Shown here piece by piece: positions 1 to 64,000 of a stretch of 64,000 bases of DNA. Every line of letters begins with the position of its first letter. Within the stretch, counting starts at the first letter, position 1. The stretch lies in contig JAVZVD010000001.1 in the NCBI GenBank assembly GCA_038878695.1, positions 434,001 through 498,000 on the forward strand, in the 5' to 3' direction. Source of the stretch: Fervidicoccaceae archaeon (GTDB taxonomy: Archaea > Thermoproteota > Thermoprotei_A > Sulfolobales > Fervidicoccaceae). The notes beneath the pieces are model-generated. The model saw only the letters and a program-made list of their open reading frames with translations. It did no database searches and was not told the origin of the DNA. The position numbers were made by a program, and so were the translations under genes.

Positions 1-36
1 AAGAGACTGGCCGAGGAGCAAGCAGCGAGAACGTGA
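1..36 (+). CDS. 3' end of an upstream gene (partial)
   Basis: The first 36 bases are open in frame 1 and end in TGA, giving a short charged tail (KRLAEEQAART). In many crenarchaea the gene before rps7 is rps12 or another transcription/translation gene, but this tail does not resemble the basic S12 C-terminus I know. It could be a real 3' end or chance. The TATA-like element that follows suggests rps7 starts its own transcription unit. Confidence 0.25.
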   Translation, partial: KRLAEEQAART

Positions 37-65
37 GTCGACCCGCAGCGAAGCGACTCTCCTCC

Positions 66-75
66 AAAATATTAA
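66..75 (+). promoter_or_regulatory. TATA-like element before rps7
   Basis: The A/T stretch AAAATATTAA lies about 50 nt before the TTG start of rps7. That predicts a transcript start near 97 and a leader of about 25 nt carrying the GAGGGAG ribosome-binding site. Confidence 0.4.
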
Positions 76-121
76 GCCGGCTTATCGCCTCTACACCGAG
101 ATAAGCTAAGAGGGAGCGCGC

Positions 122-709
122 TTGAGCGGGTCGCCTCTGAAGTCGGTCGACATCAAGCTGTTCGGGAAGTGGAGCTATGAGGGCGTAGAAGTCAGGGACC
201 CGAGTCTCAAGAAATACATCTGCCTGAGGCCCGTTTATCTACCGCACACAGGAGGAAGGCACGAGAGCAGGAGATTCGGCAAGGGGCAGGTCCCAATAGT
301 AGAGCGCCTTCTTAACAGGCTGATGAGGCACGGTAGAAATATGGGCAAGAAGCACTTAGCGTATAACATCGTGAAGAAGGCCTTCGAGCTGATCTATCTC
401 TCAACGGGCGAGAACCCCATTCAGGTGCTGGTGCGAGCTGTTGAGAATTCCGCTCCCCGGGAGGAGACTACGACGATAATGTACGGTGGCATAAGATACC
501 ACGTCTCCGTCGACGTATCTCCGCTCCGCAGGATCGACCTAGCCCTGAGGCATCTGACAGACGGTGCCAGGAACTGTGCCTTCAACAACCCGAAGCCCAT
601 AGAGGAGTGCCTAGCCGAGGAGATAATTGCGGCCGCTAACAATGATCCCAAGAGCTACGCGGTGTCGAGGAAGGACGAGATAGAGAGGATAGCGCTGAGC
701 TCCAGGTGA
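122..709 (+). CDS. rps7: 30S ribosomal protein S7 (uS7)
   Basis: Primary binder of the 3' major domain of 16S rRNA; it nucleates assembly of the small-subunit head. The 195-residue product has the archaeal N-terminal extension followed by the S7 core, with [20 protein letters not shown] near residue 60 and the family ending [14 protein letters not shown]. The TTG start is supported by GAGGGAG about 7 nt upstream and is preceded by a TATA-like box. The gene order S7, EF-1A, S10 is the conserved archaeal str-operon remnant. Sure call. Confidence 0.97.
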
Positions 710-724
710 GAGAGCGGCGGGGAC

Positions 725-734
725 AACTTTTAAA
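725..734 (+). promoter_or_regulatory. TATA box of the EF-1A gene
   Basis: ACTTTTAAAT lies in the 88-nt gap after rps7. It predicts a start of transcription near 757, so EF-1A probably has its own strong promoter as well as possible readthrough from rps7. Confidence 0.55.
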
Positions 735-797
735 TGTCCGCTTCTCATTATCCCCCGCTGACTCGGTGAGATAGACCAGCGGTCGAGGTGTGCACGA

Positions 798-2108
798 ATG
801 AGCGAGAAGCCTCACTTGAATTTAGTAATCATAGGTCACGTGGATCACGGCAAGAGCACGTTGACCGGCCACATACTGTACAGGCTCGGTTACGTTGACC
901 CCAAGAAGTGGGCCGAGATCGAGGAGGAGGCGAAGAAGAAGGGCAAGGAGTCCTTCAAGTTTGCCTGGATACTCGATAGGCTCAAGGAGGAGCGAGAGAG
1001 AGGACTCACTATAGACCTGGCCTTCATGAAGTTCGAGACGAAGAATCGCTACTTCACCATAATCGACGCGCCGGGCCACAGAGACTTCGTTAAGAACATG
1101 ATAACTGGAGCTAGCCAGGCCGACGCGGCTCTCCTTGTGGTCTCGGCCAGGCGGGGTGAATTCGAGGCTGGCATGAGCCCCGAGGGCCAAACGAGGGAGC
1201 ATATTATACTCGCCAAGACCATGGGAATAGACCAGGTTATTGTGGCCGTGAACAAGATGGATGTCACCGAGCCGCCGTGGAGCGAGGAGAGGTACAAGCA
1301 GATCGTCGACACGGTCTCCAAGTTCATGCGCGGGCTCGGCTACGACATATCCAAGGTCCCCTTCATACCGGTCTCCGGCTGGCTGGGCGACAACCTTATC
1401 GAGCGCAGCCTCAACATGCCGTGGTACAACGGTCCTACGCTCGTGGAGGCTCTGGACGCGCTTAAGGTGCCGCCCAAGCCCGTCGACAAGCCCCTTAGGA
1501 TCCCCATTCAGGCTGTGCACTCCATCAGCGGCGTAGGCACCGTGCCCGTCGGCCGCGTCGAGAGCGGGGTCCTCAAGAAGGGAGATAGGGTGGTTTTCAT
1601 GCCACCGGGCAAGGTCGGCGAAGTGAGAAGCATAGAGATGCACCACCAGCCCATCGAGAAGGCTGAGCCCGGAGACAACATAGGCTTCAACGTGAGAGGC
1701 GTGAGTAAGCAGGACCTGGCTAGAGGCGACGTGGCTGGTCACCTCGATAATCCACCGACCGTGGCCGAGGAGTTCACGGCTAGAATCTTCATAGTCTGGC
1801 ACCCCTCCGCCGTGACCGTGGGTTATACTCCAGTGATACACGCTCACACCGCTAGCGTAGCCTGCAGAATTTCGGAGCTCGTGAGCAAGCTCGACCCGCG
1901 GACTGGCAAGGAGGTCGAGAAGAGCCCCCAATTCCTCAAGCAGGGTGACGCGGCGGTAGCGAAGTTCGTTCCGATAAAGCCTATGGTGATCGAGAGGTTC
2001 AGCGACTTCCCGGGCCTTGGTAGATTCGCTATAAGAGACATGGGCAAAACCGTGGGCATAGGTGTCACACTCGACGTCAAGCCACGCGAGATTCAGGTCA
2101 AAGCTTAA
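798..2108 (+). CDS. tuf: translation elongation factor 1-alpha (aEF-1A)
   Basis: GTPase that delivers aminoacyl-tRNA to the ribosomal A site. All G motifs are visible: GHVDHGKST (residues 13-21), DAPGHRDF (about 90-97) and NKMD (152-155), followed by the two beta-barrel domains. Length 436 is normal for archaea. The ATG has GAGGTG 7 nt upstream. The N-terminal region carries the insertion typical of archaeal and eukaryotic EF-1A. It lies between rps7 and rps10 and is probably very highly expressed. Confidence 0.98.
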
Positions 2109-2157
2109 TCGCACGCGATCGAGGCGAATGGCGCTCAGCTTTCGAGGGAGTAAAATC

Positions 2158-2466
2158 TTGCCGGCGATAGCGAGGATAAAGCTCTGGAGCACCGACGTGC
2201 GCTCGCTCGAGAGCGTCACCAGAGAGATCAAAGCAATCGCCGAGAAGGCCGGAGTCAAGGTCAGAGGCCCCGTCCCCCTGCCGATTAAGAGGATAGTGGT
2301 GCCGGTTTTCAGGCTCCCCCACGGGGAGGGCTCGAAGCATTGGGAGAAGTGGGAGATGAGAGTTCACAAGCGGCTAATCGACGTGGTCACGGACGAAAGG
2401 GTCATGAGACAGATAATGAGGATTAGAGTCCCAGAGAACGTCTACGTCGAAATAGAGCTGATTTGA
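2158..2466 (+). CDS. rps10: 30S ribosomal protein S10 (uS10)
   Basis: Small-subunit head protein. The 102-residue product begins [14 protein letters not shown] and ends [12 protein letters not shown], matching the usual archaeal S10 length and termini; [20 protein letters not shown] is the family core. I chose the TTG at 2158 because GAGGGAG lies 7 nt upstream. The longer frame from 2062 overlaps EF-1A, and the ATG at 2128 has its purine box too close. It follows EF-1A by 49 nt and is probably cotranscribed with it. Confidence 0.94.
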
Positions 2467-2828
2467 GGGCTCACTCCGAGGGCGCGCAGCGCCTTTTCGA
2501 GCACTTCCTCCAGCTCTTTTCTCCCCAACTCGGCTCCGCAGGCGCACGCTCTCAACTCCCTGCTGCACGCTAATCCATCCAACGGAGCGAGCGGAGAGCT
2601 CGCCAGCAACAGCAGAGGATACTGACGAAGACCGATTCTCTTCCTCCCCCGCTCTAGCAAGCTTATCGGGTCATAGCGCGCCTTAGAGAAATCGAACTTG
2701 TCGAGAGGGGGCTCCAATGCATAAATGTACGGCGCGCATCTAAGCCCTTTAGCCTCTATGATTTCGCACGCCTCCGCGAGCTTTTCCAGCGCGACTCCCT
2801 GGGACCTCGCTACTAAGATTATCGACAA
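2442..2828 (-). CDS. hypothetical protein (128 aa)
   Basis: Not a family I recognise. The protein starts with a beta-alpha pattern ([11 protein letters not shown]), has a middle hydrophobic stretch ([19 protein letters not shown]) and three cysteines near residues 88-97, then a Glu/Lys-rich helix. Support for a real gene: a TTG start with GAGGAGAGG about 8 nt upstream, and an otherwise empty stretch between rps10 and tRNA-Phe. Its 3' end overlaps the last 25 nt of rps10 on the opposite strand. Function unknown. Confidence 0.5.
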
Positions 2829-2877
2829 GGGACCCTCTCCTCGGCCCTCTCTGTTGCCGCAGTGGGGTCGGCGGTTA

Positions 2878-2887
2878 CGGTTAAAAG
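2878..2887 (+). promoter_or_regulatory. TATA box of tRNA-Phe
   Basis: CGGTTAAAAG lies about 28 nt before the mature 5' end of tRNA-Phe, the usual archaeal spacing. Confidence 0.5.
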
Positions 2888-2910
2888 GGCTCTCTAAGAA
2901 GAAGAGAAAG

Positions 2911-2983
2911 GCCGCCGTAGCTCAGCTGGGAGAGCGCCCGGCTGAAGACCGGGTCGTCGGGGGTTCAAGTCCCCCCGGCGGCG
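2911..2983 (+). tRNA. tRNA-Phe (GAA)
   Basis: A full cloverleaf folds: acceptor GCCGCCG with CGGCGGC, D arm GCTC/GAGC, anticodon stem CCCGG/CCGGG around loop CTGAAGA with anticodon GAA at 2944-2946, and T arm GGGGG-TTCAAGT-CCCCC. There is no intron and no encoded CCA. The base at the discriminator position reads G (2983), whereas archaeal tRNA-Phe normally carries A73; this is noted as odd. Confidence 0.95.
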
Positions 2984-3098
2984 CTACGCTCGGTCGTTCT
3001 CTCGGCGAGACTCCGCGTAAGCCCTCGTGAGTCTCTCGTGGTCCTAATGGGAAAAATTTTGGCTCACGTTGCCGGAGACAAGATCGAGGTCGCGCGAT

Positions 3099-3794
3099 TT
3101 GCTCGCCCTGATCTACGCCGGAGGCCTCGGCAAGAGGCTCAGGCCTCTCACCGACGCGATACCCAAGCCTATGATAAGGGTCGGTGGGAAGCCCATTTTG
3201 CAATGGCAGCTCGAGCACCTGAGGAGGCATGACGTGAGGAGGATCCTGCTGCTCGTAGGCTATAAGGCCGAGGCGATCGAGAAGTACTTCGGGGACGGCA
3301 GCGCTTTCGGCGTAGAGATCAAGTACTCGCGCGAGGAGGAGCCGCTGGGGACGGCGGGCTCTCTAGCAAAAGCTCTAGAGCTCGTGAATACGGAGAAGTT
3401 CCTCCTCTTGAATGGCGACATCATAACTAACATAGACGTGAGAAAGCTGCTCGAAGCGCTCGACAACGAGCCTAAGGCCGGAGCCTCGATAGCGGCCGTG
3501 GAGCTTCCCAGCCCCTTTGGAGTCCTGCAGATAGACGAGAGCGGACTCGTCAGAGGCTTCGTCGAGAAGCCCAGGCTAAAGGACGTCTGGATAAACGCCG
3601 GGCTATACGCCATGAGGAAGAGCGTAGTGGAGGGACTCTGCCCTCGGAGAGGCGACGTGGAGAGGACGCTTCTTCCCGCTCTGGCCGAGGAGGGAAGGCT
3701 TGTGGCTGTTAGGTATCCAGGAGCTCTTTGGAAAAGCATAGATAGCTTCAAGGATCTGGAAGAAGCCGAGGAATTGGTCTCACTCTTACGCTGA
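3099..3794 (+). CDS. NDP-sugar nucleotidyltransferase
   Basis: Transfers a nucleotidyl group to a sugar 1-phosphate, making NDP-sugars for surface glycans or compatible solutes. The N-terminus has the signature AGGLGKRLRPLTDAIPKPM, followed by GTAGSL, NGDI and NAGLYAM. Only the catalytic domain is present (231 residues); the C-terminal left-handed beta-helix of bifunctional GlmU/ManC-type enzymes is absent. The TTG at 3099 is chosen because GAGGT lies 8 nt upstream; a longer frame from 3069 has no such site. Sugar (glucose or mannose) and base cannot be told from sequence. It stands alone between two tRNA genes. Confidence 0.88.
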   Translation: MLALIYAGGLGKRLRPLTDAIPKPMIRVGGKPILQWQLEHLRRHDVRRILLLVGYKAEAIEKYFGDGSAFGVEIKYSREEEPLGTAGSLAKALELVNTEKFLLLNGDIITNIDVRKLLEALDNEPKAGASIAAVELPSPFGVLQIDESGLVRGFVEKPRLKDVWINAGLYAMRKSVVEGLCPRRGDVERTLLPALAEEGRLVAVRYPGALWKSIDSFKDLEEAEELVSLLR

Positions 3795-3835
3795 GCGGCA
3801 CGATTTTATCCCGGTCGCGCGAGAACTGCCAACGA

Positions 3836-3922
3836 GCCGGGGTGCCCGAGCGGACCAAGGGGCCGGCCTGGAGAGCCGGTGGGTCTCCGCCCGCGCGGGT
3901 TCGAATCCCGCCCCCGGCGCCA
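3836..3922 (+). tRNA. tRNA-Ser (GGA), CCA encoded
   Basis: Class II tRNA: acceptor GCCGGGG/CCCCGGC, anticodon stem CCGGC/GCCGG around loop CTGGAGA with GGA at 3870-3872, a long variable arm (GGGTCTCCGCCC), T arm GCGGG-TTCGAAT-CCCGC, discriminator G and encoded CCA at 3920-3922. A TATA-like GATTTTATC near 3802 fits as its promoter. No intron. Confidence 0.95.
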
Positions 3923-3954
3923 CAAATAAGACCGCATCTTATCGCGCTTGAACT

Positions 3955-4707
3955 CTAATGAGCGGAGTAACCTCCGTCCACGATGAACAGCTGACCCGTA
4001 ATGAAGCCGGCTTTCTCAGAAGCGAGGAACGCCGCGACCTCCGCTACGTCTGCCGGCGCGCCGAGTCTGCCGAGAGGGATCTGCTTAAGTATGCTCAGTT
4101 TTAGCTCCTCATCGACTAATACGGTCCTCGTGCCGGGAGTCTCTATGGGACCCGGGGCGATCGCGTTCACCGTTATATTGTACGGGGCCACCTCGAGAGC
4201 CAATGCTTTGGTTAAGCCGACGATGGCGGCCTTACTCGCACAATAGTGCACCAGATTGGGGAAGCCGATAACGCTCCCGGCTATAGACGACACATTAATG
4301 ATCCTACCGTATCTGTTGCTCATCATTGACGGAAGAACCGCCTTAGTGAAATAAAAGACGCCCTTCAGGTTGACGTTCATGACCTTGTCCCACTCCTCCT
4401 CGCTCATTTGAACGAAAGGTTTGAAGGGATAGATGCCAGCGTTGTTAACGAGTATGTCGATTTTCCCGAAGCGCTCTAGAACCTTGTTGACCGCTTCTTC
4501 GACCTCAGACCTCACGCTCACGTCACCCACGAAAGCGAGGGCTCTAGTTCCCGCCACGCTTTCTACCTCCTCTGCAACGTCGCGAACCCTCTCCGAGAGA
4601 TCGTAGAGAGCTACGTTGGCTCCGTCGCTCGCGAGTCTCAGCGCTATCGCCTTTCCTATGCCCATGGCGCTACCAGTTACTATGGCTACTCTCCCGCGGA
4701 AGCTCAC
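3955..4707 (-). CDS. short-chain dehydrogenase/reductase (SDR)
   Basis: NAD(P)-dependent oxidoreductase of the classical SDR family, 250 residues. Visible: cofactor motif TGSAMGIG (11-18), NNAG, the catalytic serine region NVSSIAGS, active-site YCASK, and the C-terminal GQLFIVDGGYS. An acidic residue after the second strand (LYDLSER) suggests NAD(H) over NADP(H). The GTG start has GGTGA nearby. Closest general type is FabG / sugar or alcohol dehydrogenase; substrate not determinable. It runs toward tRNA-Ser and is probably cotranscribed with nothing else. Confidence 0.9.
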   Translation of the reverse strand: MSFRGRVAIVTGSAMGIGKAIALRLASDGANVALYDLSERVRDVAEEVESVAGTRALAFVGDVSVRSEVEEAVNKVLERFGKIDILVNNAGIYPFKPFVQMSEEEWDKVMNVNLKGVFYFTKAVLPSMMSNRYGRIINVSSIAGSVIGFPNLVHYCASKAAIVGLTKALALEVAPYNITVNAIAPGPIETPGTRTVLVDEELKLSILKQIPLGRLGAPADVAEVAAFLASEKAGFITGQLFIVDGGYSAH

Positions 4708-4781
4708 AAAGGCTCACCATTCAGCTGTAAATGATGTAAGTAGTTAAAATTTTTGGACGCATCAGAGGGCGGGAAAATAAG

Positions 4782-6032
4782 CTACGCTTCGCCGAGGCGA
4801 CTTGAGTTGCTGGTCAGTTCCTTCTCAACTCCGCTCGAGACGGCGCGCACCAGCTTGTCGACAGCTTCAACAAGCCTCGAGCGGGTCTCAGGGGTCAGCG
4901 AGCCGCGGAACTCGACCACGTCCACCACTCTATATCCCGCCTTAGAGAGAGCCTCGGCTAGCAGCCGACCGGCGGCCCCTCTCCAGCCGTACGAGCTGAT
5001 GACGAGGGCCGGTCTCTCGAAGCGGAGCTTGTGAGCAATGAGATCTACGAAGCAGCGCGCCAACGGGTGCACGTCGTTCTCGTAGGTCGCGGCCCCCACA
5101 GCAAGAGCCTCGGAGTCCGAGACATCAGAGATCAGTTCGCTCAAGTCGCCTCGGAGCTCATCGTTGAAGATGTGGAGAGAAACGCTTTTCCCCCTCTTCT
5201 CGAGCTCCTCGGCGACCGCCAGCGCGGCCTCTTCGAGCGCCCCATACATCGACGCGTACACGATGGTCACTTTCCCCGGCTCTGCCTCACCGCGGGCCCA
5301 CCTCTCGTAGTAATCGATGATCCGCGAGGGCGATCTAAGCCACAAGAGACCGTGGCCCGGGAGCACCGAGCTCACTCGCGGATAAGCCCTCCTGATCTTC
5401 TCCGCTGCTCTCGCCAAGTGGTCCCTATAGTGGCCGACCACCGCGGCAACGTACTTCCTGACGAAGGGCAAATATTCTTCGACCACTTCGTCAGACACGT
5501 CGGTCAGAGTTCTCGGAATGGAAAAGCCCCCAAACAAGTCGCACGTTATCAAGGCGTCGAACCCTCCCACATAGGTCACCATAGCGTCGGGCCAGTGGAC
5601 CCACGGCGCGCGGTGGAATCTCAGCTCCACGCCCCCCAACTCAATGGACTCCTCCTCCGAGACGACCGAGACCCTCTCCCTAACACCATAGAACGCGTCG
5701 AGCAGATCCAGCGCGACCTCGGTCCCCAGCACTGTCGCGTTCTCGGCTCGGCTGATTATCTCCGGCAAGCTGCCCGAGTGGTCCGGCTCGGCGTGATTGA
5801 CTACGACAAACTTCAGCTCGCTAAAGTCGACGAGCTCTCTCAGGGCTTCCAAGAACTCGGGTAGGAGCCTCCTGCTGCAACCGTCAAAGAGCATCGAGCC
5901 CTCCCGAGTCCTCAGCAGGTAAGAATTGTACGTTATGCCTTCTGGGATCTCCCAGAGAGCATCGAAGTATCTCTTCTCGTGATCCTCACACCTCAACACG
6001 TAGAGGTCGCGCGCTATTTTGCCTACCGTCAC
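4782..6032 (-). CDS. flavodiiron protein (FprA-type A flavoprotein)
   Basis: Four-electron reductase of O2 (or NO) used by anaerobes for oxygen detoxification. The N-terminal metallo-beta-lactamase fold has the diiron ligands: H80, E82, D84, H85 in NHAEPDHSG, then HWPDA, TCDLFGG and the later histidines in VVGHYRDHL/PGHG. The C-terminal flavodoxin domain begins around residue 252 (KVTIVYASMYGALEEAA, FMN-binding). No rubredoxin or flavin-reductase fusion is present. The GTG start sits about 25 nt from a TATA box, so the mRNA may be leaderless. Electron donor unknown; the ferredoxin at 10863 is a candidate only by proximity. Confidence 0.93.
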   Translation of the reverse strand: MTVGKIARDLYVLRCEDHEKRYFDALWEIPEGITYNSYLLRTREGSMLFDGCSRRLLPEFLEALRELVDFSELKFVVVNHAEPDHSGSLPEIISRAENATVLGTEVALDLLDAFYGVRERVSVVSEEESIELGGVELRFHRAPWVHWPDAMVTYVGGFDALITCDLFGGFSIPRTLTDVSDEVVEEYLPFVRKYVAAVVGHYRDHLARAAEKIRRAYPRVSSVLPGHGLLWLRSPSRIIDYYERWARGEAEPGKVTIVYASMYGALEEAALAVAEELEKRGKSVSLHIFNDELRGDLSELISDVSDSEALAVGAATYENDVHPLARCFVDLIAHKLRFERPALVISSYGWRGAAGRLLAEALSKAGYRVVDVVEFRGSLTPETRSRLVEAVDKLVRAVSSGVEKELTSNSSRLGEA

Positions 6033-6050
6033 GCTCCCAATATATGTTCA

Positions 6051-6060
6051 CCTTATATGT
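6051..6060 (-). promoter_or_regulatory. TATA box of the flavodiiron gene
   Basis: On the minus strand ACATATAAGG is centred about 25 nt before the GTG at 6032, which predicts a leaderless or nearly leaderless transcript. Confidence 0.45.
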
Positions 6061-6175
6061 TCGCTTCTCGAAAGATGCTCCGTCCGTCGTTTATTATATT
6101 CTTTGGTGGTTGTCTACGGGCGCGTTTCGCGAGACTTAAAGCGCGCAGGCTCGAGAGAGAAAGAGGTGGTGCTCG

Positions 6176-6832
6176 ATGGTCCGAGTCAAGTGGCACGGCC
6201 ACGCTTGCTTCGAGCTGAGGACCTCGAGCGGAACCGTCGTGGTGTTTGATCCGCACGATGGCAAGAGCATAGGCCTGAAGGCTCCCAATGTCAAAGCGGA
6301 CATCGTGATCGTTAGCCACAATCACTTCGACCACAATGCCGCGGAGCTCGTAGCCAGACCCGGGGCCCTCGTGATCAAGGAGCGCGCAGCGGAGATACGA
6401 CGCGGAGAAATCTCGGTGAAAGGCTTCCCGACCTATCACGACGAGAGCATGGGGACCAAGAGGGGTCGCAACGTGGTGTACAAGGTGAGAGCGGACGACG
6501 TGGACTTCGTACACTTAGGGGATTTGGGTCACGTCCCGTCCCCAGAGCTCGTCGAGGAGCTCAGAGGGGTGGGGGTGCTCTTCGTACCCGTCGGAGGCAC
6601 GTTCACGATCGGGCCAAGAGAAGCCGTTCGCGTGATAGAGCTACTCGAGCCCAAAATTGCCGTGCCGATGCACTATAAAGTAACAGGCCTTAATCTGCCG
6701 CTCAGCGGGCTCGAGGAGTTCGCCGCGCTGAGCAAGTGGCCCTTCGCTAGGCTCGGAAGCTCGGAGCTTGAGGTGAACTCGAACAATCTCCCCGAGAAGA
6801 CTACGGTGATAGCGCTGAGGCCGCCAACCTAG
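6176..6832 (+). CDS. UPF0173 metal-dependent hydrolase
   Basis: Metallo-beta-lactamase-fold hydrolase of the UPF0173 family. Visible metal motifs: WHGHACFEL at the N-terminus, SHNHFDHN (the HxHxDH motif) near residue 47, HLGDLGH near 117 and PMHYKVTG near 160. Length 218 matches the family. The ATG has GAGGTGGT upstream. It is divergent from the flavodiiron gene and its last 4 nt overlap the end of leuD tail to tail. Physiological substrate unknown for the family. Confidence 0.9.
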   Translation: MVRVKWHGHACFELRTSSGTVVVFDPHDGKSIGLKAPNVKADIVIVSHNHFDHNAAELVARPGALVIKERAAEIRRGEISVKGFPTYHDESMGTKRGRNVVYKVRADDVDFVHLGDLGHVPSPELVEELRGVGVLFVPVGGTFTIGPREAVRVIELLEPKIAVPMHYKVTGLNLPLSGLEEFAALSKWPFARLGSSELEVNSNNLPEKTTVIALRPPT

Positions 6833-7332
6833 GCCCGCTTCGCCATTCTCTGCGCCATTCTCCTGAGCTCCTCCTTTATTCCCCCCGCCTCGAGAATCCT
6901 AAGTAGCTGCTGCGGGAGAGGCTTCGCCCTGAACTCTTTAGGGCCAATAAATATCGTGCCCGTCGAGAGGTCCACCGAGACCTCGGCCCCCGTCTCCGCC
7001 TCCTCGATTAATGCCTCGAGGGCCGGGAGCCCGTTATTGAGAGCATTCCTGAAGAATATTCTGTGGAAGCTCCTGGCGATCACGGCCCCTACGCCGGCCG
7101 CTTTGAGAGCCAGGACCGCTTGCTCTCTACTGCTTCCGTAGCCGAAGCCTCTCCCCGCGATTATAATGACAGGCTTATGTAGCGAGAGCAACGCGCTCCT
7201 TATCATTGGCGCATCCTCGAAGACGTGCTCGGCTAGCCAGCTCGGGTCGGCTCTATGAAGATGCCTGGCCGGTATTATCGTATCCGTGTCTATGTTGTCG
7301 CCCACGACTAGGGCCCAGCCTCTAACCCTCAA
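6829..7332 (-). CDS. leuD: 3-isopropylmalate dehydratase small subunit
   Basis: Small (swivel) subunit of isopropylmalate isomerase, pairing with LeuC to convert 2- to 3-isopropylmalate. The motifs GDNIDTDTIIPARH (N-terminal) and GRGFGYGSSREQA (near residue 60) are diagnostic; 167 residues is normal. It is the last gene of the overlapping leuA-leuB-leuC-leuD run, 6 nt after leuC. The same fold serves homoaconitase, so specificity rests on the operon context. Confidence 0.93.
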   Translation of the reverse strand: MRVRGWALVVGDNIDTDTIIPARHLHRADPSWLAEHVFEDAPMIRSALLSLHKPVIIIAGRGFGYGSSREQAVLALKAAGVGAVIARSFHRIFFRNALNNGLPALEALIEEAETGAEVSVDLSTGTIFIGPKEFRAKPLPQQLLRILEAGGIKEELRRMAQRMAKRA

Positions 7333-7338
7333 CGCGGC

Positions 7339-8595
7339 TCACCTCAGAAGCCTCCTGGGATCCACGAGCCTACCTTCGACGGCGGAGGCGGCCGCCGTAA
7401 GCGGGGACGCCAAGTAGACGCGAGCGCTCGGGGGACCCATTCGCCCCGGGAAGTTCCTATTGGCAGTAGAAATTACAACTTCTCCCTCGCTCGCTACTCC
7501 CATGTGCGCTCCGAAGCAGGGACCGCAGCCGGGCACGCCAATCACGGCTCCAGCTCCCAAAAATATGTCGAGGAGCCCCTCCTTGCTCAAGAGGGAGAGA
7601 GTTCTGGCGGAGGCGGGGATCACCAAGAGTCTGGCTCTCACTCTCCTGCCCTTGAGTAAGCGGGCGGCTGCCGCTAAATCCTCGAAACGTCCGTTGGTGC
7701 AGCTACCGATGAAGACGTAGTCCACCTCTATCCCCTCGAGCTCCTCGACCGGCTTGACGTTGGTCGGGGAGGGAGGAGCGGCCACCATGGGGGCGAGCTC
7801 TCCAAGTTCGACGGATATATCGCGAGAACCTCCCTCGAACCTCAGTTCGGCCGACCACTCTTCATGGACCCCGAGCTCTCGCAGATATCTCATCAGCTCC
7901 TCATCGAGCGGGAACATGGCCGTCTTCGCGCCGGCCTCCACCATCATGTTTGAGACGGTGAGTCTATCGTGCATTTTCATCTCTCTCAGAGAATCTCCGA
8001 AGAACTCGATCGACCTGTAGAGCGCCCCCTCCGGTCCGAGGAGCCCGAGCAGGTAGAGCGCTAAGTCTTTGCCACACACTGCCGGCCCGAAGGATCCCCG
8101 CAGCTCAACGAAGAGAGGCTCGGGAGCTCTGAACCACAGCTCTCCGGTCACAGCTGCGTAGGCGGCCTCGGAGCTCCCCACGCCCGTCGCGAAGGAGGCC
8201 AGAGCGCCATATGTGATCGTGTGGCTGTCAGCTCCCACGACGAGCTCGCCGGGCCTCACCTCCCCCTCAGCCAAAAGTTGGTGGGCCACGCCTGCCCCCA
8301 CGTCGTATAGGCGAGCGCCCCAGATCCTCGAAAGCGAGCGCAGTCTTCTGTGGTTTTTGGCTGCATCCCAGTTGTGAGCTGGAGCGTAGTGGTCGAACAC
8401 GACGTAGACCCTGGGCCCCCTATCGCGTCGAGCCTCGAGTGCGCCCGTCTCCTCCAATACGTCAAGCGCGAGGGGCCCAGTTACGTCGTTGAGCAGGACC
8501 GCGTCCACTCGGGCGACCACCAAGTCGCCGGGCTCCACCCTACGATCGCCGCTATGGGACGAGAGGATCGAGAGGGCTAAGCTACGCAAAAGCAC
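7339..8595 (-). CDS. leuC: 3-isopropylmalate dehydratase large subunit
   Basis: Aconitase-family [4Fe-4S] catalytic subunit of isopropylmalate isomerase. Cluster ligands are visible as GSCTNG and the CxxC of GVPGCGPCFGAH; GADSHTITYGALASFATGVG is the substrate-binding region. 418 residues is the usual archaeal length. The GTG start overlaps the end of leuB by 14 nt, so translation is probably coupled. Its first 30 or so residues diverge from the common LeuC N-terminus. Confidence 0.94.
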   Translation of the reverse strand: MLLRSLALSILSSHSGDRRVEPGDLVVARVDAVLLNDVTGPLALDVLEETGALEARRDRGPRVYVVFDHYAPAHNWDAAKNHRRLRSLSRIWGARLYDVGAGVAHQLLAEGEVRPGELVVGADSHTITYGALASFATGVGSSEAAYAAVTGELWFRAPEPLFVELRGSFGPAVCGKDLALYLLGLLGPEGALYRSIEFFGDSLREMKMHDRLTVSNMMVEAGAKTAMFPLDEELMRYLRELGVHEEWSAELRFEGGSRDISVELGELAPMVAAPPSPTNVKPVEELEGIEVDYVFIGSCTNGRFEDLAAAARLLKGRRVRARLLVIPASARTLSLLSKEGLLDIFLGAGAVIGVPGCGPCFGAHMGVASEGEVVISTANRNFPGRMGPPSARVYLASPLTAAASAVEGRLVDPRRLLR

Positions 8596-9574
8596 TCACC
8601 GCAGCGGCGACCTTCTCAGCGAACTCGGCCGTGCTAGCCGAGCCCCCTAAGTCGGGTGTCGAGATCCCTAATGATAGGACTCTCTCGACGGCTGCCCACA
8701 CGGCCCTCGACGCGCTGGCGAAGCCCAACCACTCGAGCATCATCGCGGTCGATAAGATCATCGCGGTAGGATTAGCTACCCCTCGCCCCGCTATATCCCA
8801 TGCGGCTCCGTGGACAGGCTCAAAGAGGGCTCTCGTGTCTCCGATGTTCGCCGAGGGAGCCAGTCCTATGCCGCCGGCGATCTGAGCAGCTAAGTCGCTC
8901 AAGATGTCACCGTATTGGTTCGGCGTTAACATGACGTCGAACTTGGAGGGGCTCCTCACTAGCTCCATGGCTGCCGTATCGACGTAGATCTCATCTACCT
9001 CGACCCCTTCTCCCTCGAGCACCCTCTTAGCGGTATCGCGGAAAAGCCCATCAGTCGCTCTCAGGACGTTCGCTTTGTGGACCACAGTGACGCGTCCGCG
9101 CCGCCTCTTGGCAAACTTCGCCGCCACTCTAGCCACGCGCGCTGTTCCGCCGGCGGTTATGACTTTGAGCGCTATCGCCACGTCCCCTATTCTGTACTCG
9201 GCTCCAACGTACACGTCTTCGACGTTCTCTCTGACTATCACCAAATCTATGGGCTTCAGTGCTCTGACTCCCGGCATACTCTTCGCGGGTCTAATGTTAG
9301 CGTAGAGGTCGAGGATTTGCCTAAGCCTCACGACCGCCTCGAAAGCGCTCTCGCCGACAGGGCCCTTGAGTATGGCCTCAGCTTCCCGACAGAGCCTGAG
9401 CGTCTCTTGGGGCAGAGCCTCTCCTCTCGCTCTCAGAGCTGCATCGCCGGCCAGGGCCTCGACCACGTTTAGGTCGAAGCCGAAATGACTCTTGGCCGCC
9501 TCCAACACTCTGAGGGCGGCACGAGTTATTTCCGGTCCTACCCCGTCACCCGGTATTACTACGACCAGAGGCAT
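8582..9574 (-). CDS. leuB: 3-isopropylmalate dehydrogenase
   Basis: NAD-dependent oxidative decarboxylase of the IDH/IMDH family: 3-isopropylmalate to 2-oxo-4-methylvalerate. Seen: IPGDGVGPEIT (residues 7-17), VRLRQILDLYANIRPAK (substrate arginines), VRENVEDVYVGAEY, the catalytic Lys in VVHKANVLRATDGLF, and the metal-binding MLTPNQYGDILSDL. 330 residues. Homoisocitrate dehydrogenase is a close paralogue, so the call leans on the leuA/C/D neighbours. Overlaps leuA by 29 nt and leuC by 14 nt. Confidence 0.92.
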   Translation of the reverse strand: MPLVVVIPGDGVGPEITRAALRVLEAAKSHFGFDLNVVEALAGDAALRARGEALPQETLRLCREAEAILKGPVGESAFEAVVRLRQILDLYANIRPAKSMPGVRALKPIDLVIVRENVEDVYVGAEYRIGDVAIALKVITAGGTARVARVAAKFAKRRRGRVTVVHKANVLRATDGLFRDTAKRVLEGEGVEVDEIYVDTAAMELVRSPSKFDVMLTPNQYGDILSDLAAQIAGGIGLAPSANIGDTRALFEPVHGAAWDIAGRGVANPTAMILSTAMMLEWLGFASASRAVWAAVERVLSLGISTPDLGGSASTAEFAEKVAAAVSAFA

Positions 9575-10700
9575 TCAACGCGACCCCCCGGGCGAAGTAC
9601 TCTTCGACCCAGCGCGATATCTGCTCCTCGGGCACCTTCTTCATTCTAGGCGCCACCTCTTTGATTCTTTCGAGCACGAAGGCGACGAGAGAAGGCTCGG
9701 GCTTTATCCCCATTTGCTCGAGCGCCCAGCTCACAGAATGGCGCCCGCTGTGTCTCCCCAGCACTATTCTGCGCTTGTTCCCCACGTCCTCGGGTCTTAT
9801 TGGCTCATAGGTGAGCGGATTGCTGAGGACGCCGTGTACGTGTATTCCGGACTCGTGAGCGAACGCGTTGATACCAACGATCGGCTTGTGAGGCTGTAGC
9901 GAGACCCCGAACTTCTCGGCCACGAACCTCGAGACCTCTGTGAGTCTCTCGAGCTTGACCCTAGTCTTTCTTCCCATCAGGAAGTGCAATGCGGCCACCA
10001 CCTCTTCGAGCGGAGCGTTGCCGGACCTCTCGCCGAACCCATTGACAGTCACTTGAACTCCGTCAGCGCCCTCCTCGATCGCAGCGAGAGAATTCGCCGT
10101 GGCCATTCCAAAGTCGTTGTGGCAGTGGACGTCGATTTTAACCCCGGGAGGCAGAGCCGACGCTATCCTCCTCACGAGTTTCATGAAGGTCCACGGAGTC
10201 GCCACTCCCACCGTGTCGGGGATGTTAATATAGCGGGCTCCTGCGCTCACCGCGGCTCTGTAGACCTTCACAAGGAAGTCCTTATCGCTCCTAGTGGCGT
10301 CTTCGGCCGAAAACAGCGCCTCGGCCCCGAGTTCTCTAACGAGATCGATCGAGGAAATAACGCTCTCGATTACCTGTTCTCTGCTTATGTTGAGCTTATA
10401 CCTCAAGTGGATGTCGCTCGTTGCTATGAAGACGTGGATTATCTGAGCCTCGGAGGCGGCGGCTTCCTCTATGTCGCGCTTAGAGCATCTGGCCAGGGCC
10501 GCTACACGGGCCGACCCGACCTCCCTGACCGCGAGCTTTATCGTCTCGAAGTCTATTCTCGAAGAGGCGGGGAAACCGGCTTCTATGACGTCGACGCCGA
10601 CTTCGTCGAGAAGCTTCACGATATCGATCTTGTCTTCTAACGATAACTCAACTCCGGGCATCTGATCTCCGTCGCGGAGGGTCGTATCGAAGACCCTCAC
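9546..10700 (-). CDS. leuA: 2-isopropylmalate synthase-type enzyme, no regulatory domain
   Basis: HMGL-like TIM-barrel acyltransferase that condenses acetyl-CoA with a 2-oxo acid. Seen: RVFDTTLRDGDQMPGVELS at the start, the metal-binding HCHNDFGMATAN, VQVTVNGFGERSGNAPLEE, and the CoA-side HESGIHVHGV. At about 384 residues it lacks the C-terminal allosteric domain of classic LeuA. The frame is open to a GTG at 10751, but the TATA box at 10765-10772 predicts transcription from near 10742, so I prefer the GTG at 10700, where the family normally begins. Homocitrate or citramalate synthase activity is possible; the leuBCD context favours leucine. Confidence 0.88.
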   Translation of the reverse strand: MRVFDTTLRDGDQMPGVELSLEDKIDIVKLLDEVGVDVIEAGFPASSRIDFETIKLAVREVGSARVAALARCSKRDIEEAAASEAQIIHVFIATSDIHLRYKLNISREQVIESVISSIDLVRELGAEALFSAEDATRSDKDFLVKVYRAAVSAGARYINIPDTVGVATPWTFMKLVRRIASALPPGVKIDVHCHNDFGMATANSLAAIEEGADGVQVTVNGFGERSGNAPLEEVVAALHFLMGRKTRVKLERLTEVSRFVAEKFGVSLQPHKPIVGINAFAHESGIHVHGVLSNPLTYEPIRPEDVGNKRRIVLGRHSGRHSVSWALEQMGIKPEPSLVAFVLERIKEVAPRMKKVPEEQISRWVEEYFARGVALNASGRSNTG

Positions 10701-10764
10701 GAGCTCTCCAACAATCAGGATCCTCCTCGCTAACGGTCGCTCAGTGCGCACTAGCGCGCGAGGT

Positions 10765-10772
10765 TATTTAAG
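10765..10772 (-). promoter_or_regulatory. TATA box of the leu operon
   Basis: On the minus strand CTTAAATA lies between leuA and the divergent ferredoxin. The predicted transcript start (near 10742) falls after the longest possible leuA start, which decides for the shorter protein. Confidence 0.5.
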
Positions 10773-10862
10773 CTCTCCGCCGCGTCGCTCGCGTTAGAAA
10801 TCTTAACAAGCCCATAATAGATATTAACGCTTCGATACGGATCTCTGTACTCGGATGAGAGC

Positions 10863-11108
10863 ATGAGCGAGAAGTATAGAGTAATCGTCGAGAGAGAGCG
10901 TTGCATCTCGTGCGGAGTCGCCCCGGCCGTATGTCCTCAGGTTTTCGAGCTCGGCCGAGACACCGGCAAGAATAAAGTCGTGGATACCTTCAGCGTCGAT
11001 ACGACGGAAACGATCTCTGTAGGCGAGATAAGCGCCGAGCTTTACGATTGCGCGAAGCGTGCGGCGGAGCTTTGCCCGGTCGGAGCGATAACTATCGAGA
11101 GGGCGTAA
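10863..11108 (+). CDS. one-cluster ferredoxin with an altered cysteine motif
   Basis: Small acidic electron carrier, 81 residues. Cysteines: C14, C17 and C24 in CISCGVAPAVCP, then C63 and C71 (CPVGAI). The usual motif is CxxCxxCxxxCP; here the third position is Ala20, read unambiguously as GCC. C14, C17 and C71 remain as ligands, with C24 and C63 positioned like the disulfide pair of Pyrococcus-type ferredoxins or as replacement ligands. A [3Fe-4S] or rearranged [4Fe-4S] cluster is inferred, not shown. It is divergent from the leu operon. Confidence 0.9.
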   Translation: MSEKYRVIVERERCISCGVAPAVCPQVFELGRDTGKNKVVDTFSVDTTETISVGEISAELYDCAKRAAELCPVGAITIERA

Positions 11109-11260
11109 ATCTACTCGGCTGTTTTCCCGGGAAGGCCTCGAGAGTCGGCGCTTAGTCAAACGGGCGCTCCGGTTTGACCTTTAATTGGTCAACGAATTCC
11201 CCTAGGAGCTCTGTTACTCGATTTCCTCGATCTCTACGCGATGATGAGCGGCGTTTGCGT

Positions 11261-11989
11261 TTACACTTTAACTACGTCGGCGAGCTCCTTCAAAGTGTAG
11301 TACACCCTCTTTCTCCTCCTCCCGCGGCTCTCTGTCTTGAGGAGAACGATCTCGCCCACCTCGCAAGTGTTGCGAACGTGGGGCCCTCCATCGGCTTGTA
11401 CGTCTATTCCCGGTATCTCGACCAGCCTGAGCTTATCGACGTTGGGAGGCAGCCTCTCGGCCAGCTTGACGATCCCGGGCATGGCGAGAGCTTCCTCTCT
11501 GCTCACCCATTTCACGAGCACGTCGACGCATTTAGCCGCCACCTCGTTGACTTCTTCGATGGCGTCCTTCACGGCAGCCCTCCAGTCCTCGAGCTCCAAG
11601 TCGAAGTCGTCTCTCGAGTAATCCGGCGAAACATGTCCCCCGGTCACGAGGGCTCCGTACCTTCCGTGGAGAATCGAAATGAAGATGTGCGCCGCCGTGT
11701 GGAGCCTCATCATCTTGTATCTTCTGTCCCAGTCTATGAGACCTCGCACCTTCTGCCCCGGCTCGAAGAGCTCCGGTCTGTCGACCACGTGGAGCACGTC
11801 TTCGCCTCTTGCTATTGCTTCGAACACCTTGGCCGCGCCCCTCTCCGAGCGTAACTCGCCGACGTCGCAGTCTAAGCCTCCGTGTGGTCTCGGGTGGAAT
11901 ACCGTCTCATCGAGCACTACCGCGTTGCCCTCTAGGGAGAGGACCTTCGCCTCGAACTCTCTCAGATAGCTGTCCTCTTGGAAGAGCAG
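11261..11989 (-). CDS. alaX: AlaX-type alanyl-tRNA editing protein (5' end frameshifted)
   Basis: Free-standing homologue of the AlaRS editing domain; hydrolyses Ser or Gly mischarged on tRNA-Ala. Seen: FHPRPHGGL, the zinc motif HTAAH, and the C-terminal DVQADGGPHVRNTCEVG. The first ATG/GTG/TTG in frame (GTG at 11917) would remove about 25 conserved N-terminal residues (LLFQEDSYLREFEAKV...), which are nevertheless encoded upstream in the same frame back to 11989 and a CTG. One extra base in the GGG run at 11996-11998 would join them to a TTG at 12006 that has a strong GAGGGGGA site. So this is a sequencing error, a real frameshift, or a CTG start. The neighbour is an alanine dehydrogenase-like gene. 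Confidence 0.85.
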   Translation of the reverse strand: MLFQEDSYLREFEAKVLSLEGNAVVLDETVFHPRPHGGLDCDVGELRSERGAAKVFEAIARGEDVLHVVDRPELFEPGQKVRGLIDWDRRYKMMRLHTAAHIFISILHGRYGALVTGGHVSPDYSRDDFDLELEDWRAAVKDAIEEVNEVAAKCVDVLVKWVSREEALAMPGIVKLAERLPPNVDKLRLVEIPGIDVQADGGPHVRNTCEVGEIVLLKTESRGRRRKRVYYTLKELADVVKV

Positions 11990-12057
11990 ACGCGTGGGCG
12001 AGACAAATCCCCCTCGGCGACCTCTTCAGCTCGAAAGGCTTTGTGTATTGCGATCTC

Positions 12058-13062
12058 TCAAACGACGAGCCTAAGAGCTCTGCCGAGACCCCTGCTTCTC
12101 GCTCTATCGTAAACTAGCTTGGCAGTCACGGCGTCCTGCACGGCCAGGCCCGTCGAGGCGAAGACCGTTATCTCGTCCTCGCTCTCGCGACCGCGCTTTA
12201 AACCGGCAACTACCTCACCGAGCTCCCCGTAGATGTGCTCACGACGCAGGATCCCCTCGGAGAACGGCACGTTTATCTCGCCGCTGTGGATGGCCTGCTC
12301 TACATCGTCGACTACTATCTTAGCGCGGAGGAGAATCCTCGGGTCTAGCTCCTGCTTGCCGGGCGCATCGGCTCCTACGCAGTTGAAGTGCGTGCCCTTT
12401 CTAACCCACTCGTCGCTCACGATGGGCTTTCTCGAAGGAGTGGCGGTGACCACGAGGTCGGCCTCTTCCACCGCCGCTCTCGGGGAATCACAAATCACGA
12501 CGCGCGCTCCTTCAGCTATGGTCGACGCGAACGAAGAGAACTTCTCTGCGGCTTCCTTTGAGACGTCGTAGACTCTCACCTCACGCAGCTCTCTCAGCAC
12601 GAGCCTCAGAGCCTCGAGCTGGGTCCTCGCCTGCGTCCCCGCTCCAATGAACGCGAGGACCTCCGAGTCCGGCCTGGCGAGGTATTTAGCGGCTACGCCG
12701 CCAGCCGCCCCGGTCCTCACGGCTGTGAGCCAACTGCCCCCCATGATGCAGAGCGGAAAGCCCGTGGCCGGCTCAACGAGCACCACTACTGCCATAACGG
12801 TCGGCAGACCGAGCCTTCTGTTGTTCACGTGTACATTGACGATCTTAACCGCCGACACCTCCAGCTCCTCTAGGTACGATGGCATAACTCTTAGGTCGCC
12901 GTCATATTTGCGATAAAACAGGTAGACCTTGGGCGGCATCTGCGCGCGCCCCAGAGCCTTCTCCCTGAAGGCCGTCTCCACGGGTTCCATTGCGTCCTCT
13001 ACGCTAACGAGAGATCTGACTTCTTCGTCGGAGATGATCAACGTCTCGAATCTCTTCTCCAA
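12058..13062 (-). CDS. ornithine cyclodeaminase / alanine dehydrogenase family enzyme
   Basis: NAD-dependent enzyme of the mu-crystallin family; archaeal members include alanine dehydrogenase. Seen: PPKVYLFYRKYDGDLRVMP, the substrate arginine region TAVRTGAAGGVAAKYLAR, a Rossmann motif FIGAGTQARTQLEAL, and the C-terminal FASTGLAVQDAVTAKLV. I chose the TTG at 13062 (334 residues) because AGGTGA sits 7 nt upstream and a TATA box at 13119 fits; the frame itself extends to 13113. Located just upstream of alaX, which makes alanine the likelier substrate, but lysine/ornithine activity cannot be excluded. Confidence 0.85.
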   Translation of the reverse strand: MEKRFETLIISDEEVRSLVSVEDAMEPVETAFREKALGRAQMPPKVYLFYRKYDGDLRVMPSYLEELEVSAVKIVNVHVNNRRLGLPTVMAVVVLVEPATGFPLCIMGGSWLTAVRTGAAGGVAAKYLARPDSEVLAFIGAGTQARTQLEALRLVLRELREVRVYDVSKEAAEKFSSFASTIAEGARVVICDSPRAAVEEADLVVTATPSRKPIVSDEWVRKGTHFNCVGADAPGKQELDPRILLRAKIVVDDVEQAIHSGEINVPFSEGILRREHIYGELGEVVAGLKRGRESEDEITVFASTGLAVQDAVTAKLVYDRARSRGLGRALRLVV

Positions 13063-13118
13063 GGCCGGTTCACCTGACTTCGCGTACATCTGTGCATAAT
13101 AACTAGCACACATGTAGA

Positions 13119-13127
13119 GCTTATATG
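13119..13127 (-). promoter_or_regulatory. TATA box of the cyclodeaminase-family gene
   Basis: On the minus strand TCATATAAG predicts transcription from near 13096, which excludes the ATG at 13113 and supports the TTG at 13062. Confidence 0.5.
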
Positions 13128-13300
13128 AGGCGTCATGCGGAAAATGAGCTCAAAACATTTTGTTAGGTTTAAATCTTCTAGCTATCATGTTATAACATGA
13201 ATATGCTTTACAATTTGAAAGTCAAAATTAAAACTATAAATTATCTAGGTGAAAAATTTATCTAACTATTTAGATAAAAAAGACGTTAGATTAGAATAGA
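13128..13300. other. AT-rich intergenic region without a visible gene
   Basis: About 170 nt between the trpB2 3' end and the cyclodeaminase-family promoter, strongly A/T rich (runs of TTTAAATC, TATAACATGAATATG, AAATTTATCTAACTATTTAGATAAAA). The palindrome ATCTAAATAGTTAGAT-like sequence near 13260-13276 could form a weak hairpin after trpB2. I see no ORF, tRNA or box C/D motif. Confidence 0.5.
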
Positions 13301-14704
13301 CTAACCCGGCAATTTTGGGAGGTAGCTCAGGTCTATCTCACTCGGCTCGAAGTCCGCGAGCCTCCCTGAGGCGAAGTCGTTATACCCGCTCAGGTCCAAG
13401 AGGCCGTGGCCGCTCAGGTTAAAGAGCACGGAGACGCTCTCTCTATCGTGCTTCGCTCTTAGCGCAATATCTATGACGGCCTTCACGGCATGAGCGCTCT
13501 CGGGCGCGGGAACTATGCCCTCGCATCTAGCGAAGGTCACGGCTGCCTCAAAAACCTCGGTCTGATGATAAGCGACAGGCTTAACGTAGCCCTCCTCCAC
13601 GAGCACGGAGAGCGTGGGCGCCACGCCGTGATACCTCAGCCCACCGGCGTGAAGGGGAGGCACCCTGTATTTGTGACCGAGGGTGTGCATCTTAATGAGC
13701 GGAGTGAGACCGGCCGAGTCGCCGTGATCGTAGGCGTAGACGCCGCGGGTCATGCTCGGGCAGGCCTTAGGCTCCACGGCCACGAAGCGCGTGTCGCTCT
13801 TGCCCGAGAGCCTCTCGCGCATGAACGGGTAGGCCAAGCCGGCGAAGTTAGAGCCGCCTCCCACGCAGCCGACCACGTAATCGGGGTACTCGCCTAACTC
13901 CGTCATCTGAGCCGCGGCTTCCAGCCCAATGACTGTTTGATGTAGGAGAACGTGATTGAGCACCGAGCCTAGCGAATATCTCGCTCTCTCGTCGCTCAGT
14001 ACGTCTTCGATGGCCTCAGCTATGGCGATCCCCAGCGAGCCGGGGTGATTTGGGTCGCTGGCTAGTAGGCTCCGACCGAAGCTGGTCTTCTCGCTTGGAC
14101 TCGGTAAGACCTCGGCGCCGTAGACTTCCATCAACACGCGCCTATACGGCTTCTGCTCGTAGCTGCTCCTCACCATGTAGACTCTCACTTTCACCCCGAA
14201 GAGGGCCCCGGCTAAGCTTAGGGCGGAGCCCCACTGACCTGCCCCCGTCTCGGTGACGAGTCTCTCCACGCCCTCGGCCGCGTTGTAGAACGCCTGGGGC
14301 ACGGCTGTGTTTATCTTGTGGCTGCCGGTCGGCAGCACGCCCTCGTACTTGTAGAAGATCTTGGCCGGGGTGTCCAGGAATTTCTCGAGCCTGGTCGCCC
14401 TGAGGAGAGGAGTGGGTCTGCCGAGCTCTAGCAGGCACTGGCGCACCTCGCTCGGGATAGCGATGCTTCTACTATCGCTGAACTCCTGGGAGACCAGCTC
14501 CTTAGCGAAGAGTCTCTCAAGCTCTCTCGGTCGCACGATATCGCCGTTAGGCTTCAAAAGTGGGGGTAGAGGCCTCGGGAGGTCGGGAACTATGTTGTAC
14601 CAGGCGTCGGGGAGAAGGTCCTCTCTCTGCGATGCTCTGAGAAGCGGGCGCCCGAGCCAGCCTAGCCCCATCGGCGCACGAGATGCACCTCGCCCGGAGC
14701 TCAA
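13301..14704 (-). CDS. trpB2: tryptophan synthase beta chain, TrpB2 type
   Basis: PLP enzyme converting indole and serine (or phosphoserine) to tryptophan. The TrpB2 subfamily hallmarks are present: a long N-terminus with [16 protein letters not shown], then [19 protein letters not shown] lysine in [11 protein letters not shown] (about K130), [10 protein letters not shown], and the phosphate loop [11 protein letters not shown]. 467 residues from the chosen TTG at 14704, which has GGAGG 8 nt upstream; the frame extends to 14740. No trpA or other trp gene is nearby. TrpB2 may act as an indole-salvage or serine deaminase enzyme in archaea lacking complete TrpAB. Confidence 0.93.
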
Positions 14705-14723
14705 GCGGTCATCCTCCGTCCTC

Positions 14724-15389
14724 TTATCGCGAGCGCGCAAATCTTACCAGTAACACTCTTTTAATCAGGCGCTCGGCTCGCGCGCCCACCCTTAATATTG
14801 CTACGTAGACCTGCGCGGCCACGAGAGCTTTCAATGCATCCCACGCCACGAATGGTACCACGCCCTCGACCGCCGCGACACGAGCGGCCTCAACGAGGTT
14901 GCGCCCCGAGATCAAATACATGTAAGCAGTCAGCCACCCCCAGCCGAGCGCGTAGACGACAACGTTGACCGCCATGGCGAGGAGCAAGAGCCTCAGCGGA
15001 CTCCTCATCTTAGCGCCTACTAGGCCGAGCGCAGAAGCGGCGACGAAGCCTATGATGTAGCCGAAAGTGGGCGAGGCCGCGTATCCCAGGCCACCGCCGT
15101 AGGCAAAGATCGGCGCGCCGGCCAAGCCCGCGGCGAGATAGGCGAGGCTCGCGGGCAGGGCGTGTCTGCCGAGGGCTAGCACCAGGAGTACTAGAGCCAT
15201 CGTCTGTAGCGTGAAGGGGATCGGCGTGAACGGCAACACGAAGCGAGCCTTAGCTCCCAGCGTGAGCAGAGCTACGCCTATTGACACTTTGACCGTGTGG
15301 GAGAGCACGCGTCGCGCAAGAGCCCCCCGCTCGGTCTGTCCGACGAGCGCGAGGCTAGAGATGGCTCCTCTCCTCGAGGTTGGCGACAT
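14724..15389 (-). CDS. bioY: biotin transporter BioY
   Basis: Substrate-binding S-component of ECF transporters; polytopic membrane protein of 221 residues with about six hydrophobic segments. The BioY signature [19 protein letters not shown] is near residue 53 and [13 protein letters not shown] near 107. No EcfA/EcfT genes are in the window, so it relies on a shared energising module encoded elsewhere or works alone. It ends 19 nt before trpB2 on the same strand and may be cotranscribed, although a TATA-like GATTAAAAG inside its 3' end could serve trpB2 separately. Confidence 0.92.
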
Positions 15390-15518
15390 CTCGCTCGCTC
15401 CCCGCGGATAGAAGCTAGGAGCCTTTTTGAGCTCTTCGGACTCTCAGTCAGGAAGCGAAGGGAAGATAGGCGTTAAAAGTAAGTGCACGGACTCAACGAG
15501 TCGGGCTGCAGCGTCGCT

Positions 15519-16394
15519 ATGCGAGTGAATCCTCAGTGCTTTGGATGCCTCTTGTCTGTGAGGCTGAGGGAGCTGATTGAGTGCGCAGAGCGCGACGGAG
15601 CCCTCCCCTCGCTCGTCTCACTCTTTCTCCGCAGAGCCGCAGCGATCTTCGAGAGCGAGAGCGAGTTGACCAAGCTGGCCACCAAGCTCTATAGAGAGCT
15701 GATCTCGTTGGCTCCCTGTGTGGTGGAAAGCCACAGAGCCCGCAAGCGCGAGTCCATAAGAGAGGCCCTCTTGCGTCTTGGCGCCTACTCGGCGCGATTG
15801 GAGACGCTCCGAGGTGAGAAGAGATTCGCCGCGGCGGTCCGAGTAGCGTTAGCGGGGAATCTCTTAGACTCGGGGGTCGCGGGCCACGAGCCTTCGTGGA
15901 TCGAGCCCAATGAGGTCGAGGTCTCGGAGCTCGAGATAGATCACGTGCCGGAGCTCTATCGATTGGTCTCTCGGGGACTCAAGGTACTATATCTGCTCGA
16001 TAACGCCGGCGAAGCGGTTTTCGACTCGCTGCTAGTGGAGGAGATGACTAAGCTAGGCTGCGAGGTCGTCGCGGCGGTCAAGAGCGAGCCCGGCTTTCAG
16101 AACGACGTCACGATAAACGACGTCAAAGAGACGCCTCTCAAGAGCCTCTTCCCCACCGTCGTCGAGACGGGGACTAACGCATCGAGCGTACACCTCGACG
16201 AGGTTTCGGCCGAATTCCTCGAGGAGCTCCGCTCGTGCAACATCGTCGTGGCCAAAGGGATGTCTCACTACGAGTACTTGACCGAGATCCATGTGGGCAG
16301 ACCAGTCTTCCACCTGCTAGTGGCGAAGTGCGACGTAGTCGCTCGAAGCCTCGGCGTGCAGCGCGGGAGTTTCGTCGCAATGGTGAGACTATGA
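15519..16394 (+). CDS. DUF89 family protein (metal-dependent phosphatase)
   Basis: DUF89/ARMT1 family; studied members act as metal-dependent phosphatases in metabolite damage control. Seen: N-terminal CFGCLLSVRLREL with a CxxC, the family motif LYLLDNAGEAVFD near residue 160, KSEPGFQNDVT, and VVAKGMSHYEYL. The open frame reaches GTG 15483, but a TATA-like GTTAAAAGT at 15473-15481 predicts a later start, so I take the ATG at 15519 (291 residues). Overlaps the next gene by 4 nt (ATGA), so the two are an operon. Confidence 0.85.
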   Translation: MRVNPQCFGCLLSVRLRELIECAERDGALPSLVSLFLRRAAAIFESESELTKLATKLYRELISLAPCVVESHRARKRESIREALLRLGAYSARLETLRGEKRFAAAVRVALAGNLLDSGVAGHEPSWIEPNEVEVSELEIDHVPELYRLVSRGLKVLYLLDNAGEAVFDSLLVEEMTKLGCEVVAAVKSEPGFQNDVTINDVKETPLKSLFPTVVETGTNASSVHLDEVSAEFLEELRSCNIVVAKGMSHYEYLTEIHVGRPVFHLLVAKCDVVARSLGVQRGSFVAMVRL

Positions 16395-17119
16395 GCTCTG
16401 TAATGAGAGCTCTCGAGACCAGGCCCTTTGCCGTGGTGGGCCACAGAGGAGCTCCAGCGTACGAGCCCGAGAACACCGTGGCCTCTTTCGAGAAGGCCCT
16501 CCAGCTTGGGGCGGATCTGATAGAATGCGACATTAGGCTCACGAGGGATGGCACCCCGGTCGTGTTCCACGATGAAGACCTCTCTAGGCTCGTGGGAATC
16601 GGGGCGAGAATCGCCGACCTCACGGAGCACGAGCTCAGATCTTACAGAGTAAGGGGTCAACCGGTACCGACGCTCGAGGAACTATTAGGGAGGCTAGCTG
16701 GAAGAGCGGGCGTGCTCGCGGAGCTCAAGACGCTCGAGGCAGTGGAGAGCTCACTCGAGGTGATAAAGAGGCTCGGCGCCGAGAAGTGGACCGCGTTAAT
16801 CAGCTTCGCCCCGGAGGCGCTCGAGAGAGCTCGCATTTTAGCTCCATCGATACCGCGCGGTCTAATCTACGCTAAGCCGCTAGAGGCGGTCCGGGTCTGT
16901 CGAGCTGTCGGCTGCGAAATACTCCTGCCGCGTTATAATCTAGTCTCTCCGAGGATGGTCTCTTTCGCGAAGAAAATGCGCCTTAAGGTCGTCGCATGGA
17001 CCGTTAACTCTGCCGAGCTCGCACTCAAACTCTACGATGCGGGAGTCGACGGAATGGCCACGGACGACCCGGCTCTACTCGTCGGAGTCAAAAGCAGGCT
17101 TTTGACATCGAGTAGGTGA
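16391..17119 (+). CDS. glycerophosphodiester phosphodiesterase (GDPD)
   Basis: Hydrolyses glycerophosphodiesters to glycerol phosphate plus alcohol. TIM-barrel signature: VGHRGAPAYEPENT (catalytic His18, Arg19), LIECDIRLTRDGTPVVFHD (Glu/Asp metal ligands and second His), AELKT, and the C-terminal VVAWTVNSAEL. 242 residues without signal peptide, so probably cytoplasmic. The ATG at 16391 overlaps the upstream stop and has GGTGAG 3 nt before it. Its last 32 nt overlap the convergent membrane protein gene. Coupled with a DUF89 phosphatase. Confidence 0.93.
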   Translation: MSSVMRALETRPFAVVGHRGAPAYEPENTVASFEKALQLGADLIECDIRLTRDGTPVVFHDEDLSRLVGIGARIADLTEHELRSYRVRGQPVPTLEELLGRLAGRAGVLAELKTLEAVESSLEVIKRLGAEKWTALISFAPEALERARILAPSIPRGLIYAKPLEAVRVCRAVGCEILLPRYNLVSPRMVSFAKKMRLKVVAWTVNSAELALKLYDAGVDGMATDDPALLVGVKSRLLTSSR

Positions 17120-18329
17120 GACGACGTTGACGCGGCTTCCTCAGAGACTCGACATCGAAGTGCGGCGGTGGACTCAACGAAATGGAGGGCGCGAGAAAAC
17201 TCCCCGGGCCGGCGACTCGGGCGAGGATTTCCCCTCCCCTCTCCCAAGAGGCGCGAGAGGCCGAATGCCTCGCTCTCTCGAACTCTCGCAGTCTCGCGAG
17301 CGTCGTGAGCAACACCGCGTAGCTCAGCAGTAGAAGAGGCTTTAGAGGTAGACCGAGGAGGGTCAACGCCAACGCCGTCAAGCCCGCGAGCCCCTGAGCG
17401 AGGTAGTTGGCGGCTAGCACGCTCGCCACGCGGTGCTCGCCCAAGCTCTTGGCGAGGCTTACTACCAACGCGTCGAGCTGAAGCGCCAACCCCAATAGAG
17501 AGACCGAGAGGATCAGGCCCCCGACTCCCGCGCCCGAGGCCACGGCGAGGGCCGAAATCAGCAGAGCAGCCGGCGCTCCTCCGCGACGAGAGTAGAGGAA
17601 GCCTTGGAGCAGCAGCGAGATCGCGAGCGCCGACGCGTGGGCCACCGCTACGGCCAGCGGCCCCCAGCGCGATATCAGAGCGTAGTGGGCTAATTCACCG
17701 CTGTCCACCAGCCACAGCGTAAGCGTGAACGAAAGAGCGCTGCTCGCTGCAATAGCTCTAGGCGGCGTTGTCAATGGCGAACCTGATCGTCGAACCTCAT
17801 ATTCGCGGTTCTCAGCGTCGCTAGGCGCGAGAGCCCCCATTAGGAGGAACGCCGAGGCTAAGGCCGCGTGCTGCGGGAACGCGACTCCTCGGGGAAGACT
17901 CAGTAGCGCTATCGAAGCAACAGAGCCCGCGCATATGGCGGCGCTCAGTCGCGGAAGCCCCCCTCTGCCTCCAACAACCAAGCGGTAAGCGTCCGGGAGC
18001 GTAATTGCGAGAAGGAAGCTCCAGGCCACGTTTACGAGGAAGAGAGCGACGAGGGAGGACATCAAATTGCTCGTTGACAGCGATGCGAGATAGAAGGCGG
18101 CGGTCGCCGCCCCCAAGAGCCCGGCGAGCCTTCTAGTTTCACCGGTAGTCGCGAGCTTAATGCCGAGCGCTACCAGGGAGACGCTCAGGTACTCCAGTCC
18201 GGCCAGGTAAACGAAGTACTCGAAGGGTCCTCCGAGCTCTCTCAGACGCTCCCGAGAGACCGCGTAGTACATAGTCGAGGTCAGTGCTCCCAGAGCTACG
18301 ATGGAGAGCGCCCTCGCTGCCCCTCTCAT
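17088..18329 (-). CDS. polytopic membrane protein, MFS-like
   Basis: 413 residues with roughly ten to twelve hydrophobic segments rich in Leu, Ala and Ser and a charged middle loop (ALAPSDAENREYEVRRSG) dividing two halves, as in major facilitator permeases. I see no specific MFS signature, so the substrate is unknown. The last 60 residues are hydrophilic and serine/proline rich and overlap the GDPD 3' end. The ATG has GAGGTGATAG upstream. It broadly resembles the protein at 30452-31663 in size and layout. Confidence 0.7.
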   Translation of the reverse strand: MRGAARALSIVALGALTSTMYYAVSRERLRELGGPFEYFVYLAGLEYLSVSLVALGIKLATTGETRRLAGLLGAATAAFYLASLSTSNLMSSLVALFLVNVAWSFLLAITLPDAYRLVVGGRGGLPRLSAAICAGSVASIALLSLPRGVAFPQHAALASAFLLMGALAPSDAENREYEVRRSGSPLTTPPRAIAASSALSFTLTLWLVDSGELAHYALISRWGPLAVAVAHASALAISLLLQGFLYSRRGGAPAALLISALAVASGAGVGGLILSVSLLGLALQLDALVVSLAKSLGEHRVASVLAANYLAQGLAGLTALALTLLGLPLKPLLLLSYAVLLTTLARLREFERARHSASRASWERGGEILARVAGPGSFLAPSISLSPPPHFDVESLRKPRQRRLTYSMSKACF

Positions 18330-18420
18330 GTGCTATCACCTCGTGCATCACCTCGAGAGAGTGCCCGGTCTTCGCGTAGGTAGGCTTATAGGGTGAAGAT
18401 TCGGGGCGGAGAGGATGAGA

Positions 18421-18620
18421 GTTGGAGAGACAGATTACCTTTAATTAGTATAGGGTGCCCAGCTTTATTAAATCTGCTCATGCTAACTATATATTTTGAG
18501 TATACTTATAGTCTATTTTAATGGGAATAATATACATATTCAAAATTGGTTTGTACAGTGTTCGGCCGAGCGTAAACGCCATCGCAATTTTACTTGGCCT
18601 TCGCTAGCTCCCTAAGAGAG
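18421..18620. other. AT-rich intergenic region
   Basis: Between the membrane protein start and the structured segment at 18630 lies a strongly AT-rich stretch (18430-18560) containing several TATA-like words such as CTTTATTAAAT and TATATTTTGAG. No open frame of note. It could carry promoters for the divergent membrane protein and for a non-coding RNA on the plus strand. Confidence 0.4.
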
Positions 18621-18631
18621 CATGTAGAGGA

Positions 18632-18720
18632 GCCGTGGCGTAGAGCGATAAGGTCTCGCTCTTTCCCCCGCTACTGCGGGGAAAAGACGCAAAGGACATA
18701 GGACGCCAGGGAGTCTCGGG
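18632..18720 (+). ncRNA. candidate structured non-coding RNA
   Basis: Two strong adjacent hairpins: GAGCGA(18643-18648)/TCGCTC(18656-18661) with a 7-nt loop, and CTTT-CCCCGC/GCGGGG-AAAG (18661-18686, one mismatch, TACT loop), closed by GCGT(18638-18641)/ACGC(18687-18690). This makes a three-way junction in a region with no ORF. A TATA-like CAATTTTAC lies 40-50 nt upstream. It does not match the SRP RNA, RNase P RNA, 5S, tRNA or box C/D patterns I know. Strand and ends are guesses. Confidence 0.3.
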
Positions 18721-18801
18721 AACCACATCAGCTCGCTCAACTCGTTGGAGAGGACGTGAATCGACGACCCTCAAGGCCAATAGCAGATGGGGCGGGGAGG
18801 C

Positions 18802-19077
18802 TCAGCTCTCCTCTATCTCGAATAATCCGACGAGGCTCTCATCTTCTAACGAGCCGCGTATCTCTACGAGCCTCGCTTTAACGCCGAGCTCCGAGAGCAC
18901 GAATACTAGATCCTCGATCCAGTCAGTTACGCCACACGTCCTGCAGAAAGGTCCGCTGAACAGCACTTCTGCTCTGTTCCCGGACGACGATAACAGCTCT
19001 GCTCGCGCCTCTGGCGCTCTGTATCTGTTGTACCTCTCTATGGCCTCCTCGAGAGAGCGGAGAGTCTCCAGCCTCAA
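18802..19077 (-). CDS. small conserved-looking protein with CxxC (91 aa)
   Basis: Unrecognised. An N-terminal helix (RSLEEAIERYNRYRAPEA) is followed by LFSGPFCRTCGVTDWIEDLVFVL with a CxxC, then alternating strand and helix, and an acidic tail. The pattern looks like a small alpha/beta cytosolic protein. TTG start with GGGGAG just upstream. It lies downstream of the DUF2070 gene on the same strand with a 79-nt gap. Confidence 0.6.
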   Translation of the reverse strand: MRLETLRSLEEAIERYNRYRAPEARAELLSSSGNRAEVLFSGPFCRTCGVTDWIEDLVFVLSELGVKARLVEIRGSLEDESLVGLFEIEES

Positions 19078-19156
19078 GCCTCTCCCCGCGTCAGTTAAGC
19101 TCGCCCCTGCTCGCGACGCCTCTTTCCCCCTCCGCTAATTAGCTTGACCGAAGAGC

Positions 19157-20749
19157 TCAGCGAGCCCAGATCGCCGGCACGAGCGTGGCCGCGCTCAACG
19201 TCATCAAGAATAGCGCCACCGCCTTCCACTTGGCCGCTACGCGCGCCAAGAGCTCGTAACCTCTTTCACCGAGCACCTCCATCTCGATCTCGAGCACGGA
19301 GTACGCCGCCTCGACATCGCTGAGGGAGCTTAGCGCTCGAGAGAGAGCAGTCTCGCAAGCTGAAGAGAGGGTCTTTGCATCGATGGTCTCGCCCACTACT
19401 CTATACCCTCTTTTCCCTCCCCACCCGACTCTAGCGTGATTATCCGTCGTGACCACCTCGACTACGTCGACTAAGGGTTTGAGCCTATCCACTATTCGAT
19501 CGTAGACCCCTCTGTCGAGGTTATTCCCGTCAATTACCACGAGGCCAGCTCTAATGTCACCGCATTCGAGCGCGAGCGCCGAGATCCCGGCCGGCCCTAG
19601 CTCTCTTCCGAGCGGGTCTACGGCTTCGGTGGGCACCTCGGAGAAGCCTGCCCTGAAAGTAGAGCAGGGAGATAGCGAGGCCCTGATCCTCTCGATGCCC
19701 CTGGCGATGTCGCCGAGCAGCTCCTCATCGACCTCGACGCCCAGGCCGTTCTGTGCTTCGACCACGACGAGTCCGCCCCTCGATCCAACGAGGGGCGCGT
19801 CGCTGGGTACATCGTCCATGCCTTTCCCGGCTCTGCTAACCACGGCCAGCGGAGGCCCGACTCCGAGGTGCAAGGCGAAGACGCGCGCCTTCCCCTCGAC
19901 TATGTCGAGAGGCCTCAAGGCGCGCGTCTTCGAATGCTCAAGCGATGCCGCGCGCTCGAATATTTTCTCCACGAGCGCGTGGACTTGACGCCGCGATATG
20001 GGGTCGTTCTCGTGACTTCCGATGCCGTGGAGGAAGATGACGGAGCGCCCCGACGATTTAGCCTCTCGGATCAGAGCATCGACTAATAGTGCTCCGCCCA
20101 CTCCAGCGAAGGGCCCGGGATGCACGTCGGAGACGAGGAGCAGGAGCTCTCTCGACGTTCCTCGTAGCGAGAAAATATGGATGGAGAGCTTCTTGCGCGA
20201 CAGAAGAGGCCCGCACTCCCTCTCGAAGAGAGAGGCGTCTTCGATCACGACGGACCTCAGGTAGCCCGAGAACAGGCACAGGGCGGCCGGCAGGCCCGAG
20301 AGCCTCGCTACCCCCCATCTGACCACGAGGGGGAGCGGCGCCAGGAGCAGGCTCAGAGCTGCGTAGAGCGCCTCACCTTTGCTCGCGAAGATCAGAGCGC
20401 CCATGGCGCTGGGCGAGACGAAGGCGGGAGTGCTACAATTCACGGACAAGATAACGATGGAGGCCAGATTAGCCGCCAGAAGATAGCCTCGTAGAGTCTC
20501 CAACCCGAGGAACAATTCGACTGCAGAGGCTATGGCCGCTAAGGGCAGGGCTATCTTGAGCGCTCTATTGAGTGTAATAATTCTCCCGCCTCCAGCGAGC
20601 AGAGCCACCGAGAGCGATGCGAGCTCGACCCCGTAAGCCAGAGTCGAGCGCAGAACGCTGGCAGCCACCAGCGTGGCGCCGCTCGCGAAGAGGAAGCCCC
20701 TCCCGACCCTGCCGAGGAGGGCCCCGTAAGCCCTCTCGAAGATCTTCAA
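19157..20749 (-). CDS. DUF2070 family membrane protein
   Basis: 530 residues. The N-terminal third has about six membrane segments; the rest is a soluble domain with the motifs LLVSDVHPGPFAGVGG and IFLHGIGSHENDPISRRQ, and later VVIDGNNLDRG and TTDNHARVGWGGKRGY. The D-H/H-H-rich motifs look like metal binding, so an enzymatic role at the membrane face is plausible, but the family has no established function that I can name. A final hydrophobic helix (AVALFLMTLSAATLVPAI) anchors the C-terminus. TTG start with GAGGTTG upstream. Confidence 0.85.
   Translation of the reverse strand: MKIFERAYGALLGRVGRGFLFASGATLVAASVLRSTLAYGVELASLSVALLAGGGRIITLNRALKIALPLAAIASAVELFLGLETLRGYLLAANLASIVILSVNCSTPAFVSPSAMGALIFASKGEALYAALSLLLAPLPLVVRWGVARLSGLPAALCLFSGYLRSVVIEDASLFERECGPLLSRKKLSIHIFSLRGTSRELLLLVSDVHPGPFAGVGGALLVDALIREAKSSGRSVIFLHGIGSHENDPISRRQVHALVEKIFERAASLEHSKTRALRPLDIVEGKARVFALHLGVGPPLAVVSRAGKGMDDVPSDAPLVGSRGGLVVVEAQNGLGVEVDEELLGDIARGIERIRASLSPCSTFRAGFSEVPTEAVDPLGRELGPAGISALALECGDIRAGLVVIDGNNLDRGVYDRIVDRLKPLVDVVEVVTTDNHARVGWGGKRGYRVVGETIDAKTLSSACETALSRALSSLSDVEAAYSVLEIEMEVLGERGYELLARVAAKWKAVALFLMTLSAATLVPAIWAR
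20161..20220 (+). repeat. 60-bp segment of the DUF2070 gene repeated at 21150
   Basis: This coding segment shares CTCGTAGCGAGAAAA, CTTGCGCGACA and AGAGGCCCGC in the same order with the intergenic segment at 21150-21207. Confidence 0.5.
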
Positions 20750-20761
20750 GAACTCAACCTC

Positions 20762-21010
20762 TCACGGAAGGAGCTTTTCGCCGTGCTCCCCCCCATATCT
20801 GCTGAGCAGCTGCTCCAGCTCTTTCCTGAAGGCCTTAGGCAACCAACACGGCAGATAAACGAAGCCTTTCCGGCCTATTACTTCAATCTCGATCGTGTCC
20901 TCTGTGCAAGACGTCCCTATCACGGCCCATCTAGCGCCGAAGCTCTCTAGAGTCTTCACGATCTCTTCGAACTCCACCTCAAGAGGGAATCTCGCTCTCT
21001 TCTCGGTCAA
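20762..21010 (-). CDS. hypothetical protein (82 aa)
   Basis: Unrecognised small protein, charged N-terminus (MTEKRARFPLEVEFEEIVK) then a compact alpha/beta pattern with two cysteines (SC, PC) and a basic/acidic C-terminus. It ends 12 nt before the DUF2070 gene on the same strand, which suggests cotranscription. TTG start preceded by a G-rich stretch. No function can be assigned. Confidence 0.55.
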   Translation of the reverse strand: MTEKRARFPLEVEFEEIVKTLESFGARWAVIGTSCTEDTIEIEVIGRKGFVYLPCWLPKAFRKELEQLLSRYGGEHGEKLLP

Positions 21011-21149
21011 GCCCCCAACGCCCGCGGCTGAGCTTTTGCAGGTAACACTTCGTTGCGCAGATCTCTATCAATCGCGGAGCTCGGTAAAGACTTATTAGCG
21101 TTTTTGAGGGCCGCGTCGGGGGAGCTCCAAGTTTCAAGTCGCAATCTCT

Positions 21150-21207
21150 CTCGTAGCGAGAAAAGCGGAGAGGGCCTCTTGCGCGACAGGAGAGGCCCGC
21201 GCTCTCT
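21150..21207 (+). repeat. intergenic near-copy of a DUF2070 gene segment, with hairpin
   Basis: Near-copy of 20161-20220, about 1 kb away. Inside it, GGGCCTCT (21172-21179) and AGAGGCCC (21191-21198) form a perfect 8-bp inverted repeat around an 11-nt loop; the gene copy has only a 5-bp version. It lies just upstream of the promoter of the peptide-binding protein gene. Confidence 0.5.
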
Positions 21208-21239
21208 ACTTTTCTACTGAGAGAAGAGACGAGAGGAAG

Positions 21240-21247
21240 CTTTAAAG
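21240..21247 (+). promoter_or_regulatory. TATA box of the first peptide ABC operon
   Basis: CTTTAAAG lies about 50 nt before the ATG at 21292 and predicts a transcript start near 21270, leaving a short leader with GAGGGG as ribosome-binding site. Confidence 0.5.
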
Positions 21248-21291
21248 ATACGCCGGGACATTCGCCAGGGTAAGAAGAGGGGTAAACGCAC

Positions 21292-23502
21292 ATGTTGAAA
21301 CAAAGATCTAGAGGAATATCTCAGGCGACCATAATCGCCATAGCGGCTGTGGTCATAATCGCTGCCGTCGTGGCGGCCTACATCGCGGTTAAGGGTCCAG
21401 CCGCACCCTCGCCCACTCCAACGCCTACCCCCACGACCCCCAAGCCCACCCCCACCCCGACCCCGACGCCTGCGCCGGCCCCGACAAAACAAATCCACGA
21501 ACAGGTCCTCTACTTGATATCGAACGACGAGTTGACTCGGATCCAGATGTACAAAGCTGGAGTCTGCGACATTGCGACGATCACTCCGGCTAGATGGAAA
21601 GACGTCAATGGCTCCCCCGTGGACGGTCACAGGCTCATCCTCGAGGTGGATCCCTCAATCCTTCGCATGACGATTCAGTACGTGCTCTTCAACACGATGA
21701 GAGAGCCCTTCAACATAACGGAGGTTAGGCAGGCTCTCTCCTACGCCGTGCCCTATGATACCATAATCAGCCAGATCTTCGGCGGCCTCTACACGGGCCT
21801 CTACACCATAGTACCGAGGGGTATGTTCGGCTGGACCGAGTACGGCATAACGAAGTACACCTATGACATGGCCAAGGCCACGGAGATCATGAACTCTCTC
21901 AGGGCGAAGGGATTTGATCCCTCGAAGTACACCATCGTGATAATCTACAATCTGGGCAACACGGCCAGAGCCCAAATAGCGGCCCTGCTCCAAAACTCGT
22001 GGACTCAGTTGGGCTTCAAGGTGCTAGTCGAGGTCTACAACTGGCCTCAGTTCCTCGACAAAGTCGATCACTTCGACTACGACGTGGCGTTGCTCGGGTG
22101 GATACCAGATTATCTCGACCCCGATAATTACCTCATGCCATTCGTGTGGGGAGGAGCCGAATTCTCCGAACTGAAATACTATAAAGGGGTTAGTGCTGCC
22201 GAAGTTGGCAATTACCTGGCCAAGGTCGAGAGGGCGATTGAGACCGAGAAGTTCATTGTGGTGGTCGGTCCTAAGGGGTCGGGAGCCACTTACGCCGGGC
22301 CAACGAACAAGCCTCTGCTTGTGGTCTCCTACGTAATTGACGATGAGAAGACGAAGGAGAATTGGGAGAAGCCCATCGCTTTCGTGACGATAGGCGCGGC
22401 CGGCTGGAAAGATGTGCCGGTGAGTGCTCTCGTTAAGCTCTCTAGGACCGTGATAGACCCGGAGGCTAGAGAGGCCATCATAAACGCGGCCGTCAGGATC
22501 TTCAACAACGAGGCGGTAATGATAATGTTGGGCCAGCAGCTGGGCGGCAGGAACTATGGTAGCTGGGTCGTTGGCATGTATTATCCGCCGACGGCCTTCG
22601 CCCGCTACGATCTCGTGTGGGAGAAGCCGGATGCCCCCGTGCGCGATACCGGAGTCCTCGGAATAAAGAATGACCCGAAGACCTTCGTCTATGCCACGAT
22701 AGGTTGGCCCGACACATTCGATCCGGCCAAATCCTACGAGAGCTTCGGATGGGAGATATTCTGGCAGACTCTCAGCAAGCCCGTGACCTACTACTTCGAG
22801 AAGACGGAGCCCGAGCCGGAGCTAGCGGCGGCTTGGGCGTTTAGCCCCGACGCGACCGAGCTCTACTTAGTGATAAGAGGGGGAGTCGTGGCCTACGACC
22901 CGTGGAACAATAGGACCTATCCAATAGACGCCACCGACGTACTCTTCAGCCTATGGAGAGTGGCTAGGCTCAACCTGCCCGGCTCCGCTGCGTGGATGAT
23001 AACGGACTTCATCGACATCAACGCGTCATCGGTGTTGACCGAAGACGAGTTCAAGGAGGTTCTCGCCAAGGGTCTTGTCACGGCGTACCACGGGAGGGGC
23101 AGTGAAGTCAAGACGTTGGAGGAACTGCTATCGTTCTTCGGATACGCGGGTAAGACTGCCGGGATCGTGAGACTCAAGCTGCACTTCCCGTACCCGCCAA
23201 TACTCCACGTACTGACGACTGCGGTGGCCAGCGTCATACCCATGGAATACGCGCTCGGAGCAAACTACGCGCAAGCTCTGGCTGACTCTAACAACGGGAA
23301 GAACCCGAGCGCGTGGGCTAAGTACCTCGTGCCCGGCGTTGACGACCCGTCTCACAAGCTGCTGAGGGACAAACCCGTCTCGACCGGACCCTACTACGTG
23401 GCAGACTACAAGGAGGACGTCTATATACTGCTGAAACTCAACCCGTACTACTGGAATGCCACCTATTGGCAGGAGCTATACGGATACGCCCCCAAACGCT
23501 GA
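21292..23502 (+). CDS. peptide ABC transporter substrate-binding protein with swapped halves
   Basis: Family-5 extracellular solute-binding protein, 736 residues. N-terminal membrane anchor (residues 12-34) and Thr/Pro linker (39-64) are followed at 66 by KQIHEQVLYLISNDELTR, the start of what is normally the second half: the aGxxDI region, EPFNITEVRQALSYAV, and DYDVALLGWIPDYLDPDNY. From about residue 450 comes what is normally the first half: FVYATIGWPDTFDPAKSYES, WAFSPDATELYLVI, DATDVLFSLWRV, VSTGPYYVADY and LNPYYWN, ending GYAPKR. Aligned with the normal protein at 32184, the order is circularly permuted. ATG with GAGGGG upstream. First gene of a complete transporter operon; 131 nt separate it from the permease. 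Confidence 0.9.
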   Translation: MLKQRSRGISQATIIAIAAVVIIAAVVAAYIAVKGPAAPSPTPTPTPTTPKPTPTPTPTPAPAPTKQIHEQVLYLISNDELTRIQMYKAGVCDIATITPARWKDVNGSPVDGHRLILEVDPSILRMTIQYVLFNTMREPFNITEVRQALSYAVPYDTIISQIFGGLYTGLYTIVPRGMFGWTEYGITKYTYDMAKATEIMNSLRAKGFDPSKYTIVIIYNLGNTARAQIAALLQNSWTQLGFKVLVEVYNWPQFLDKVDHFDYDVALLGWIPDYLDPDNYLMPFVWGGAEFSELKYYKGVSAAEVGNYLAKVERAIETEKFIVVVGPKGSGATYAGPTNKPLLVVSYVIDDEKTKENWEKPIAFVTIGAAGWKDVPVSALVKLSRTVIDPEAREAIINAAVRIFNNEAVMIMLGQQLGGRNYGSWVVGMYYPPTAFARYDLVWEKPDAPVRDTGVLGIKNDPKTFVYATIGWPDTFDPAKSYESFGWEIFWQTLSKPVTYYFEKTEPEPELAAAWAFSPDATELYLVIRGGVVAYDPWNNRTYPIDATDVLFSLWRVARLNLPGSAAWMITDFIDINASSVLTEDEFKEVLAKGLVTAYHGRGSEVKTLEELLSFFGYAGKTAGIVRLKLHFPYPPILHVLTTAVASVIPMEYALGANYAQALADSNNGKNPSAWAKYLVPGVDDPSHKLLRDKPVSTGPYYVADYKEDVYILLKLNPYYWNATYWQELYGYAPKR

Positions 23503-23633
23503 AGCTCGAGGGCACGCTCTCTACGCGCTCGTTTTTCCCCCAACGCAATAGCTAACGGTTTCTCGCGTGATTGGCAATCGATAATAACCGGCTAGTCTTT
23601 CTTCGTTGAGGGGCGCGAGCGAGTGGATGGCTC

Positions 23634-24692
23634 GTGGGCTTCGCGTCATTCCTAGCGCGCAGGCTCGTTACCTTCGTGCCGACCGTGCTCGGGGTGCTGT
23701 TATTGACTTACCTCATCGCTTACGCCGTGCCAGCCGACCCGGTGCGAGCATGGGCGGGAGAGAAGGTGAGGAACCCAGAGGCTTTGCAGCAGATCCGCGA
23801 AAAGTACAAGTTCGACGCTCCGTGGTACGAACAGTTCTCGTTTCTACTTAAGCAGCTCCTCACGATGAATTTGGAAGACCCCGTCAGATCTAAGAACGTC
23901 TTCGATGAGCTCGGCTATCGGTTTCCGGTGACGGTTCAACTAGCTCTCGTCGCCTTCGCATTTCTAGTTCTCATCTCGTTGCCGCTCGGCGTGATCGCTG
24001 CTTTGAGGAAGGACACGGCCGTGGACTTCTTCGTGAGATTTCTCGCGTTGTTTGGGAGCTCCATGCCCTCCTTCGTCCTCTATTACTTCATGATATTGCT
24101 GCTGTTCGTTCGCTACCATACGACCTACATGGCAGGCATACCAACTTACTCCACTCGCTGCGCGCTTTGGCTCGATAGCCTACCATCGTCGTACCCCATA
24201 TTGGGCCACGTGCTCAGCTACATCGGAGCCGTGCCGATGTTTGGAGCTGCTATGTGCGGGGAGTGGGACGTAGTGGGCTACACGTTGAGGAGATTCTACT
24301 TGCCCGGGCTCGCTCTAGCTCTCCTCGGAGGAGGCTTCGTGGCCAGGATAGTGCGAAACAGCTTCCTAGACGCGTTAGGCTCGGAGCATGTGCTCTTTGC
24401 GAAGGCGAGAGGGCTCAAGAAGTGGAGGATCTGGAGGCACGTTTTCAAAAATGCGATGATACCCGTGGTGACGGTGCTGGGTCTACAGCTGGGAGGCCTC
24501 CTCTCGGGAGCCGTGATAGCTGAGTACGTCTTCAATATACCCGGGCTCGGGAGATACATGTACGAGTCCGTGTTGAACTTAAATTACCCCGCCATAATCG
24601 CGTCGACATTCGTCTTCGCGTTAGTCTATGTGGTGATAAACTTAGCGGTGGACATACTCTACGCGCTCATAGATCCTCGGATAAGATACTGA
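23634..24692 (+). CDS. dppB: peptide ABC transporter permease, DppB type
   Basis: Inner membrane permease of an oligopeptide/dipeptide importer, 352 residues, about six membrane helices. The N-terminus (LARRLVTFVPTVLGVLLLTYLI) and EAA loop (GSEHVLFAKARGLKKWRIWRH) are typical, as is the ending NLAVDILYALIDPRIRY. An extended extracytoplasmic segment (residues 155-210, with three Cys) is longer than in bacterial DppB. GTG start. Partner of the DppC gene 19 nt downstream. Confidence 0.94.
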   Translation: MGFASFLARRLVTFVPTVLGVLLLTYLIAYAVPADPVRAWAGEKVRNPEALQQIREKYKFDAPWYEQFSFLLKQLLTMNLEDPVRSKNVFDELGYRFPVTVQLALVAFAFLVLISLPLGVIAALRKDTAVDFFVRFLALFGSSMPSFVLYYFMILLLFVRYHTTYMAGIPTYSTRCALWLDSLPSSYPILGHVLSYIGAVPMFGAAMCGEWDVVGYTLRRFYLPGLALALLGGGFVARIVRNSFLDALGSEHVLFAKARGLKKWRIWRHVFKNAMIPVVTVLGLQLGGLLSGAVIAEYVFNIPGLGRYMYESVLNLNYPAIIASTFVFALVYVVINLAVDILYALIDPRIRY

Positions 24693-24711
24693 CAGCTAGG
24701 GGCGCGGCGAC

Positions 24712-25806
24712 TTGGAGGCCGTCTACAGAGCGCTTACGCTGGCGATAGAGCTCTACGTGAAACTGCGCGAGAAGCTCCAAAGAGGCTGGGCCTCCAAGAA
24801 CTCCAGCAGAATCCGAGAGTGGAAGCTGACGGCCTACGCTTTCAGCAAATCGAAGATCGGGGTAGCCGGGGGCATCATTACGGCGGTCGTATTAGTTCTA
24901 GCTGTGATCGGGCCCTACATAGCGTGGGAGCCATATTGGGATTATGGGGTCTTGAGAGACCCCTCACTGCATCTCAGACCCCCCTGTCTTCCGCCGTCTT
25001 GCAGCGGTTATCCCATTTTGGGAACCGATGAGTTGGGACGCGACATTTTATCGCTCTCTCTCTATGGAGTGAGGATATCGGTCGTTATCTCCGCCGTAGT
25101 AGTGTTGTTGGGAGCGCCGCTGGGCATACTACTGGGCCTCGTGGCGGGGTACAAAGGAGGACTGATCGACGAAGTTATCATGAGGTTGACGGATGTCTTC
25201 ATAGCTTTCCCAGCTCTCATCTTGGCCATAGCCTTCGCGTCCGCTCTCCCCGGCAGAATAAGAGGCGTCCTCGAAGAGCACGAGATGCTGACAGCCCTGC
25301 TCTCCTCGCTCTTTGGCCTAAGGCCCCAAGAGTACGGACAGCTCGCGGCTCTTCTAGCGATCTGGTTGGCGTTGGTGTTGGTCTGGTGGCCCGGCTACGC
25401 GAGGGTCGTCCGCGGCGCGGTCCTCAGCGTGCGCGAGCAACCCTTCGTGGAGGCGGCGAAGCTGATTGGGTTGCCGACCTCCAGGATCCTCTTCAAGCAC
25501 GTGCTGCCCAACGTGATATCCCCGGTGCTCGTGATGATGACATTCGACCTAGCCACGGCCGCGTTGTTCGCGGCGTCGCTCTCTTTCCTTGGTCTCGGGC
25601 CGCAGGAGCCCGTAGCTGAGTTAGGCTTCCTCATATCTAAGGCCGGCCGATACTTCCCTGAGCGCACTTGGCACGCTGTGTTTTACTTCGGGAGCCTCCT
25701 GATGCTTATCGCGCTCGGCTGGAATCTCCTGGGCGATGCTTTGAGAGATATCCTCGACCCTAAGACGAGGAGAGCCGTGGAATTCGAGGCGGAGGAGAAG
25801 AGATGA
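24712..25806 (+). CDS. dppC: peptide ABC transporter permease, DppC type
   Basis: Second permease, 364 residues. Begins with a cytoplasmic segment, then the first helix GVAGGIITAVVLVLAVIGPYIA, the family motif PILGTDELGRDILS, and the EAA loop REQPFVEAAKLIGLPTSRIL, ending DALRDILDPKTRR. Usual DppC length is near 300; the extra length is a long N-terminus and a loop near residues 190-210. TTG start. Its last 4 nt overlap the start of the ATPase gene. Confidence 0.94.
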   Translation: MEAVYRALTLAIELYVKLREKLQRGWASKNSSRIREWKLTAYAFSKSKIGVAGGIITAVVLVLAVIGPYIAWEPYWDYGVLRDPSLHLRPPCLPPSCSGYPILGTDELGRDILSLSLYGVRISVVISAVVVLLGAPLGILLGLVAGYKGGLIDEVIMRLTDVFIAFPALILAIAFASALPGRIRGVLEEHEMLTALLSSLFGLRPQEYGQLAALLAIWLALVLVWWPGYARVVRGAVLSVREQPFVEAAKLIGLPTSRILFKHVLPNVISPVLVMMTFDLATAALFAASLSFLGLGPQEPVAELGFLISKAGRYFPERTWHAVFYFGSLLMLIALGWNLLGDALRDILDPKTRRAVEFEAEEKR

Positions 25807-26804
25807 AGTGTGCTCTACGCGAGGACGAGATACTGAGGGTTCGAGATCTCGACGTGAGGTTCTATACTTACGCCGGCGAGGTCCACGCGGTATCGCGCGT
25901 CTCGTTTAACGTCCGCGCGAACGAGACCGTCGCCCTGGTCGGCGAGACCGGCTGCGGCAAGACCGTGACCACTAGGGCCCTGACGAGGCTTATCGAGGCG
26001 CCCGGAAAGATCGTCGGAGGATCCGCACTCTTCAGGAGGCGAGACGGGAGCGTGGTGGACCTGCTGAGGCTCAGCGACGATGAGATAAGGAGGATCCGAG
26101 GCGACGAGATAGCGTATATATTTCAAGATCCCTCGTCGGCTCTCGACCCGCTATACACGGTCGGCTACCACGTGTGGGAGACCGTGGCCGATCACAGGAG
26201 CGCCAAGAAGAGGGAGGTTCTGAGAGAGGCCGTTAGGCTTCTGAGAGAGACGGCTGTAGCGAGCCCTGAGAAGAGAGTAAAGAGCTATCCCCACGAGCTC
26301 TCCGGAGGCATGAGGCAGAGAGTAGTCATAGCGCTCGGCATAGCGAATGGGCCGAGAATGCTAATAGCCGATGAGCCGACCACGAATCTAGACGTCACGG
26401 TTCAAGCGCAGATACTAGAGCTCCTCCGCGATATACAGAAGAAGCATTCGACCTCGATACTTCTGATAACCCACAACATGGGGGTCGTGGCCGAGATGGC
26501 CAGCAGAGTATACGTGATGTACGCTGGGAAGATAGTCGAGGAGGGTGGGGTCGAAGAGATATTCTACGACCCTCTTCATCCCTATACCACGTTGCTACTT
26601 AGAGCAGTGCCCAATCCTCTGAGTCCATCCGCGAGGCTCCAACAGATACCGGGTTTCGTGCCGTCACTCATCGATCCTCCGCCGGGCTGCAGATTCCACC
26701 CCAGGTGCCCCAAGGCCGTGGAGATCTGCAGGCTCAAGGAGCCGCCCGAGGTAGAGCTCGGGGGAGGCAGGAGGGTCTCCTGCTGGCTGTATACGGGGGA
26801 GTGA
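25803..26804 (+). CDS. dppD: peptide ABC transporter ATPase, DppD type
   Basis: ATP-hydrolysing subunit, 333 residues. Walker A GETGCGKT, Q-loop FQDPSSALDP, signature LSGGMRQR and Walker B MLIADEPT are intact. The C-terminal oligopeptide-transporter domain has PGCRFHPRCPKAVEIC and a later Cys (SCW), the C-x5-C-x6-C pattern that holds an iron-sulfur cluster in studied OppD proteins. ATG overlaps dppC. The final 122 nt block is identical to one in dppF. Confidence 0.96.
   Translation: MKCALREDEILRVRDLDVRFYTYAGEVHAVSRVSFNVRANETVALVGETGCGKTVTTRALTRLIEAPGKIVGGSALFRRRDGSVVDLLRLSDDEIRRIRGDEIAYIFQDPSSALDPLYTVGYHVWETVADHRSAKKREVLREAVRLLRETAVASPEKRVKSYPHELSGGMRQRVVIALGIANGPRMLIADEPTTNLDVTVQAQILELLRDIQKKHSTSILLITHNMGVVAEMASRVYVMYAGKIVEEGGVEEIFYDPLHPYTTLLLRAVPNPLSPSARLQQIPGFVPSLIDPPPGCRFHPRCPKAVEICRLKEPPEVELGGGRRVSCWLYTGE
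26670..26791 (+). repeat. 122-bp perfect direct repeat, copy 1 (in dppD)
   Basis: Identical base for base to 27645-27766. It encodes the C-terminal cysteine motif and end of the ATPase domain. Flanking sequence diverges at once on both sides. Confidence 0.95.
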
Positions 26805-26807
26805 GCA

Positions 26808-27782
26808 TTGGGTGAGCAGGCGGTTCTGCTCGACGTCAGGAACCTCAGGAAGTACTTCGGCGTCCGAGGATCTCTCTTCAAGAAGGTGCGCGCCGTAGAT
26901 GGCGTGTCCTTTCAAATCCGCCGAGGCGAGACTTTCGGGCTCGTAGGGGAGACCGGCTCGGGCAAATCGACGCTTGGCAGGACCGTTTTGATGCTCTACG
27001 AGCCTACATCGGGGGAAATATATTTTGACGGAGTGAACGTGGTCAAGGCCAGAGGGAAGAGCCTCAAGCTCTTTAGGCGCAGCGCTCAGATGGTCTTTCA
27101 GGACCCTCACACGTCTCTCAATCCTAGGATGACGATAGCCGAGATACTGCTCGAGCCCCTCCGCGAGCATGGTCTGATCTCGGGAGACCCCGAGGGCTTC
27201 CTCGTAGAGCACATGAAGAGCGTCGGGCTAGGCGCGGAGCACTTGTATAGGTACCCCCATGAGCTTTCGGGAGGTCAAAAACAGAGAGTCGCTATCCTGC
27301 GGGCTGTGCTATTGAGGCCTAAATTCATTGTACTGGACGAGCCGACGAGCTCTCTGGACGTCTCGGTCCAGGCTCAGATACTGGAGCTCCTCAGAGAGCT
27401 CCAGTCAATGTACAACCTCACGTACATGTTCATTTCGCACGATATAGCCGTCGTGAGGCATATGAGCGATAGGATCGCCGTGATGTATTTGGGCAAGATC
27501 GTGGAAATAGGAGCCTCGGAGGAGGTGTTCCTAGAGCCTCTACATCCTTACACGCAGGCCCTCTTTTCCTCGATTCCGATCCCCGACCCGCGCCTAACGA
27601 AGAGCAGGACTAAGATAAAGCTCATCGGGGAGCCGAGCAGCCCGATCGATCCTCCGCCGGGCTGCAGATTCCACCCCAGGTGCCCCAAGGCCGTGGAGAT
27701 CTGCAGGCTCAAGGAGCCGCCCGAGGTAGAGCTCGGGGGAGGCAGGAGGGTCTCCTGCTGGCTGTACGCTCCCCCGCCGTGA
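26808..27782 (+). CDS. dppF: peptide ABC transporter ATPase, DppF type
   Basis: Second ATPase, 324 residues. Walker A GETGSGKS, Q-loop FQDPHTSLNPRMT, signature LSGGQKQR, Walker B FIVLDEPTSSLDVS, and the C-terminal cysteine domain shared with dppD. TTG start 3 nt after the dppD stop. It ends the operon. It may also serve the second permease pair at 34008-35821, which has no ATPases of its own. Confidence 0.95.
   Translation: MGEQAVLLDVRNLRKYFGVRGSLFKKVRAVDGVSFQIRRGETFGLVGETGSGKSTLGRTVLMLYEPTSGEIYFDGVNVVKARGKSLKLFRRSAQMVFQDPHTSLNPRMTIAEILLEPLREHGLISGDPEGFLVEHMKSVGLGAEHLYRYPHELSGGQKQRVAILRAVLLRPKFIVLDEPTSSLDVSVQAQILELLRELQSMYNLTYMFISHDIAVVRHMSDRIAVMYLGKIVEIGASEEVFLEPLHPYTQALFSSIPIPDPRLTKSRTKIKLIGEPSSPIDPPPGCRFHPRCPKAVEICRLKEPPEVELGGGRRVSCWLYAPPP
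27645..27766 (+). repeat. 122-bp perfect direct repeat, copy 2 (in dppF)
   Basis: Identical to 26670-26791, including third codon positions, while the rest of the two ATPase genes is only distantly related. Points to recent gene conversion. Confidence 0.95.
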
Positions 27783-27804
27783 GGGCTTGCTCGTATTTTC
27801 CGCC

Positions 27805-28428
27805 TCACTCCTCGGTTTCCCTTCTCATCTCGCTCGATAGGGATAGAGCCCCGAGGACGCTGCTCTTAATAGCGAAGCTACCGATGACCACGTGGACTGC
27901 TTTTCTTTTCCTCTCGATGGAGTACAACGCGAGGACTCGCCTGAAAGACTGCGGGGACCTCTCGTCGATCAGACCGGTCTCCTCGAGCAGCTCTAACAGG
28001 ATGGACGATTTAATTCCACTCGCTAGGCTCGCGCCGAGTCTCTCGACGTCTCCAATCACCCACCTCGCCGGGGAAAGCAGATGAGAGAGGGCCCATCTAT
28101 TGGCGCTGAAGCTTTCGAGGCGGCGCCTCTCTCTTAGCTCAATCGCCGCTCTCAAAGCGTAGTCGACGCACTCTTCTAGCTCGTGTTGGGAGCACTCTCC
28201 CTCAAGCAGAGCCGCATCGATGGGAGGCCTCTCGGTTAAGCTGGGCTCTAAGGGGAGGCGTATTATAGAAAGCACCCTAGCCAACTTAGGCTCACGTGCC
28301 CTCGAAGTAAGGGAGCAATCTAATAGGAACCAAGCCCCTTTGCTCTTGAAGAGACCGGCGTGGGCCCACGCGAGCTCTCCCTCTCGCGGCACGGCGCTCG
28401 GGTCCACGGCTACATACAACCGGCTCAA
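27805..28428 (-). CDS. hypothetical protein (207 aa)
   Basis: Unrecognised. Starts with a strand-like MSRLYVAVDPSAVPREGELA, has WFLLDCSL, and a mostly helical C-terminal half rich in Arg/Glu/Leu. No signal peptide or membrane segment. Its start overlaps the 3' end of the secreted S16 protease gene by 4 nt on the same strand, so the two are translationally coupled; a role with that protease is an inference only. Confidence 0.7.
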   Translation of the reverse strand: MSRLYVAVDPSAVPREGELAWAHAGLFKSKGAWFLLDCSLTSRAREPKLARVLSIIRLPLEPSLTERPPIDAALLEGECSQHELEECVDYALRAAIELRERRRLESFSANRWALSHLLSPARWVIGDVERLGASLASGIKSSILLELLEETGLIDERSPQSFRRVLALYSIERKRKAVHVVIGSFAIKSSVLGALSLSSEMRRETEE

Positions 28429-30332
28429 GTCCGAGACCTCTCGATCAAGGCCAAGAGACCTAAGACCGCGGCTATTAAAACGAGCATTGAGAGTGTGACG
28501 TACGCGACGGAGAGACTCGGTTGGCTAACTGACTCGGACTGCGGGCTTCTCGTTAGGATCTCCGCGCTTACGCTGAGCCCGTCTCGTTGCGTTTGCGAGA
28601 GCACGCCGCTCGTCATCAGTATTAAGAGCGCTCTCTCATAGTACATGATAGCTCCGCCTAAATCGCCCCGCGCCTCTCTCGAGCTCCCCATTTGGAAGTA
28701 GAGCTTGGCCGAGAGGGGCTCCCGTCCCCCCGATCTCGTCGTCGCCAGAGATATCTGCGCCTTGAGAGGAGCGACGAGAGAGCCCAGGTCGAGCGCGTAA
28801 ATCTCGTGCAACGAGAGAGTAGAATCTAGGACTACTTCCAGGCTCAAGGCCATGGCGGCGACGACGTCGCCCGCCTCGAAGGAGGCGACAGCCTCGCTCA
28901 GCCTCTCTTCTAGTTCGTCTATGCTCGGGAAGCTCCCCCCAGAGGCCTGTAGGGACTCTAGGTAGCTGACGCAGGTCTTGGCGTAGCTAAGGAGCCAAGC
29001 GGTAAGTCTGTCGAAGTAAGCGACCGGGAAGGACTCCTCTCGCTCTATGTCGGCCAGCTCGAGCCAGAAGCCGGCAGATTTCATCCTGGCATCGGCATAG
29101 GACGCGTAATAGACGGCTTCGATAGGGCTTGTCGAGATAAGCGAAGAGGCCTTGCTAAGGCTATCGGACGCGTCCACGAGTCTAGCGTAGACTTCCTGGA
29201 GGCAGAAGAACTCGTCGACCGACATGGAGCCGACGCGAGTCCTAACCGAGTAGAGCTCTCGGTAGCGCTCTAAAGAGGAGCGCAGCCTCTCGATGTAGCT
29301 CGATGCGAAGCCCCGCACGTCGCCGGACTCATATGCAGCAAGAGTATTCTCGGCGGCGAGAGAAGTATAGAAAGAAACGAACGCGTACGAGAGCGCCGGG
29401 TAATATAGCTCGGAGTCCCAAAGTTTCTCGGACTCATTGAGGAAGCTCTCGGACGAGCTCAACAAGTCCTCGAGGTACGAGCGCAAGCTCTCGTTCTTCG
29501 CGACTCGAATCGCCTCGCTCGATGCACGAGAGAGCGCGCCTCTGGCCTGCTCGGAGAGCAGCGCATAGTATTTCTCCAATAGCCTCTCTTCGTCTCCCCT
29601 AAGGGAAGGCCTCCACGTGCTCCCGTTTAGCGTCAGATCCAAGCCGGTGAAGTATCGCAGAGCGTCGGCCAGAGTGGCCACCTCGACGACGACCGCGCCG
29701 CGTGACGCCGCGATCTGCGAAACATTCACGAGAGTGGTCGTTGGAACGATCACGGTTCGACGACCCACGCGCTCCTCGACGTAAGTCGTCTTATTGTAGA
29801 GCGACTGCCCCATCGGCACTAAGATGAGCTTGTAGCCAGCCTCGAGGGCCGCGGCGACTTTCTCCGGCACTCCTCCCACGGGTCCAACGAGTCCATCCGG
29901 GAATATCATTCCGGTGGCGACCACGCCCGGTCTGATGGTCGAGTTGGTGAGAGCAGAGAAGATGGCCACGCTCATGGGGAGGCCGGCCGAGGGACCCCCT
30001 ATGATCGGAGAATCGGCCCTAACCGCGACGAGGTAGTCGAACGAGAAGAGGTCAACTCCGGCCAGATAAGCGGCCACGAAGGCGGCCGCTCTCGCCGAAG
30101 CCTGAAGATCTACGTCGCTGAGCGGCTCGGTCGCCACGTAGACCGTCCCGGATCCAGGTCGCAGGACCCTCACGTCCACTCTGCTGACCGAGCCCACGAG
30201 AGTGTTGTTCGCCGTCTGAGAGACAGCCAGCGCGGGAACCGAGGCCGAGCCCACCGGGCTCGAGCAGTCGCCGAGCAAGGCCCCGAGCGCGAGTAAGACG
30301 AGAAGAGTCGCCGACAAAGTTGACCAACGCAA
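28425..30332 (-). CDS. secreted membrane-anchored S16 (Lon-type) protease
   Basis: 635 residues. Signal peptide (STLSATLLVLLALGALL), then an S16 proteolytic domain with the Ser-Lys dyad: S115 in IGGPSAGLPM and K158 in GPVGGVPEKVAAAL. No AAA+ domain is fused, unlike LonA/LonB. Residues 240-600 are long helices rich in Tyr, Ser and Ala, and the protein ends in a membrane helix (VTLSMLVLIAAVLGLLALI) with a basic tail, so the protease faces outside. Set between two peptide importer operons, it probably helps in extracellular protein use or envelope quality control. Confidence 0.88.
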   Translation of the reverse strand: MRWSTLSATLLVLLALGALLGDCSSPVGSASVPALAVSQTANNTLVGSVSRVDVRVLRPGSGTVYVATEPLSDVDLQASARAAAFVAAYLAGVDLFSFDYLVAVRADSPIIGGPSAGLPMSVAIFSALTNSTIRPGVVATGMIFPDGLVGPVGGVPEKVAAALEAGYKLILVPMGQSLYNKTTYVEERVGRRTVIVPTTTLVNVSQIAASRGAVVVEVATLADALRYFTGLDLTLNGSTWRPSLRGDEERLLEKYYALLSEQARGALSRASSEAIRVAKNESLRSYLEDLLSSSESFLNESEKLWDSELYYPALSYAFVSFYTSLAAENTLAAYESGDVRGFASSYIERLRSSLERYRELYSVRTRVGSMSVDEFFCLQEVYARLVDASDSLSKASSLISTSPIEAVYYASYADARMKSAGFWLELADIEREESFPVAYFDRLTAWLLSYAKTCVSYLESLQASGGSFPSIDELEERLSEAVASFEAGDVVAAMALSLEVVLDSTLSLHEIYALDLGSLVAPLKAQISLATTRSGGREPLSAKLYFQMGSSREARGDLGGAIMYYERALLILMTSGVLSQTQRDGLSVSAEILTRSPQSESVSQPSLSVAYVTLSMLVLIAAVLGLLALIERSRT

Positions 30333-30451
30333 GGGGGCTCATCTCGCTCGCGAACGCGATCGAGCGCGAGCTCCGGCGCTCGCCTCACGCCCTCTCGCAG
30401 CTCGCCTCGTCTACTCATAAAACTTACTTCTCGTGCTCAACGCGGGGGAAA

Positions 30452-31663
30452 TCAGGCTCTGTTCCGAGAGAATAAGGCGGCCTTGAGTGCCGAGAGCGCC
30501 GCAACCGCGACGGCTATTCCGAGGAGCCCGACTTCGTTAAAGACGTAACCGGAGGCGAGAGAGCCTAGGAAGTTCGTCGACTCAGCCACGACCACGTAGA
30601 GGCTGCTCTTGTAACCGGACGTGTTGTCGAGAAAGGACGCGTAGAGGGCCGCGTCTGCGAGGCCGTTGAGCATGTAGATGGCCGCTAGCGCTAGCGAGAG
30701 CGCGAGCACATCGCCTTCGCGGGCTCCGTAGAGGAGGAGAAGAGAAAACGCGCTAGCTCGAGCGATCGCCAGGAGCGAGAGGCTCCCGGCTGAGATGACA
30801 GGGAAGATCAGCATGAGGAGAGACGCGGCGAGCTTGGCGCAGCCGTATATCAGCGCGACCTCGTTTGCTTCTAGCCGAGCTGGGCCCAGGAGCACGTAAG
30901 GGAGCGGGGTCAGTGCGAGCTCGCTCGACAGTCGGAGGGCCACCAGGCCGATCAGTATGCTCCACAAGGACGCGCCTCTCGCTAGCATCCGAGAAGCCTT
31001 CCTCAGCCGATCGGGGAAGGGACTCGACGGGCTCGAGGAGAAGAGGCTCAAGAGCTCAACGAATTTCGCTCTGCTCTCGAGGGACCTCAGGGACCTCTCT
31101 ATAGAGTAGACTTTCCTCTGTAGTGGGATGACCACTTCGGGGAAAAGCAGGATCGCGAGGAAGTCGATTAGCAGCGCGGCGAGCGCGAGTGGTCCGCAGA
31201 GCGTCAACGCTTCTACGTTGGTCGAGAGAATCCTCGATATGAGCAGGAGGCAGGCTCCCTCCAAGAGGATCGCCAACGAGAGGAATCTCTTCACGGAACT
31301 GGCCCAGCTCGGACCGAGGTCGACCTCGGTCAGCGCCGAGGTGACCGACGGCCTCACCAATGACGCAGCCACGGCATGTAGACAGTAGGACGCCGCGAGG
31401 CCCGTCAAGCTTCTCGAGAGGAAGAGCAGCGCTAAGCTGGAGTTGAAGGTCATCGCGGAGACCAGCATGGCGCTCCTTGGGCTATCGAGGTCAGCCACTC
31501 TACCAACGGTTCTAACAGAGACGACGAAGGCCAGCGTCCACGCGGCATTGAGTAGCCCCAACTCAATGGCTGTGACCTCGTAGGAGTCCACGGCTATTAG
31601 GTTAAACAGCACGTCCGCGACGCTCACTAGGGCTGCATGTAGAGCCGCTAGGATAAGCCACAA
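30452..31663 (-). CDS. MFS-type transporter
   Basis: 403 residues with about twelve hydrophobic segments in two halves joined by a charged loop (KVYSIERSLRSLESRAKFVE). The loop after the second helix reads VRTVGRVADLDSPRSAM, close to the G-x-x-x-D-R-x-G-R-type MFS motif but degenerate. Substrate unknown. TTG start with GAGGGGG 5 nt upstream. Stands alone between the S16 protease and a small gene. Confidence 0.78.
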   Translation of the reverse strand: MWLILAALHAALVSVADVLFNLIAVDSYEVTAIELGLLNAAWTLAFVVSVRTVGRVADLDSPRSAMLVSAMTFNSSLALLFLSRSLTGLAASYCLHAVAASLVRPSVTSALTEVDLGPSWASSVKRFLSLAILLEGACLLLISRILSTNVEALTLCGPLALAALLIDFLAILLFPEVVIPLQRKVYSIERSLRSLESRAKFVELLSLFSSSPSSPFPDRLRKASRMLARGASLWSILIGLVALRLSSELALTPLPYVLLGPARLEANEVALIYGCAKLAASLLMLIFPVISAGSLSLLAIARASAFSLLLLYGAREGDVLALSLALAAIYMLNGLADAALYASFLDNTSGYKSSLYVVVAESTNFLGSLASGYVFNEVGLLGIAVAVAALSALKAALFSRNRA

Positions 31664-31766
31664 GGAGGCCCCCTCGCAACGGAGCGAATAGCACGCTGAG
31701 AGGGCGAACGATTAATAAAGAGGGGGCCGAGAACCCTCGGCCGAGTCAACCGAGACGGTTGCGCTG

Positions 31767-32030
31767 TTACGTCGTTTTAGCCGCGCAGAGGAGCTCTCTC
31801 AAGTCCTCGAGGTCGCCCGGGGTCAGAGGAACCATGTAGACGTCGGCGAGGCCTACCAAAGCGAAGAACGCGATCTCGCGATCTAAGCGCCCGCTCTCGA
31901 GCTCTCGGAGCAGGGCGTCCACCTTGACTAGGACATCCTTTTGCTTCGCCCTGATCTCGAATGATTTAGTGCGCCTGATCGCCTCCTCGAAGATCTTCTT
32001 AATGGCGACTCCCTTCTCTTGCCACGTCAT
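31767..32030 (-). CDS. hypothetical small helical protein (87 aa)
   Basis: Unrecognised. Amphipathic helices rich in Lys, Glu and Leu (AIKKIFEEAIRRTKSFEIR; RELESGRLDREIAFFALVGL) and one Cys at the end. ATG with GGAGG 8 nt upstream and a TATA-like GCTTTTAAG on the minus strand near 32094 support expression. Divergent from the second peptide-binding protein gene. Confidence 0.6.
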   Translation of the reverse strand: MTWQEKGVAIKKIFEEAIRRTKSFEIRAKQKDVLVKVDALLRELESGRLDREIAFFALVGLADVYMVPLTPGDLEDLRELLCAAKTT

Positions 32031-32128
32031 CGAATGCGCCTCCGCGCCGGCGCGCGTGGATCACTTCTGCTGAGTATGGCGTTGACCGGCTTAAAAGCGA
32101 GGCGCTCTACGCGCTTCACGCGTAGATT

Positions 32129-32138
32129 AAGTTTTTAA
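32129..32138 (+). promoter_or_regulatory. TATA box of the second peptide ABC operon
   Basis: AAGTTTTTAA lies about 50 nt before the GTG at 32184 and predicts a transcript start near 32160. Confidence 0.5.
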
Positions 32139-32183
32139 GCTGTTTCAGTAAATGCTGTGCAAACTATAGATTGATTTGATACG

Positions 32184-34001
32184 GTGGGAGATTTGGCCCT
32201 CGAGCGCGTCGCCGCTCTCCTTCTCTTAATAGCGCTTCTAGTGCCGACTGCGAGCGAGATAGTCGAAGCGCAGGTGAGGAGAGACGGCACGCCAGGCGGC
32301 GTGTTGATACAGGCTATAGTGGGCGACCCGCCCCACCTCAACGTGGGGATAACGACGAGCGTCGCAGCTCTGATATGTAGCGCGGGGATCTTCGAGTCGC
32401 TGCTGAGATTCGACGAGCAATTCAATCCGTACCCAGGTCTCGCCGAGCGATGGGAGATATCTCCCGACGGGAAAGAGTTCACGTTCTACTTGGTAAAGAA
32501 CGCCACCTGGCACGACGGCACACCCTTCACGGCTCAAGACGTCAAGTTCACTTTCGAGAGAGTGCTCGCCAGATATCACCCGAGAGAGAGGGAGGTGCTC
32601 AGAACCCTCGATAGGGTCGAAGTCTTGGACAATTACACGGTCAAGTTCCTCTTCAAGGAGCCCAACGCGGTTTTCCTCTACACGCTCAATGTGCACAACG
32701 CGCCGATCCTGCCAAAGCATCTACTGGAGCCCTACGCGGACAATATGACGGCCGCTCCGTTCAATTCCAAGCCGGTGGGCACAGGGCCCTTCAGATTCGT
32801 CGAGTGGAGAAAGGGAGAATACGTGAGGCTCGAGAGGAACCCCAACTACTATCTACCGGGCCTGCCGTATCTGGACGGCATCGTGACCAGGATCTTCAGA
32901 GACGCCGTGTCGGCCGTCCTCGCTCTCGAGAAAGGCGAGGTGGACTACATAACAGGTTACTACATGCCGCTGAGCGAGGCCAAGAGGCTCCAGGGCTCTA
33001 AGGACATAGTGCTCACCGATAGGGGCACAACCATTACTTCACCGATCTTCCTGATGTTCTACAATATTCACAAGGCGCCTCTCAACAATCTAGAGTTCAG
33101 GAAGGCCGTGGCATATGCCATAAATAGGCAGGAGATACTAGACAAAGTGTTCTTTGGGTTCGGGAGAGTAGCGACCGGACCCATACCGAGCTCCAGCTGG
33201 GCATACACCGGCGACGTGGAGAAGTACGAGTTCAATCCCGAGAAAGCGAAGCAGATCCTCGACTCTCTGGGCTTCAGAGATATTGATAACGACGGATTCA
33301 GGGAGTTCCCCAACGGTACTAAACTCGTCTTGACGTTCCCCTATAACTCGGGCGTCGCGATTCACGAGAGGACGGCGCAGCTCGTGGCGGACATGCTGAG
33401 GAACGTCGGCATAAAGGTTGAGCTCAAAGCCTACGACGAGGCCACGCTGACAACTACTGTTTACTCGAGACGCGAATTCGACTTAGCGGTCGAGAGATTT
33501 TCAACCGGCCCCGACCCCGTGGTCGGAATAGGCAGGCTGTTCCTCAGCACCTACGCCTTCTCCGGAGTGCCCTTCAGCAACTCGGCTGTCAGCTACAACA
33601 ACAGCGAAGTCGACAAGCTGTTGACCGAGGCCTCCAGGGTGGTCGATAGGACCATCAGGAAGCAGCTCTTCGAGGAGTTCCAACGCATAGTCGCGAGGGA
33701 TCTACCTTATCTACCGCTGGTTGAGGTGAGCGACGTGGCCGCGATCAGGAGCAACGTGAGAAACTTACACGCTTGGAGCGCGGAGTCCAGAGTCGAGAGG
33801 GTCGACGTGTGGATCGCTAAGATCGCCCCCGCTCCGACGCCTACACCGACGCCCACACCCGCATCAACGCCCACCCCCACGACCCCCAAGCCTACTCCCA
33901 CGCCCACGGGACCCAGTACCGGAGTGATTGTTGCGATCGCTGCGGCGGTCGCGATCGCTGTAGTAGCCGCTTATGCTATCACGAAGAGTAAGAGGAAGTA
34001 G
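32184..34001 (+). CDS. peptide ABC transporter substrate-binding protein (family 5)
   Basis: 605 residues in the normal order: signal peptide (ALLLLIALLVPTASEIVEA), first half with FESLLRFDEQFNPYPGLAE, DGKEFTFYLVKNATWHDG, FTAQDVKFTFERVL, VGTGPFRFVEWRKGEYV and NPNYY, then second half with KGEVDYI, NNLEFRKAVAYAINRQEIL and the C-terminal lobe. A Thr/Pro linker and C-terminal membrane helix (VIVAIAAAVAIAVVAAYAI, KSKRK tail) anchor it outside. GTG at 32184 chosen; a TTG at 32193 is also possible. Operon with two permeases but no ATPase genes. Confidence 0.93.
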   Translation: MGDLALERVAALLLLIALLVPTASEIVEAQVRRDGTPGGVLIQAIVGDPPHLNVGITTSVAALICSAGIFESLLRFDEQFNPYPGLAERWEISPDGKEFTFYLVKNATWHDGTPFTAQDVKFTFERVLARYHPREREVLRTLDRVEVLDNYTVKFLFKEPNAVFLYTLNVHNAPILPKHLLEPYADNMTAAPFNSKPVGTGPFRFVEWRKGEYVRLERNPNYYLPGLPYLDGIVTRIFRDAVSAVLALEKGEVDYITGYYMPLSEAKRLQGSKDIVLTDRGTTITSPIFLMFYNIHKAPLNNLEFRKAVAYAINRQEILDKVFFGFGRVATGPIPSSSWAYTGDVEKYEFNPEKAKQILDSLGFRDIDNDGFREFPNGTKLVLTFPYNSGVAIHERTAQLVADMLRNVGIKVELKAYDEATLTTTVYSRREFDLAVERFSTGPDPVVGIGRLFLSTYAFSGVPFSNSAVSYNNSEVDKLLTEASRVVDRTIRKQLFEEFQRIVARDLPYLPLVEVSDVAAIRSNVRNLHAWSAESRVERVDVWIAKIAPAPTPTPTPTPASTPTPTTPKPTPTPTGPSTGVIVAIAAAVAIAVVAAYAITKSKRK

Positions 34002-34007
34002 CCTAGA

Positions 34008-34982
34008 ATGATAAGATACGTCGCGAGCAGGCTTATTCAGGGCCTCATCACGGTTTTCATCGCGGTCCTCATAATTTTTTCCGTGGTTAATCTAGCACCC
34101 GGAGACCCCATATTATTCCTTGTAGGCGGCGGAGAGCCTCCACCGCCAGACGTAGTAGCCCAACTTAGACGAGAGTACGGACTAGATAGACCCCTCATCG
34201 AGAGATTGGGCATCTACGCGTCCAAGCTCTTGCGCCTGGACCTCGGCCACTCCTATATCTATCAAATTAGCGTGGCCGAGATGGTATTGGCAAGGCTCAA
34301 GGCTACGGCTCTCTTGGCTATCCCTGCCTACGTCCTCTCGACTCTCTTCGGCGTGGCGTTGGCCGTTGTAGCTACGAGAAGACCGGGCACCCTCCTCGAT
34401 AAACTGATCAACGGCTCTTCCACGGTTCTCTTCTCGCTGCCCACGTTCTGGGTCGGGGAGGTCCTAGTGCTGGTCTTCGCCGTGAAGCTCGACCTCCTGC
34501 CGGCCAGCGGCCTCACCGATCCCAAGACTCCCCCAGGCTTGTGGAACTACCTGACCGACGTGGCGAGGCACATCGTGCTCCCGCTCGCCACGCTGACTCT
34601 CGTGTACCTAGGACTGATGACCAGAGTCGCGAGGTCGCTGATCCTGGAGGTCATGCAGGAGGACTTTGTCATGATGGCGAGAGCGGTTGGATACGACGAG
34701 AGGACTCTCGTGACTAGGTACGCCCTCCGCGTGGCGATACTCCCCGTCATAACCATGGCCAACTACAACCTGGCGTTCCTCCTCTCGGGCAGCATACTGG
34801 TCGAGACGGTTTTCAGCTGGCCCGGCATAGGGACTCTCCTCTACGATTCGATACTCAAGAGAGATTATCCGATGATCTCTGGGATATTCTACGCCACCAT
34901 ACTGTTCTCTGTACTGATCAATCTTGTCACGGACCTCGTCTACGCGCTCCTCGATCCAAGAGTCAGGCTCGCGAGAAGGTGA
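34008..34982 (+). CDS. dppB: peptide ABC transporter permease, DppB type (second operon)
   Basis: 324 residues, six membrane helices. Begins MIRYVASRLIQGLITVFIAVLIIF, has LAPGDPILFL, the EAA loop QEDFVMMARAVGYDERTLV and ends NLVTDLVYALLDPRVRLARR. Starts 6 nt after the binding-protein gene and overlaps the next permease by 4 nt. Length and motifs match ordinary DppB more closely than the paralogue at 23634. Confidence 0.94.
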   Translation: MIRYVASRLIQGLITVFIAVLIIFSVVNLAPGDPILFLVGGGEPPPPDVVAQLRREYGLDRPLIERLGIYASKLLRLDLGHSYIYQISVAEMVLARLKATALLAIPAYVLSTLFGVALAVVATRRPGTLLDKLINGSSTVLFSLPTFWVGEVLVLVFAVKLDLLPASGLTDPKTPPGLWNYLTDVARHIVLPLATLTLVYLGLMTRVARSLILEVMQEDFVMMARAVGYDERTLVTRYALRVAILPVITMANYNLAFLLSGSILVETVFSWPGIGTLLYDSILKRDYPMISGIFYATILFSVLINLVTDLVYALLDPRVRLARR

Positions 34983-35821
34983 TGCCGTTGCCGAGCAGAG
35001 TCCCGCTCGGCGCGATATTCGCCACGGGCTCCTCGAGACTGGCTTTGTCTCTCGTACTCGCGATGGTGATTCTGGCGCTAGGTGCCGACTACATTGCGCC
35101 CTACGATCCCCTGAGCGCGATTTTCCCGCCATTCTTACCGCCCTGTCGCGAGCACCCCTTCGGGACCGACGACCTAGGTCGCGACGTTTTCAGTAGAACT
35201 ATACACGGGACCAGAGTGTCCCTCCTAGTGGGCTTCACCTCGGCAGTCATGGCGATAGCCATAGGCCTGCTCGTGGGCCTGCTCTCCGGCTACTTCGGGG
35301 GGCCGATCGATGGCATCCTCATGAGGATCACCGATACCTTTCAGGTAATACCGAGATTAGTACTGGCCACGGTCATGGTGGCGTTCTTCGGAGCGAGCAT
35401 ATGGAACGTGATATTCGTGCTCGGCATACTCAGCTGGCCTCGGACCGCCAGAACAGTCAGATCCCTCGTGTTGACAATCAAAGAGCAGGCGTTCGTTGAG
35501 GCCGCCCGCGCCATTGGCCTCAGGGACTTCGATATAATATTTAGGCACGTGGTCCCCAACGTGGCCTCGACCGTTGCGGTACTGGTCGGCTACGAGATGG
35601 CCTCTGCCATACTCATCGAGGCCGGACTGAGCTTTCTGGGCCTCGGCGATCCGAATCTCGTCAGTTGGGGCAAGATAATACACGAGGGGCAGAAGTACTT
35701 CAGGCTCGGATGGTGGATGCCCCTCTTCCCCGGCCTCTTCTTATCAATGCTGGTAGTCTCGGTGAACGCCGTCGCCGACTCTCTCAGCTTCTACCTCAAC
35801 CCGAAGCTGAGGCCCAGATAG
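34979..35821 (+). CDS. dppC: peptide ABC transporter permease, DppC type (second operon)
   Basis: 280 residues. First helix LALSLVLAMVILALGADYIA, then HPFGTDDLGRDVFSRTIHG, the EAA loop KEQAFVEAARAIGLRDFDII and the ending SVNAVADSLSFYLNPKLRPR. Start overlaps dppB. No ATPase gene follows; the next gene is unrelated. The importer must use ATPases encoded elsewhere, plausibly those at 25803-27782. Confidence 0.94.
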   Translation: MMPLPSRVPLGAIFATGSSRLALSLVLAMVILALGADYIAPYDPLSAIFPPFLPPCREHPFGTDDLGRDVFSRTIHGTRVSLLVGFTSAVMAIAIGLLVGLLSGYFGGPIDGILMRITDTFQVIPRLVLATVMVAFFGASIWNVIFVLGILSWPRTARTVRSLVLTIKEQAFVEAARAIGLRDFDIIFRHVVPNVASTVAVLVGYEMASAILIEAGLSFLGLGDPNLVSWGKIIHEGQKYFRLGWWMPLFPGLFLSMLVVSVNAVADSLSFYLNPKLRPR

Positions 35822-35894
35822 CCCGGGCCCGGCTCATGGGGATAGGGGGCTACTGCGGCGAAGTCCTCGAGAAGCGCTGGCTAGGTCTGCTATT

Positions 35895-35902
35895 CTTATA
35901 AA
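35895..35902 (+). promoter_or_regulatory. TATA box before the thioredoxin-like gene
   Basis: CTTATAAA predicts transcription from near 35924, so the ATG at 35911 would be untranscribed and the ATG at 35941 is the better start. Confidence 0.45.
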
Positions 35903-35940
35903 CGTTAACAATGTTATCGAGGCCGAGGTCGCGTCAAGTC

Positions 35941-36738
35941 ATGAGCTCGAGGCGCGGAGATCGGAGGGAGATAGAGCTGGTGGTGCACCCAACCTGCAAG
36001 TCCAGTCGAGTTTTGCTACTCGAAGCGGAGAGGGCGGGCCTATTAGAAAAGATAGAGGTTCGGGTCGCTCTAAGGGCCGAGGACTTCATCTCCTCTAGAG
36101 CTCTGAGCGTTCCCTGGCTCCTCCTGCGAGGGGAACCGGCCGCGGCCGATCCGATGGGCCTCGAGGAGCTCTCCGCCGCGGTGAGCGGAGAGCCCCTGAG
36201 CCTCGAGAGGGACCCCCTCGAGGCTCTCATCGAGACTGTGGTCCACAGCTCCTTCATCTCGGCTCAGGTCGTGCTGAGGGGATCGCTCGAGCCCGCCATC
36301 AACAGCGACCTAGTCGCGGCAGCCGTGAGGGCCCCTCTCACTGGCATCAGCCCCGTCGAAGTTCTCGAGGAGCTGAGCAGGCGCGAGAGAGCCCTCTACG
36401 AGGAGCACCTAGAGAAGTTGACCAGAGCCCTCGCCGTCTCGTTCGTGAGAGAGACCTGGTGGGCTTCCGACGGCTCCCTTACGAGCGAGGCCCTTAGGAG
36501 GATCGCCGACCCGCTAGTTGTTGGGGCGTGGCTCATCGGTAAGGCCGGCATAGGCAGGGTCGGCCTCCCCAGCCTTCCTCGGCCTCCTAAACGCGAGCTC
36601 GAAATGATCATAGAGTTTATTGAGAGGAACGCCTCGGGGCTTATCTCCAGGGTCGAGCGCGAGCAGCTGGAGACCCTAGGCGATGAGCACTACCGGGACC
36701 TGTTGAACTCTCTCATGGCGCGGGCTCAATCGAGATGA
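35941..36738 (+). CDS. thioredoxin/glutaredoxin-fold-like protein, unknown function
   Basis: 265 residues. The N-terminal 80 residues look like a thioredoxin-type fold: strand IELVVHPTC, a CKSS motif in place of CxxC, helix SRVLLLEAERAGLLEKI, then LSVPWLLLRGEPAAADPM, where the VPW resembles the cis-proline strand. The remainder is helical and unassigned. With a single Cys at the active-site position it would work as a monothiol or non-redox fold. The start is chosen from the TATA position. Its 3' end overlaps the SAM hydrolase gene by 26 nt. Confidence 0.65.
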   Translation: MSSRRGDRREIELVVHPTCKSSRVLLLEAERAGLLEKIEVRVALRAEDFISSRALSVPWLLLRGEPAAADPMGLEELSAAVSGEPLSLERDPLEALIETVVHSSFISAQVVLRGSLEPAINSDLVAAAVRAPLTGISPVEVLEELSRRERALYEEHLEKLTRALAVSFVRETWWASDGSLTSEALRRIADPLVVGAWLIGKAGIGRVGLPSLPRPPKRELEMIIEFIERNASGLISRVEREQLETLGDEHYRDLLNSLMARAQSR

Positions 36739-37528
36739 GATCGCCGACTCTCACGCCTAGGACTTCGGCCGCGTTTCCCAAATTCACGGCGACCTCGGCG
36801 AATCCCAGGCTATTCTCGTAGAGCACGGCCTCGCCGCGCTCGGCCAGGCTAAAGACCGGCAAACAACGCGCCACGACGACTCTCTCGCCCGCCGAGATCG
36901 TCAACCTCTCGCGCCTCTCGCAGATGCGCTCAACGCATTCTGCTCCGAGGCTCAACGCCACGTTACCGAATCTATCTACGTAGATAGCTCTGGCGACCGC
37001 TGGCAGATCCTTCGGGCAGGGGTCTTTGAGTCTCAGCTCCACGATATCTCTCGGGCTGACGATTCTCCCCACGTCTTGGATCGGTCTGCCCAGAGCCAAG
37101 TGAACCGCCACCGGCGCGAATACGTCGCGACCGTGGAAGCTCCTCGATACGGGCCTCAGGAGCAGGACCTCGTTAGTGATCTCCCTTAACTCGATAACGC
37201 GGTCCTCAACGATAGACGGATAGAGCAGGCCGTTGTCCGGCCCTACGAAGAAGTAGCGCTCAGTCTCAACGGCGAGAGCCCTCCTCGTCGAGCCGACTCC
37301 GGGATCCACCACAGCCAGAAAGACCGTGCCCGGCGGGAAGTATCGATAGCTCGAGTATAGGACGTAAGCTCCGGAGATCACGTCGAACGCTCCAACGTCG
37401 TGCGTGAGATCGAGGACTCTGACGCGCCCCGCTCCCAAGCTCTCGACGACGCCTCTCAATATGCCGGCATAGGGGTCCGACCATCCGTAATCGGTCAGCA
37501 GAGCTACAAGGCCGCAGGCCCTCGCCAA
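36713..37528 (-). CDS. SAM hydrolase / SAM hydroxide adenosyltransferase (DUF62)
   Basis: Hydrolyses S-adenosylmethionine to adenosine and methionine; same fold as fluorinase and chlorinase. Seen: LLTDYGWSDPYAGILRG at the start, DLTHDVGAFDVISGAY, VVDPGVGSTRRALAVE, YFFVGPDNGLLYPS, SFHGRDVFAPVA and YVDRFGNVALSL. 271 residues is the normal length. The archaeal clade hydrolyses SAM with water rather than halogenating. TTG start. Confidence 0.92.
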   Translation of the reverse strand: MARACGLVALLTDYGWSDPYAGILRGVVESLGAGRVRVLDLTHDVGAFDVISGAYVLYSSYRYFPPGTVFLAVVDPGVGSTRRALAVETERYFFVGPDNGLLYPSIVEDRVIELREITNEVLLLRPVSRSFHGRDVFAPVAVHLALGRPIQDVGRIVSPRDIVELRLKDPCPKDLPAVARAIYVDRFGNVALSLGAECVERICERRERLTISAGERVVVARCLPVFSLAERGEAVLYENSLGFAEVAVNLGNAAEVLGVRVGDLISIEPAP

Positions 37529-37555
37529 GCCTCCTACCTCTCTTCTGATTCGCGC

Positions 37556-37801
37556 TCAGCCGGGAAGCCCGGCCCCGGCCTTCTCGGCCAGAATTATTGT
37601 CTTCTCCCCGTCGAGTTTAATGAGTCTCCCCTCGGTGCAACGGGCCGCGTCTGTCTCCTCATGACAACATAGTAGAGGCCGCGAACGGGCGCGCTTCGAG
37701 AGCTCGATCTCATTTAGCGGTCCGGTCAAGCATGGTAAATCGAGAGCTCTGCGCTCTTCGAGACCCCACGGCACCCCGGAAGCCAAGCGAAGGTCCACCA
37801 T
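37556..37801 (-). CDS. doubtful small ORF (81 aa)
   Basis: ATG frame with no recognised motif; contains DLPCLTGPLNEIEL, a CC pair and RLIKLDGEKTIILAEKAG, which reads like a short strand-strand-helix. No ribosome-binding site; the TATA-like CATTTAAAT upstream is too close for a leaderless start at 37801. Might be a real small gene behind the SAM hydrolase gene's start, or chance. Confidence 0.3.
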   Translation of the reverse strand: MVDLRLASGVPWGLEERRALDLPCLTGPLNEIELSKRARSRPLLCCHEETDAARCTEGRLIKLDGEKTIILAEKAGAGLPG

Positions 37802-37805
37802 TGTG

Positions 37806-37825
37806 GTTCATTAATTTAAATGAAC
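37806..37825. promoter_or_regulatory. 7-bp dyad around an AT core
   Basis: GTTCATT and AATGAAC flank AATTTA, a perfect inverted repeat in the divergent region before the archaellum regulator gene. It covers a TATA-like word, so it could be an operator; no direct proof. Confidence 0.35.
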
Positions 37826-37881
37826 GCACGCGCCCGCCTGTTTTTAATTCAATCGCTTAATAGTACGCTAAGGGACCTATT

Positions 37882-38739
37882 TTGAGCGATGATATATACA
37901 ACAGTATAAACGTGTTCAGGAATAAGCTGACCCTCTTAAAGCACTTGGACAGCGTTATCGATTTCTCAAGAGCCACCAGTCAATTGGAGCTAATCGTGTA
38001 TCTCTATAGCGTCAGGAAACCGATCAGCATAGACGAGTTGGCCTCGGCGCTCGGCTACTCCAAGAAAGCTGTACTCGACTCGCTGAGAAAACTCGAGAAG
38101 AAGGGTCTTCTGCTCAAGGAAAAACAATCTGACGAATTGAAGGTATCATTGAGCGAGAGGGGAGCGGAGTTTGTGACGAGAATGATCAAGTTGCTGAAAC
38201 CAACGTCGATCCCCGGCGAGGCGACGCTACCCGTACCAGTCAGATTAAACCTAGCCAGGGAGATCGTGGCGAGCGTAAATCTTTACAGACTCATAGTCTA
38301 CGTGGGGCTCGTCAAAGAGGATAAACCGGTCTCGGTTAAGAAAGTTGCCAAGATCCTCGGCGTCCCTAAAGAAGACCTCCGCGTGTTGCTCGACTCCTTC
38401 ACTCAGGCTCCCATGAGATTATTTAAGCTTGTCAGAATAAACGGCGAGGATGTGTTGCTGATGGACAAACAAGGAGTAGAGATGCTCAGAAGAACTATTC
38501 ATTACAGAATATATGTAACTAGTAGACTATATAGATATCTGGTAAGGTTAACTAATACTCCGTGGATCGCCGAGATGGCTCTAAAGATAAACACGGGAGC
38601 GGTGATCAGCGTGAGCGGGATCGCCGCTCTCTTAGGACTGACCAAGGCGCTGCCGCCGATCATGGCCGCGGCGCTGATCGTTCCGGCTCTCTCGTTAGCG
38701 TCGCTCAACGCCTACTTATATCGTCACAGAGCACTCTAA
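37882..38739 (+). CDS. membrane-bound winged-helix regulator, ArnR-like
   Basis: 285 residues. Two winged-helix-like units: residues 30-95 (ELIVYLYSVRKPISIDELAS, ALGYSKKAVLDSLRKLEKKG) and about 135-205 (YRLIVYVGLVKEDKPVSVKK, VAKILGVPKEDLRVLLDSF). Two membrane helices close the protein (GAVISVSGIAALLGL; ALPPIMAAALIVPALSLASL). This layout, DNA-binding domain inside and C-terminal membrane pair, matches the Sulfolobus archaellum regulator ArnR, and the gene heads the archaellum locus. TTG start with AAGGGA upstream. Regulation of arlB is inferred. Confidence 0.72.
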   Translation: MSDDIYNSINVFRNKLTLLKHLDSVIDFSRATSQLELIVYLYSVRKPISIDELASALGYSKKAVLDSLRKLEKKGLLLKEKQSDELKVSLSERGAEFVTRMIKLLKPTSIPGEATLPVPVRLNLAREIVASVNLYRLIVYVGLVKEDKPVSVKKVAKILGVPKEDLRVLLDSFTQAPMRLFKLVRINGEDVLLMDKQGVEMLRRTIHYRIYVTSRLYRYLVRLTNTPWIAEMALKINTGAVISVSGIAALLGLTKALPPIMAAALIVPALSLASLNAYLYRHRAL

Positions 38740-38744
38740 CGCTC

Positions 38745-39119
38745 CTATCCTATTCCAAGCCTTCTCAATAACTCTACGAACTTCTCCCCGATCTCCTCGG
38801 CGCGCACCCTCTTATCCATGGCCAATAATATGAATCTCTCCCCTAGCAATAGCACCACGTACTTATACTTAAAGTGCTCTCCGTTTATCACCATGTACGT
38901 CAAAGGCTCGTTCGGTGCATAGAGTCTATTTGCGATATACTCGACCTCGTTATCCAGCTCCGGTGGCCAGTAGCCTATCACGCCTTCTCTGAATCCGGCT
39001 AGCACGACCTGTTTTACTAGTAAGCCGTCAACTAGCAGCGAGAGCTCCTCCGCGAGTATAGACGCGTGATCGCTTACGTTAACGGGGCTCCCAATGATCA
39101 CCTCTCTCAACACCCTCAT
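38745..39119 (-). CDS. hypothetical protein, possibly roadblock/LC7-like
   Basis: 124 residues. A helix (ASILAEELSLLVDGLL) followed by strands KQVVLAGFREGVIGYWP, then KYVVLLLGERFILLAMDKR and a last helix. The order resembles a roadblock/LC7 domain, which in prokaryotes often partners small GTPases or motility systems, but the match is weak. It sits inverted between the regulator and arlB, inside the archaellum locus. Confidence 0.5.
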   Translation of the reverse strand: MRVLREVIIGSPVNVSDHASILAEELSLLVDGLLVKQVVLAGFREGVIGYWPPELDNEVEYIANRLYAPNEPLTYMVINGEHFKYKYVVLLLGERFILLAMDKRVRAEEIGEKFVELLRRLGIG

Positions 39120-39244
39120 AGAATCCTATCGCCTGACTTTAAAAACAGGAGAGCCGGCACGCAGAGTCTCAGTCAGTTATTCGCCGTCTCGCCGAAGCCT
39201 TCTCGAAAGCATCGAGAAGGCGACACGCCGAGAACCGCGGTGGC

Positions 39245-39257
39245 GTTTTTTAAAAAC
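39245..39257 (+). promoter_or_regulatory. strong TATA box of arlB
   Basis: GTTTTTTAAAAAC, a near-palindromic TATA element 45-56 nt before the TTG at 39301. Predicts a leader of about 25 nt with the purine-rich GGGGGGGCGAGAGGGAA as ribosome-binding site. Confidence 0.6.
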
Positions 39258-39300
39258 GAGGCCCGTCAATCCCCCGGGCAGATGGGGGGGCGAGAGGGAA

Positions 39301-39954
39301 TTGACCAAGACGAGGGGTATAGTCGGCATCGAGGCTGCCATAGTGCTGATAGCTTTCGTGATCGTGGCCTCTGCGCTAGCATTCGTTGCGCTCAACATGG
39401 GCATGTTCACGGCTCAGAGGAGCAAAGAAGTGATGGGGCAGGCGTTAAGCGAAGCCAGCAGTGCGCTGGAAGTGGACGGCTCAGTCTTCGCTTACGTTAA
39501 CGAAACTGGAAAAGTCTCGGCAATATACGTCCCGCTAAAGATATCGCCGGGTCAACAAGCGGTCGACCTCTCGAAAGACAAGGTCGATGTTGTGGTCAGG
39601 CTTCCTAGCGGAACATTCGGGAAAGTAAACGGAGAAAATCCGAAAATTGTTAGTGGACCAGTTAATTACACCTACTTACATGTGCTTGTGAGTGAAGGCT
39701 TAAGCGATCAGAAAAAGATCAATGCAACATTCTTCTTCGTGCAGTCGTTACAGAACAACGAAGAAACGCCAGCGTCTAGGGTGCTGGAGCTCGGGGAGAA
39801 AGCTGTGCTGGTGATATCGCTTTACACCGATCTGGAGCTATCTCCCTACGAGAGATTCGTGATCGAGATAAGGCCTCTCGCCGGCGCTCCGCTGACCATC
39901 GAAAGGGTTATTCCGCCTACGCTGCCCCTCGGCGAAACCGTCAATCTAATTTAG
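39301..39954 (+). CDS. arlB: archaellin (archaellum filament subunit)
   Basis: 217 residues. Class III signal peptide MTKTRG cut before IVGIEAAIVLIAFVIVASA, the hydrophobic helix that packs in the filament core. The rest is beta-rich with N-x-S/T sites (YVNETG, PVNYTY, KINATF) suited to N-glycosylation. The open frame runs to 39094, but the TTG at 39301 is fixed by the promoter, purine-rich leader and the signal peptide itself. Only one archaellin is present here; the processing peptidase gene is not in the window. Confidence 0.93.
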   Translation: MTKTRGIVGIEAAIVLIAFVIVASALAFVALNMGMFTAQRSKEVMGQALSEASSALEVDGSVFAYVNETGKVSAIYVPLKISPGQQAVDLSKDKVDVVVRLPSGTFGKVNGENPKIVSGPVNYTYLHVLVSEGLSDQKKINATFFFVQSLQNNEETPASRVLELGEKAVLVISLYTDLELSPYERFVIEIRPLAGAPLTIERVIPPTLPLGETVNLI

Positions 39955-39994
39955 AATTTTTCCCCACCTCCCCCATAATACACCTCGTGGTGGG

Positions 39995-40276
39995 ATGGAT
40001 GTGGGTTGGTGCGTCAAGAGATTGTCCGAGGGCCTCTTAGTAGTTGGGGTAGCGGGATTCGCGCTAGCAGTTGCGTGCATCTACCTATTCGTGACGCTCA
40101 TAACGATCACGCTCGACCTAGAGCTCTTGGAATACTTAGCAGTAAACGTGCCTGTGGGGGCTCTCTTGATCTATTCGTCGTCTCGCTTCATTCACACAGG
40201 TCTAGAGTCTCTCCTACTGCTAGCGAGCATCAGGAGAGGGCGAGACCTCAGGGGGTTGAAGATATGTGCCCGATAG
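39995..40276 (+). CDS. small two-helix membrane protein in the arlX position
   Basis: 93 residues with two membrane helices (LLVVGVAGFALAVACIYLFV; LEYLAVNVPVGALLIYSS) and a basic C-terminus. In Crenarchaeota the gene between arlB and arlG is arlX, whose product has a membrane anchor plus a coiled-coil domain. Here the anchor-like part and a coiled-coil protein are separate genes overlapping by 11 nt, so this could be half of a split ArlX. ATG (GGATGG) start with GGTGGG upstream. Confidence 0.6.
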   Translation: MDVGWCVKRLSEGLLVVGVAGFALAVACIYLFVTLITITLDLELLEYLAVNVPVGALLIYSSSRFIHTGLESLLLLASIRRGRDLRGLKICAR

Positions 40277-41096
40277 AGACTCGCTCGGAGACCTCTGGAG
40301 ATGCAATTGTCAGTTTTGCAGGCTCTTCGCGCTCAGGCTGTTGCGACGCGTCGTTAAGCTCGAGTACGCTAGTGATGAGCGGGGCGATGAGGCGGTGTCG
40401 CAGAGTGAGGTAGACCTAGCTAAAGATTTGAGGGAATTGAAGACGACGGTAGAGGAGTTGAAAAGAGCTATGGTGGAGCTCAAAGCTGCTTTGGCCGATC
40501 TAACGGGACCTTTCAGTGCTTATAAGCCGTTGGAAGACGCCGAGAGATACTCCGCTGGGATGCAGGCAGCAGCCCCAGCTCAGCCCCAACTCGAGAGAGT
40601 TTCGATGCGATCGGAGAAGCCGAGCGAGGCGGCAACCATCGAGCCCGGGCACCCGGTCGAGAAACCGGGTGCGTTGGAGGAGAGAGGGCTGACACACGTA
40701 TTGGCCGGCATAAGCGAGGTGCTACATAAGGAGAGAGCCAGGATAACGAGAACTGGTCTCGAGAGGGTGCTAAAAACGATCAAGACGCTATACGAGCTCA
40801 GGAGGTTGTACCCTAGGGCGAATATCGAAACGATAGTGAAGATGCTCGAGGAGATGAAGGTGCTGACGAGCGAGGAGGCGAACTTGTTGAAGACGGCCAT
40901 GAATCTGGTCGAGGAGTCGCTCAGAGAGAACATCTCACACGAGGAGAACGTATTAATGATGTTCATGCTATTGAGGCAACTCGGCGTAAAGTCGGAGGAG
41001 CTAGAGGAAGAAGCGTTGAGAACCATGCTGGACTTGCTCACGTTCAAGAGGAGAAAACGGAGCAGCGACATAGCGACGAACGTAAACAGCGGTTGA
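40266..41096 (+). CDS. coiled-coil protein in the arlX position
   Basis: 276 residues from the GTG at 40266 (AGGGGG upstream); a GTG at 40395 is an alternative. A heptad-rich helix (KDLRELKTTVEELKRAMVEL) lies near residues 52-80, then a Pro/Ala/Glu-rich linker and a helical domain (RITRTGLERVLKTIKTLYEL to the C-terminus). No membrane helix. ArlX forms the ring around the crenarchaeal archaellum motor; this could be its soluble part or an ArlC/D/E-like adaptor. Assignment rests mainly on position. Confidence 0.62.
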   Translation: MPDRDSLGDLWRCNCQFCRLFALRLLRRVVKLEYASDERGDEAVSQSEVDLAKDLRELKTTVEELKRAMVELKAALADLTGPFSAYKPLEDAERYSAGMQAAAPAQPQLERVSMRSEKPSEAATIEPGHPVEKPGALEERGLTHVLAGISEVLHKERARITRTGLERVLKTIKTLYELRRLYPRANIETIVKMLEEMKVLTSEEANLLKTAMNLVEESLRENISHEENVLMMFMLLRQLGVKSEELEEEALRTMLDLLTFKRRKRSSDIATNVNSG

Positions 41097-41126
41097 AGAA
41101 AGCAGCAGCGATGAGGGCAAAAATGG

Positions 41127-41591
41127 ATGGGCGAGTCCACGACGATAGCACACGCGTTGCTCACGATAGTGGCGGTCATTCTGGTCTCTCTCTTCGCGAT
41201 GGCCGTCATGGGTCAGCTGAACTTATTGGTAAACTCGATGAACATAGCCGTAAAAAATAAAGCTGATACTTTTAGACTAAGTATTGATATAATATATGCG
41301 TATTATAATGGAACACATTTAGTGATCTATGTTAAGAATACTGGAGATATACCATACAATAAACTAGACTACATGGACATATTCGTGAGAGACTACAGCG
41401 GCAAGGTAGAATACTACGTGTCGGGTGCCAGCTACGTGGTGATCGTTGAGTACGGCGTTAGAACGGGGGTGCTTGAGCCCTCCGAGACGATTGAGCTAGT
41501 AATAGACACCGATGGTAGACAGTACACGCCGCCGATAGAGATCAAGCTGGCGCTAGTCAACGGCTACGCCACCTCATACGTTGTGAGTTAG
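41127..41591 (+). CDS. arlG: archaellum stator protein ArlG
   Basis: 154 residues: N-terminal membrane helix (IAHALLTIVAVILVSLFAM) followed by an Ig-like beta-sandwich outside the cell (HLVIYVKNTGDIPYNKLDY). ArlG with ArlF anchors the motor to the S-layer. ATG with GAGGG upstream. The codons for residues 35-70 are much more AT rich than the flanks. The G/F assignment follows the crenarchaeal order B-X-G-F-H-I-J. Confidence 0.82.
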   Translation: MGESTTIAHALLTIVAVILVSLFAMAVMGQLNLLVNSMNIAVKNKADTFRLSIDIIYAYYNGTHLVIYVKNTGDIPYNKLDYMDIFVRDYSGKVEYYVSGASYVVIVEYGVRTGVLEPSETIELVIDTDGRQYTPPIEIKLALVNGYATSYVVS

Positions 41592-41601
41592 GTGCGTTGT
41601 C

Positions 41602-42150
41602 ATGCCGTCCGAGGTATTGCTGCCGGGTGTGGCAGTCGTGTTGACCATGATGTTAATAGCGTCGACGCTCGTGAGCGTGCTCATGTACTCTAGCACGTCG
41701 CTCCTCTCCTCAATGAGAGATCACGCGAACATAATGCTCAGGTCCAAGCTGAATAGGATATTAATAACGAATGCTGAAGCGATCGCGACTAATATCAACG
41801 AAAATACGAGCACGTATAGGATCGACTTCGTGATCTATATTTATAACGAAGGCTCGGAGCCCATATACGACATGAACAAGTGCGATCTCATGATTCAATA
41901 TTATACGGTGAGCAACGGCGTAGAGGTCGTTCGACTAACGTACGGAGAAAACTGGCGCATTACTGAAGTCTTTTTGACAGATAATTACGCTATATCGTTT
42001 AATTCGAAGAACTCCATAGGACCCGGTGAGCTGGGCGTAATCGAAGGACACCTTGTGAGAGATAACATAGACATCAGTAAACCAATAAAAATGTTATTTA
42101 CTTCGCACTACGGGTATACGGCCTCGAGGTGGGTCTCGCTTGGTCCTTGA
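41602..42150 (+). CDS. arlF: archaellum stator protein ArlF
   Basis: 182 residues: N-terminal membrane helix (GVAVVLTMMLIASTLVSVLM) then a beta-rich domain (YRIDFVIYIYNEGSEPIYDM), as expected for ArlF, which binds the S-layer as part of the stator. Begins 10 nt after arlG and overlaps arlH by 11 nt. Swapping the F and G names is possible because both have the same layout. Confidence 0.8.
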   Translation: MPSEVLLPGVAVVLTMMLIASTLVSVLMYSSTSLLSSMRDHANIMLRSKLNRILITNAEAIATNINENTSTYRIDFVIYIYNEGSEPIYDMNKCDLMIQYYTVSNGVEVVRLTYGENWRITEVFLTDNYAISFNSKNSIGPGELGVIEGHLVRDNIDISKPIKMLFTSHYGYTASRWVSLGP

Positions 42151-42853
42151 GACAAGGGTGATAACCACAGGCAACAGCGAGCTCGACTCTAAGCTAGGTG
42201 GCGGTTTACCCGTCCCCTCCCTTCTGGTAGTAGAGGGAGGACACGGCTCTGGCAAGACCGTTTTGATCCAGCAGTTCATATATGGGGCTCTTCTCTCGGG
42301 GCTAAGGACCATAGTTATAACGACGGAGGCTTCCACGATAGGCTATATCAGACAAATGATCGGCGTGGGCTTCAACATTCTCGAAAAATACTTGAACGGC
42401 TCGCTGATCGTATACTCGTCCAGAATACCTCGCGTGAGATGGGTCGAATCTACTGGGAGAACTCTGCTCGAGCTAGTCCAAAGCCACGCGGTTAGAAGCA
42501 TTGATAAATACGACATATACGTAGTTGACTCTTTCACGACACTTATTAAGGGGGCTAGCACGGACAACGTATCTAATTTCCTAACTATAATTAAGAAACT
42601 CGTTGACAAAGGTAAAACGTTCATGTTGAGTATTCACCCGGATGGCCTAGATAGGGAGATTTACCTGTTCCTAAGGGCAATAGCGGACGGTTACATGGAG
42701 CTCAAGAACGTTGAGATGGGTGGCAAATTGATGAAAGCTTTGAGCATCATAAAACTAAAGGGAGCCCCTACCTCCTACAATTCCATGGTAACTTTCGAAG
42801 TGGACCCGGCCTTTGGTATAAAACTCGTCCCGATGGCTCTGGCAAAAGTATAA
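42140..42853 (+). CDS. arlH: archaellum motor ATP-binding protein ArlH
   Basis: KaiC/RecA-like ATP-binding protein, 237 residues. Walker A GGHGSGKT (33-40), Walker B-type YDIYVVDSFTTLI (about 125-137). ArlH binds ArlI and assembles inside the ArlX ring. TTG start inside the end of arlF with GAGGTGGG upstream, indicating translational coupling. Confidence 0.93.
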   Translation: MVLETRVITTGNSELDSKLGGGLPVPSLLVVEGGHGSGKTVLIQQFIYGALLSGLRTIVITTEASTIGYIRQMIGVGFNILEKYLNGSLIVYSSRIPRVRWVESTGRTLLELVQSHAVRSIDKYDIYVVDSFTTLIKGASTDNVSNFLTIIKKLVDKGKTFMLSIHPDGLDREIYLFLRAIADGYMELKNVEMGGKLMKALSIIKLKGAPTSYNSMVTFEVDPAFGIKLVPMALAKV

Positions 42854-42869
42854 TTAGTAGGCGTTCGCC

Positions 42870-44582
42870 GTGCCCGGCCTGCCAGGGGTAAAGATACGGT
42901 CGGTCAGGCGGCGCGAAGCGAAAGAGATCGAGATTAGAGAGCCGGATTTCGGCGAAAGGCCCGAATACCTAGTTAGATACATCGAGGAGTTCAAGAGCAA
43001 ATACGACGAAGAGCCTGTCCTCGTAGATAGACTCACTGGCGAAATGAAAACGTGGAAGAGATACAACATAGTGTATCCCATCGGCGGTGGCGTGTTCGTA
43101 CACGTGACAAATATAGAGCGCGGAGCTCAGGGCTACGCGAAATACAATGTAGTCGAACCGCCGAGACCCCCCCCGCGCCTATTGAGCCTCATCGAGGAAG
43201 CGTTAGCGTACAAGATAAGACCGGAGCACGCCGTGGAATCGGCGGAGGGGCAGAAGAGAATACTCCTCGAGCTCCTCGATCAGATATTGGATCTGAGTGA
43301 TAAGCCCGTGAATTATAACGAGATAAGATCTTATAATTACAAGATAAAGATTTACATTGGGGATGCAGATTATATCAAATATCACATGATAAGAGATAAA
43401 ATAGGACTAGGTATATTAGAACCATTCATAAGGGATCCATATCTAGAGGATATATCTAGTAAAGGAGTTGGAAATATATATGTAGTTCATAAAATCTTCG
43501 GTTCTCTCGTGAGTAATGTTGGTTTTTCAAGTGAAGATGAATTAGATCTCTTTATTATCAAACTAAGTGAAAAAATAGGTAAACCCATATCGAGGGCCAG
43601 ACCGATAGTCGACGCCACGCTGCCCGACGGAAGCAGAATAAACATCGTATATGGGAGAGACGTGAGCCTCCACGGGAGCAACTTCACCATAAGGAGAGTG
43701 GCCAAAGTCCCGATCAGCGTAACGCAGCTAATTAAATGGGGCACTTTCAACGAATACGCTGCCGCATACATGTGGATCATGTTGAGCGAGGGCATGAGCG
43801 CCTTCATATGCGGGGAGACGGCTAGCGGTAAGACTACCACCCTAAACGCGCTCGCAGCGTTCATCAGACCTAACTACAAGATAGTCTCCATAGAAGACAC
43901 GGCGGAAGTCACGCTACCACACCCGAACTGGGTCAGGGAATTAACTAGAGATACAGGCAAAGCCGAGAGCAGCATCACAATGTTTGACTTGCTCAAAGCA
44001 GCATTGAGGCAGAGGCCTAATTACATTATAGTTGGCGAGATCAGAGGCGCGGAGGGCAATATAGCATTTCAAGCCATGCAGACCGGTCACCCTGTTTTAT
44101 CTACATTTCACGCAGCCAACCTCGAGAGGCTCCTACAAAGGCTAACGAATGCTCCTATCGGAGTGCCAAAGACCAACCTAGATAATCTCAACATAGCGTG
44201 GTTCCAGTCCTCCGTATACGACAAGAGTGGGTTGCTGACACGTAGGATGATCTCGGTTTACGAGATAATAGGATACGACCCAAAGGCCGATTCGGTAGCC
44301 GCGATGCCGGTTTTCATATGGGACCCCGTATCGGATGTCCACAGGTTTTCGGGTCGAGGAGCCAGCTACTTGCTCGAGGAGAAGGTAGCAGTCATGCGCG
44401 GAATCTCACGTAAAGACATCAACGCGATCTACGAGGAATTGGACTTAAGAGCAAAATATATAAGGTTACTCATTGATAAAAACATTTTAGATTATTTTGA
44501 TGTTTACAGGGCTATCATTAAAACATACGACCTAGGCCTCGAGGAGGCATTCAGAAGGCTCTCGAAAGGTGAATTACTATAG
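42870..44582 (+). CDS. arlI: archaellum motor ATPase ArlI
   Basis: Type II/IV secretion-family ATPase driving assembly and rotation, 570 residues. Walker A GETASGKT (315-322), Asp box IEDTAEV (341-347), VGEIRGAEG (388-396) and His box TGHPVLSTFHAAN (406-418). Bases 43300-43585 (residues 144-239, N-terminal domain) are about 30% GC by hand count against about 55% just after. GTG start. The stop codon lies in a 14-bp tandem duplication. Confidence 0.96.
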   Translation: MPGLPGVKIRSVRRREAKEIEIREPDFGERPEYLVRYIEEFKSKYDEEPVLVDRLTGEMKTWKRYNIVYPIGGGVFVHVTNIERGAQGYAKYNVVEPPRPPPRLLSLIEEALAYKIRPEHAVESAEGQKRILLELLDQILDLSDKPVNYNEIRSYNYKIKIYIGDADYIKYHMIRDKIGLGILEPFIRDPYLEDISSKGVGNIYVVHKIFGSLVSNVGFSSEDELDLFIIKLSEKIGKPISRARPIVDATLPDGSRINIVYGRDVSLHGSNFTIRRVAKVPISVTQLIKWGTFNEYAAAYMWIMLSEGMSAFICGETASGKTTTLNALAAFIRPNYKIVSIEDTAEVTLPHPNWVRELTRDTGKAESSITMFDLLKAALRQRPNYIIVGEIRGAEGNIAFQAMQTGHPVLSTFHAANLERLLQRLTNAPIGVPKTNLDNLNIAWFQSSVYDKSGLLTRRMISVYEIIGYDPKADSVAAMPVFIWDPVSDVHRFSGRGASYLLEEKVAVMRGISRKDINAIYEELDLRAKYIRLLIDKNILDYFDVYRAIIKTYDLGLEEAFRRLSKGELL

Positions 44583-44594
44583 GTGAATTACTAT
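44567..44594 (+). repeat. 14-bp tandem duplication at the end of arlI
   Basis: AGGTGAATTACTAT occurs twice back to back. The first copy contains the last codons of arlI; with either one or two copies the frame still ends at the same residue, so the duplication only lengthens the arlI-arlJ gap. Confidence 0.9.
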
Positions 44595-44631
44595 AACTGT
44601 AAGAAAGTTATATGAAGGTCTGACCAATAGG

Positions 44632-46281
44632 TTGAAAAAGATACCAAATCTCTTTGTTAGGAGAATATATTTAATTTTAATAATGATAATCTTAAACATA
44701 ATTATTCTGTCACTACTATTTATTTATTTCTCTTATCCAATTAATGTTATCTTAGGATCTGTGACAATTTTCAGCTCTGTTTTATTAATAATATATTATT
44801 CCGGTATTAAGAAGTTGGGAGCCACAATTCCTATATCAGACGATCTCATATTCATATTGGTTCATATGAGATGTCTCGTAACTGGCAATCCGACTATAGC
44901 TACACTTTTCCAAAAAATAGGCGAAACCAACTTCTATAAGAGGAAGTATAGAGAGTTGTACTTCAAAGTGTACACTCTGACCAGGAATTGGGGCTACAGT
45001 TTGCCCGAATCGTTGAAGCTGGTTTCGAGAGAGGCCCCGAGCAAGATAGAGGAGCAACTCCTTCAGAGACTTTCGGCTATAGTCAGCACCGGTGGAGACG
45101 TAAAGGAGCATTTGAGATTAGAGTATAACACACTATTTAGTGAGTATAAATCAGGATTTGGTAGAATGATCGACTCGCTCAGATTGGTGCTAGGAGTGTA
45201 TACGACAGTAATTGGCTCACTTACATTCCTCATTACCATGTTACTAATGCTCGGCGTGCTATTCAGAGGTGGTTTAATGGGGTTCGTGTTAACGGCTCTG
45301 ATGGGCATCGCGGCAGCTCTGCTATCTGTATCTACCTTGATGTATTTCATAATCCGTAGACCCTTATTTGAATATAAAAAGGCGCGCTCGACGTTAGTCA
45401 AGTCTATAAGTCTACTCGGTATTTTCGGTATAATTTCTTTCGCTATAATAATCTCATATTTAATTATGACTGGTAATATAACAGAGCTAGATACAACTTC
45501 CCTTTATTTGATACTTAGTGGTGTGATATTTCTACCAGTTGGCATATTAGTTAAAATTTATGAGAATAGAATAACTGAATATGATATGTTTTATCCAGCT
45601 TTCATAAGGAGCTATGGTGAACATATATCGGTTGTTCCTAACTTACTCGAATCACTCAAGCCACTGCTCGTTGCGGAACTAGGTAAATTGAGGAAACTAC
45701 TGAGCAAGGTCTACGCTGGCCTCGTGAATAAAATAGATCCGAGGCTGATGTGGAGGAGAGTTGCGGTCGAATCGGGCAGCGAGCTCATGGTGAGAGCTAT
45801 GGAGATATTCATGGATACGGTGGAGCTCGGCGGCGACACGGGCGAAGCCGGCGCGTTGCTCTCAGATCATTTGAACGAACTGTTCAGGATAAGACTCTCT
45901 TATATACAGGTCTTCAAGACGTTCGAGATAACGCTATATGTCATGCACGCCATCGCCATTATGCTTTTAATTTTCGTTGGCGGCTTCGTGAACCTGTTCT
46001 CAAGCGCCATCTCTCAATACTCAATGGGAGTTACCGCGGAGTACGTGAGCCCTCTCGAGTTCTTGGAGACAAGCCCGGTTGATGTATCACCAATCATAAA
46101 TGTATCTGTATTAGTGTTAGTGTTATCGAATACGTTGTCGCTGATGTCCGCTAACCCTGGTTCTAAGTACGCTATATACTATTACTCGTCTATATTATTA
46201 ATAATAACGGGGGCTAGCATGTATTTGAGCAACGCCGTGATAGAATCGCTATTGAAACGGTTCCTCGTGCCACTGATGTAG
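44632..46281 (+). CDS. arlJ: archaellum membrane platform protein ArlJ
   Basis: Polytopic platform of the archaellum motor, TadC/PilC-like, 549 residues. N-terminal helices (LILIMIILNIIILSLLFIYF), two T2SS-F-type cytoplasmic domains (LVHMRCLVTGNPTIATLFQK; AMEIFMDTVELGGDTGEAG), and C-terminal helices. TTG start. Strong base-composition mosaic: 44641-44700 is about 18% GC, 45781-45840 about 57%, by hand count. Last gene of the archaellum operon. Confidence 0.93.
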   Translation: MKKIPNLFVRRIYLILIMIILNIIILSLLFIYFSYPINVILGSVTIFSSVLLIIYYSGIKKLGATIPISDDLIFILVHMRCLVTGNPTIATLFQKIGETNFYKRKYRELYFKVYTLTRNWGYSLPESLKLVSREAPSKIEEQLLQRLSAIVSTGGDVKEHLRLEYNTLFSEYKSGFGRMIDSLRLVLGVYTTVIGSLTFLITMLLMLGVLFRGGLMGFVLTALMGIAAALLSVSTLMYFIIRRPLFEYKKARSTLVKSISLLGIFGIISFAIIISYLIMTGNITELDTTSLYLILSGVIFLPVGILVKIYENRITEYDMFYPAFIRSYGEHISVVPNLLESLKPLLVAELGKLRKLLSKVYAGLVNKIDPRLMWRRVAVESGSELMVRAMEIFMDTVELGGDTGEAGALLSDHLNELFRIRLSYIQVFKTFEITLYVMHAIAIMLLIFVGGFVNLFSSAISQYSMGVTAEYVSPLEFLETSPVDVSPIINVSVLVLVLSNTLSLMSANPGSKYAIYYYSSILLIITGASMYLSNAVIESLLKRFLVPLM

Positions 46282-46289
46282 ACAACTCG

Positions 46290-46511
46290 TTGTCAGAGGT
46301 TATCGAGGCGATCAACTCGGAGAAAAGCGTCGCTCTCGATATCACACTACCAGGGCCTCTCTATCTGTTCCTCGAGCTTTCCCGATTCGGCCGCTCGTGG
46401 ATCAGGCCCCTTCTCTTAACGCCTTTGCGGAGCTCCGGGCCACGGAGCAGAGTCAGTCGTGTTGATCGCTTCTTGACGGAATTCGATGGGGATGCGGGAG
46501 CGAGGATCTGA
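46290..46511 (+). CDS. doubtful ORF after arlJ (73 aa)
   Basis: TTG frame starting 8 nt after arlJ, without a clear ribosome-binding site or recognised motif (LDITLPGPLYLFLELSRFG is hydrophobic). Codon use is GC rich, unlike arlJ. It could be a small operon-end gene or chance; the rest of 46282-46588 holds nothing else visible. Confidence 0.25.
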   Translation: MSEVIEAINSEKSVALDITLPGPLYLFLELSRFGRSWIRPLLLTPLRSSGPRSRVSRVDRFLTEFDGDAGARI

Positions 46512-46588
46512 GGAATCGGAGGCAGAGACCTAATCTATCCCGAAATGGTCGAAAATCTTCGCAGGAGGCGACCTCCGAAGCTCGACGC

Positions 46589-47266
46589 TCAACTCCTCCT
46601 CGTTCTCGAGGCGTAGCGACATAAGTCGCGTAGAGGACACGCGTGGCAGACCGGGGCTCGGGCTCTGCAGATCTTCCTCCCCAGATCTATCAGGCCGAGC
46701 GTGAACTCCTTAGCCTCGGGGCTCTGAGGCGCGAGAAGGCGCACCAGGACCTCGAGCTTGCGCTCCCCGCCTCTGCTCACGTCTACACCGAAGAGCCTCC
46801 CAATCACCCTAGCCGCGTTTGAGTCTAGGAGAGGCTCTGGGCGCTCGCATGCCGCCATTAAGATCATTGACGCGGAGTATCTCCCCACACCCGGCAGCTC
46901 GGCGAGAGCTCTGCCAGAGCACGGGATCGAGCCCCCCCATCTCTTTATGATGAGCCTCGCGATCTCAATGATCTCCTTGGCTCTCAAGTTCTGTAGACCA
47001 AGCGGGCGCAACAGGCCTCTCAGCTCCTCCTCGCTCGCCTCGGCGGCCTCTCGAGGAGAAGGGAGCCTCGCGAGAACCTCCTGGAAGAGCTCTGCGGCTC
47101 TCTCGGCGCGGGTCCTCCTAAGTAGGAGAGAAGCAAGCAGGGCGGTCCAAGCGTCTTTCTTGAGTCTCCACGGTAAGAGCTTATCTCCCCGCTCCTTGTA
47201 CCACTCGATGACTCTATTCCTCAGCTCAAAAATCGTCGTAGGGTCGAGCGGGCTGGTCAAGCTCAT
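46589..47266 (-). CDS. HhH-GPD DNA glycosylase, MIG-type (G/T mismatch)
   Basis: 225 residues. LPWR near residue 31, helix-hairpin-helix LPGVGRYSAS (124-133), catalytic Asp148 (LLDSNAARV), and an iron-sulfur loop C200-x6-C207-x2-C210-x5-C216. At the position of the EndoIII catalytic lysine there is Tyr130, as in archaeal MIG thymine/uracil glycosylases; MutY would have Ser. So removal of T or U opposite G is the likely activity, suited to cytosine deamination at high temperature. ATG with GAGGT 8 nt upstream. Confidence 0.9.
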   Translation of the reverse strand: MSLTSPLDPTTIFELRNRVIEWYKERGDKLLPWRLKKDAWTALLASLLLRRTRAERAAELFQEVLARLPSPREAAEASEEELRGLLRPLGLQNLRAKEIIEIARLIIKRWGGSIPCSGRALAELPGVGRYSASMILMAACERPEPLLDSNAARVIGRLFGVDVSRGGERKLEVLVRLLAPQSPEAKEFTLGLIDLGRKICRARAPVCHACPLRDLCRYASRTRRS

Positions 47267-47305
47267 CGCGATTGACCTCTAACTAACTGCCGCCGCAGTC
47301 CCCAT

Positions 47306-47362
47306 TCACTCCTTCTTCTCCTTCTCCTCCTTCTTCGCTCGGCAGCCCTTTCCCTTCACCAT
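47306..47362 (-). CDS. possible very small protein (18 aa)
   Basis: ATG frame encoding MVKGKGCRAKKEEKEKKE, followed by TGA. GGTGA lies 8 nt upstream and a TATA-like CTTAATT about 45 nt upstream. Highly charged with a single Cys. Too short to be sure; it occupies the otherwise empty gap between the glycosylase and phosphodiesterase genes. Confidence 0.3.
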   Translation of the reverse strand: MVKGKGCRAKKEEKEKKE

Positions 47363-47432
47363 CGAGCTCTTCACCGAGAAAAACTATTGGGACCTTGCCC
47401 TAATTAAGAGGGCAGCCGAGGCTCTCGAGAGC

Positions 47433-47945
47433 TCAGACCTCGATTATTTCAGCCGTCATGCTCTCGAGGTCCAGGAGAGCAACCGTCTTCTTACCGGTTA
47501 GGCAGCCGGCGAGCTCTCCCGGATTCAAGAGGAGCGACCTCGAGCTCTTCTCAACGAGCGGGGAGTGGGTGTGGCCAAAGAGGACGCCATCGAACGTCCC
47601 CCCACTCGCTATGGCTCGAACCACTTCGAGCGTGAGCTCGGGGCGCCCCATCCCATGCAACAGCAGGAGCCTCCTGCCCTCGAGCTCCAAGACCTGTGGG
47701 TGATTCGTAAAGACCACGCCGAGCGCGTCGGCTTGCTTGGAGAGGAGAAGCTGATCGCCATCATTGTTGCCGGCCACCGCGAAGGCCTTTCCGCTCCACC
47801 CCCGGAAGAGCTCTCGGAAGGTGAAAGGCGAGGTGAAGTCGCCTAAATGGATCAAGGCGCCGACCCCTCGTCGCTCGAGCTCGCGCCTCGCCGCTCTCAC
47901 GGACTCTAAGTTATCGTGAGAATCGCTCACTACGCCAAGCAGCAT
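47433..47945 (-). CDS. MJ0936/YfcE-type metallophosphoesterase
   Basis: Calcineurin-like phosphodiesterase, 170 residues. Metal-binding motifs in order: GVVSDSHDN (D8, H10), IHLGDFT, VAGNNDGD, LLLHGMG and FGHTHSP. This compact family has phosphodiesterase activity on model substrates; the natural substrate is unknown. Adjacent small ORF and glycosylase lie downstream on the same strand. Confidence 0.93.
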   Translation of the reverse strand: MLLGVVSDSHDNLESVRAARRELERRGVGALIHLGDFTSPFTFRELFRGWSGKAFAVAGNNDGDQLLLSKQADALGVVFTNHPQVLELEGRRLLLLHGMGRPELTLEVVRAIASGGTFDGVLFGHTHSPLVEKSSRSLLLNPGELAGCLTGKKTVALLDLESMTAEIIEV

Positions 47946-48023
47946 TTCCCATCGATCCTCGCTCGTCGGAGCGGCGTTTAATTTTTTACAGTGTCGGGGG
48001 ACCGCGGTTAGTGGAGATGAGCG

Positions 48024-48566
48024 TTGAGCTCAGAGCGCGACGTCGAGCGGCTCGTGGAGTTCCTGGTAACAAGGAGGAGCATTCGGAGATTCAGACCGGA
48101 CCCTGTATCTCTCGAGTTAGTCGCGAGGCTTATCTCGGTGGCGCGCTACGCTCCGAGCGCCAGGAACAGGCAGCCGTGGGCGTTCATTGTGGTTACCGAC
48201 AGAGAGGTCATCGACAGATTTTCGAAGCTTCACAGATGGGCGGCCCCTCTGCGGGGGGCCCCCCTCTGCGTCGTGGTGGCTAGCGACGCCAGCGCCGCCC
48301 CAGTCTCGTTTCAGGTGGACGGCGCCAACGCCGCGGTCTACCTCATGCTCGCGGCGCACGCTCACGGCCTCGGAAGCCTCTGGATCCAGACGCTCAGAAA
48401 CGTCGGCGAAATACAACAGGTCCTCGGCCTCCCGGAGCATCTCGTGCCCGTGGCGATAATAGCGCTGGGCTGGCCCGACGATGTGCCCCCGCCTCCGCCT
48501 AGGAAGAGTCTCGAGGAGCTCGCCTTCCTCAACAAGTACGGCGAGCCCCTGACGACTGGTCGATGA
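48024..48566 (+). CDS. nitroreductase-family protein
   Basis: FMN-dependent NAD(P)H oxidoreductase, 180 residues. N-terminal TRRSIRRFRPDPV (FMN phosphate arginines), ARYAPSARNRQPWAFIVV, and the later AIIALGWPDD are family hallmarks. A typical homodimer with unknown substrate. TTG start with GGAGATGA upstream. It is followed after 3 nt by an Fe-alcohol dehydrogenase gene, so both are likely in one transcript. Confidence 0.93.
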   Translation: MSSERDVERLVEFLVTRRSIRRFRPDPVSLELVARLISVARYAPSARNRQPWAFIVVTDREVIDRFSKLHRWAAPLRGAPLCVVVASDASAAPVSFQVDGANAAVYLMLAAHAHGLGSLWIQTLRNVGEIQQVLGLPEHLVPVAIIALGWPDDVPPPPPRKSLEELAFLNKYGEPLTTGR

Positions 48567-48569
48567 GCC

Positions 48570-49748
48570 GTGACGTGGGACGTGCGCAGAAGCTTCGCCG
48601 TGAGAGCTGGACCTACGAGGCTCATGTTCGGGGTCGACGTCGTCGGCTGCCTGGAGCCCTGGCTGGAGCGCTTCGAGAAAATTCTACTGGTGACCGGTAG
48701 GAGATCTGCGCGAGAGTCGGGCGCTCTAGCGGACGTCGAGAGGCTCTTGAGGAGATGCGGCGTCTCCTACGAACACTTTGATAGAGTCACGCCGAATCCG
48801 AGTGAGGCCCTCGTGGAGGAGGTCGCCGAGGCCGCGCGCGGGGTCGAGGCGATCGTGGCGATTGGGGGAGGGAGCGTGATCGACGCGGCCAAGCTGGCCT
48901 CGGTCGTGGCTAAGTGCGGTGGAAGAGTCAGAGACTACGCCTTGGGCGATGCTCAGATTCGCGGAGCGCTCCCTCTGGCGGCGGTGAACCTCACGCACGG
49001 GACGGGGAGCGAAGTCGACAGATACGCCGTCGTGACGATCGACGATCTTCGGGCTAAGATAGGAGTCGCGAGCGACCACATGTACCCCGAAATCAGCATA
49101 GATGACCCCAGGTATCTGCTCACGCTGCCGAGAGATCAGACGACCTACACGACTCTCGACGCGTTTTACCACGCCATAGAGTCCGCGACGAGTTTCTGGG
49201 CCTCGCCCTACACAAAGCTCCTGGCGGAGGAGGCAGTGCGCCTCGCGGCCTCGTGGCTGCCCTCGGCCCTCGAGAATCCGCGCGACTTGAGCGCAAGGTT
49301 CTGGCTGCTCTATGCATCAATGATAGCCGGGATCTGCATTGATAACAGTAGGACCCACCTGATCCATGCGATGGAACACGCCCTCAGCGGCCTCAGGCCC
49401 GAGCTCGCCCACGGAGCTGGCCTGGCGATGCTCGGTCCCCCCATCGTCGAGCTCATCTATAAAGCGGACCCGAGCACATGCTGCTCCCTCCTCAGACACG
49501 TAGACCCCGGCCTGAGGCCCACGGCGGACGACTCCCAGCGCGCTAGGAGGGCTCTCGAGGAGTTCCAGAAATCCGTCGGCTTCGCGGAGACGCCGGAGCG
49601 CTATGGCCTCGGCCTCGGTGACGTCGAGCATGTCAAAAAGGTGGCACTAGAGATCTTGGGGGCCCAGTCTAAGCTCGCTCCCTTCGAGGTCACTCCGAGG
49701 CTAGTCGAGGAGATATATCGAGAGATGTTGCGGTCGAGCTCGAGATAG
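48570..49748 (+). CDS. iron-containing alcohol dehydrogenase family enzyme
   Basis: 392 residues with the type III ADH fold: IVAIGGGSVIDAAKLAS (NAD-binding), THGTGSEVDRYAVV, and metal-ligand region DQTTYTTLDAFYHAIES, HAMEHALSG and ELAHGAGLAML. Oxidises or reduces an alcohol/aldehyde with Fe2+ or Zn2+. The group also contains glycerol dehydrogenases; glycerol-1-phosphate dehydrogenase is less likely because its specific motifs are absent. GTG start 3 nt after the nitroreductase. Confidence 0.92.
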   Translation: MTWDVRRSFAVRAGPTRLMFGVDVVGCLEPWLERFEKILLVTGRRSARESGALADVERLLRRCGVSYEHFDRVTPNPSEALVEEVAEAARGVEAIVAIGGGSVIDAAKLASVVAKCGGRVRDYALGDAQIRGALPLAAVNLTHGTGSEVDRYAVVTIDDLRAKIGVASDHMYPEISIDDPRYLLTLPRDQTTYTTLDAFYHAIESATSFWASPYTKLLAEEAVRLAASWLPSALENPRDLSARFWLLYASMIAGICIDNSRTHLIHAMEHALSGLRPELAHGAGLAMLGPPIVELIYKADPSTCCSLLRHVDPGLRPTADDSQRARRALEEFQKSVGFAETPERYGLGLGDVEHVKKVALEILGAQSKLAPFEVTPRLVEEIYREMLRSSSR

Positions 49749-49818
49749 CGCTCTTCGACGCGAGGGAATGCGTCTAGTTTTTATAGAAGGAGATAGCTCG
49801 GTCTCGACGGCTGAGAGA

Positions 49819-51330
49819 ATGATAACCGCGAGAGGGAGAGGGGGGGTAGCCTCCACTATTCACCTAGCCTCGCTTGCCGGCCTTGAGGTTCTCAGAGAAG
49901 GTGGCAACGCGTTCGACGCCGCTCTCGCGACGAGCGCGGTGCTAACTGCTCTAGTTCCCCACCTAGGGGACTTAGGCGGCGACGCCTTCCTCCTGGCTAA
50001 GCTAGAGAGCGGAGAGCTCGTAGCCTACAACGGATCCGGGAGAAGCCCCAAGGAATTTGACGCGGAGGCCTACATGAGGGAGAAGCCGGCGCACGGTCCT
50101 CTGACCGTGACCGTGCCGGGCATAGTGGACTTGTGGGAGTGGATGCACGAGAATTTCTGCAGCCTGGACCTGGCGAGGCTGCTGAAACCCGCGCAGAGTC
50201 TGCTCGAGAACGGCTTTTATCCTCAGGAGCCCTTGCTGCGGGCTATCGAGAAACGCCGAGGAGAGCTCTCTCGCTATGAGTCGTGGAGGAGGACCTTCGG
50301 ATCAATCGCCCCGGGTTCTCTCGTGAAGTTCCGTAGCAAGGCCGAGATCGTGAGTCTCTTGGCTAAGAAAGGGCTCAGAGAATTTTACGAGGGCTCCATC
50401 GCGGAGAGGCTGGTAGACGAGCTGAGGGCTCAGGGAGTCCCGATAGGGTTCGAAGACTTCGCTTCGCATAGCGGCGAGAGATTCCCGAGACTTCTCAGAG
50501 CTCAGATCGACGACGTAGAGCTCTACGAGCTACCACCAAATACTCAAGGGCACACGGCGCTGCAGATGTTAAAGACTTACGAGGCCGACCCCGATGTGAG
50601 AGGGCGGGAGAGAGCCGACGCGCTCCGCGTGGAGAAGTTCTTCGAGATAGCCATGGAGTCTTATAAATATAGAGACGAGAACCTCGGCGATCCGCTTAGC
50701 ATGACCAAGCCGTTCGACGCGTTAGAGCGCGAGCTAATCATCGAGAGGAAGAAGCAGGCCTCAAGGGGCTCAGAGGGGGTAGGAGACGCCGATACGACGT
50801 TCTTCGTGACAGCCGACGGGCGCGGCAACCTCGTGGGGTTCATTCAGAGCACGTTCTACCACTTTGGTTCTGGGCTAGTCGCGAGCGAGATAAGCTTCCA
50901 AGCCAGAGGAGCGTGCTTTGCCCACGCGCCTGGCCTGCCAAACTCGCCAGCTCCACGGAAGAGGCCCCTCCACACGCTCTCGATCTTGGCGGCTGAGCGC
51001 GGAGACGAACTTTACATAATTGGGTGCCAAGGCGGTCATCTCAGGCCCCAAATACACGCTAGCCTGCTCATAGACATCATCTACTACGGCATGGACTTGC
51101 AGAGGTCGGTATTCGCGCCTAGATACGTGATCAGAGAATGGCGCAATTACGAGCCCACGGTCATAGTGCTCGAGCGGGGCATCGACGTCGAGGTGAGGAC
51201 AAATGCTCGCGTGGATAGACCTCTAATGTCCGAGGAAACCGGGGTAGTTCACGCTCTTCACGCGAAGCCGAACGAAGTGATCCTCGTGGCTGACCCGCGC
51301 GCTAGCGGGGTGGCTCTCCCTCTGTGGTGA
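49819..51330 (+). CDS. ggt: gamma-glutamyltransferase family enzyme
   Basis: Ntn-hydrolase that cleaves gamma-glutamyl bonds. REGGNAFDAALATSAVLT near the N-terminus and the processing site GDADTTFFVTADGRGN, where the first Thr would become the nucleophile of the small subunit. No signal peptide, so probably cytoplasmic, unlike many bacterial enzymes. The frame opens at ATG 49768, but a TATA-like GTTTTTATAG lies inside it (49776-49785), so I choose the ATG at 49819 (503 residues). Archaea generally lack glutathione; the substrate is uncertain. Confidence 0.88.
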   Translation: MITARGRGGVASTIHLASLAGLEVLREGGNAFDAALATSAVLTALVPHLGDLGGDAFLLAKLESGELVAYNGSGRSPKEFDAEAYMREKPAHGPLTVTVPGIVDLWEWMHENFCSLDLARLLKPAQSLLENGFYPQEPLLRAIEKRRGELSRYESWRRTFGSIAPGSLVKFRSKAEIVSLLAKKGLREFYEGSIAERLVDELRAQGVPIGFEDFASHSGERFPRLLRAQIDDVELYELPPNTQGHTALQMLKTYEADPDVRGRERADALRVEKFFEIAMESYKYRDENLGDPLSMTKPFDALERELIIERKKQASRGSEGVGDADTTFFVTADGRGNLVGFIQSTFYHFGSGLVASEISFQARGACFAHAPGLPNSPAPRKRPLHTLSILAAERGDELYIIGCQGGHLRPQIHASLLIDIIYYGMDLQRSVFAPRYVIREWRNYEPTVIVLERGIDVEVRTNARVDRPLMSEETGVVHALHAKPNEVILVADPRASGVALPLW

Positions 51331-51361
51331 GCCCGTCGCCTCGAGCGGAAAGCGCGACTCA

Positions 51362-51371
51362 CTTTTATATA
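51362..51371 (+). promoter_or_regulatory. TATA box of the Rpb9-like gene
   Basis: CTTTTATATA about 45 nt before the GTG at 51414 marks the head of the information-processing run. Confidence 0.55.
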
Positions 51372-51413
51372 GCCTGCATAGTGTAAAGTGGCGCTCTCGC
51401 GGAGCGTGAAACA

Positions 51414-51704
51414 GTGAAGTTTTGCCCCAAGTGCGGCGCTGCTCTGGTCCCTAAGCGCATAGGCAAGACGACGCGCTTGGAGTGCCCTAAGTGCGGCTAT
51501 CAGGAGAAGCTGACTCGCGGAGAAGTCTACAAGGTCAGAGAGAGAGTCAGGGAGGAGGCTCGCGTCAGGACCACCTCCCTAGTTGCCAAGCCCGTGACTA
51601 CCGCCGTGAGCGAGGAGGAGAAACAACAGAGACTTGAGGAGTATTATGACGTTGCGTTGGAGCTGATACACGAGGAGCTCGAGGGGGTCGAGCCGGAGGA
51701 GTGA
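51414..51704 (+). CDS. Rpb9/TFS-like zinc ribbon protein
   Basis: 96 residues. One N-terminal zinc ribbon, CPKCG (4-8) and CPKCG (about 24-28), as in the first ribbon of RNA polymerase subunit M/TFS. The C-terminal ribbon with the catalytic DE pair needed for transcript cleavage is missing; instead the tail is acidic (ELIHEELEGVEPEE). So it is probably an Rpb9-like or other polymerase-associated factor rather than a cleavage factor. GTG start. Confidence 0.8.
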   Translation: MKFCPKCGAALVPKRIGKTTRLECPKCGYQEKLTRGEVYKVRERVREEARVRTTSLVAKPVTTAVSEEEKQQRLEEYYDVALELIHEELEGVEPEE

Positions 51705-51804
51705 AGAAGAATAAGAGGAGCTCGAGCTCAACTTAATAGTCCTGAGAGAGCTCATCTCCACGCGATTTCGCGAGAGCGACGAGCGCTAGCGAGGTGATGC
51801 AGAG

Positions 51805-52269
51805 ATGACGACGGCAATGGAGGTCCCCGCCGACCTCCTCATAGCTAGGCTAGCCGAGTACCTCAAGAGGAACTTCGAGGAGATCAGGCCGCCTCATTGG
51901 GCCTCCTACGTGAAGACGGGCACTAACAGAGAGCGCCCGCCACTGCAGGAGGACTGGTGGTACATCAGAGCGGCCTCGATCCTGAGAAAGCTCTATAAGT
52001 CGCGCGAGCCCGTGGGGCTTGAGACGTTCCGGGTCGTTTACGGAGGAGCTAAGCGATACGGGTCTTCCCCGAGACACTTCGCGAAGGCCTCGGGGAGTGT
52101 GCTGAGGAAGGTGCTGCAGCAGCTCGAGAAAGCGGGCTTAGTTGCGCGCGTTCCCGGTAAAGGCAGGACCCTCACGCCCAAGGCGCAGTCGCTGTTAGAC
52201 GGGCTGGCTCACGAAATACTGCGAGAGCTCGCTGAGAGCAGACCGGAGCTTCGCAAATACCTCGAGTGA
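51805..52269 (+). CDS. rps19e: 30S ribosomal protein eS19
   Basis: Archaeal/eukaryotic small-subunit protein, 154 residues. Seen: VPADLLIARLAEYLKR, RPPHWASYVKTGTNRERPP, WWYIRAASILRKLY, and YGGAKRYGSSPRHFAKASGS, all family-specific, with a winged-helix fold. ATG with AGGTGAT upstream. First of a ribosome-linked run. Confidence 0.97.
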   Translation: MTTAMEVPADLLIARLAEYLKRNFEEIRPPHWASYVKTGTNRERPPLQEDWWYIRAASILRKLYKSREPVGLETFRVVYGGAKRYGSSPRHFAKASGSVLRKVLQQLEKAGLVARVPGKGRTLTPKAQSLLDGLAHEILRELAESRPELRKYLE

Positions 52270-52349
52270 GAGACTTCGTGGTTGAGCCGCGGCAAGGAAA
52301 AATACGCCTCTCCTGCAGAAATTCTAGGCTCACCGGAGGAGGCATTAAG

Positions 52350-52706
52350 ATGCAGAGCTCGTTCGAGGAGACAGACCTAGAGCTGGAGGAGGTAAAGCGC
52401 AGAAAGCTCGCCGAACTTCAACAGCGCATGATCGCCGAGGAGGAGCGCAGGAAGAGGGAGGCCGAGCTGGAGGCGCGCAGGCAGGCGATACTGCGCGCTG
52501 CTCTGACTCCCGAGGCCAGAGAGAGGCTAAACAACGTGAAGCTCGTGAGGCCTGAGATCGCGCGACTCATAGAGGACCAGATAATAGCCATGGCTCAGAT
52601 GGGGAGGCTCAGAGCCCCCGTGACGGACGAAGAGCTGAAGAGGATTTTGATGGAGGTCTCCTCGAGATCCTCGCGCGACATCAAGATAACTTTCAAAGAA
52701 AAATAA
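52350..52706 (+). CDS. PDCD5-family DNA/RNA-binding protein
   Basis: 118 residues, helical: a long charged N-terminal helix (EVKRRKLAELQQRMIAEEER) and a three-helix core with TPEARERLNNVKLVRPEIA. Archaeal PDCD5 proteins bind nucleic acid and usually sit next to eS19. I take the ATG at 52350 because GGAGGAGG lies 7 nt upstream; the open frame from 52266 is only a chance extension. Confidence 0.93.
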   Translation: MQSSFEETDLELEEVKRRKLAELQQRMIAEEERRKREAELEARRQAILRAALTPEARERLNNVKLVRPEIARLIEDQIIAMAQMGRLRAPVTDEELKRILMEVSSRSSRDIKITFKEK

Positions 52707-52718
52707 GGTGTGCGGCCC

Positions 52719-52874
52719 GTGGCGCGCTTCAAGCCGCTCGCGCGGAAGCTAAGACTAGCCAGCGCTCACAAAGCGAACTCGCCCGTCCCTCTCTGGGTAG
52801 TCGTTAAGACGCTGAGGAAGGTCAGGACCAATTACAAGAGGAGGCACTGGAGAAGACAGAAGCTAAAGGCGTGA
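52719..52874 (+). CDS. rpl39e: 50S ribosomal protein eL39
   Basis: Very basic 51-residue protein lining the exit tunnel. The frame reads [19 protein letters not shown], then [14 protein letters not shown], and ends [15 protein letters not shown], matching the eL39 C-terminus. GTG at 52719 with AGGTG 8 nt upstream. Located between PDCD5 and eL31 as in other archaea. Confidence 0.95.
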
Positions 52875-52894
52875 GAAGTGGGGTGACGCTCGTC

Positions 52895-53191
52895 GTGAGC
52901 GAAAAGAAGACGCTCACGGTCAGGCTCTCTCGTGTGTATTGGGGTAGAAGGGCTCGGAGAGCCGCGAGAGCCGTCAAATACTTGGAGACGCTGTTGAAGC
53001 GGCGCCTCCGGGCTGAGGAGGTGAAGATAGACCCTATCCTCAACGCCTACATATGGAGCCGAGGCTCCGAGAAGCCTCCTAGGAAGGTCAAGTTACTCGT
53101 CGAGATCGAGGAGAAGCGCGAAATCACGACGAAGAGCGGAGAGAAGCTCACAGTGCCGCTGCGAGTGAGAGCGAAGCTCGCTGAGAGATGA
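52895..53191 (+). CDS. rpl31e: 50S ribosomal protein eL31
   Basis: 98 residues from the GTG at 52895, chosen because GGTGA is 8 nt upstream; the frame itself opens at 52871 overlapping eL39. Seen: LTVRLSRVYWGRRARRAARA and KIDPILNAYIWSRGSEKPPRK, the usual eL31 core near the exit tunnel. Confidence 0.94.
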   Translation: MSEKKTLTVRLSRVYWGRRARRAARAVKYLETLLKRRLRAEEVKIDPILNAYIWSRGSEKPPRKVKLLVEIEEKREITTKSGEKLTVPLRVRAKLAER

Positions 53192-53283
53192 GCCTCGCCG
53201 CTCCTCTCGTCGAGATCGCGCCGAGCCTAGCTCGCTGATGAGCCGAGTGCGAGCCAGGTGATGTAGAGACGACGGCCCGAGGA

Positions 53284-53955
53284 GTGCTTCTCGAGCGCTT
53301 GTCGATCAACGGCAACCCAAACATTGGGGTTCTGGCTTTCGTCAACAACAAGCTGGCCCTGGTCCCTCCCGGGATCACTCGGAGCGTGAGGAGAGCCCTG
53401 GAGGAGGTGCTCGGAGTCGACGTGATCGAGACCACGATAGCCGATACCAGAATAGTCGGCGTCTTCGTGTCGGGCAATGATCGAGCCGTCCTGCTCCCCC
53501 ACATAGTCTCTCCCGAGGAACTCGACGCTCTCGAGAGCGCTGTGGGTCGGAGCTTGAGGATCGCGGTGATTCCTAGTAGGAAGACCGCGCTGGGGAATCT
53601 CATAGTGGCTAACAACAAAGCCGCTGTCGTGTCGAGCGAGCTGGAGCCGGGGGCCGTGAAGAGTATCGAGGAGGCGCTCGGAGTCAAAGTTTGCGTTAGG
53701 AGGTACAGCATCACGCCGGCAATAGGCTCTCTGACCGTAGCCAACGACAGCGCGTCTCTGGTGCACCCCGGTTTGAGCGACGAGGAGATAGCGGACATAG
53801 AGAGATGCCTGGGTGTGAGAGCGGGTCCCGCGACCGTCAACGAGGGCGTGGCGTTTGTCAAGAGCGGGGTGCTCCTGAACAATCGAGGCGTCCTCGTAGG
53901 AGAGCTCACGACAGGCCCCGAGATCATGAACATACAGTCGCTACTCGCCGACTGA
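53284..53955 (+). CDS. eif6: translation initiation factor aIF6
   Basis: Anti-association factor that binds the 50S subunit through L14 and prevents early subunit joining. The 223-residue pentein repeat protein has NGNPNIGVLAFVNNKLALVP and recurring NN..A...P units (VANNKAAVVS, VANDSASLVHP, LLNNRGVLVG). Start GTG 53284, though TTG 53299 is possible; neither has an ideal ribosome-binding site. Confidence 0.96.
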   Translation: MLLERLSINGNPNIGVLAFVNNKLALVPPGITRSVRRALEEVLGVDVIETTIADTRIVGVFVSGNDRAVLLPHIVSPEELDALESAVGRSLRIAVIPSRKTALGNLIVANNKAAVVSSELEPGAVKSIEEALGVKVCVRRYSITPAIGSLTVANDSASLVHPGLSDEEIADIERCLGVRAGPATVNEGVAFVKSGVLLNNRGVLVGELTTGPEIMNIQSLLAD

Positions 53956-54089
53956 TGTTATAAGCTGTTCTTCTCGCTTGGTTCGGCGGGAAAGCGGAGC
54001 GATAACCCCTAATCTCTGCAAAAAATAAGAGTTTGGAGAGAGCCCATCTTAGGCGCGCGTTCCCAAATAAGCGAGCGGGCGGATGCGCT

Positions 54090-54362
54090 ATGAAGCGAGA
54101 CGTCAAAGTGTACAAGATTGTCGGCAAGATGCTGCTCTCTCACGATCGCAACCCCGAGTGGAGGAATTTCACGATAGAGATCAGAGCGATCGACGCGAAG
54201 CACGCACTCGAGAAAGTCTACTCGGAGCTCGGGAGTAGGCACAAGCTGAAGAGGTATCACGTGAGGATTGAGAACGTAGAGGAGCTGCCTCCCGAGGCCG
54301 CTAGCTCGAGGCTCGTCAGGGAGTTTGAGAAGCTGACTGCGTTGCCTCTGAAGAGAGCGTGA
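54090..54362 (+). CDS. rpl18a: 50S ribosomal protein eL20 (L18a / LX)
   Basis: 90 residues: KVYKIVGKMLLSHDRNPEWR, FTIEIRAIDAKHALEKVYSELGSRH and KRYHVRIENVEELPPE. Archaeal LX lies near the aIF6 gene in many crenarchaea. ATG at 54090 chosen; the open frame from 54033 includes about 19 residues unlike the family. A TATA-like AAAAAATAAG near 54020 fits a promoter. Confidence 0.93.
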   Translation: MKRDVKVYKIVGKMLLSHDRNPEWRNFTIEIRAIDAKHALEKVYSELGSRHKLKRYHVRIENVEELPPEAASSRLVREFEKLTALPLKRA

Positions 54363-54368
54363 GGGGCC

Positions 54369-54848
54369 TTGGCCGATTTGAGCGAGTTGAATGCCGACGC
54401 GACGGTGGCGGTGATATCGCAACATCTCGAGGCTCTCGAGCAACAGATAGCTAGGCTAAAGCAAACGCTGGACATAGTGACGAACACCGCGCTGAACGCG
54501 AGGAAGGCTCGAGCCGTGCTGGAGGAGCTCGAGTCTCAGAGCGAGGCGAACGAGCTGCTGCTTCTCGCGGACCCGTCGGCACACGCCGTATTGAGGGTCA
54601 AGCCTCTCGGGGCAAAACCCTTGGTTTATATAGGCTTGAACATATACGCCGAGTGCACGTTGGAATTCGCCAAGAAGCAGTTGGAGCGAAGAGAAAAGCT
54701 CCTCGAAGAGCAAGCGAAAACGTTGCGAGCTCGCTTAGAGGAGCTCGCGCGCGAGTACGAAAGGTTACAGGGCCTCGCTCAGGCGGCTATAGAGCGCAGC
54801 GTAGCGCGGACGGAGGCCGGGCCGCTCGTTCGAGAGCAGCGCGCTTAG
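54369..54848 (+). CDS. pfdA: prefoldin subunit alpha
   Basis: 159 residues with the prefoldin-alpha layout: N-terminal coiled coil (HLEALEQQIARLKQTLDIV), two beta-hairpins in the middle (LLLLADPSAHAVLRV; VYIGLNIYAECTLEF) and a C-terminal coiled coil. Forms the hexameric chaperone with beta subunits encoded elsewhere. TTG start 6 nt after LX; next gene FtsY starts 4 nt after its stop. Confidence 0.93.
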   Translation: MADLSELNADATVAVISQHLEALEQQIARLKQTLDIVTNTALNARKARAVLEELESQSEANELLLLADPSAHAVLRVKPLGAKPLVYIGLNIYAECTLEFAKKQLERREKLLEEQAKTLRARLEELAREYERLQGLAQAAIERSVARTEAGPLVREQRA

Positions 54849-54852
54849 GCGT

Positions 54853-55788
54853 GTGGGCGATTTGTTCGAGAGACTGAAGAGCGCTCTCGGGAAGATAACG
54901 TCGGCGGCCGCTCAATTCCTCAAGACGCGAGAGCTCAGCGAGAAGGAGCTGAGAAGAGCTCTCGACGAGCTCAAGTTGAGTCTCCTCGAGAGCGACGTTG
55001 CCTACGACGTGGCCGAGAGGATCTGCGAGGAGACATTCTCGCGCCTCATCGATACCAGGATCGAGCGCGGGAGAGACGCCCTCGAGGTCGCTCGAGAGGT
55101 CGTGTCCGAAGTCCTAGCTGAGATCTTAGATAAGCGCGGCCCCGACGTGATCGAGGAGGCTCTCTCGAAGTGCTCGAGAACAGGAGAGCCCTACGTGGTA
55201 GTCTTCTTCGGCGTTAACGGCTCAGGCAAAACCACCACGATAGCTAAGACGGCCTACGCGCTGAGGAACTCCGGCGTCACACCAGTGATAGTAGCCGCCG
55301 ATACGTTCAGAGCCGGAGCTCAGGAGCAACTCGAGGCTCACGCTAGAAAACTGGGCGTCCCCATAATAAGGGCCAAGTACGGGAGCGACCCGGCGTCCGT
55401 GGCCTTAGACGCCGTATCGTTCGCGAAGAACCGCGGCTACTGCGCCGTCCTCATTGACACGGCGGGCAGGATGCACACGGACCCCGACCTCGTGGAGGAG
55501 CTCAGAAAGATAGTTCGGGTCGTGGAGCCAGATCTCAGGGTCCTAGTGCTGGACTCCCTCACCGGGAACGACGCAGTGGAGCAAGCGAGGAGATTTGAGG
55601 AGGCGGTTGGAATCGACGGACTCATTCTGACCAAAGTCGACGCGGACGTCAAGGGGGGTACGGCGGTCAGCGCCGTGGCGGCGACGGGTAAGCCGATACT
55701 CTATATAGGAGTAGGGCAGGGCTACGCGGACCTCCAGAGGTTCTCCCCGAGATGGCTCATCGAGAGGCTGCTCTCCGAGGAGGAGTGA
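54853..55788 (+). CDS. ftsY: signal recognition particle receptor FtsY
   Basis: SRP-type GTPase at the membrane, 311 residues. N-terminal four-helix domain, then G1 GVNGSGKT (120-127), DTFRAGAQEQLEAHA, DTAGRMHTD and the guanine motif TKVDADVKGG. The acidic N-terminal A domain of bacterial FtsY is absent, as usual in archaea. GTG start. The gap after prefoldin alpha is only 4 nt. Confidence 0.97.
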   Translation: MGDLFERLKSALGKITSAAAQFLKTRELSEKELRRALDELKLSLLESDVAYDVAERICEETFSRLIDTRIERGRDALEVAREVVSEVLAEILDKRGPDVIEEALSKCSRTGEPYVVVFFGVNGSGKTTTIAKTAYALRNSGVTPVIVAADTFRAGAQEQLEAHARKLGVPIIRAKYGSDPASVALDAVSFAKNRGYCAVLIDTAGRMHTDPDLVEELRKIVRVVEPDLRVLVLDSLTGNDAVEQARRFEEAVGIDGLILTKVDADVKGGTAVSAVAATGKPILYIGVGQGYADLQRFSPRWLIERLLSEEE

Positions 55789-55794
55789 AGACGC

Positions 55795-56112
55795 TTGAGC
55801 CCCGTAAATAGACGCGGCGTGCTTTCGGAGTTCTTCTACCTCAGGCGCTTGGCCAACGAGGCTCTAAATAGAGGAGACGTAGAGCACGCGAGGATCCTGG
55901 GAAAGCACATGTGGAGGATCTACCTCAAGTATAAGCTGCGAGGGCTCGTGAAGAGACGCCTCACGCTCTGCCCCTCCTGCGAGATCCCCCTGAAACACGG
56001 AGTCACGCTGAGGATCAGGCTCAGGAGGAAGAGAGGAGCCACGTTTTTGGTCTACTCGTGCTCGCTGTGTGGGCGCTCGTGGAGGAGAATCGTCGCGGGG
56101 GTCGCGCGTTGA
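55795..56112 (+). CDS. rnp4: RNase P protein component 4 (Rpp21/Rpr2)
   Basis: 105 residues, two basic helices then a zinc ribbon with CPSC (near 59-62) and CSLC (near 89-92). Partner of Rpp29 in archaeal RNase P, which matures tRNA 5' ends. TTG start 6 nt after ftsY; its stop overlaps the start of the CRM-domain gene. Confidence 0.93.
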   Translation: MSPVNRRGVLSEFFYLRRLANEALNRGDVEHARILGKHMWRIYLKYKLRGLVKRRLTLCPSCEIPLKHGVTLRIRLRRKRGATFLVYSCSLCGRSWRRIVAGVAR

Positions 56113-56390
56113 CGAGATCGTTGGGGCGGCGAGCTGAGCATGAGCTCAAGGCCGAGGCGAACATCGGGAAGAGGGGGGTCACGGAGGGGCTGCTGGCTGA
56201 GCTGGAGAGGAGGCTGAAGAGCCGGAGGAGGATCAAGGTGAGGATAAACAGGAACGCTCTCGCTTCCGGCCTTAAGAGAGAGGACGTAGCCAGAGAGGTG
56301 GCGCGGAGGCTTAACGCGAGACTCGTCGAGATTCGCGGGCGCACGTTTGTCATCGAGAAAATCGAGTTGAGAGGTAGAGAAGGCGAGTAG
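56109..56390 (+). CDS. YhbY/CRM-domain RNA-binding protein
   Basis: 93 residues from the TTG at 56109, which overlaps the Rpp21 stop (TTGA). The CRM fold is visible: ANIGKRGVTEGLLAELERRL, RIKVRINRNAL and LVEIRGRTFVI with a GxxG-like loop. Family members associate with pre-ribosomes. Longer frame from 56058 would overlap Rpp21 by 55 nt and is rejected. Confidence 0.88.
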   Translation: MTRSLGRRAEHELKAEANIGKRGVTEGLLAELERRLKSRRRIKVRINRNALASGLKREDVAREVARRLNARLVEIRGRTFVIEKIELRGREGE

Positions 56391-56395
56391 AGGCC

Positions 56396-57085
56396 TTGCC
56401 GAGGGCCCTCTACGTGCTCGGCCTCGTCGAGGCCTCTCTCGAAACGATCCCGGAGGACCTAAGGAACACAGAGAAAGCTAGGCGCCTCTCGCGGCGAATG
56501 CGCGTGCCCCCTGAGTATTTGATCCTCGATAGAAGCCTCTTCCACGAAGAGATGAAGCTCTTAGGCATAGAGTCGAAGAGAGGCAGGCCCGATATAGTCT
56601 TCATGTTCCTGCAGGCCACGCAGTATTCTCCGCTCAACGCGAGAGGGGTTCTGCGGGTCTTCGTTCACACGCTGAACGATGAGGTGATAGAAGTAGACCC
56701 CGCGGCTAGGCTCCCTAAGAACTATTATCAATTCGTCAATCTACTCCAGCACCTCTACATGAATGGAAGAGTCCCACGCAGAGGCAGGCCTCTGCTCAAA
56801 TTAAAAAAGAACAAGACCTTGCGAGAGCACCTCGAAGAGCTCGGAGTGAGAGAGCCGGTGCTGCTACACGAGCGCGGAGAGCCAGTCGACTGTCGATGGC
56901 TCGGAGAGCGCACGTTCCCGCGCAGCTGCCTCCTCGTAGGGGGCTTCCCCCACGGAGACTTCTCGCCGGCCACCGAGGCCCTAGCCAAGCACAAGGTTAG
57001 CCTCTTCGGCGGCGCGCCGCTCGACGCGTGGATCGTCGCCGACAGAATCGTCTGCTGTTTAGAGAGCTCGCTCGGTCTGATATGA
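56396..57085 (+). CDS. nep1: rRNA pseudouridine N1-methyltransferase Nep1
   Basis: SPOUT-class methyltransferase (EMG1/Nep1) acting on a pseudouridine of 16S rRNA. 229 residues; SKRGRPDIVFMFLQATQYSP, LNARGVLRVFVHTLNDEVIE, RLPKNYYQFVNLLQHL and LLVGGFPHGDFS (SAM-binding knot) are diagnostic. TTG start 5 nt after the CRM-domain gene. Confidence 0.94.
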   Translation: MPRALYVLGLVEASLETIPEDLRNTEKARRLSRRMRVPPEYLILDRSLFHEEMKLLGIESKRGRPDIVFMFLQATQYSPLNARGVLRVFVHTLNDEVIEVDPAARLPKNYYQFVNLLQHLYMNGRVPRRGRPLLKLKKNKTLREHLEELGVREPVLLHERGEPVDCRWLGERTFPRSCLLVGGFPHGDFSPATEALAKHKVSLFGGAPLDAWIVADRIVCCLESSLGLI

Positions 57086-57158
57086 GGTCGAAGGGAGAAG
57101 CTCGAGTCGGTTTTAAGTCGCGGGTTCGGGAGAAAGAACGCGCCGGGTAGAGGCGAGC

Positions 57159-57593
57159 ATGGGCGAGCGCGGCCACAGATTCCTCGAGCACACGGCAGAT
57201 GTGATCATTGAGGCCTGGGGAAGCACGCTCGAAGAGCTCTTCGAGGAGTCGGCGGCAGCGACGTGCGAGGTAATGACGGACCCCAGTGCGGTTGAGCCCA
57301 AGGAAGAGCGCTCCGTAGAGCTCGAGGGCTTCGACCTCGAAAATCTCCTGCTGAGGTGGATAGAGTGGCTCATCTACATGTTCGACGCTGAGTTTATGCT
57401 CTTCAGCGAGTACGATGTGGAGAGGATTTGGCGAGAGGGAGACTCCTGGAGGCTCAGGGCGCTCGCGCGAGGCGAGAGATACGATCAGAGGAGGCATGAG
57501 TCGCGAACTCACGTAAAGGCGGCGACATACTCGTTAATGAAGGTGTGGCGAGAGGATGATACGTGGCGCGCCAGGCTGACTCTCGATATATGA
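57159..57593 (+). CDS. archease
   Basis: Activator of the RtcB tRNA-splicing ligase, 144 residues. RFLEHTADVIIEAWG at the start, LLLRWIEWLIYMFDAE, and the C-terminal RRHESRTHVKAATYS are family-specific; the acidic residues that bind metal are in HTADV. ATG start. Lies just before two tRNA genes, though neither has an intron. Confidence 0.94.
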   Translation: MGERGHRFLEHTADVIIEAWGSTLEELFEESAAATCEVMTDPSAVEPKEERSVELEGFDLENLLLRWIEWLIYMFDAEFMLFSEYDVERIWREGDSWRLRALARGERYDQRRHESRTHVKAATYSLMKVWREDDTWRARLTLDI

Positions 57594-57715
57594 AGGGAGC
57601 GAGTCGGGCTGTGATGTAAAGAGGGTCTCTCGAGGCATGCGGCCCGTGAGGAGAGCCGGAAACGCTGAGCCCTCGAGAAAAGCTTTTTCACCCGCGGCGT
57701 TGAGTAGCTCTCGAT

Positions 57716-57793
57716 GCGGCCGTCGTCTAGCCTGGTTAGGACGCCGGCCTCCCAAGCCGGCGGTCCCGGGTTCGAATCCCGGCGGCCGCACCA
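57716..57793 (+). tRNA. tRNA-Gly (CCC), CCA encoded
   Basis: Acceptor GCGGCCG/CGGCCGC, anticodon stem CCGGC/GCCGG around CTCCCAA with CCC at 57751-57753, T arm CCGGG-TTCGAAT-CCCGG, discriminator A at 57790 and encoded CCA at 57791-57793. No intron. Confidence 0.95.
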
Positions 57794-57809
57794 GCCCCGG
57801 TGAGCTAGC

Positions 57810-58172
57810 TTGTCGATAGATGAGGTCGCGTCGATCCTCCTCTACGTTTTCCTATTAACCTTCGCGTCGATGCCGCGCCTCGACGTCAGCACTCGCTTCT
57901 TCCGCTACGTGGCTCTCCCCACGGGGGTGGCATTTGTCGCGCTTCACTACGCGGGATTAACGCTGCACGGCACGAGCCTGAGGATCTATCCTCTGCTATA
58001 TCTCGAGGAGTGGAGGGGGGAAGCCGTGATCTCGCTCGATTGGGGCCAGGCGGTTCTCTTGTGCCTGGCCGTGCCTCTTCTCAGCGCGGTCGCCGACTTT
58101 CTGAGGGCGCGAGCAACAAAAAGGCAAATTCTAAATAAGCCTACGACGCATGAAGTGAGAGAGCCGCGGTAG
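57810..58172 (+). CDS. small membrane protein, unknown function
   Basis: 120 residues with three hydrophobic segments (ASILLYVFLLTFASM; YVALPTGVAFVALHYAGL; AVLLCLAVPLLSAVADFL) and a basic tail. TTG start with GGTGA 8 nt upstream. Its last 10 nt, including the stop, lie inside the tRNA-Glu gene, and the tRNA promoter is inside its coding sequence. Function unknown. Confidence 0.7.
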   Translation: MSIDEVASILLYVFLLTFASMPRLDVSTRFFRYVALPTGVAFVALHYAGLTLHGTSLRIYPLLYLEEWRGEAVISLDWGQAVLLCLAVPLLSAVADFLRARATKRQILNKPTTHEVREPR

Positions 58173-58237
58173 TATAGCCCGGCCAAGTATGCGGGCCTTT
58201 CGAGCCCGTGACCCGGGTTCAAATCCCGGCCGCGGCA
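58163..58237 (+). tRNA. tRNA-Glu (TTC)
   Basis: Acceptor GCCGCGG/CCGCGGC, anticodon stem CGGGC/GCCCG around CTTTCGA with TTC at 58199-58201, T arm CCGGG-TTCAAAT-CCCGG, discriminator A at 58237. No intron, no encoded CCA. A TATA-like CTAAATAAG lies about 30 nt upstream, inside the preceding membrane protein gene. Confidence 0.95.
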
Positions 58238-58255
58238 CGCAGAGGGCCGGGAGAA

Positions 58256-58450
58256 TTGCAGAGCGTGGTCAGCAGACTTAAGGAGAACGTGGAGGCCTGG
58301 AGGCGCGTGCTGAGGCTAGCCCGGAAACCCGACGGCGAGGAATTCAAGCTTCTGCTCAGGCTCAGTTTAATCGGCTTCGCCATAGTGGGAGGCATAGCCT
58401 ACGTCGTGCATCTGCTGGCTACGCTCGTTTTCCCGAGCCTAGCGCCGTGA
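58256..58450 (+). CDS. secE: preprotein translocase subunit SecE (Sec61 gamma)
   Basis: 64-residue product from the TTG at 58256: amphipathic helix (VSRLKENVEAWRRVLRLARK) followed by P-D-G-E-E-F and one membrane helix (LIGFAIVGGIAYVVHLLATL). The open frame starts at 58208 inside tRNA-Glu and is rejected. Overlaps the Spt5 gene by 4 nt, the classic secE-spt5-L11 order. Confidence 0.93.
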   Translation: MQSVVSRLKENVEAWRRVLRLARKPDGEEFKLLLRLSLIGFAIVGGIAYVVHLLATLVFPSLAP

Positions 58451-58950
58451 GGGAGCGAGCTTTGAGCTCGTCGAGCGACACTAAGGTCGAGGGCAAGGCC
58501 AGATTCGTAGCGGTAAAGACTACAAAAGGACAGGAACTCAATGTGGCGTTGCTTATAGAGAACAGAGCCAGGAGGTCCGGCGCTGAGCTCTACGCTATCG
58601 TAGCCAGCTCGAGGCCGAAGGGCTTTCTCGTGCTCGAGACACCGAAGATGAGCACGGCGGATGCGTTAATAAGAGACCTGAGACACGTGCGGGGAAAGAT
58701 TCGAGGCACGCTTTCGAGGGAAGAACTCGAGGGTATGATAAGACCGAGACCCGTCGTGGAGATGTTGGAGCCCGGGATGGAGGTTAAGGTGGTGGCGGGA
58801 CCGCTGAGGGGCTCTAGGGGGAAGGTGTTGAGAGTCAACAAGGAGAAGAACGAAGTAGAGCTCCTCGTTTACGAGGCAACTTACCCTCTGAAGATCACGG
58901 TCCCAGGAGAACACCTCAAACCATCCGAGCCTGAGGAGGGCTCGAGTTGA
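58447..58950 (+). CDS. spt5: transcription elongation factor Spt5 (NusG)
   Basis: 167 residues: NGN domain (RFVAVKTTKGQELNVALLIE; YAIVASSRPKGFLVLE) and a KOW domain (LEPGMEVKVVAGPLRGSRGK). With Spt4 it clamps RNA polymerase and raises processivity. GTG start overlapping secE. Confidence 0.95.
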   Translation: MRERALSSSSDTKVEGKARFVAVKTTKGQELNVALLIENRARRSGAELYAIVASSRPKGFLVLETPKMSTADALIRDLRHVRGKIRGTLSREELEGMIRPRPVVEMLEPGMEVKVVAGPLRGSRGKVLRVNKEKNEVELLVYEATYPLKITVPGEHLKPSEPEEGSS

Positions 58951-58951
58951 G

Positions 58952-59455
58952 ATGAGTCAGCAGATTAAGATCGTTAGCGTGACCTTCACTGGGGGGAGCG
59001 CAAGCGCCGAGGACCTCTCTGCTCTCAGGGAGTCCGGGGTGGACCCGGCCGAGATCGCCGCCAAGCTCAACGCCTTAACAGGGAGCTTCAAGGGACTTAA
59101 ATTCGGTGCGCGCATTTACGTGGCTCAGGGCGGGAAGTATCGCATAGAGCTAGTGCCTCCCAGCATAACCGAGCTCTTGCTCTTCAAAGCCAAGGCGGAG
59201 AAGCCGAGCGGGGACCCGGCCAAGCAGAAAGTGGGCGATATAAGCATCGAGGACGTGGCTCAAGCGGCTCTCGTCAAGAAGAGTGAGCTGCTGACCAAGG
59301 ACCTGAGAAAGGCCATCAAGACTGTGTTGGGCACGGCTAGAAGCATAGGACTGACCGTCGAGGGAAAGGATCCTCGCGTCGTCAGTGCCGAGGTAGAGCA
59401 AGGCTTATATCGTGAGCGAATAGAGCCCTTCGAATCGCTCTGGAGAGAGGCTTGA
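58952..59455 (+). CDS. rpl11: 50S ribosomal protein L11 (uL11)
   Basis: Factor-binding stalk-base protein, 167 residues: VDPAEIAAKLNALTGSFKGL, VPPSITELLLFKAKAEKPSG and LRKAIKTVLGTARSIGLTVE. ATG immediately after the Spt5 stop. Head of the L11-L1-L10 set. Confidence 0.96.
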   Translation: MSQQIKIVSVTFTGGSASAEDLSALRESGVDPAEIAAKLNALTGSFKGLKFGARIYVAQGGKYRIELVPPSITELLLFKAKAEKPSGDPAKQKVGDISIEDVAQAALVKKSELLTKDLRKAIKTVLGTARSIGLTVEGKDPRVVSAEVEQGLYRERIEPFESLWREA

Positions 59456-59459
59456 GGAA

Positions 59460-60131
59460 ATGCTGGTGACCACCGATCTCGTTGAGTCCATTAGGAGCTC
59501 TCTGCAAGCTCTCCTGAGCGACCGATCGCGGAGGAATTTCAGGGAGAGCATTGAGTTGATAGTGACTTTTAAGAAGACGGAATTGAAGCCCGAGGAGATG
59601 AAGTGGAGAGAGACGCTCTATCTACCACATCCTCCCGCGAAAGAGGTCAAAGTGTGCGTGGCCGCCGAGGGCGAGACGGCAATTCGAGCCAGAGAGGCCG
59701 GCGCTTACCTGGTGTTGGACCGGGGAGCGCTAGAAGAGCTTTCGGGTAACAAGAAGAAAGCGAGGAAGATCGCCGAGACGTGTGATTGGGTTCTCGTTCA
59801 GAGAGAGCTCATGCCTTTGGTCGGCCGAACGCTGGGGCCCGCTCTCGGGCCCAGAGGCAAGGCCCCAGCTCCTCTGCCGGCGGGGGCCTCGATAGCGTCG
59901 ACACTCGACCTCTTCAGGAGGGCAGTGAACTTAAAGATGAAGGAGCAGCCTCACGTGCAGGTCAGGATAGGGACCGTCGATAACAGCATCGAGGAGTTGG
60001 TGGCCAACGCGAGCGCGGTGCTCGAGAAGATCGGCGAGAAGATGGGGGGAAAGACGATCAAGAAGATTTACCTGAAGCGCACAATGGGGCCGGTTGTGGA
60101 GATAGGGGCGGGAGCGGGCCAGCGGAGGTAG
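59460..60131 (+). CDS. rpl1: 50S ribosomal protein L1 (uL1)
   Basis: L1-stalk protein that moves with E-site tRNA, 223 residues. Seen: RSRRNFRESIELIVTFKKTE, the family loop LGPRGKAPAPLPAG, and VQVRIGTVDNSIEELVANA. In archaea L1 represses translation of its own operon. ATG 4 nt after rpl11 with GAGG upstream. Confidence 0.96.
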   Translation: MLVTTDLVESIRSSLQALLSDRSRRNFRESIELIVTFKKTELKPEEMKWRETLYLPHPPAKEVKVCVAAEGETAIRAREAGAYLVLDRGALEELSGNKKKARKIAETCDWVLVQRELMPLVGRTLGPALGPRGKAPAPLPAGASIASTLDLFRRAVNLKMKEQPHVQVRIGTVDNSIEELVANASAVLEKIGEKMGGKTIKKIYLKRTMGPVVEIGAGAGQRR

Positions 60132-60140
60132 AGAAAGGCG

Positions 60141-61175
60141 TTGAGCGTCGCTAGGGTCGGACGCGCGCCACCTCGCTACAAGGTCGAGGCCGTAGCTGAG
60201 ATAGAGCGGCTCCTGCGTGAGTACCCCGTAATAGGGGTGGCCAGGCTCGAGAACCTGCCGGCCTCGGTGCTCCAGAAAATAAAGAGTCTAGTCAGGGATC
60301 TGCACGGTAACGACGTACTGTTGAAGGTGGTAAAGAGCACGCTTTTCGCTGTGGCAGCTCGAAGAGCGAGGCCTGAGGTCCTCGAAAAGCTCGAGCCTCT
60401 GCTGCGGGGGCAGAAACTCCTCGTGTTCTCGAAGCTCAACGCTTTTGCTCTAAACGCTGCGCTGCGCAGGGCCCTCGTGCCGATACCGGCTAGACCTGGT
60501 ATGAAAGCCACGAGAGACATCGTGGTCCCAGCGGGTGACACGGGCCTCAAACCGGGCCCTGTGCTCAGCTCCTTCAGCAAATTGAGGATCCCGACGAAGG
60601 TGCAGGGAGGCACCATATGGATCGCCAAGGACACGAAGGTAGCGAAGGCGGGCGACGTGATATCGGCGGAGCTGGCCTCGCTGCTTCAGAGGCTCGGTGT
60701 GATCGGCGGTGAGGCCTACATTGAGCTCGAGGCAGCTGTCGACGGGAGCACGCTGCTCAAAAAAGAAGAGCTCGAGCTCGACCTCGAGAGCTTCAGGAAC
60801 GAAGTATCGAGAGCTCAGAGCCTAGCGCTCGGCGTGGCGACTAGGGCCGCGGTGCCCGAGCCCGAGGCGCTGAGCGCGGCTGTGTTGCTCGCGCGTGCAA
60901 GAGCGGCTGCTCTGGCCGGCGCAGCCGGCCTCCTCCTCAGAGGGGTCGAAAGGGAAGTGATCGCACTGGCCGTGGCTAGAGCGCGAGCCGTCGTCGCTGC
61001 TCTCGGCGACCGCGCGAGGGAGCTGGGCCTCGAAGTCCCGGCGGCCCCGGCCCCGGCGCCGGCGGTCCAGGCCAAGGCCTCGGTCGAGGAGGAGAAGGAG
61101 AAGGAGGCCGAGGAGGAGAAGAAGGAGCTGAGCGAAGAGGAGCTGGCCTCGGGCCTAGCCGCCCTCTTCGGATGA
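60141..61175 (+). CDS. rpl10: 50S ribosomal protein L10 (uL10, P0)
   Basis: Stalk base that carries L12 dimers, 344 residues. N-terminal rRNA-binding domain (VIGVARLENLPASVLQKIKS), the archaeal insertion (GGTIWIAKDTKVAKAGDVIS), C-terminal helical spine for L12 (about residues 225-300), and the acidic tail ending SEEELASGLAALFG. TTG start with GGAGGT upstream. rpl12, which usually follows in crenarchaea, is absent here. Confidence 0.95.
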   Translation: MSVARVGRAPPRYKVEAVAEIERLLREYPVIGVARLENLPASVLQKIKSLVRDLHGNDVLLKVVKSTLFAVAARRARPEVLEKLEPLLRGQKLLVFSKLNAFALNAALRRALVPIPARPGMKATRDIVVPAGDTGLKPGPVLSSFSKLRIPTKVQGGTIWIAKDTKVAKAGDVISAELASLLQRLGVIGGEAYIELEAAVDGSTLLKKEELELDLESFRNEVSRAQSLALGVATRAAVPEPEALSAAVLLARARAAALAGAAGLLLRGVEREVIALAVARARAVVAALGDRARELGLEVPAAPAPAPAVQAKASVEEEKEKEAEEEKKELSEEELASGLAALFG

Positions 61176-61226
61176 GATCCGAAGAAGCCGAGAACGCCAA
61201 CGCCGAGCGCCCTCTAAGCGTGAGCG

Positions 61227-61244
61227 CTCAGATTTAAGTCTGAG
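61227..61244. promoter_or_regulatory. alaS promoter: TATA word inside a 6-bp dyad
   Basis: CTCAGA and TCTGAG flank TTTAAG. The AT core is placed as the alaS TATA box (predicted transcript start near 61262, ATG at 61297). The dyad could be an operator or chance. Confidence 0.4.
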
Positions 61245-61296
61245 ACCTCCAGAGCTGAGAGCCCTGGGTCTCGAGGACGGAGAGAGGGGTCGATGC

Positions 61297-64000
61297 ATGA
61301 CAAGCGAGGACGAATATAGGGTCGAGTTCTTCGACGAGCTAGGTTTCGTTAGGAAGACTTGCAGAGTATGCGGCAGGCCCTTCTGGACTCTGGATCCGGA
61401 CGCGCAAACTTGTCAAGATGCTCCATGCGTCGAGTACTTCTTCGATCGCATCCCGGTGAAGAGCGCCACTGGCGTGGCTGAGTCGAGAGAGCGCTTTCTC
61501 AAGTTCTTCGAAAAGCGCGGGCACGAGATTCAGAGACCCAGACCCGTCGTGGCTAGGTGGAGAGAAGACCTCTATCTCACGATAGCCAGCATAGTCGTCT
61601 TTCAGCCCCACGTGACGAGCGGCGTTGCGCCTCCGCCGGCCAACCCGCTGGTGATATGTCAGCCATGCATCAGGCTCGAGGACATAGATAACGTAGGCCT
61701 CACGCTGGGGAGGCATCTAACTTTATTCGAGATGGGAGGCCATCACGCTTTCAACTCGGAGAGAGAGTGGCTCTATTGGAAGGACGAGACGGTCAGATAC
61801 GCCTACGAGTTCTTCGTCGATGAGCTCGGGGTGCCCGGGAAGAGCCTGACCTTCAAGGAATCGTGGTGGCAAGGAGGTGGCAACGCGGGCCCGTGCTTTG
61901 AGGTGGCCTCGGGGGGCTTAGAGGTGGCCACGCTCGTCTTCATGCAATATAGGCTCGACGGCGAGAGGCTCGAGCCCATACCGCTTAAGATCGTCGATAC
62001 GGGTTACGGAATAGAGCGAATAGCGTGGTTCACCAGTAAGACCCCGACGGCTTTCCACGCGATCTACGGGGGCCTACTCGAGAAATTCCGCTCTCTTCTC
62101 GGCCTAGAGAAGCCCCCCAGAGGCCTCCTCGAGGCGGCTTTCAGGAGAGCAGGCCTCATGAACGTAGAGAAACCCGAGACGCTCGAGAGAGTCGTAGCGA
62201 CCGTGGCCGAGGAGATCGGCGCAGAGCGCTCCGAGGCGGCTCGAGCGCTCGACCGAGAGGCCAAGCTCTACAGCCTCCTTGACCACACGAAGACTCTAGC
62301 CTTCATGCTAGCCGATGGAGTGGTTCCTTCTAATCAGGGCGAGGGTTATCTGGCCAGACTCGTGGCGAGGAGGGCCTTAAGGAACATAGCGTTGCTCGGG
62401 AGCGAAGCCTCGCTGGCCGATCTCGTGGAGCTTCAGGTCGAGTTGTGGGGCGGTCAGTTCCCCTCTCTCAGAGAGAACGCGAACTACGTGCTGGACGCCA
62501 CAATAGTCGAGGAGGAGAAGTTCAAGCAAGTGCTGAGGGAGAACCTCCCGAGAGCCGTGGCTCTGCTCAAGCGTGGACCCACTATCGAGAATCTGAGGCG
62601 GGTCTACAGCGAGCTGGGAATACCCCCGGAGCTCGTCGCGAGGGCCGGCGTATCGGTGGAGATACCGAGGGGCTTCTACTCGCTAATCGCTAGGGAAGGA
62701 ATGAGTAGGCCGATGGAGGTGCCCGAGGAGCCGGCTTGGCTGCGAGGTCTTCCGGAGACCCTCAGGATATTCCACGAGGATCCTTACGCCTGGAGGATCA
62801 AGGCTAGAGTGCTCGCCGTGAAAGGGGCCGAGGTCGTGCTGGACGCGACCATAGTTTATCCGACCGGCGGAGGACAGCTCGGAGACTCGGCGTGGATCAT
62901 AGACCCTAAGGGGAGGAGAATTGCCATAGCATCGGCCGAGGCAGTGGGAGGCAAAATAATCCACAAACTAGAGAGACAGGATCACGGTCTCGCGCCGGGC
63001 GACGTAGTCGAAGTAGAAATAGATAGGGCCAAGCGCTACAAGCTGATGAGGCATCACACTGCGACTCACCTCGTTCTAGGAGCTCTGAGGAGGATCCTCG
63101 GACCCCACGTTTGGCAGGCCGGAGCCGAGAAGACTCCCGAGAAGGCTAGGCTGGACTTCACGCACTACAAGCCGCTGAGCAGAGAGGAGCTCGCGCGCGT
63201 CGAGGAAATCGTGAATTCTCTCGTGCTAGAGAACAGACCCGTCAGGTCTTACCTCATCGATAGGAACGAGGCGGAGGAGAGATACGGCTTCTCGATTTAC
63301 CAAGGGGGAGCGCCGCTTCAAGCTCGATTGAGGATCGTCGAGATCGAGGGCCACGATGCTCAGGCCTGCTTTGGGACTCACGTGAGGAGCACGGGAGAGA
63401 TAGGCGGCGTCAAGATAACGAGCCTCGCCAAGCTACAGGAAGGAGTCTACAGGCTCGAGCTCGTCGCCGGCACTGAGGTCGCTGTCTACGCGAGGAGCCT
63501 CGAGGAGAAGCTCGATGGCGTAGCGAGCGTCATCGGAGGAGACAGAGAGAGCGTTGACAAGAGGGCTCGATCTCTCCGTGATGAGCTGAGCGAGCTCAAG
63601 AGTCTGCTATCGAGGTACAGGCAATTGGCGAAGCTCAGGCTATTAGAGGAGATCCTATCGAAGGCCGAGAGGGTCGGCCCCTTCTCGGTGTACGTACTCA
63701 ACGACGAGCTCAACGATGATAAGTTGGCCACGGAGGTCCTGAAGGAGGCCGCGGAGAGAGCCAAAGACGTCGTGGTCGCCAGGGTGGCGAGCTCCGACGG
63801 CTCGACGCTGATCGAGCTGAGCTTGGGGGCGAAGGCCGCCGAGATCGTCGATGGCCTGACGCTCGTCAAGAGGATATCAGAGGTCCTCGGTGGCAGGGGA
63901 GGAGGGAAGAGCACTCACGCTTACCTCAGGATCGATGCCCCGATCAGCTCGGAAAAGGTGAGAGAGGAATTAACGAGGATCTTATCGGAGCCGAGAAGTT
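61297..64000 (+). CDS. alaS: alanyl-tRNA synthetase (3' end beyond window)
   Basis: Charges tRNA-Ala. ATG at 61297 with GAGAGGGG upstream; the frame stays open to the window end, so 901 codons are visible and only a few tens can be missing. Archaeal N-terminus with CRVCGRPFW and CQDAPCVEYF, class II motifs near FEMGGHHAFNSE and GGGNAGPCFEV, editing domain with RHHTATHLVLGAL and the CxxxH pair ACFGTHVRSTGEIGG, then the C-terminal dimerisation domain ending in a Gly-rich GGRGGGKSTHAYL. The stand-alone editor alaX is also in this window. Confidence 0.97.
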   Translation, partial: MTSEDEYRVEFFDELGFVRKTCRVCGRPFWTLDPDAQTCQDAPCVEYFFDRIPVKSATGVAESRERFLKFFEKRGHEIQRPRPVVARWREDLYLTIASIVVFQPHVTSGVAPPPANPLVICQPCIRLEDIDNVGLTLGRHLTLFEMGGHHAFNSEREWLYWKDETVRYAYEFFVDELGVPGKSLTFKESWWQGGGNAGPCFEVASGGLEVATLVFMQYRLDGERLEPIPLKIVDTGYGIERIAWFTSKTPTAFHAIYGGLLEKFRSLLGLEKPPRGLLEAAFRRAGLMNVEKPETLERVVATVAEEIGAERSEAARALDREAKLYSLLDHTKTLAFMLADGVVPSNQGEGYLARLVARRALRNIALLGSEASLADLVELQVELWGGQFPSLRENANYVLDATIVEEEKFKQVLRENLPRAVALLKRGPTIENLRRVYSELGIPPELVARAGVSVEIPRGFYSLIAREGMSRPMEVPEEPAWLRGLPETLRIFHEDPYAWRIKARVLAVKGAEVVLDATIVYPTGGGQLGDSAWIIDPKGRRIAIASAEAVGGKIIHKLERQDHGLAPGDVVEVEIDRAKRYKLMRHHTATHLVLGALRRILGPHVWQAGAEKTPEKARLDFTHYKPLSREELARVEEIVNSLVLENRPVRSYLIDRNEAEERYGFSIYQGGAPLQARLRIVEIEGHDAQACFGTHVRSTGEIGGVKITSLAKLQEGVYRLELVAGTEVAVYARSLEEKLDGVASVIGGDRESVDKRARSLRDELSELKSLLSRYRQLAKLRLLEEILSKAERVGPFSVYVLNDELNDDKLATEVLKEAAERAKDVVVARVASSDGSTLIELSLGAKAAEIVDGLTLVKRISEVLGGRGGGKSTHAYLRIDAPISSEKVREELTRILSEPRS

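Follow-up and report, generated by a model that had tools for sequence, protein, structure and literature searches.

Circular permutation of a family-5 substrate-binding protein in an archaeal Opp/Dpp-type ABC importer

Natural circular permutation of a substrate-binding protein (SBP) has been described in Treponema pallidum, in which TpMglB-2 (Tp0684), a cluster B binding protein, carries its parts in permuted order ('Type Ic'), and its authors suggest an adaptation to membrane tethering (PMC4990184). In the canonical cluster C proteins DppA and OppA (SBP_bac_5, PF00496) the modules run N-M-C, and Asp408/436 of DppA binds the amino group of the peptide ligand (PMC12136057, PMC8566422).

Here we analysed 64,000 nucleotides of a contig from a Fervidicoccaceae archaeon (the window) encoding a 736-aa SBP (type A below). 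It shares with DppA/OppA the modules, the ligand Asp and the transporter partners, but its modules are rotated, about 60 extra residues lie between M and C, and its N-terminal anchor precedes a different segment. Like TpMglB-2, it is a tethered binding protein of an ABC importer and has been circularly permuted in nature. However, TpMglB-2 is a bacterial, sugar-binding cluster B protein with one permutation reported, whereas the present system is archaeal, belongs to cluster C and shows at least two, probably three, rotations in one orthologous system. Both the type A sequence and its listed fold matches point to family-5 (cluster C) proteins, not to cluster B MglB-like ones. The first-pass annotation knew of no natural permutation in this family. 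We likewise found none linked with OppA, DppA or family 5 in the open-access literature, and only canonical proteins were seen in a PDB search for a solved permuted relative; outside family 5, TpMglB-2 is a described case. Natural SBP permutation is already known, and what appears new here is its occurrence in cluster C, in archaea and as several rotations of one orthologous system.

Module order of the 736-aa protein

The 736-aa protein had been proposed to be circularly permuted, with the half that normally comes second placed first, and PF00496 bore this out. Two matches with reversed model coordinates were found, residues 70-285 corresponding to model positions 149-361 and a later stretch to positions 1-142 (E values of 2.5e-40 and 2.6e-13 in the genome search). 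A rotated copy (residues 458-736 followed by 66-457) gave a single collinear match covering positions 1-361 of 368 and scored 193.6 bits, compared with 183.4 bits for the split native order and a cut-off of 32.4. Joining the C terminus to residue 66 therefore rebuilds the domain, as had been predicted. The other family-5 protein of the window, a normal-order DppA/OppA-like member of cluster C, serves as the internal control for which it had been put forward, its match being collinear (model positions 2-356 at residues 82-449).

Residues 370-446 fall outside PF00496. When aligned with hhalign, they were placed at columns 483-559 of the 561-column canonical profile (E about 1e-9 to 1e-10; 4.5e-9 for type A), with no second placement in that profile; type A thus retains the C-terminal stretch that returns towards lobe I. 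Together, the order of the PF00496 stretches and the placement of this segment give the order M-C-N in place of canonical N-M-C, and the modules become collinear as in solved cluster C structures only after rotation. The permutation is confirmed, and the 736-aa protein is, by its sequence, a permuted derivative of SBP_bac_5 (cluster C) and not an ordinary member. Two details of the first-pass annotation needed adjustment. Its starting point for the second half, about residue 450, lies near the true one, although module N actually begins at about residue 459. It had also placed the new termini at a lobe hinge; the cut instead sits in the lobe-I loop that follows NPYYW, and the first hinge strand (residues ~126-134, using the hinge strands of PMC7312458) comes some 60 residues further on. 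The features of the locus are collected in Table 1.

Table 1. Features of the permuted gene, its operon and the canonical paralogue (positions in the window)
Feature	Position	Strand	Basis
Circularly permuted (type A) family-5 substrate-binding protein gene, 736 aa	21292..23502	+	ORF and PF00496
Hydrophobic N-terminal membrane anchor/signal segment, residues 8-35	21313..21396	+	sequence, hydropathy
Thr/Pro-rich linker, residues 36-65	21397..21486	+	sequence
Module M, canonical middle part, residues 66-296, PF00496 about 149-361	21487..22179	+	PF00496, module scan
Asp273 in GWIPDYLDPDNY, aligned with DppA Asp408/436	22108..22110	+	alignment; role per PMC12136057, PMC8566422
M-to-C junction with beta-hairpin, residues 297-369, 73 aa	22180..22398	+	junction comparison, model
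Module C, canonical extreme C terminus, here mid-protein, residues 370-446	22399..22629	+	module scan, hhalign
Old C terminus joined to old N terminus, residues 447-458	22630..22665	+	junction comparison
Module N, canonical N-terminal half, residues 459-728, PF00496 1-142; new C-terminal tail to 736	22666..23499	+	
OppB/DppB-type permease (BPD_transp_1, BPD_transp_1_N)	23634..24692	+	domains, synteny
OppC/DppC-type permease (BPD_transp_1, OppC_N)	24712..25806	+	domains, synteny
OppD/DppD-type ATPase (ABC_tran, oligo_HPY)	25803..26804	+	domains, synteny
OppF/DppF-type ATPase (ABC_tran, oligo_HPY)	26808..27782	+	domains, synteny
Family-5 binding protein in canonical order, with Thr/Pro linker and anchor at the C terminus, outside the permuted system	32184..34001	+	PF00496

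Orthologues with this order, which the first-pass annotation had suggested looking for, do exist. Among 59 related genomes searched, five full-length collinear orthologues showed 69-72% identity and another four about 47%, and two further contigs, from a Desulfurococcales MAG and a Thermoprotei MAG, carry relatives at 77 and 72% identity. After wider searches the type A set comprised 30 proteins from 30 genomes, drawn from several families of the phylum and including some single-contig assemblies. The junctions are conserved in alignment A1, with full-length identities of 47-77%.

These relatives bear on two other ways of obtaining such a sequence. The genome of the window consists of 5 contigs and may be a MAG, so that a misassembly or chimeric contig, which had been named as a possible refutation, might be suspected; yet the M-C-N order recurs in 29 other genomes, including the single-contig G034, G244, G279 and G374, and this agreement among independent genomes rules out misassembly, whose chance we consider negligible. 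Identical order would also be seen if fragments of two different binding-protein paralogues had once been fused, that is, by domain shuffling and not by permutation of one ancestor. However, the pieces complement each other, rotation raises the score of the sequence as a single domain, and the combined modules yield a tree that closely resembles the one from the partner genes, all of which makes shuffling very improbable. As to how the permutation arose, the ends are complementary and the old termini are joined, which fits tandem duplication followed by loss of the outer halves; such an origin, already suggested in the first-pass annotation, is plausible. No duplicated intermediate gene was found in the loci examined. 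One 1297-aa ORF, in locus L169, was considered as a tandem intermediate and set aside, as it proved to be a GH3-like gene joined through a stretch of N.

Three permuted forms and their transport system

The 736-aa protein is neither unique nor the only permuted form. The module scan distinguished 30 type A proteins (M-C-N), 30 proteins of order C-N-M, which form types B and C, and 14 canonical ones, with no mixed cases. In type B (18 proteins from 16 genomes) the opening immediately precedes the strand VIETSxAVVVV; in type C (12 proteins from 12 genomes) it lies one strand further on, at the hairpin turn. In hhalign, the C modules of the three forms all map solely to the canonical C terminus. 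One genome, G359, carries both type A and type C, and a contig of G118 carries type B. Types B and C score as normal single PF00496 matches, because their displaced C segment lies outside that model. These normal-looking, single-domain SBPs are encoded in L064-L068, L153-L156, L158, L165, L166, L069-L078 and L096-L103. Three type B paralogues (L076, L077 and L078) occur in genome G081, where operon partners were seen beside L076 only. The suggestion that type B corresponds to the Aeropyrum oligopeptide-binding protein of the literature was dropped, the 802-aa canonical ORF of G032 with a PKD-like N-terminal region being a different gene. An 802-aa canonical family-5 SBP is encoded at L172:5555-7960 (minus strand) and has PKD-like repeats that separate its N-terminal anchor from the binding domain.

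The phylum search gave a single above-threshold match in canonical order, L171 (genome G252, 645 aa). It has the N-terminal anchor and the five-gene operon in common with the permuted system but, unlike the permuted forms, retains the order N-M-C and a short M-C junction (12 aa).

In the window, the permuted gene lies beside two BPD_transp_1 permeases of OppB/OppC type and two oligo_HPY ATPases, and permease-permease-ATPase-ATPase genes accompany the permuted SBPs at almost every locus for which the contig extends far enough; at some type B loci the SBP gene is transcribed divergently from its four partners. Types A, B and C are under purifying selection, with dN/dS values of 0.02-0.07 in close pairs of all three forms, at unsaturated synonymous sites. 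A hydrophobic N-terminal anchor was found in 59 of the 60 permuted proteins, the exception beginning at a contig end, and a C-terminal one in none of the 60. Asp273 (GWIPDYLDPDNY) is invariant among type A proteins in alignment A1, and the motif is kept in B and C. From these features, the 736-aa protein is very probably the membrane-tethered SBP that serves an Opp/Dpp-type ABC importer, with a circularly permuted family-5 (cluster C) domain.

Several other genes adjoin these operons. Just downstream of the type A operon in the window, on the opposite strand, lies a gene (28425-30332, minus strand) for a 635-aa protein that has a proteolytic domain of the Lon (S16) type and carries hydrophobic segments at its two termini. 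At another locus, a tricorn protease gene (PF03572, PF14684, PF14685; L160:7929-11009, minus strand) is located directly upstream of a type A SBP operon on the same strand; a second tricorn gene among the scanned neighbours is probably L162:7556-10615, and a zinc carboxypeptidase gene was seen near a type C operon. A large beta-propeller gene (PF09826; L089:8200-10476, minus strand) stands on the opposite strand between a type A SBP gene and its permeases, with similar ORFs at the equivalent place in L090 and L091.

AlphaFold models of types A and C were of moderate confidence (pLDDT 76 and 78, respectively). In sequential Foldseek comparisons the type A model covered about 355 of ~507 DppA columns (TM about 0.42), and the type C model about 480 columns of DppA-like structures (TM about 0.6-0.68). 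The longer coverage of type C is expected if type A is rotated further from the canonical order; since Foldseek aligns sequentially, the partial match of type A is only consistent with permutation. Once folded, the type A protein would remain an ordinary two-lobed Venus-flytrap, binding peptide (or oligosaccharide) and handing it over to the permease, with the tether attached at a different point on its surface.

Junction scars and order of events

The junctions differ among the forms in a way that may record how they arose. The C>N junction, between the old termini, is open in canonical proteins only and is closed by 4-21 aa in types A, B and C. The M>C junction measures 12 aa in canonical L171 and 69-75 aa in type A, and is open in B and C; the extra length in type A corresponds to the C-terminal tail plus the N-terminal lead of type C. 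The N>M junction comprises 4 aa in canonical proteins and 3-6 aa in type C, is open in type A, and in type B combines 8-10 aa with an NxTLW..YG insertion similar to the C-terminal tail of type A. We infer that the added stretch at each once-free, now joined terminus is a fusion scar, although an insertion that preceded the cut would leave a look-alike stretch.

An SBP tree, built from the three modules restored to canonical order and rooted on canonical proteins, placed type C basally and type B (bootstrap 99) within a paraphyletic type A. A transporter tree of the two permeases and two ATPases, with the permuted gene left out, agreed with stronger support: type C was again basal and B lay inside A, with backbone values of 100, 99 and 97 and 100 for B, while support was only 46 for the node that unites B with the closest A group. 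The simplest history suggested by these data is canonical to C to A to B. The old termini would have been joined first, with a new opening in lobe II (type C); the opening would then have moved to the lobe-I loop (type A, including the 736-aa protein) and later returned almost to its first place (type B). Each permutation could have proceeded via tandem duplication or fusion and loss of outer parts, the N-terminal anchor and linker staying in front throughout.

Since the openings of types B and C lie only about 20 residues apart, both forms might instead share an ancestral C-N-M order, with a monophyletic type A and two permutations, not three. The SBP alignment alone did not reject such monophyly (AU P = 0.125 and 0.06; AU tests were run first on fast tree searches and repeated with longer, time-limited searches), but the transporter genes did (P = 0.0085 with and 0.0017 without outgroups), B is nested within A in both trees, and the N>M insertion of B resembles the type A tail; a single origin of type A is thus unlikely. 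The position of the termini may also have drifted neutrally, with no effect on tethering or transport. Fold and partners are retained, and binding proteins generally tolerate engineered permutation, so that we place neutral drift slightly on the likely side of even, although repeated change under a fixed N-terminal anchor suggests, without proving, that tether position matters. The fuller proposal, that one orthologous importer was permuted three times (canonical to C to A to B, the last step almost a reversal), its anchor always N-terminal and selection on tether position rotating the domain, is a tentative possibility, less likely than not. The cargo is a separate matter. DppA Arg383, which binds the dipeptide carboxylate, is not conserved and aligns with a Tyr in the 736-aa protein, and a few glycosidase genes (GH57, GH1 and GH3-like) lie near some operons, leaving the ligand uncertain. 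Some archaeal and Thermotoga Opp/Dpp-type systems carry oligosaccharides, and this importer might do the same. Against oligosaccharides, the Asp that aligns with the one holding the peptide amino group in DppA is invariant, and tricorn protease and zinc carboxypeptidase (M14) genes lie near other operons. In Staphylothermus marinus, two five-gene peptide ABC transporters are listed in the genome paper, which makes no mention of permutation (PMC2678158); the permuted system may be one of them. Oligosaccharide import therefore appears possible but doubtful, and peptide import, which we regard as probable, is our best guess.

Implications for binding-protein evolution and annotation

These findings suggest that a binding domain whose function is under selection has apparently been cut and rejoined repeatedly, leaving three versions across dozens of related archaea. 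Such material is rare, as several permuted forms, each under selection, can be dated by their co-travelling transporter genes, and permutation can be followed stepwise through visible fusion scars. The system also allows the effect of tether position on binding-protein-dependent transport to be tested. Finally, given that types B and C look normal to Pfam, it offers a gauge of how far annotation misses permutation: further permuted SBPs may go unnoticed among annotated proteins, since PF00496 stops short of the C-terminal segment.
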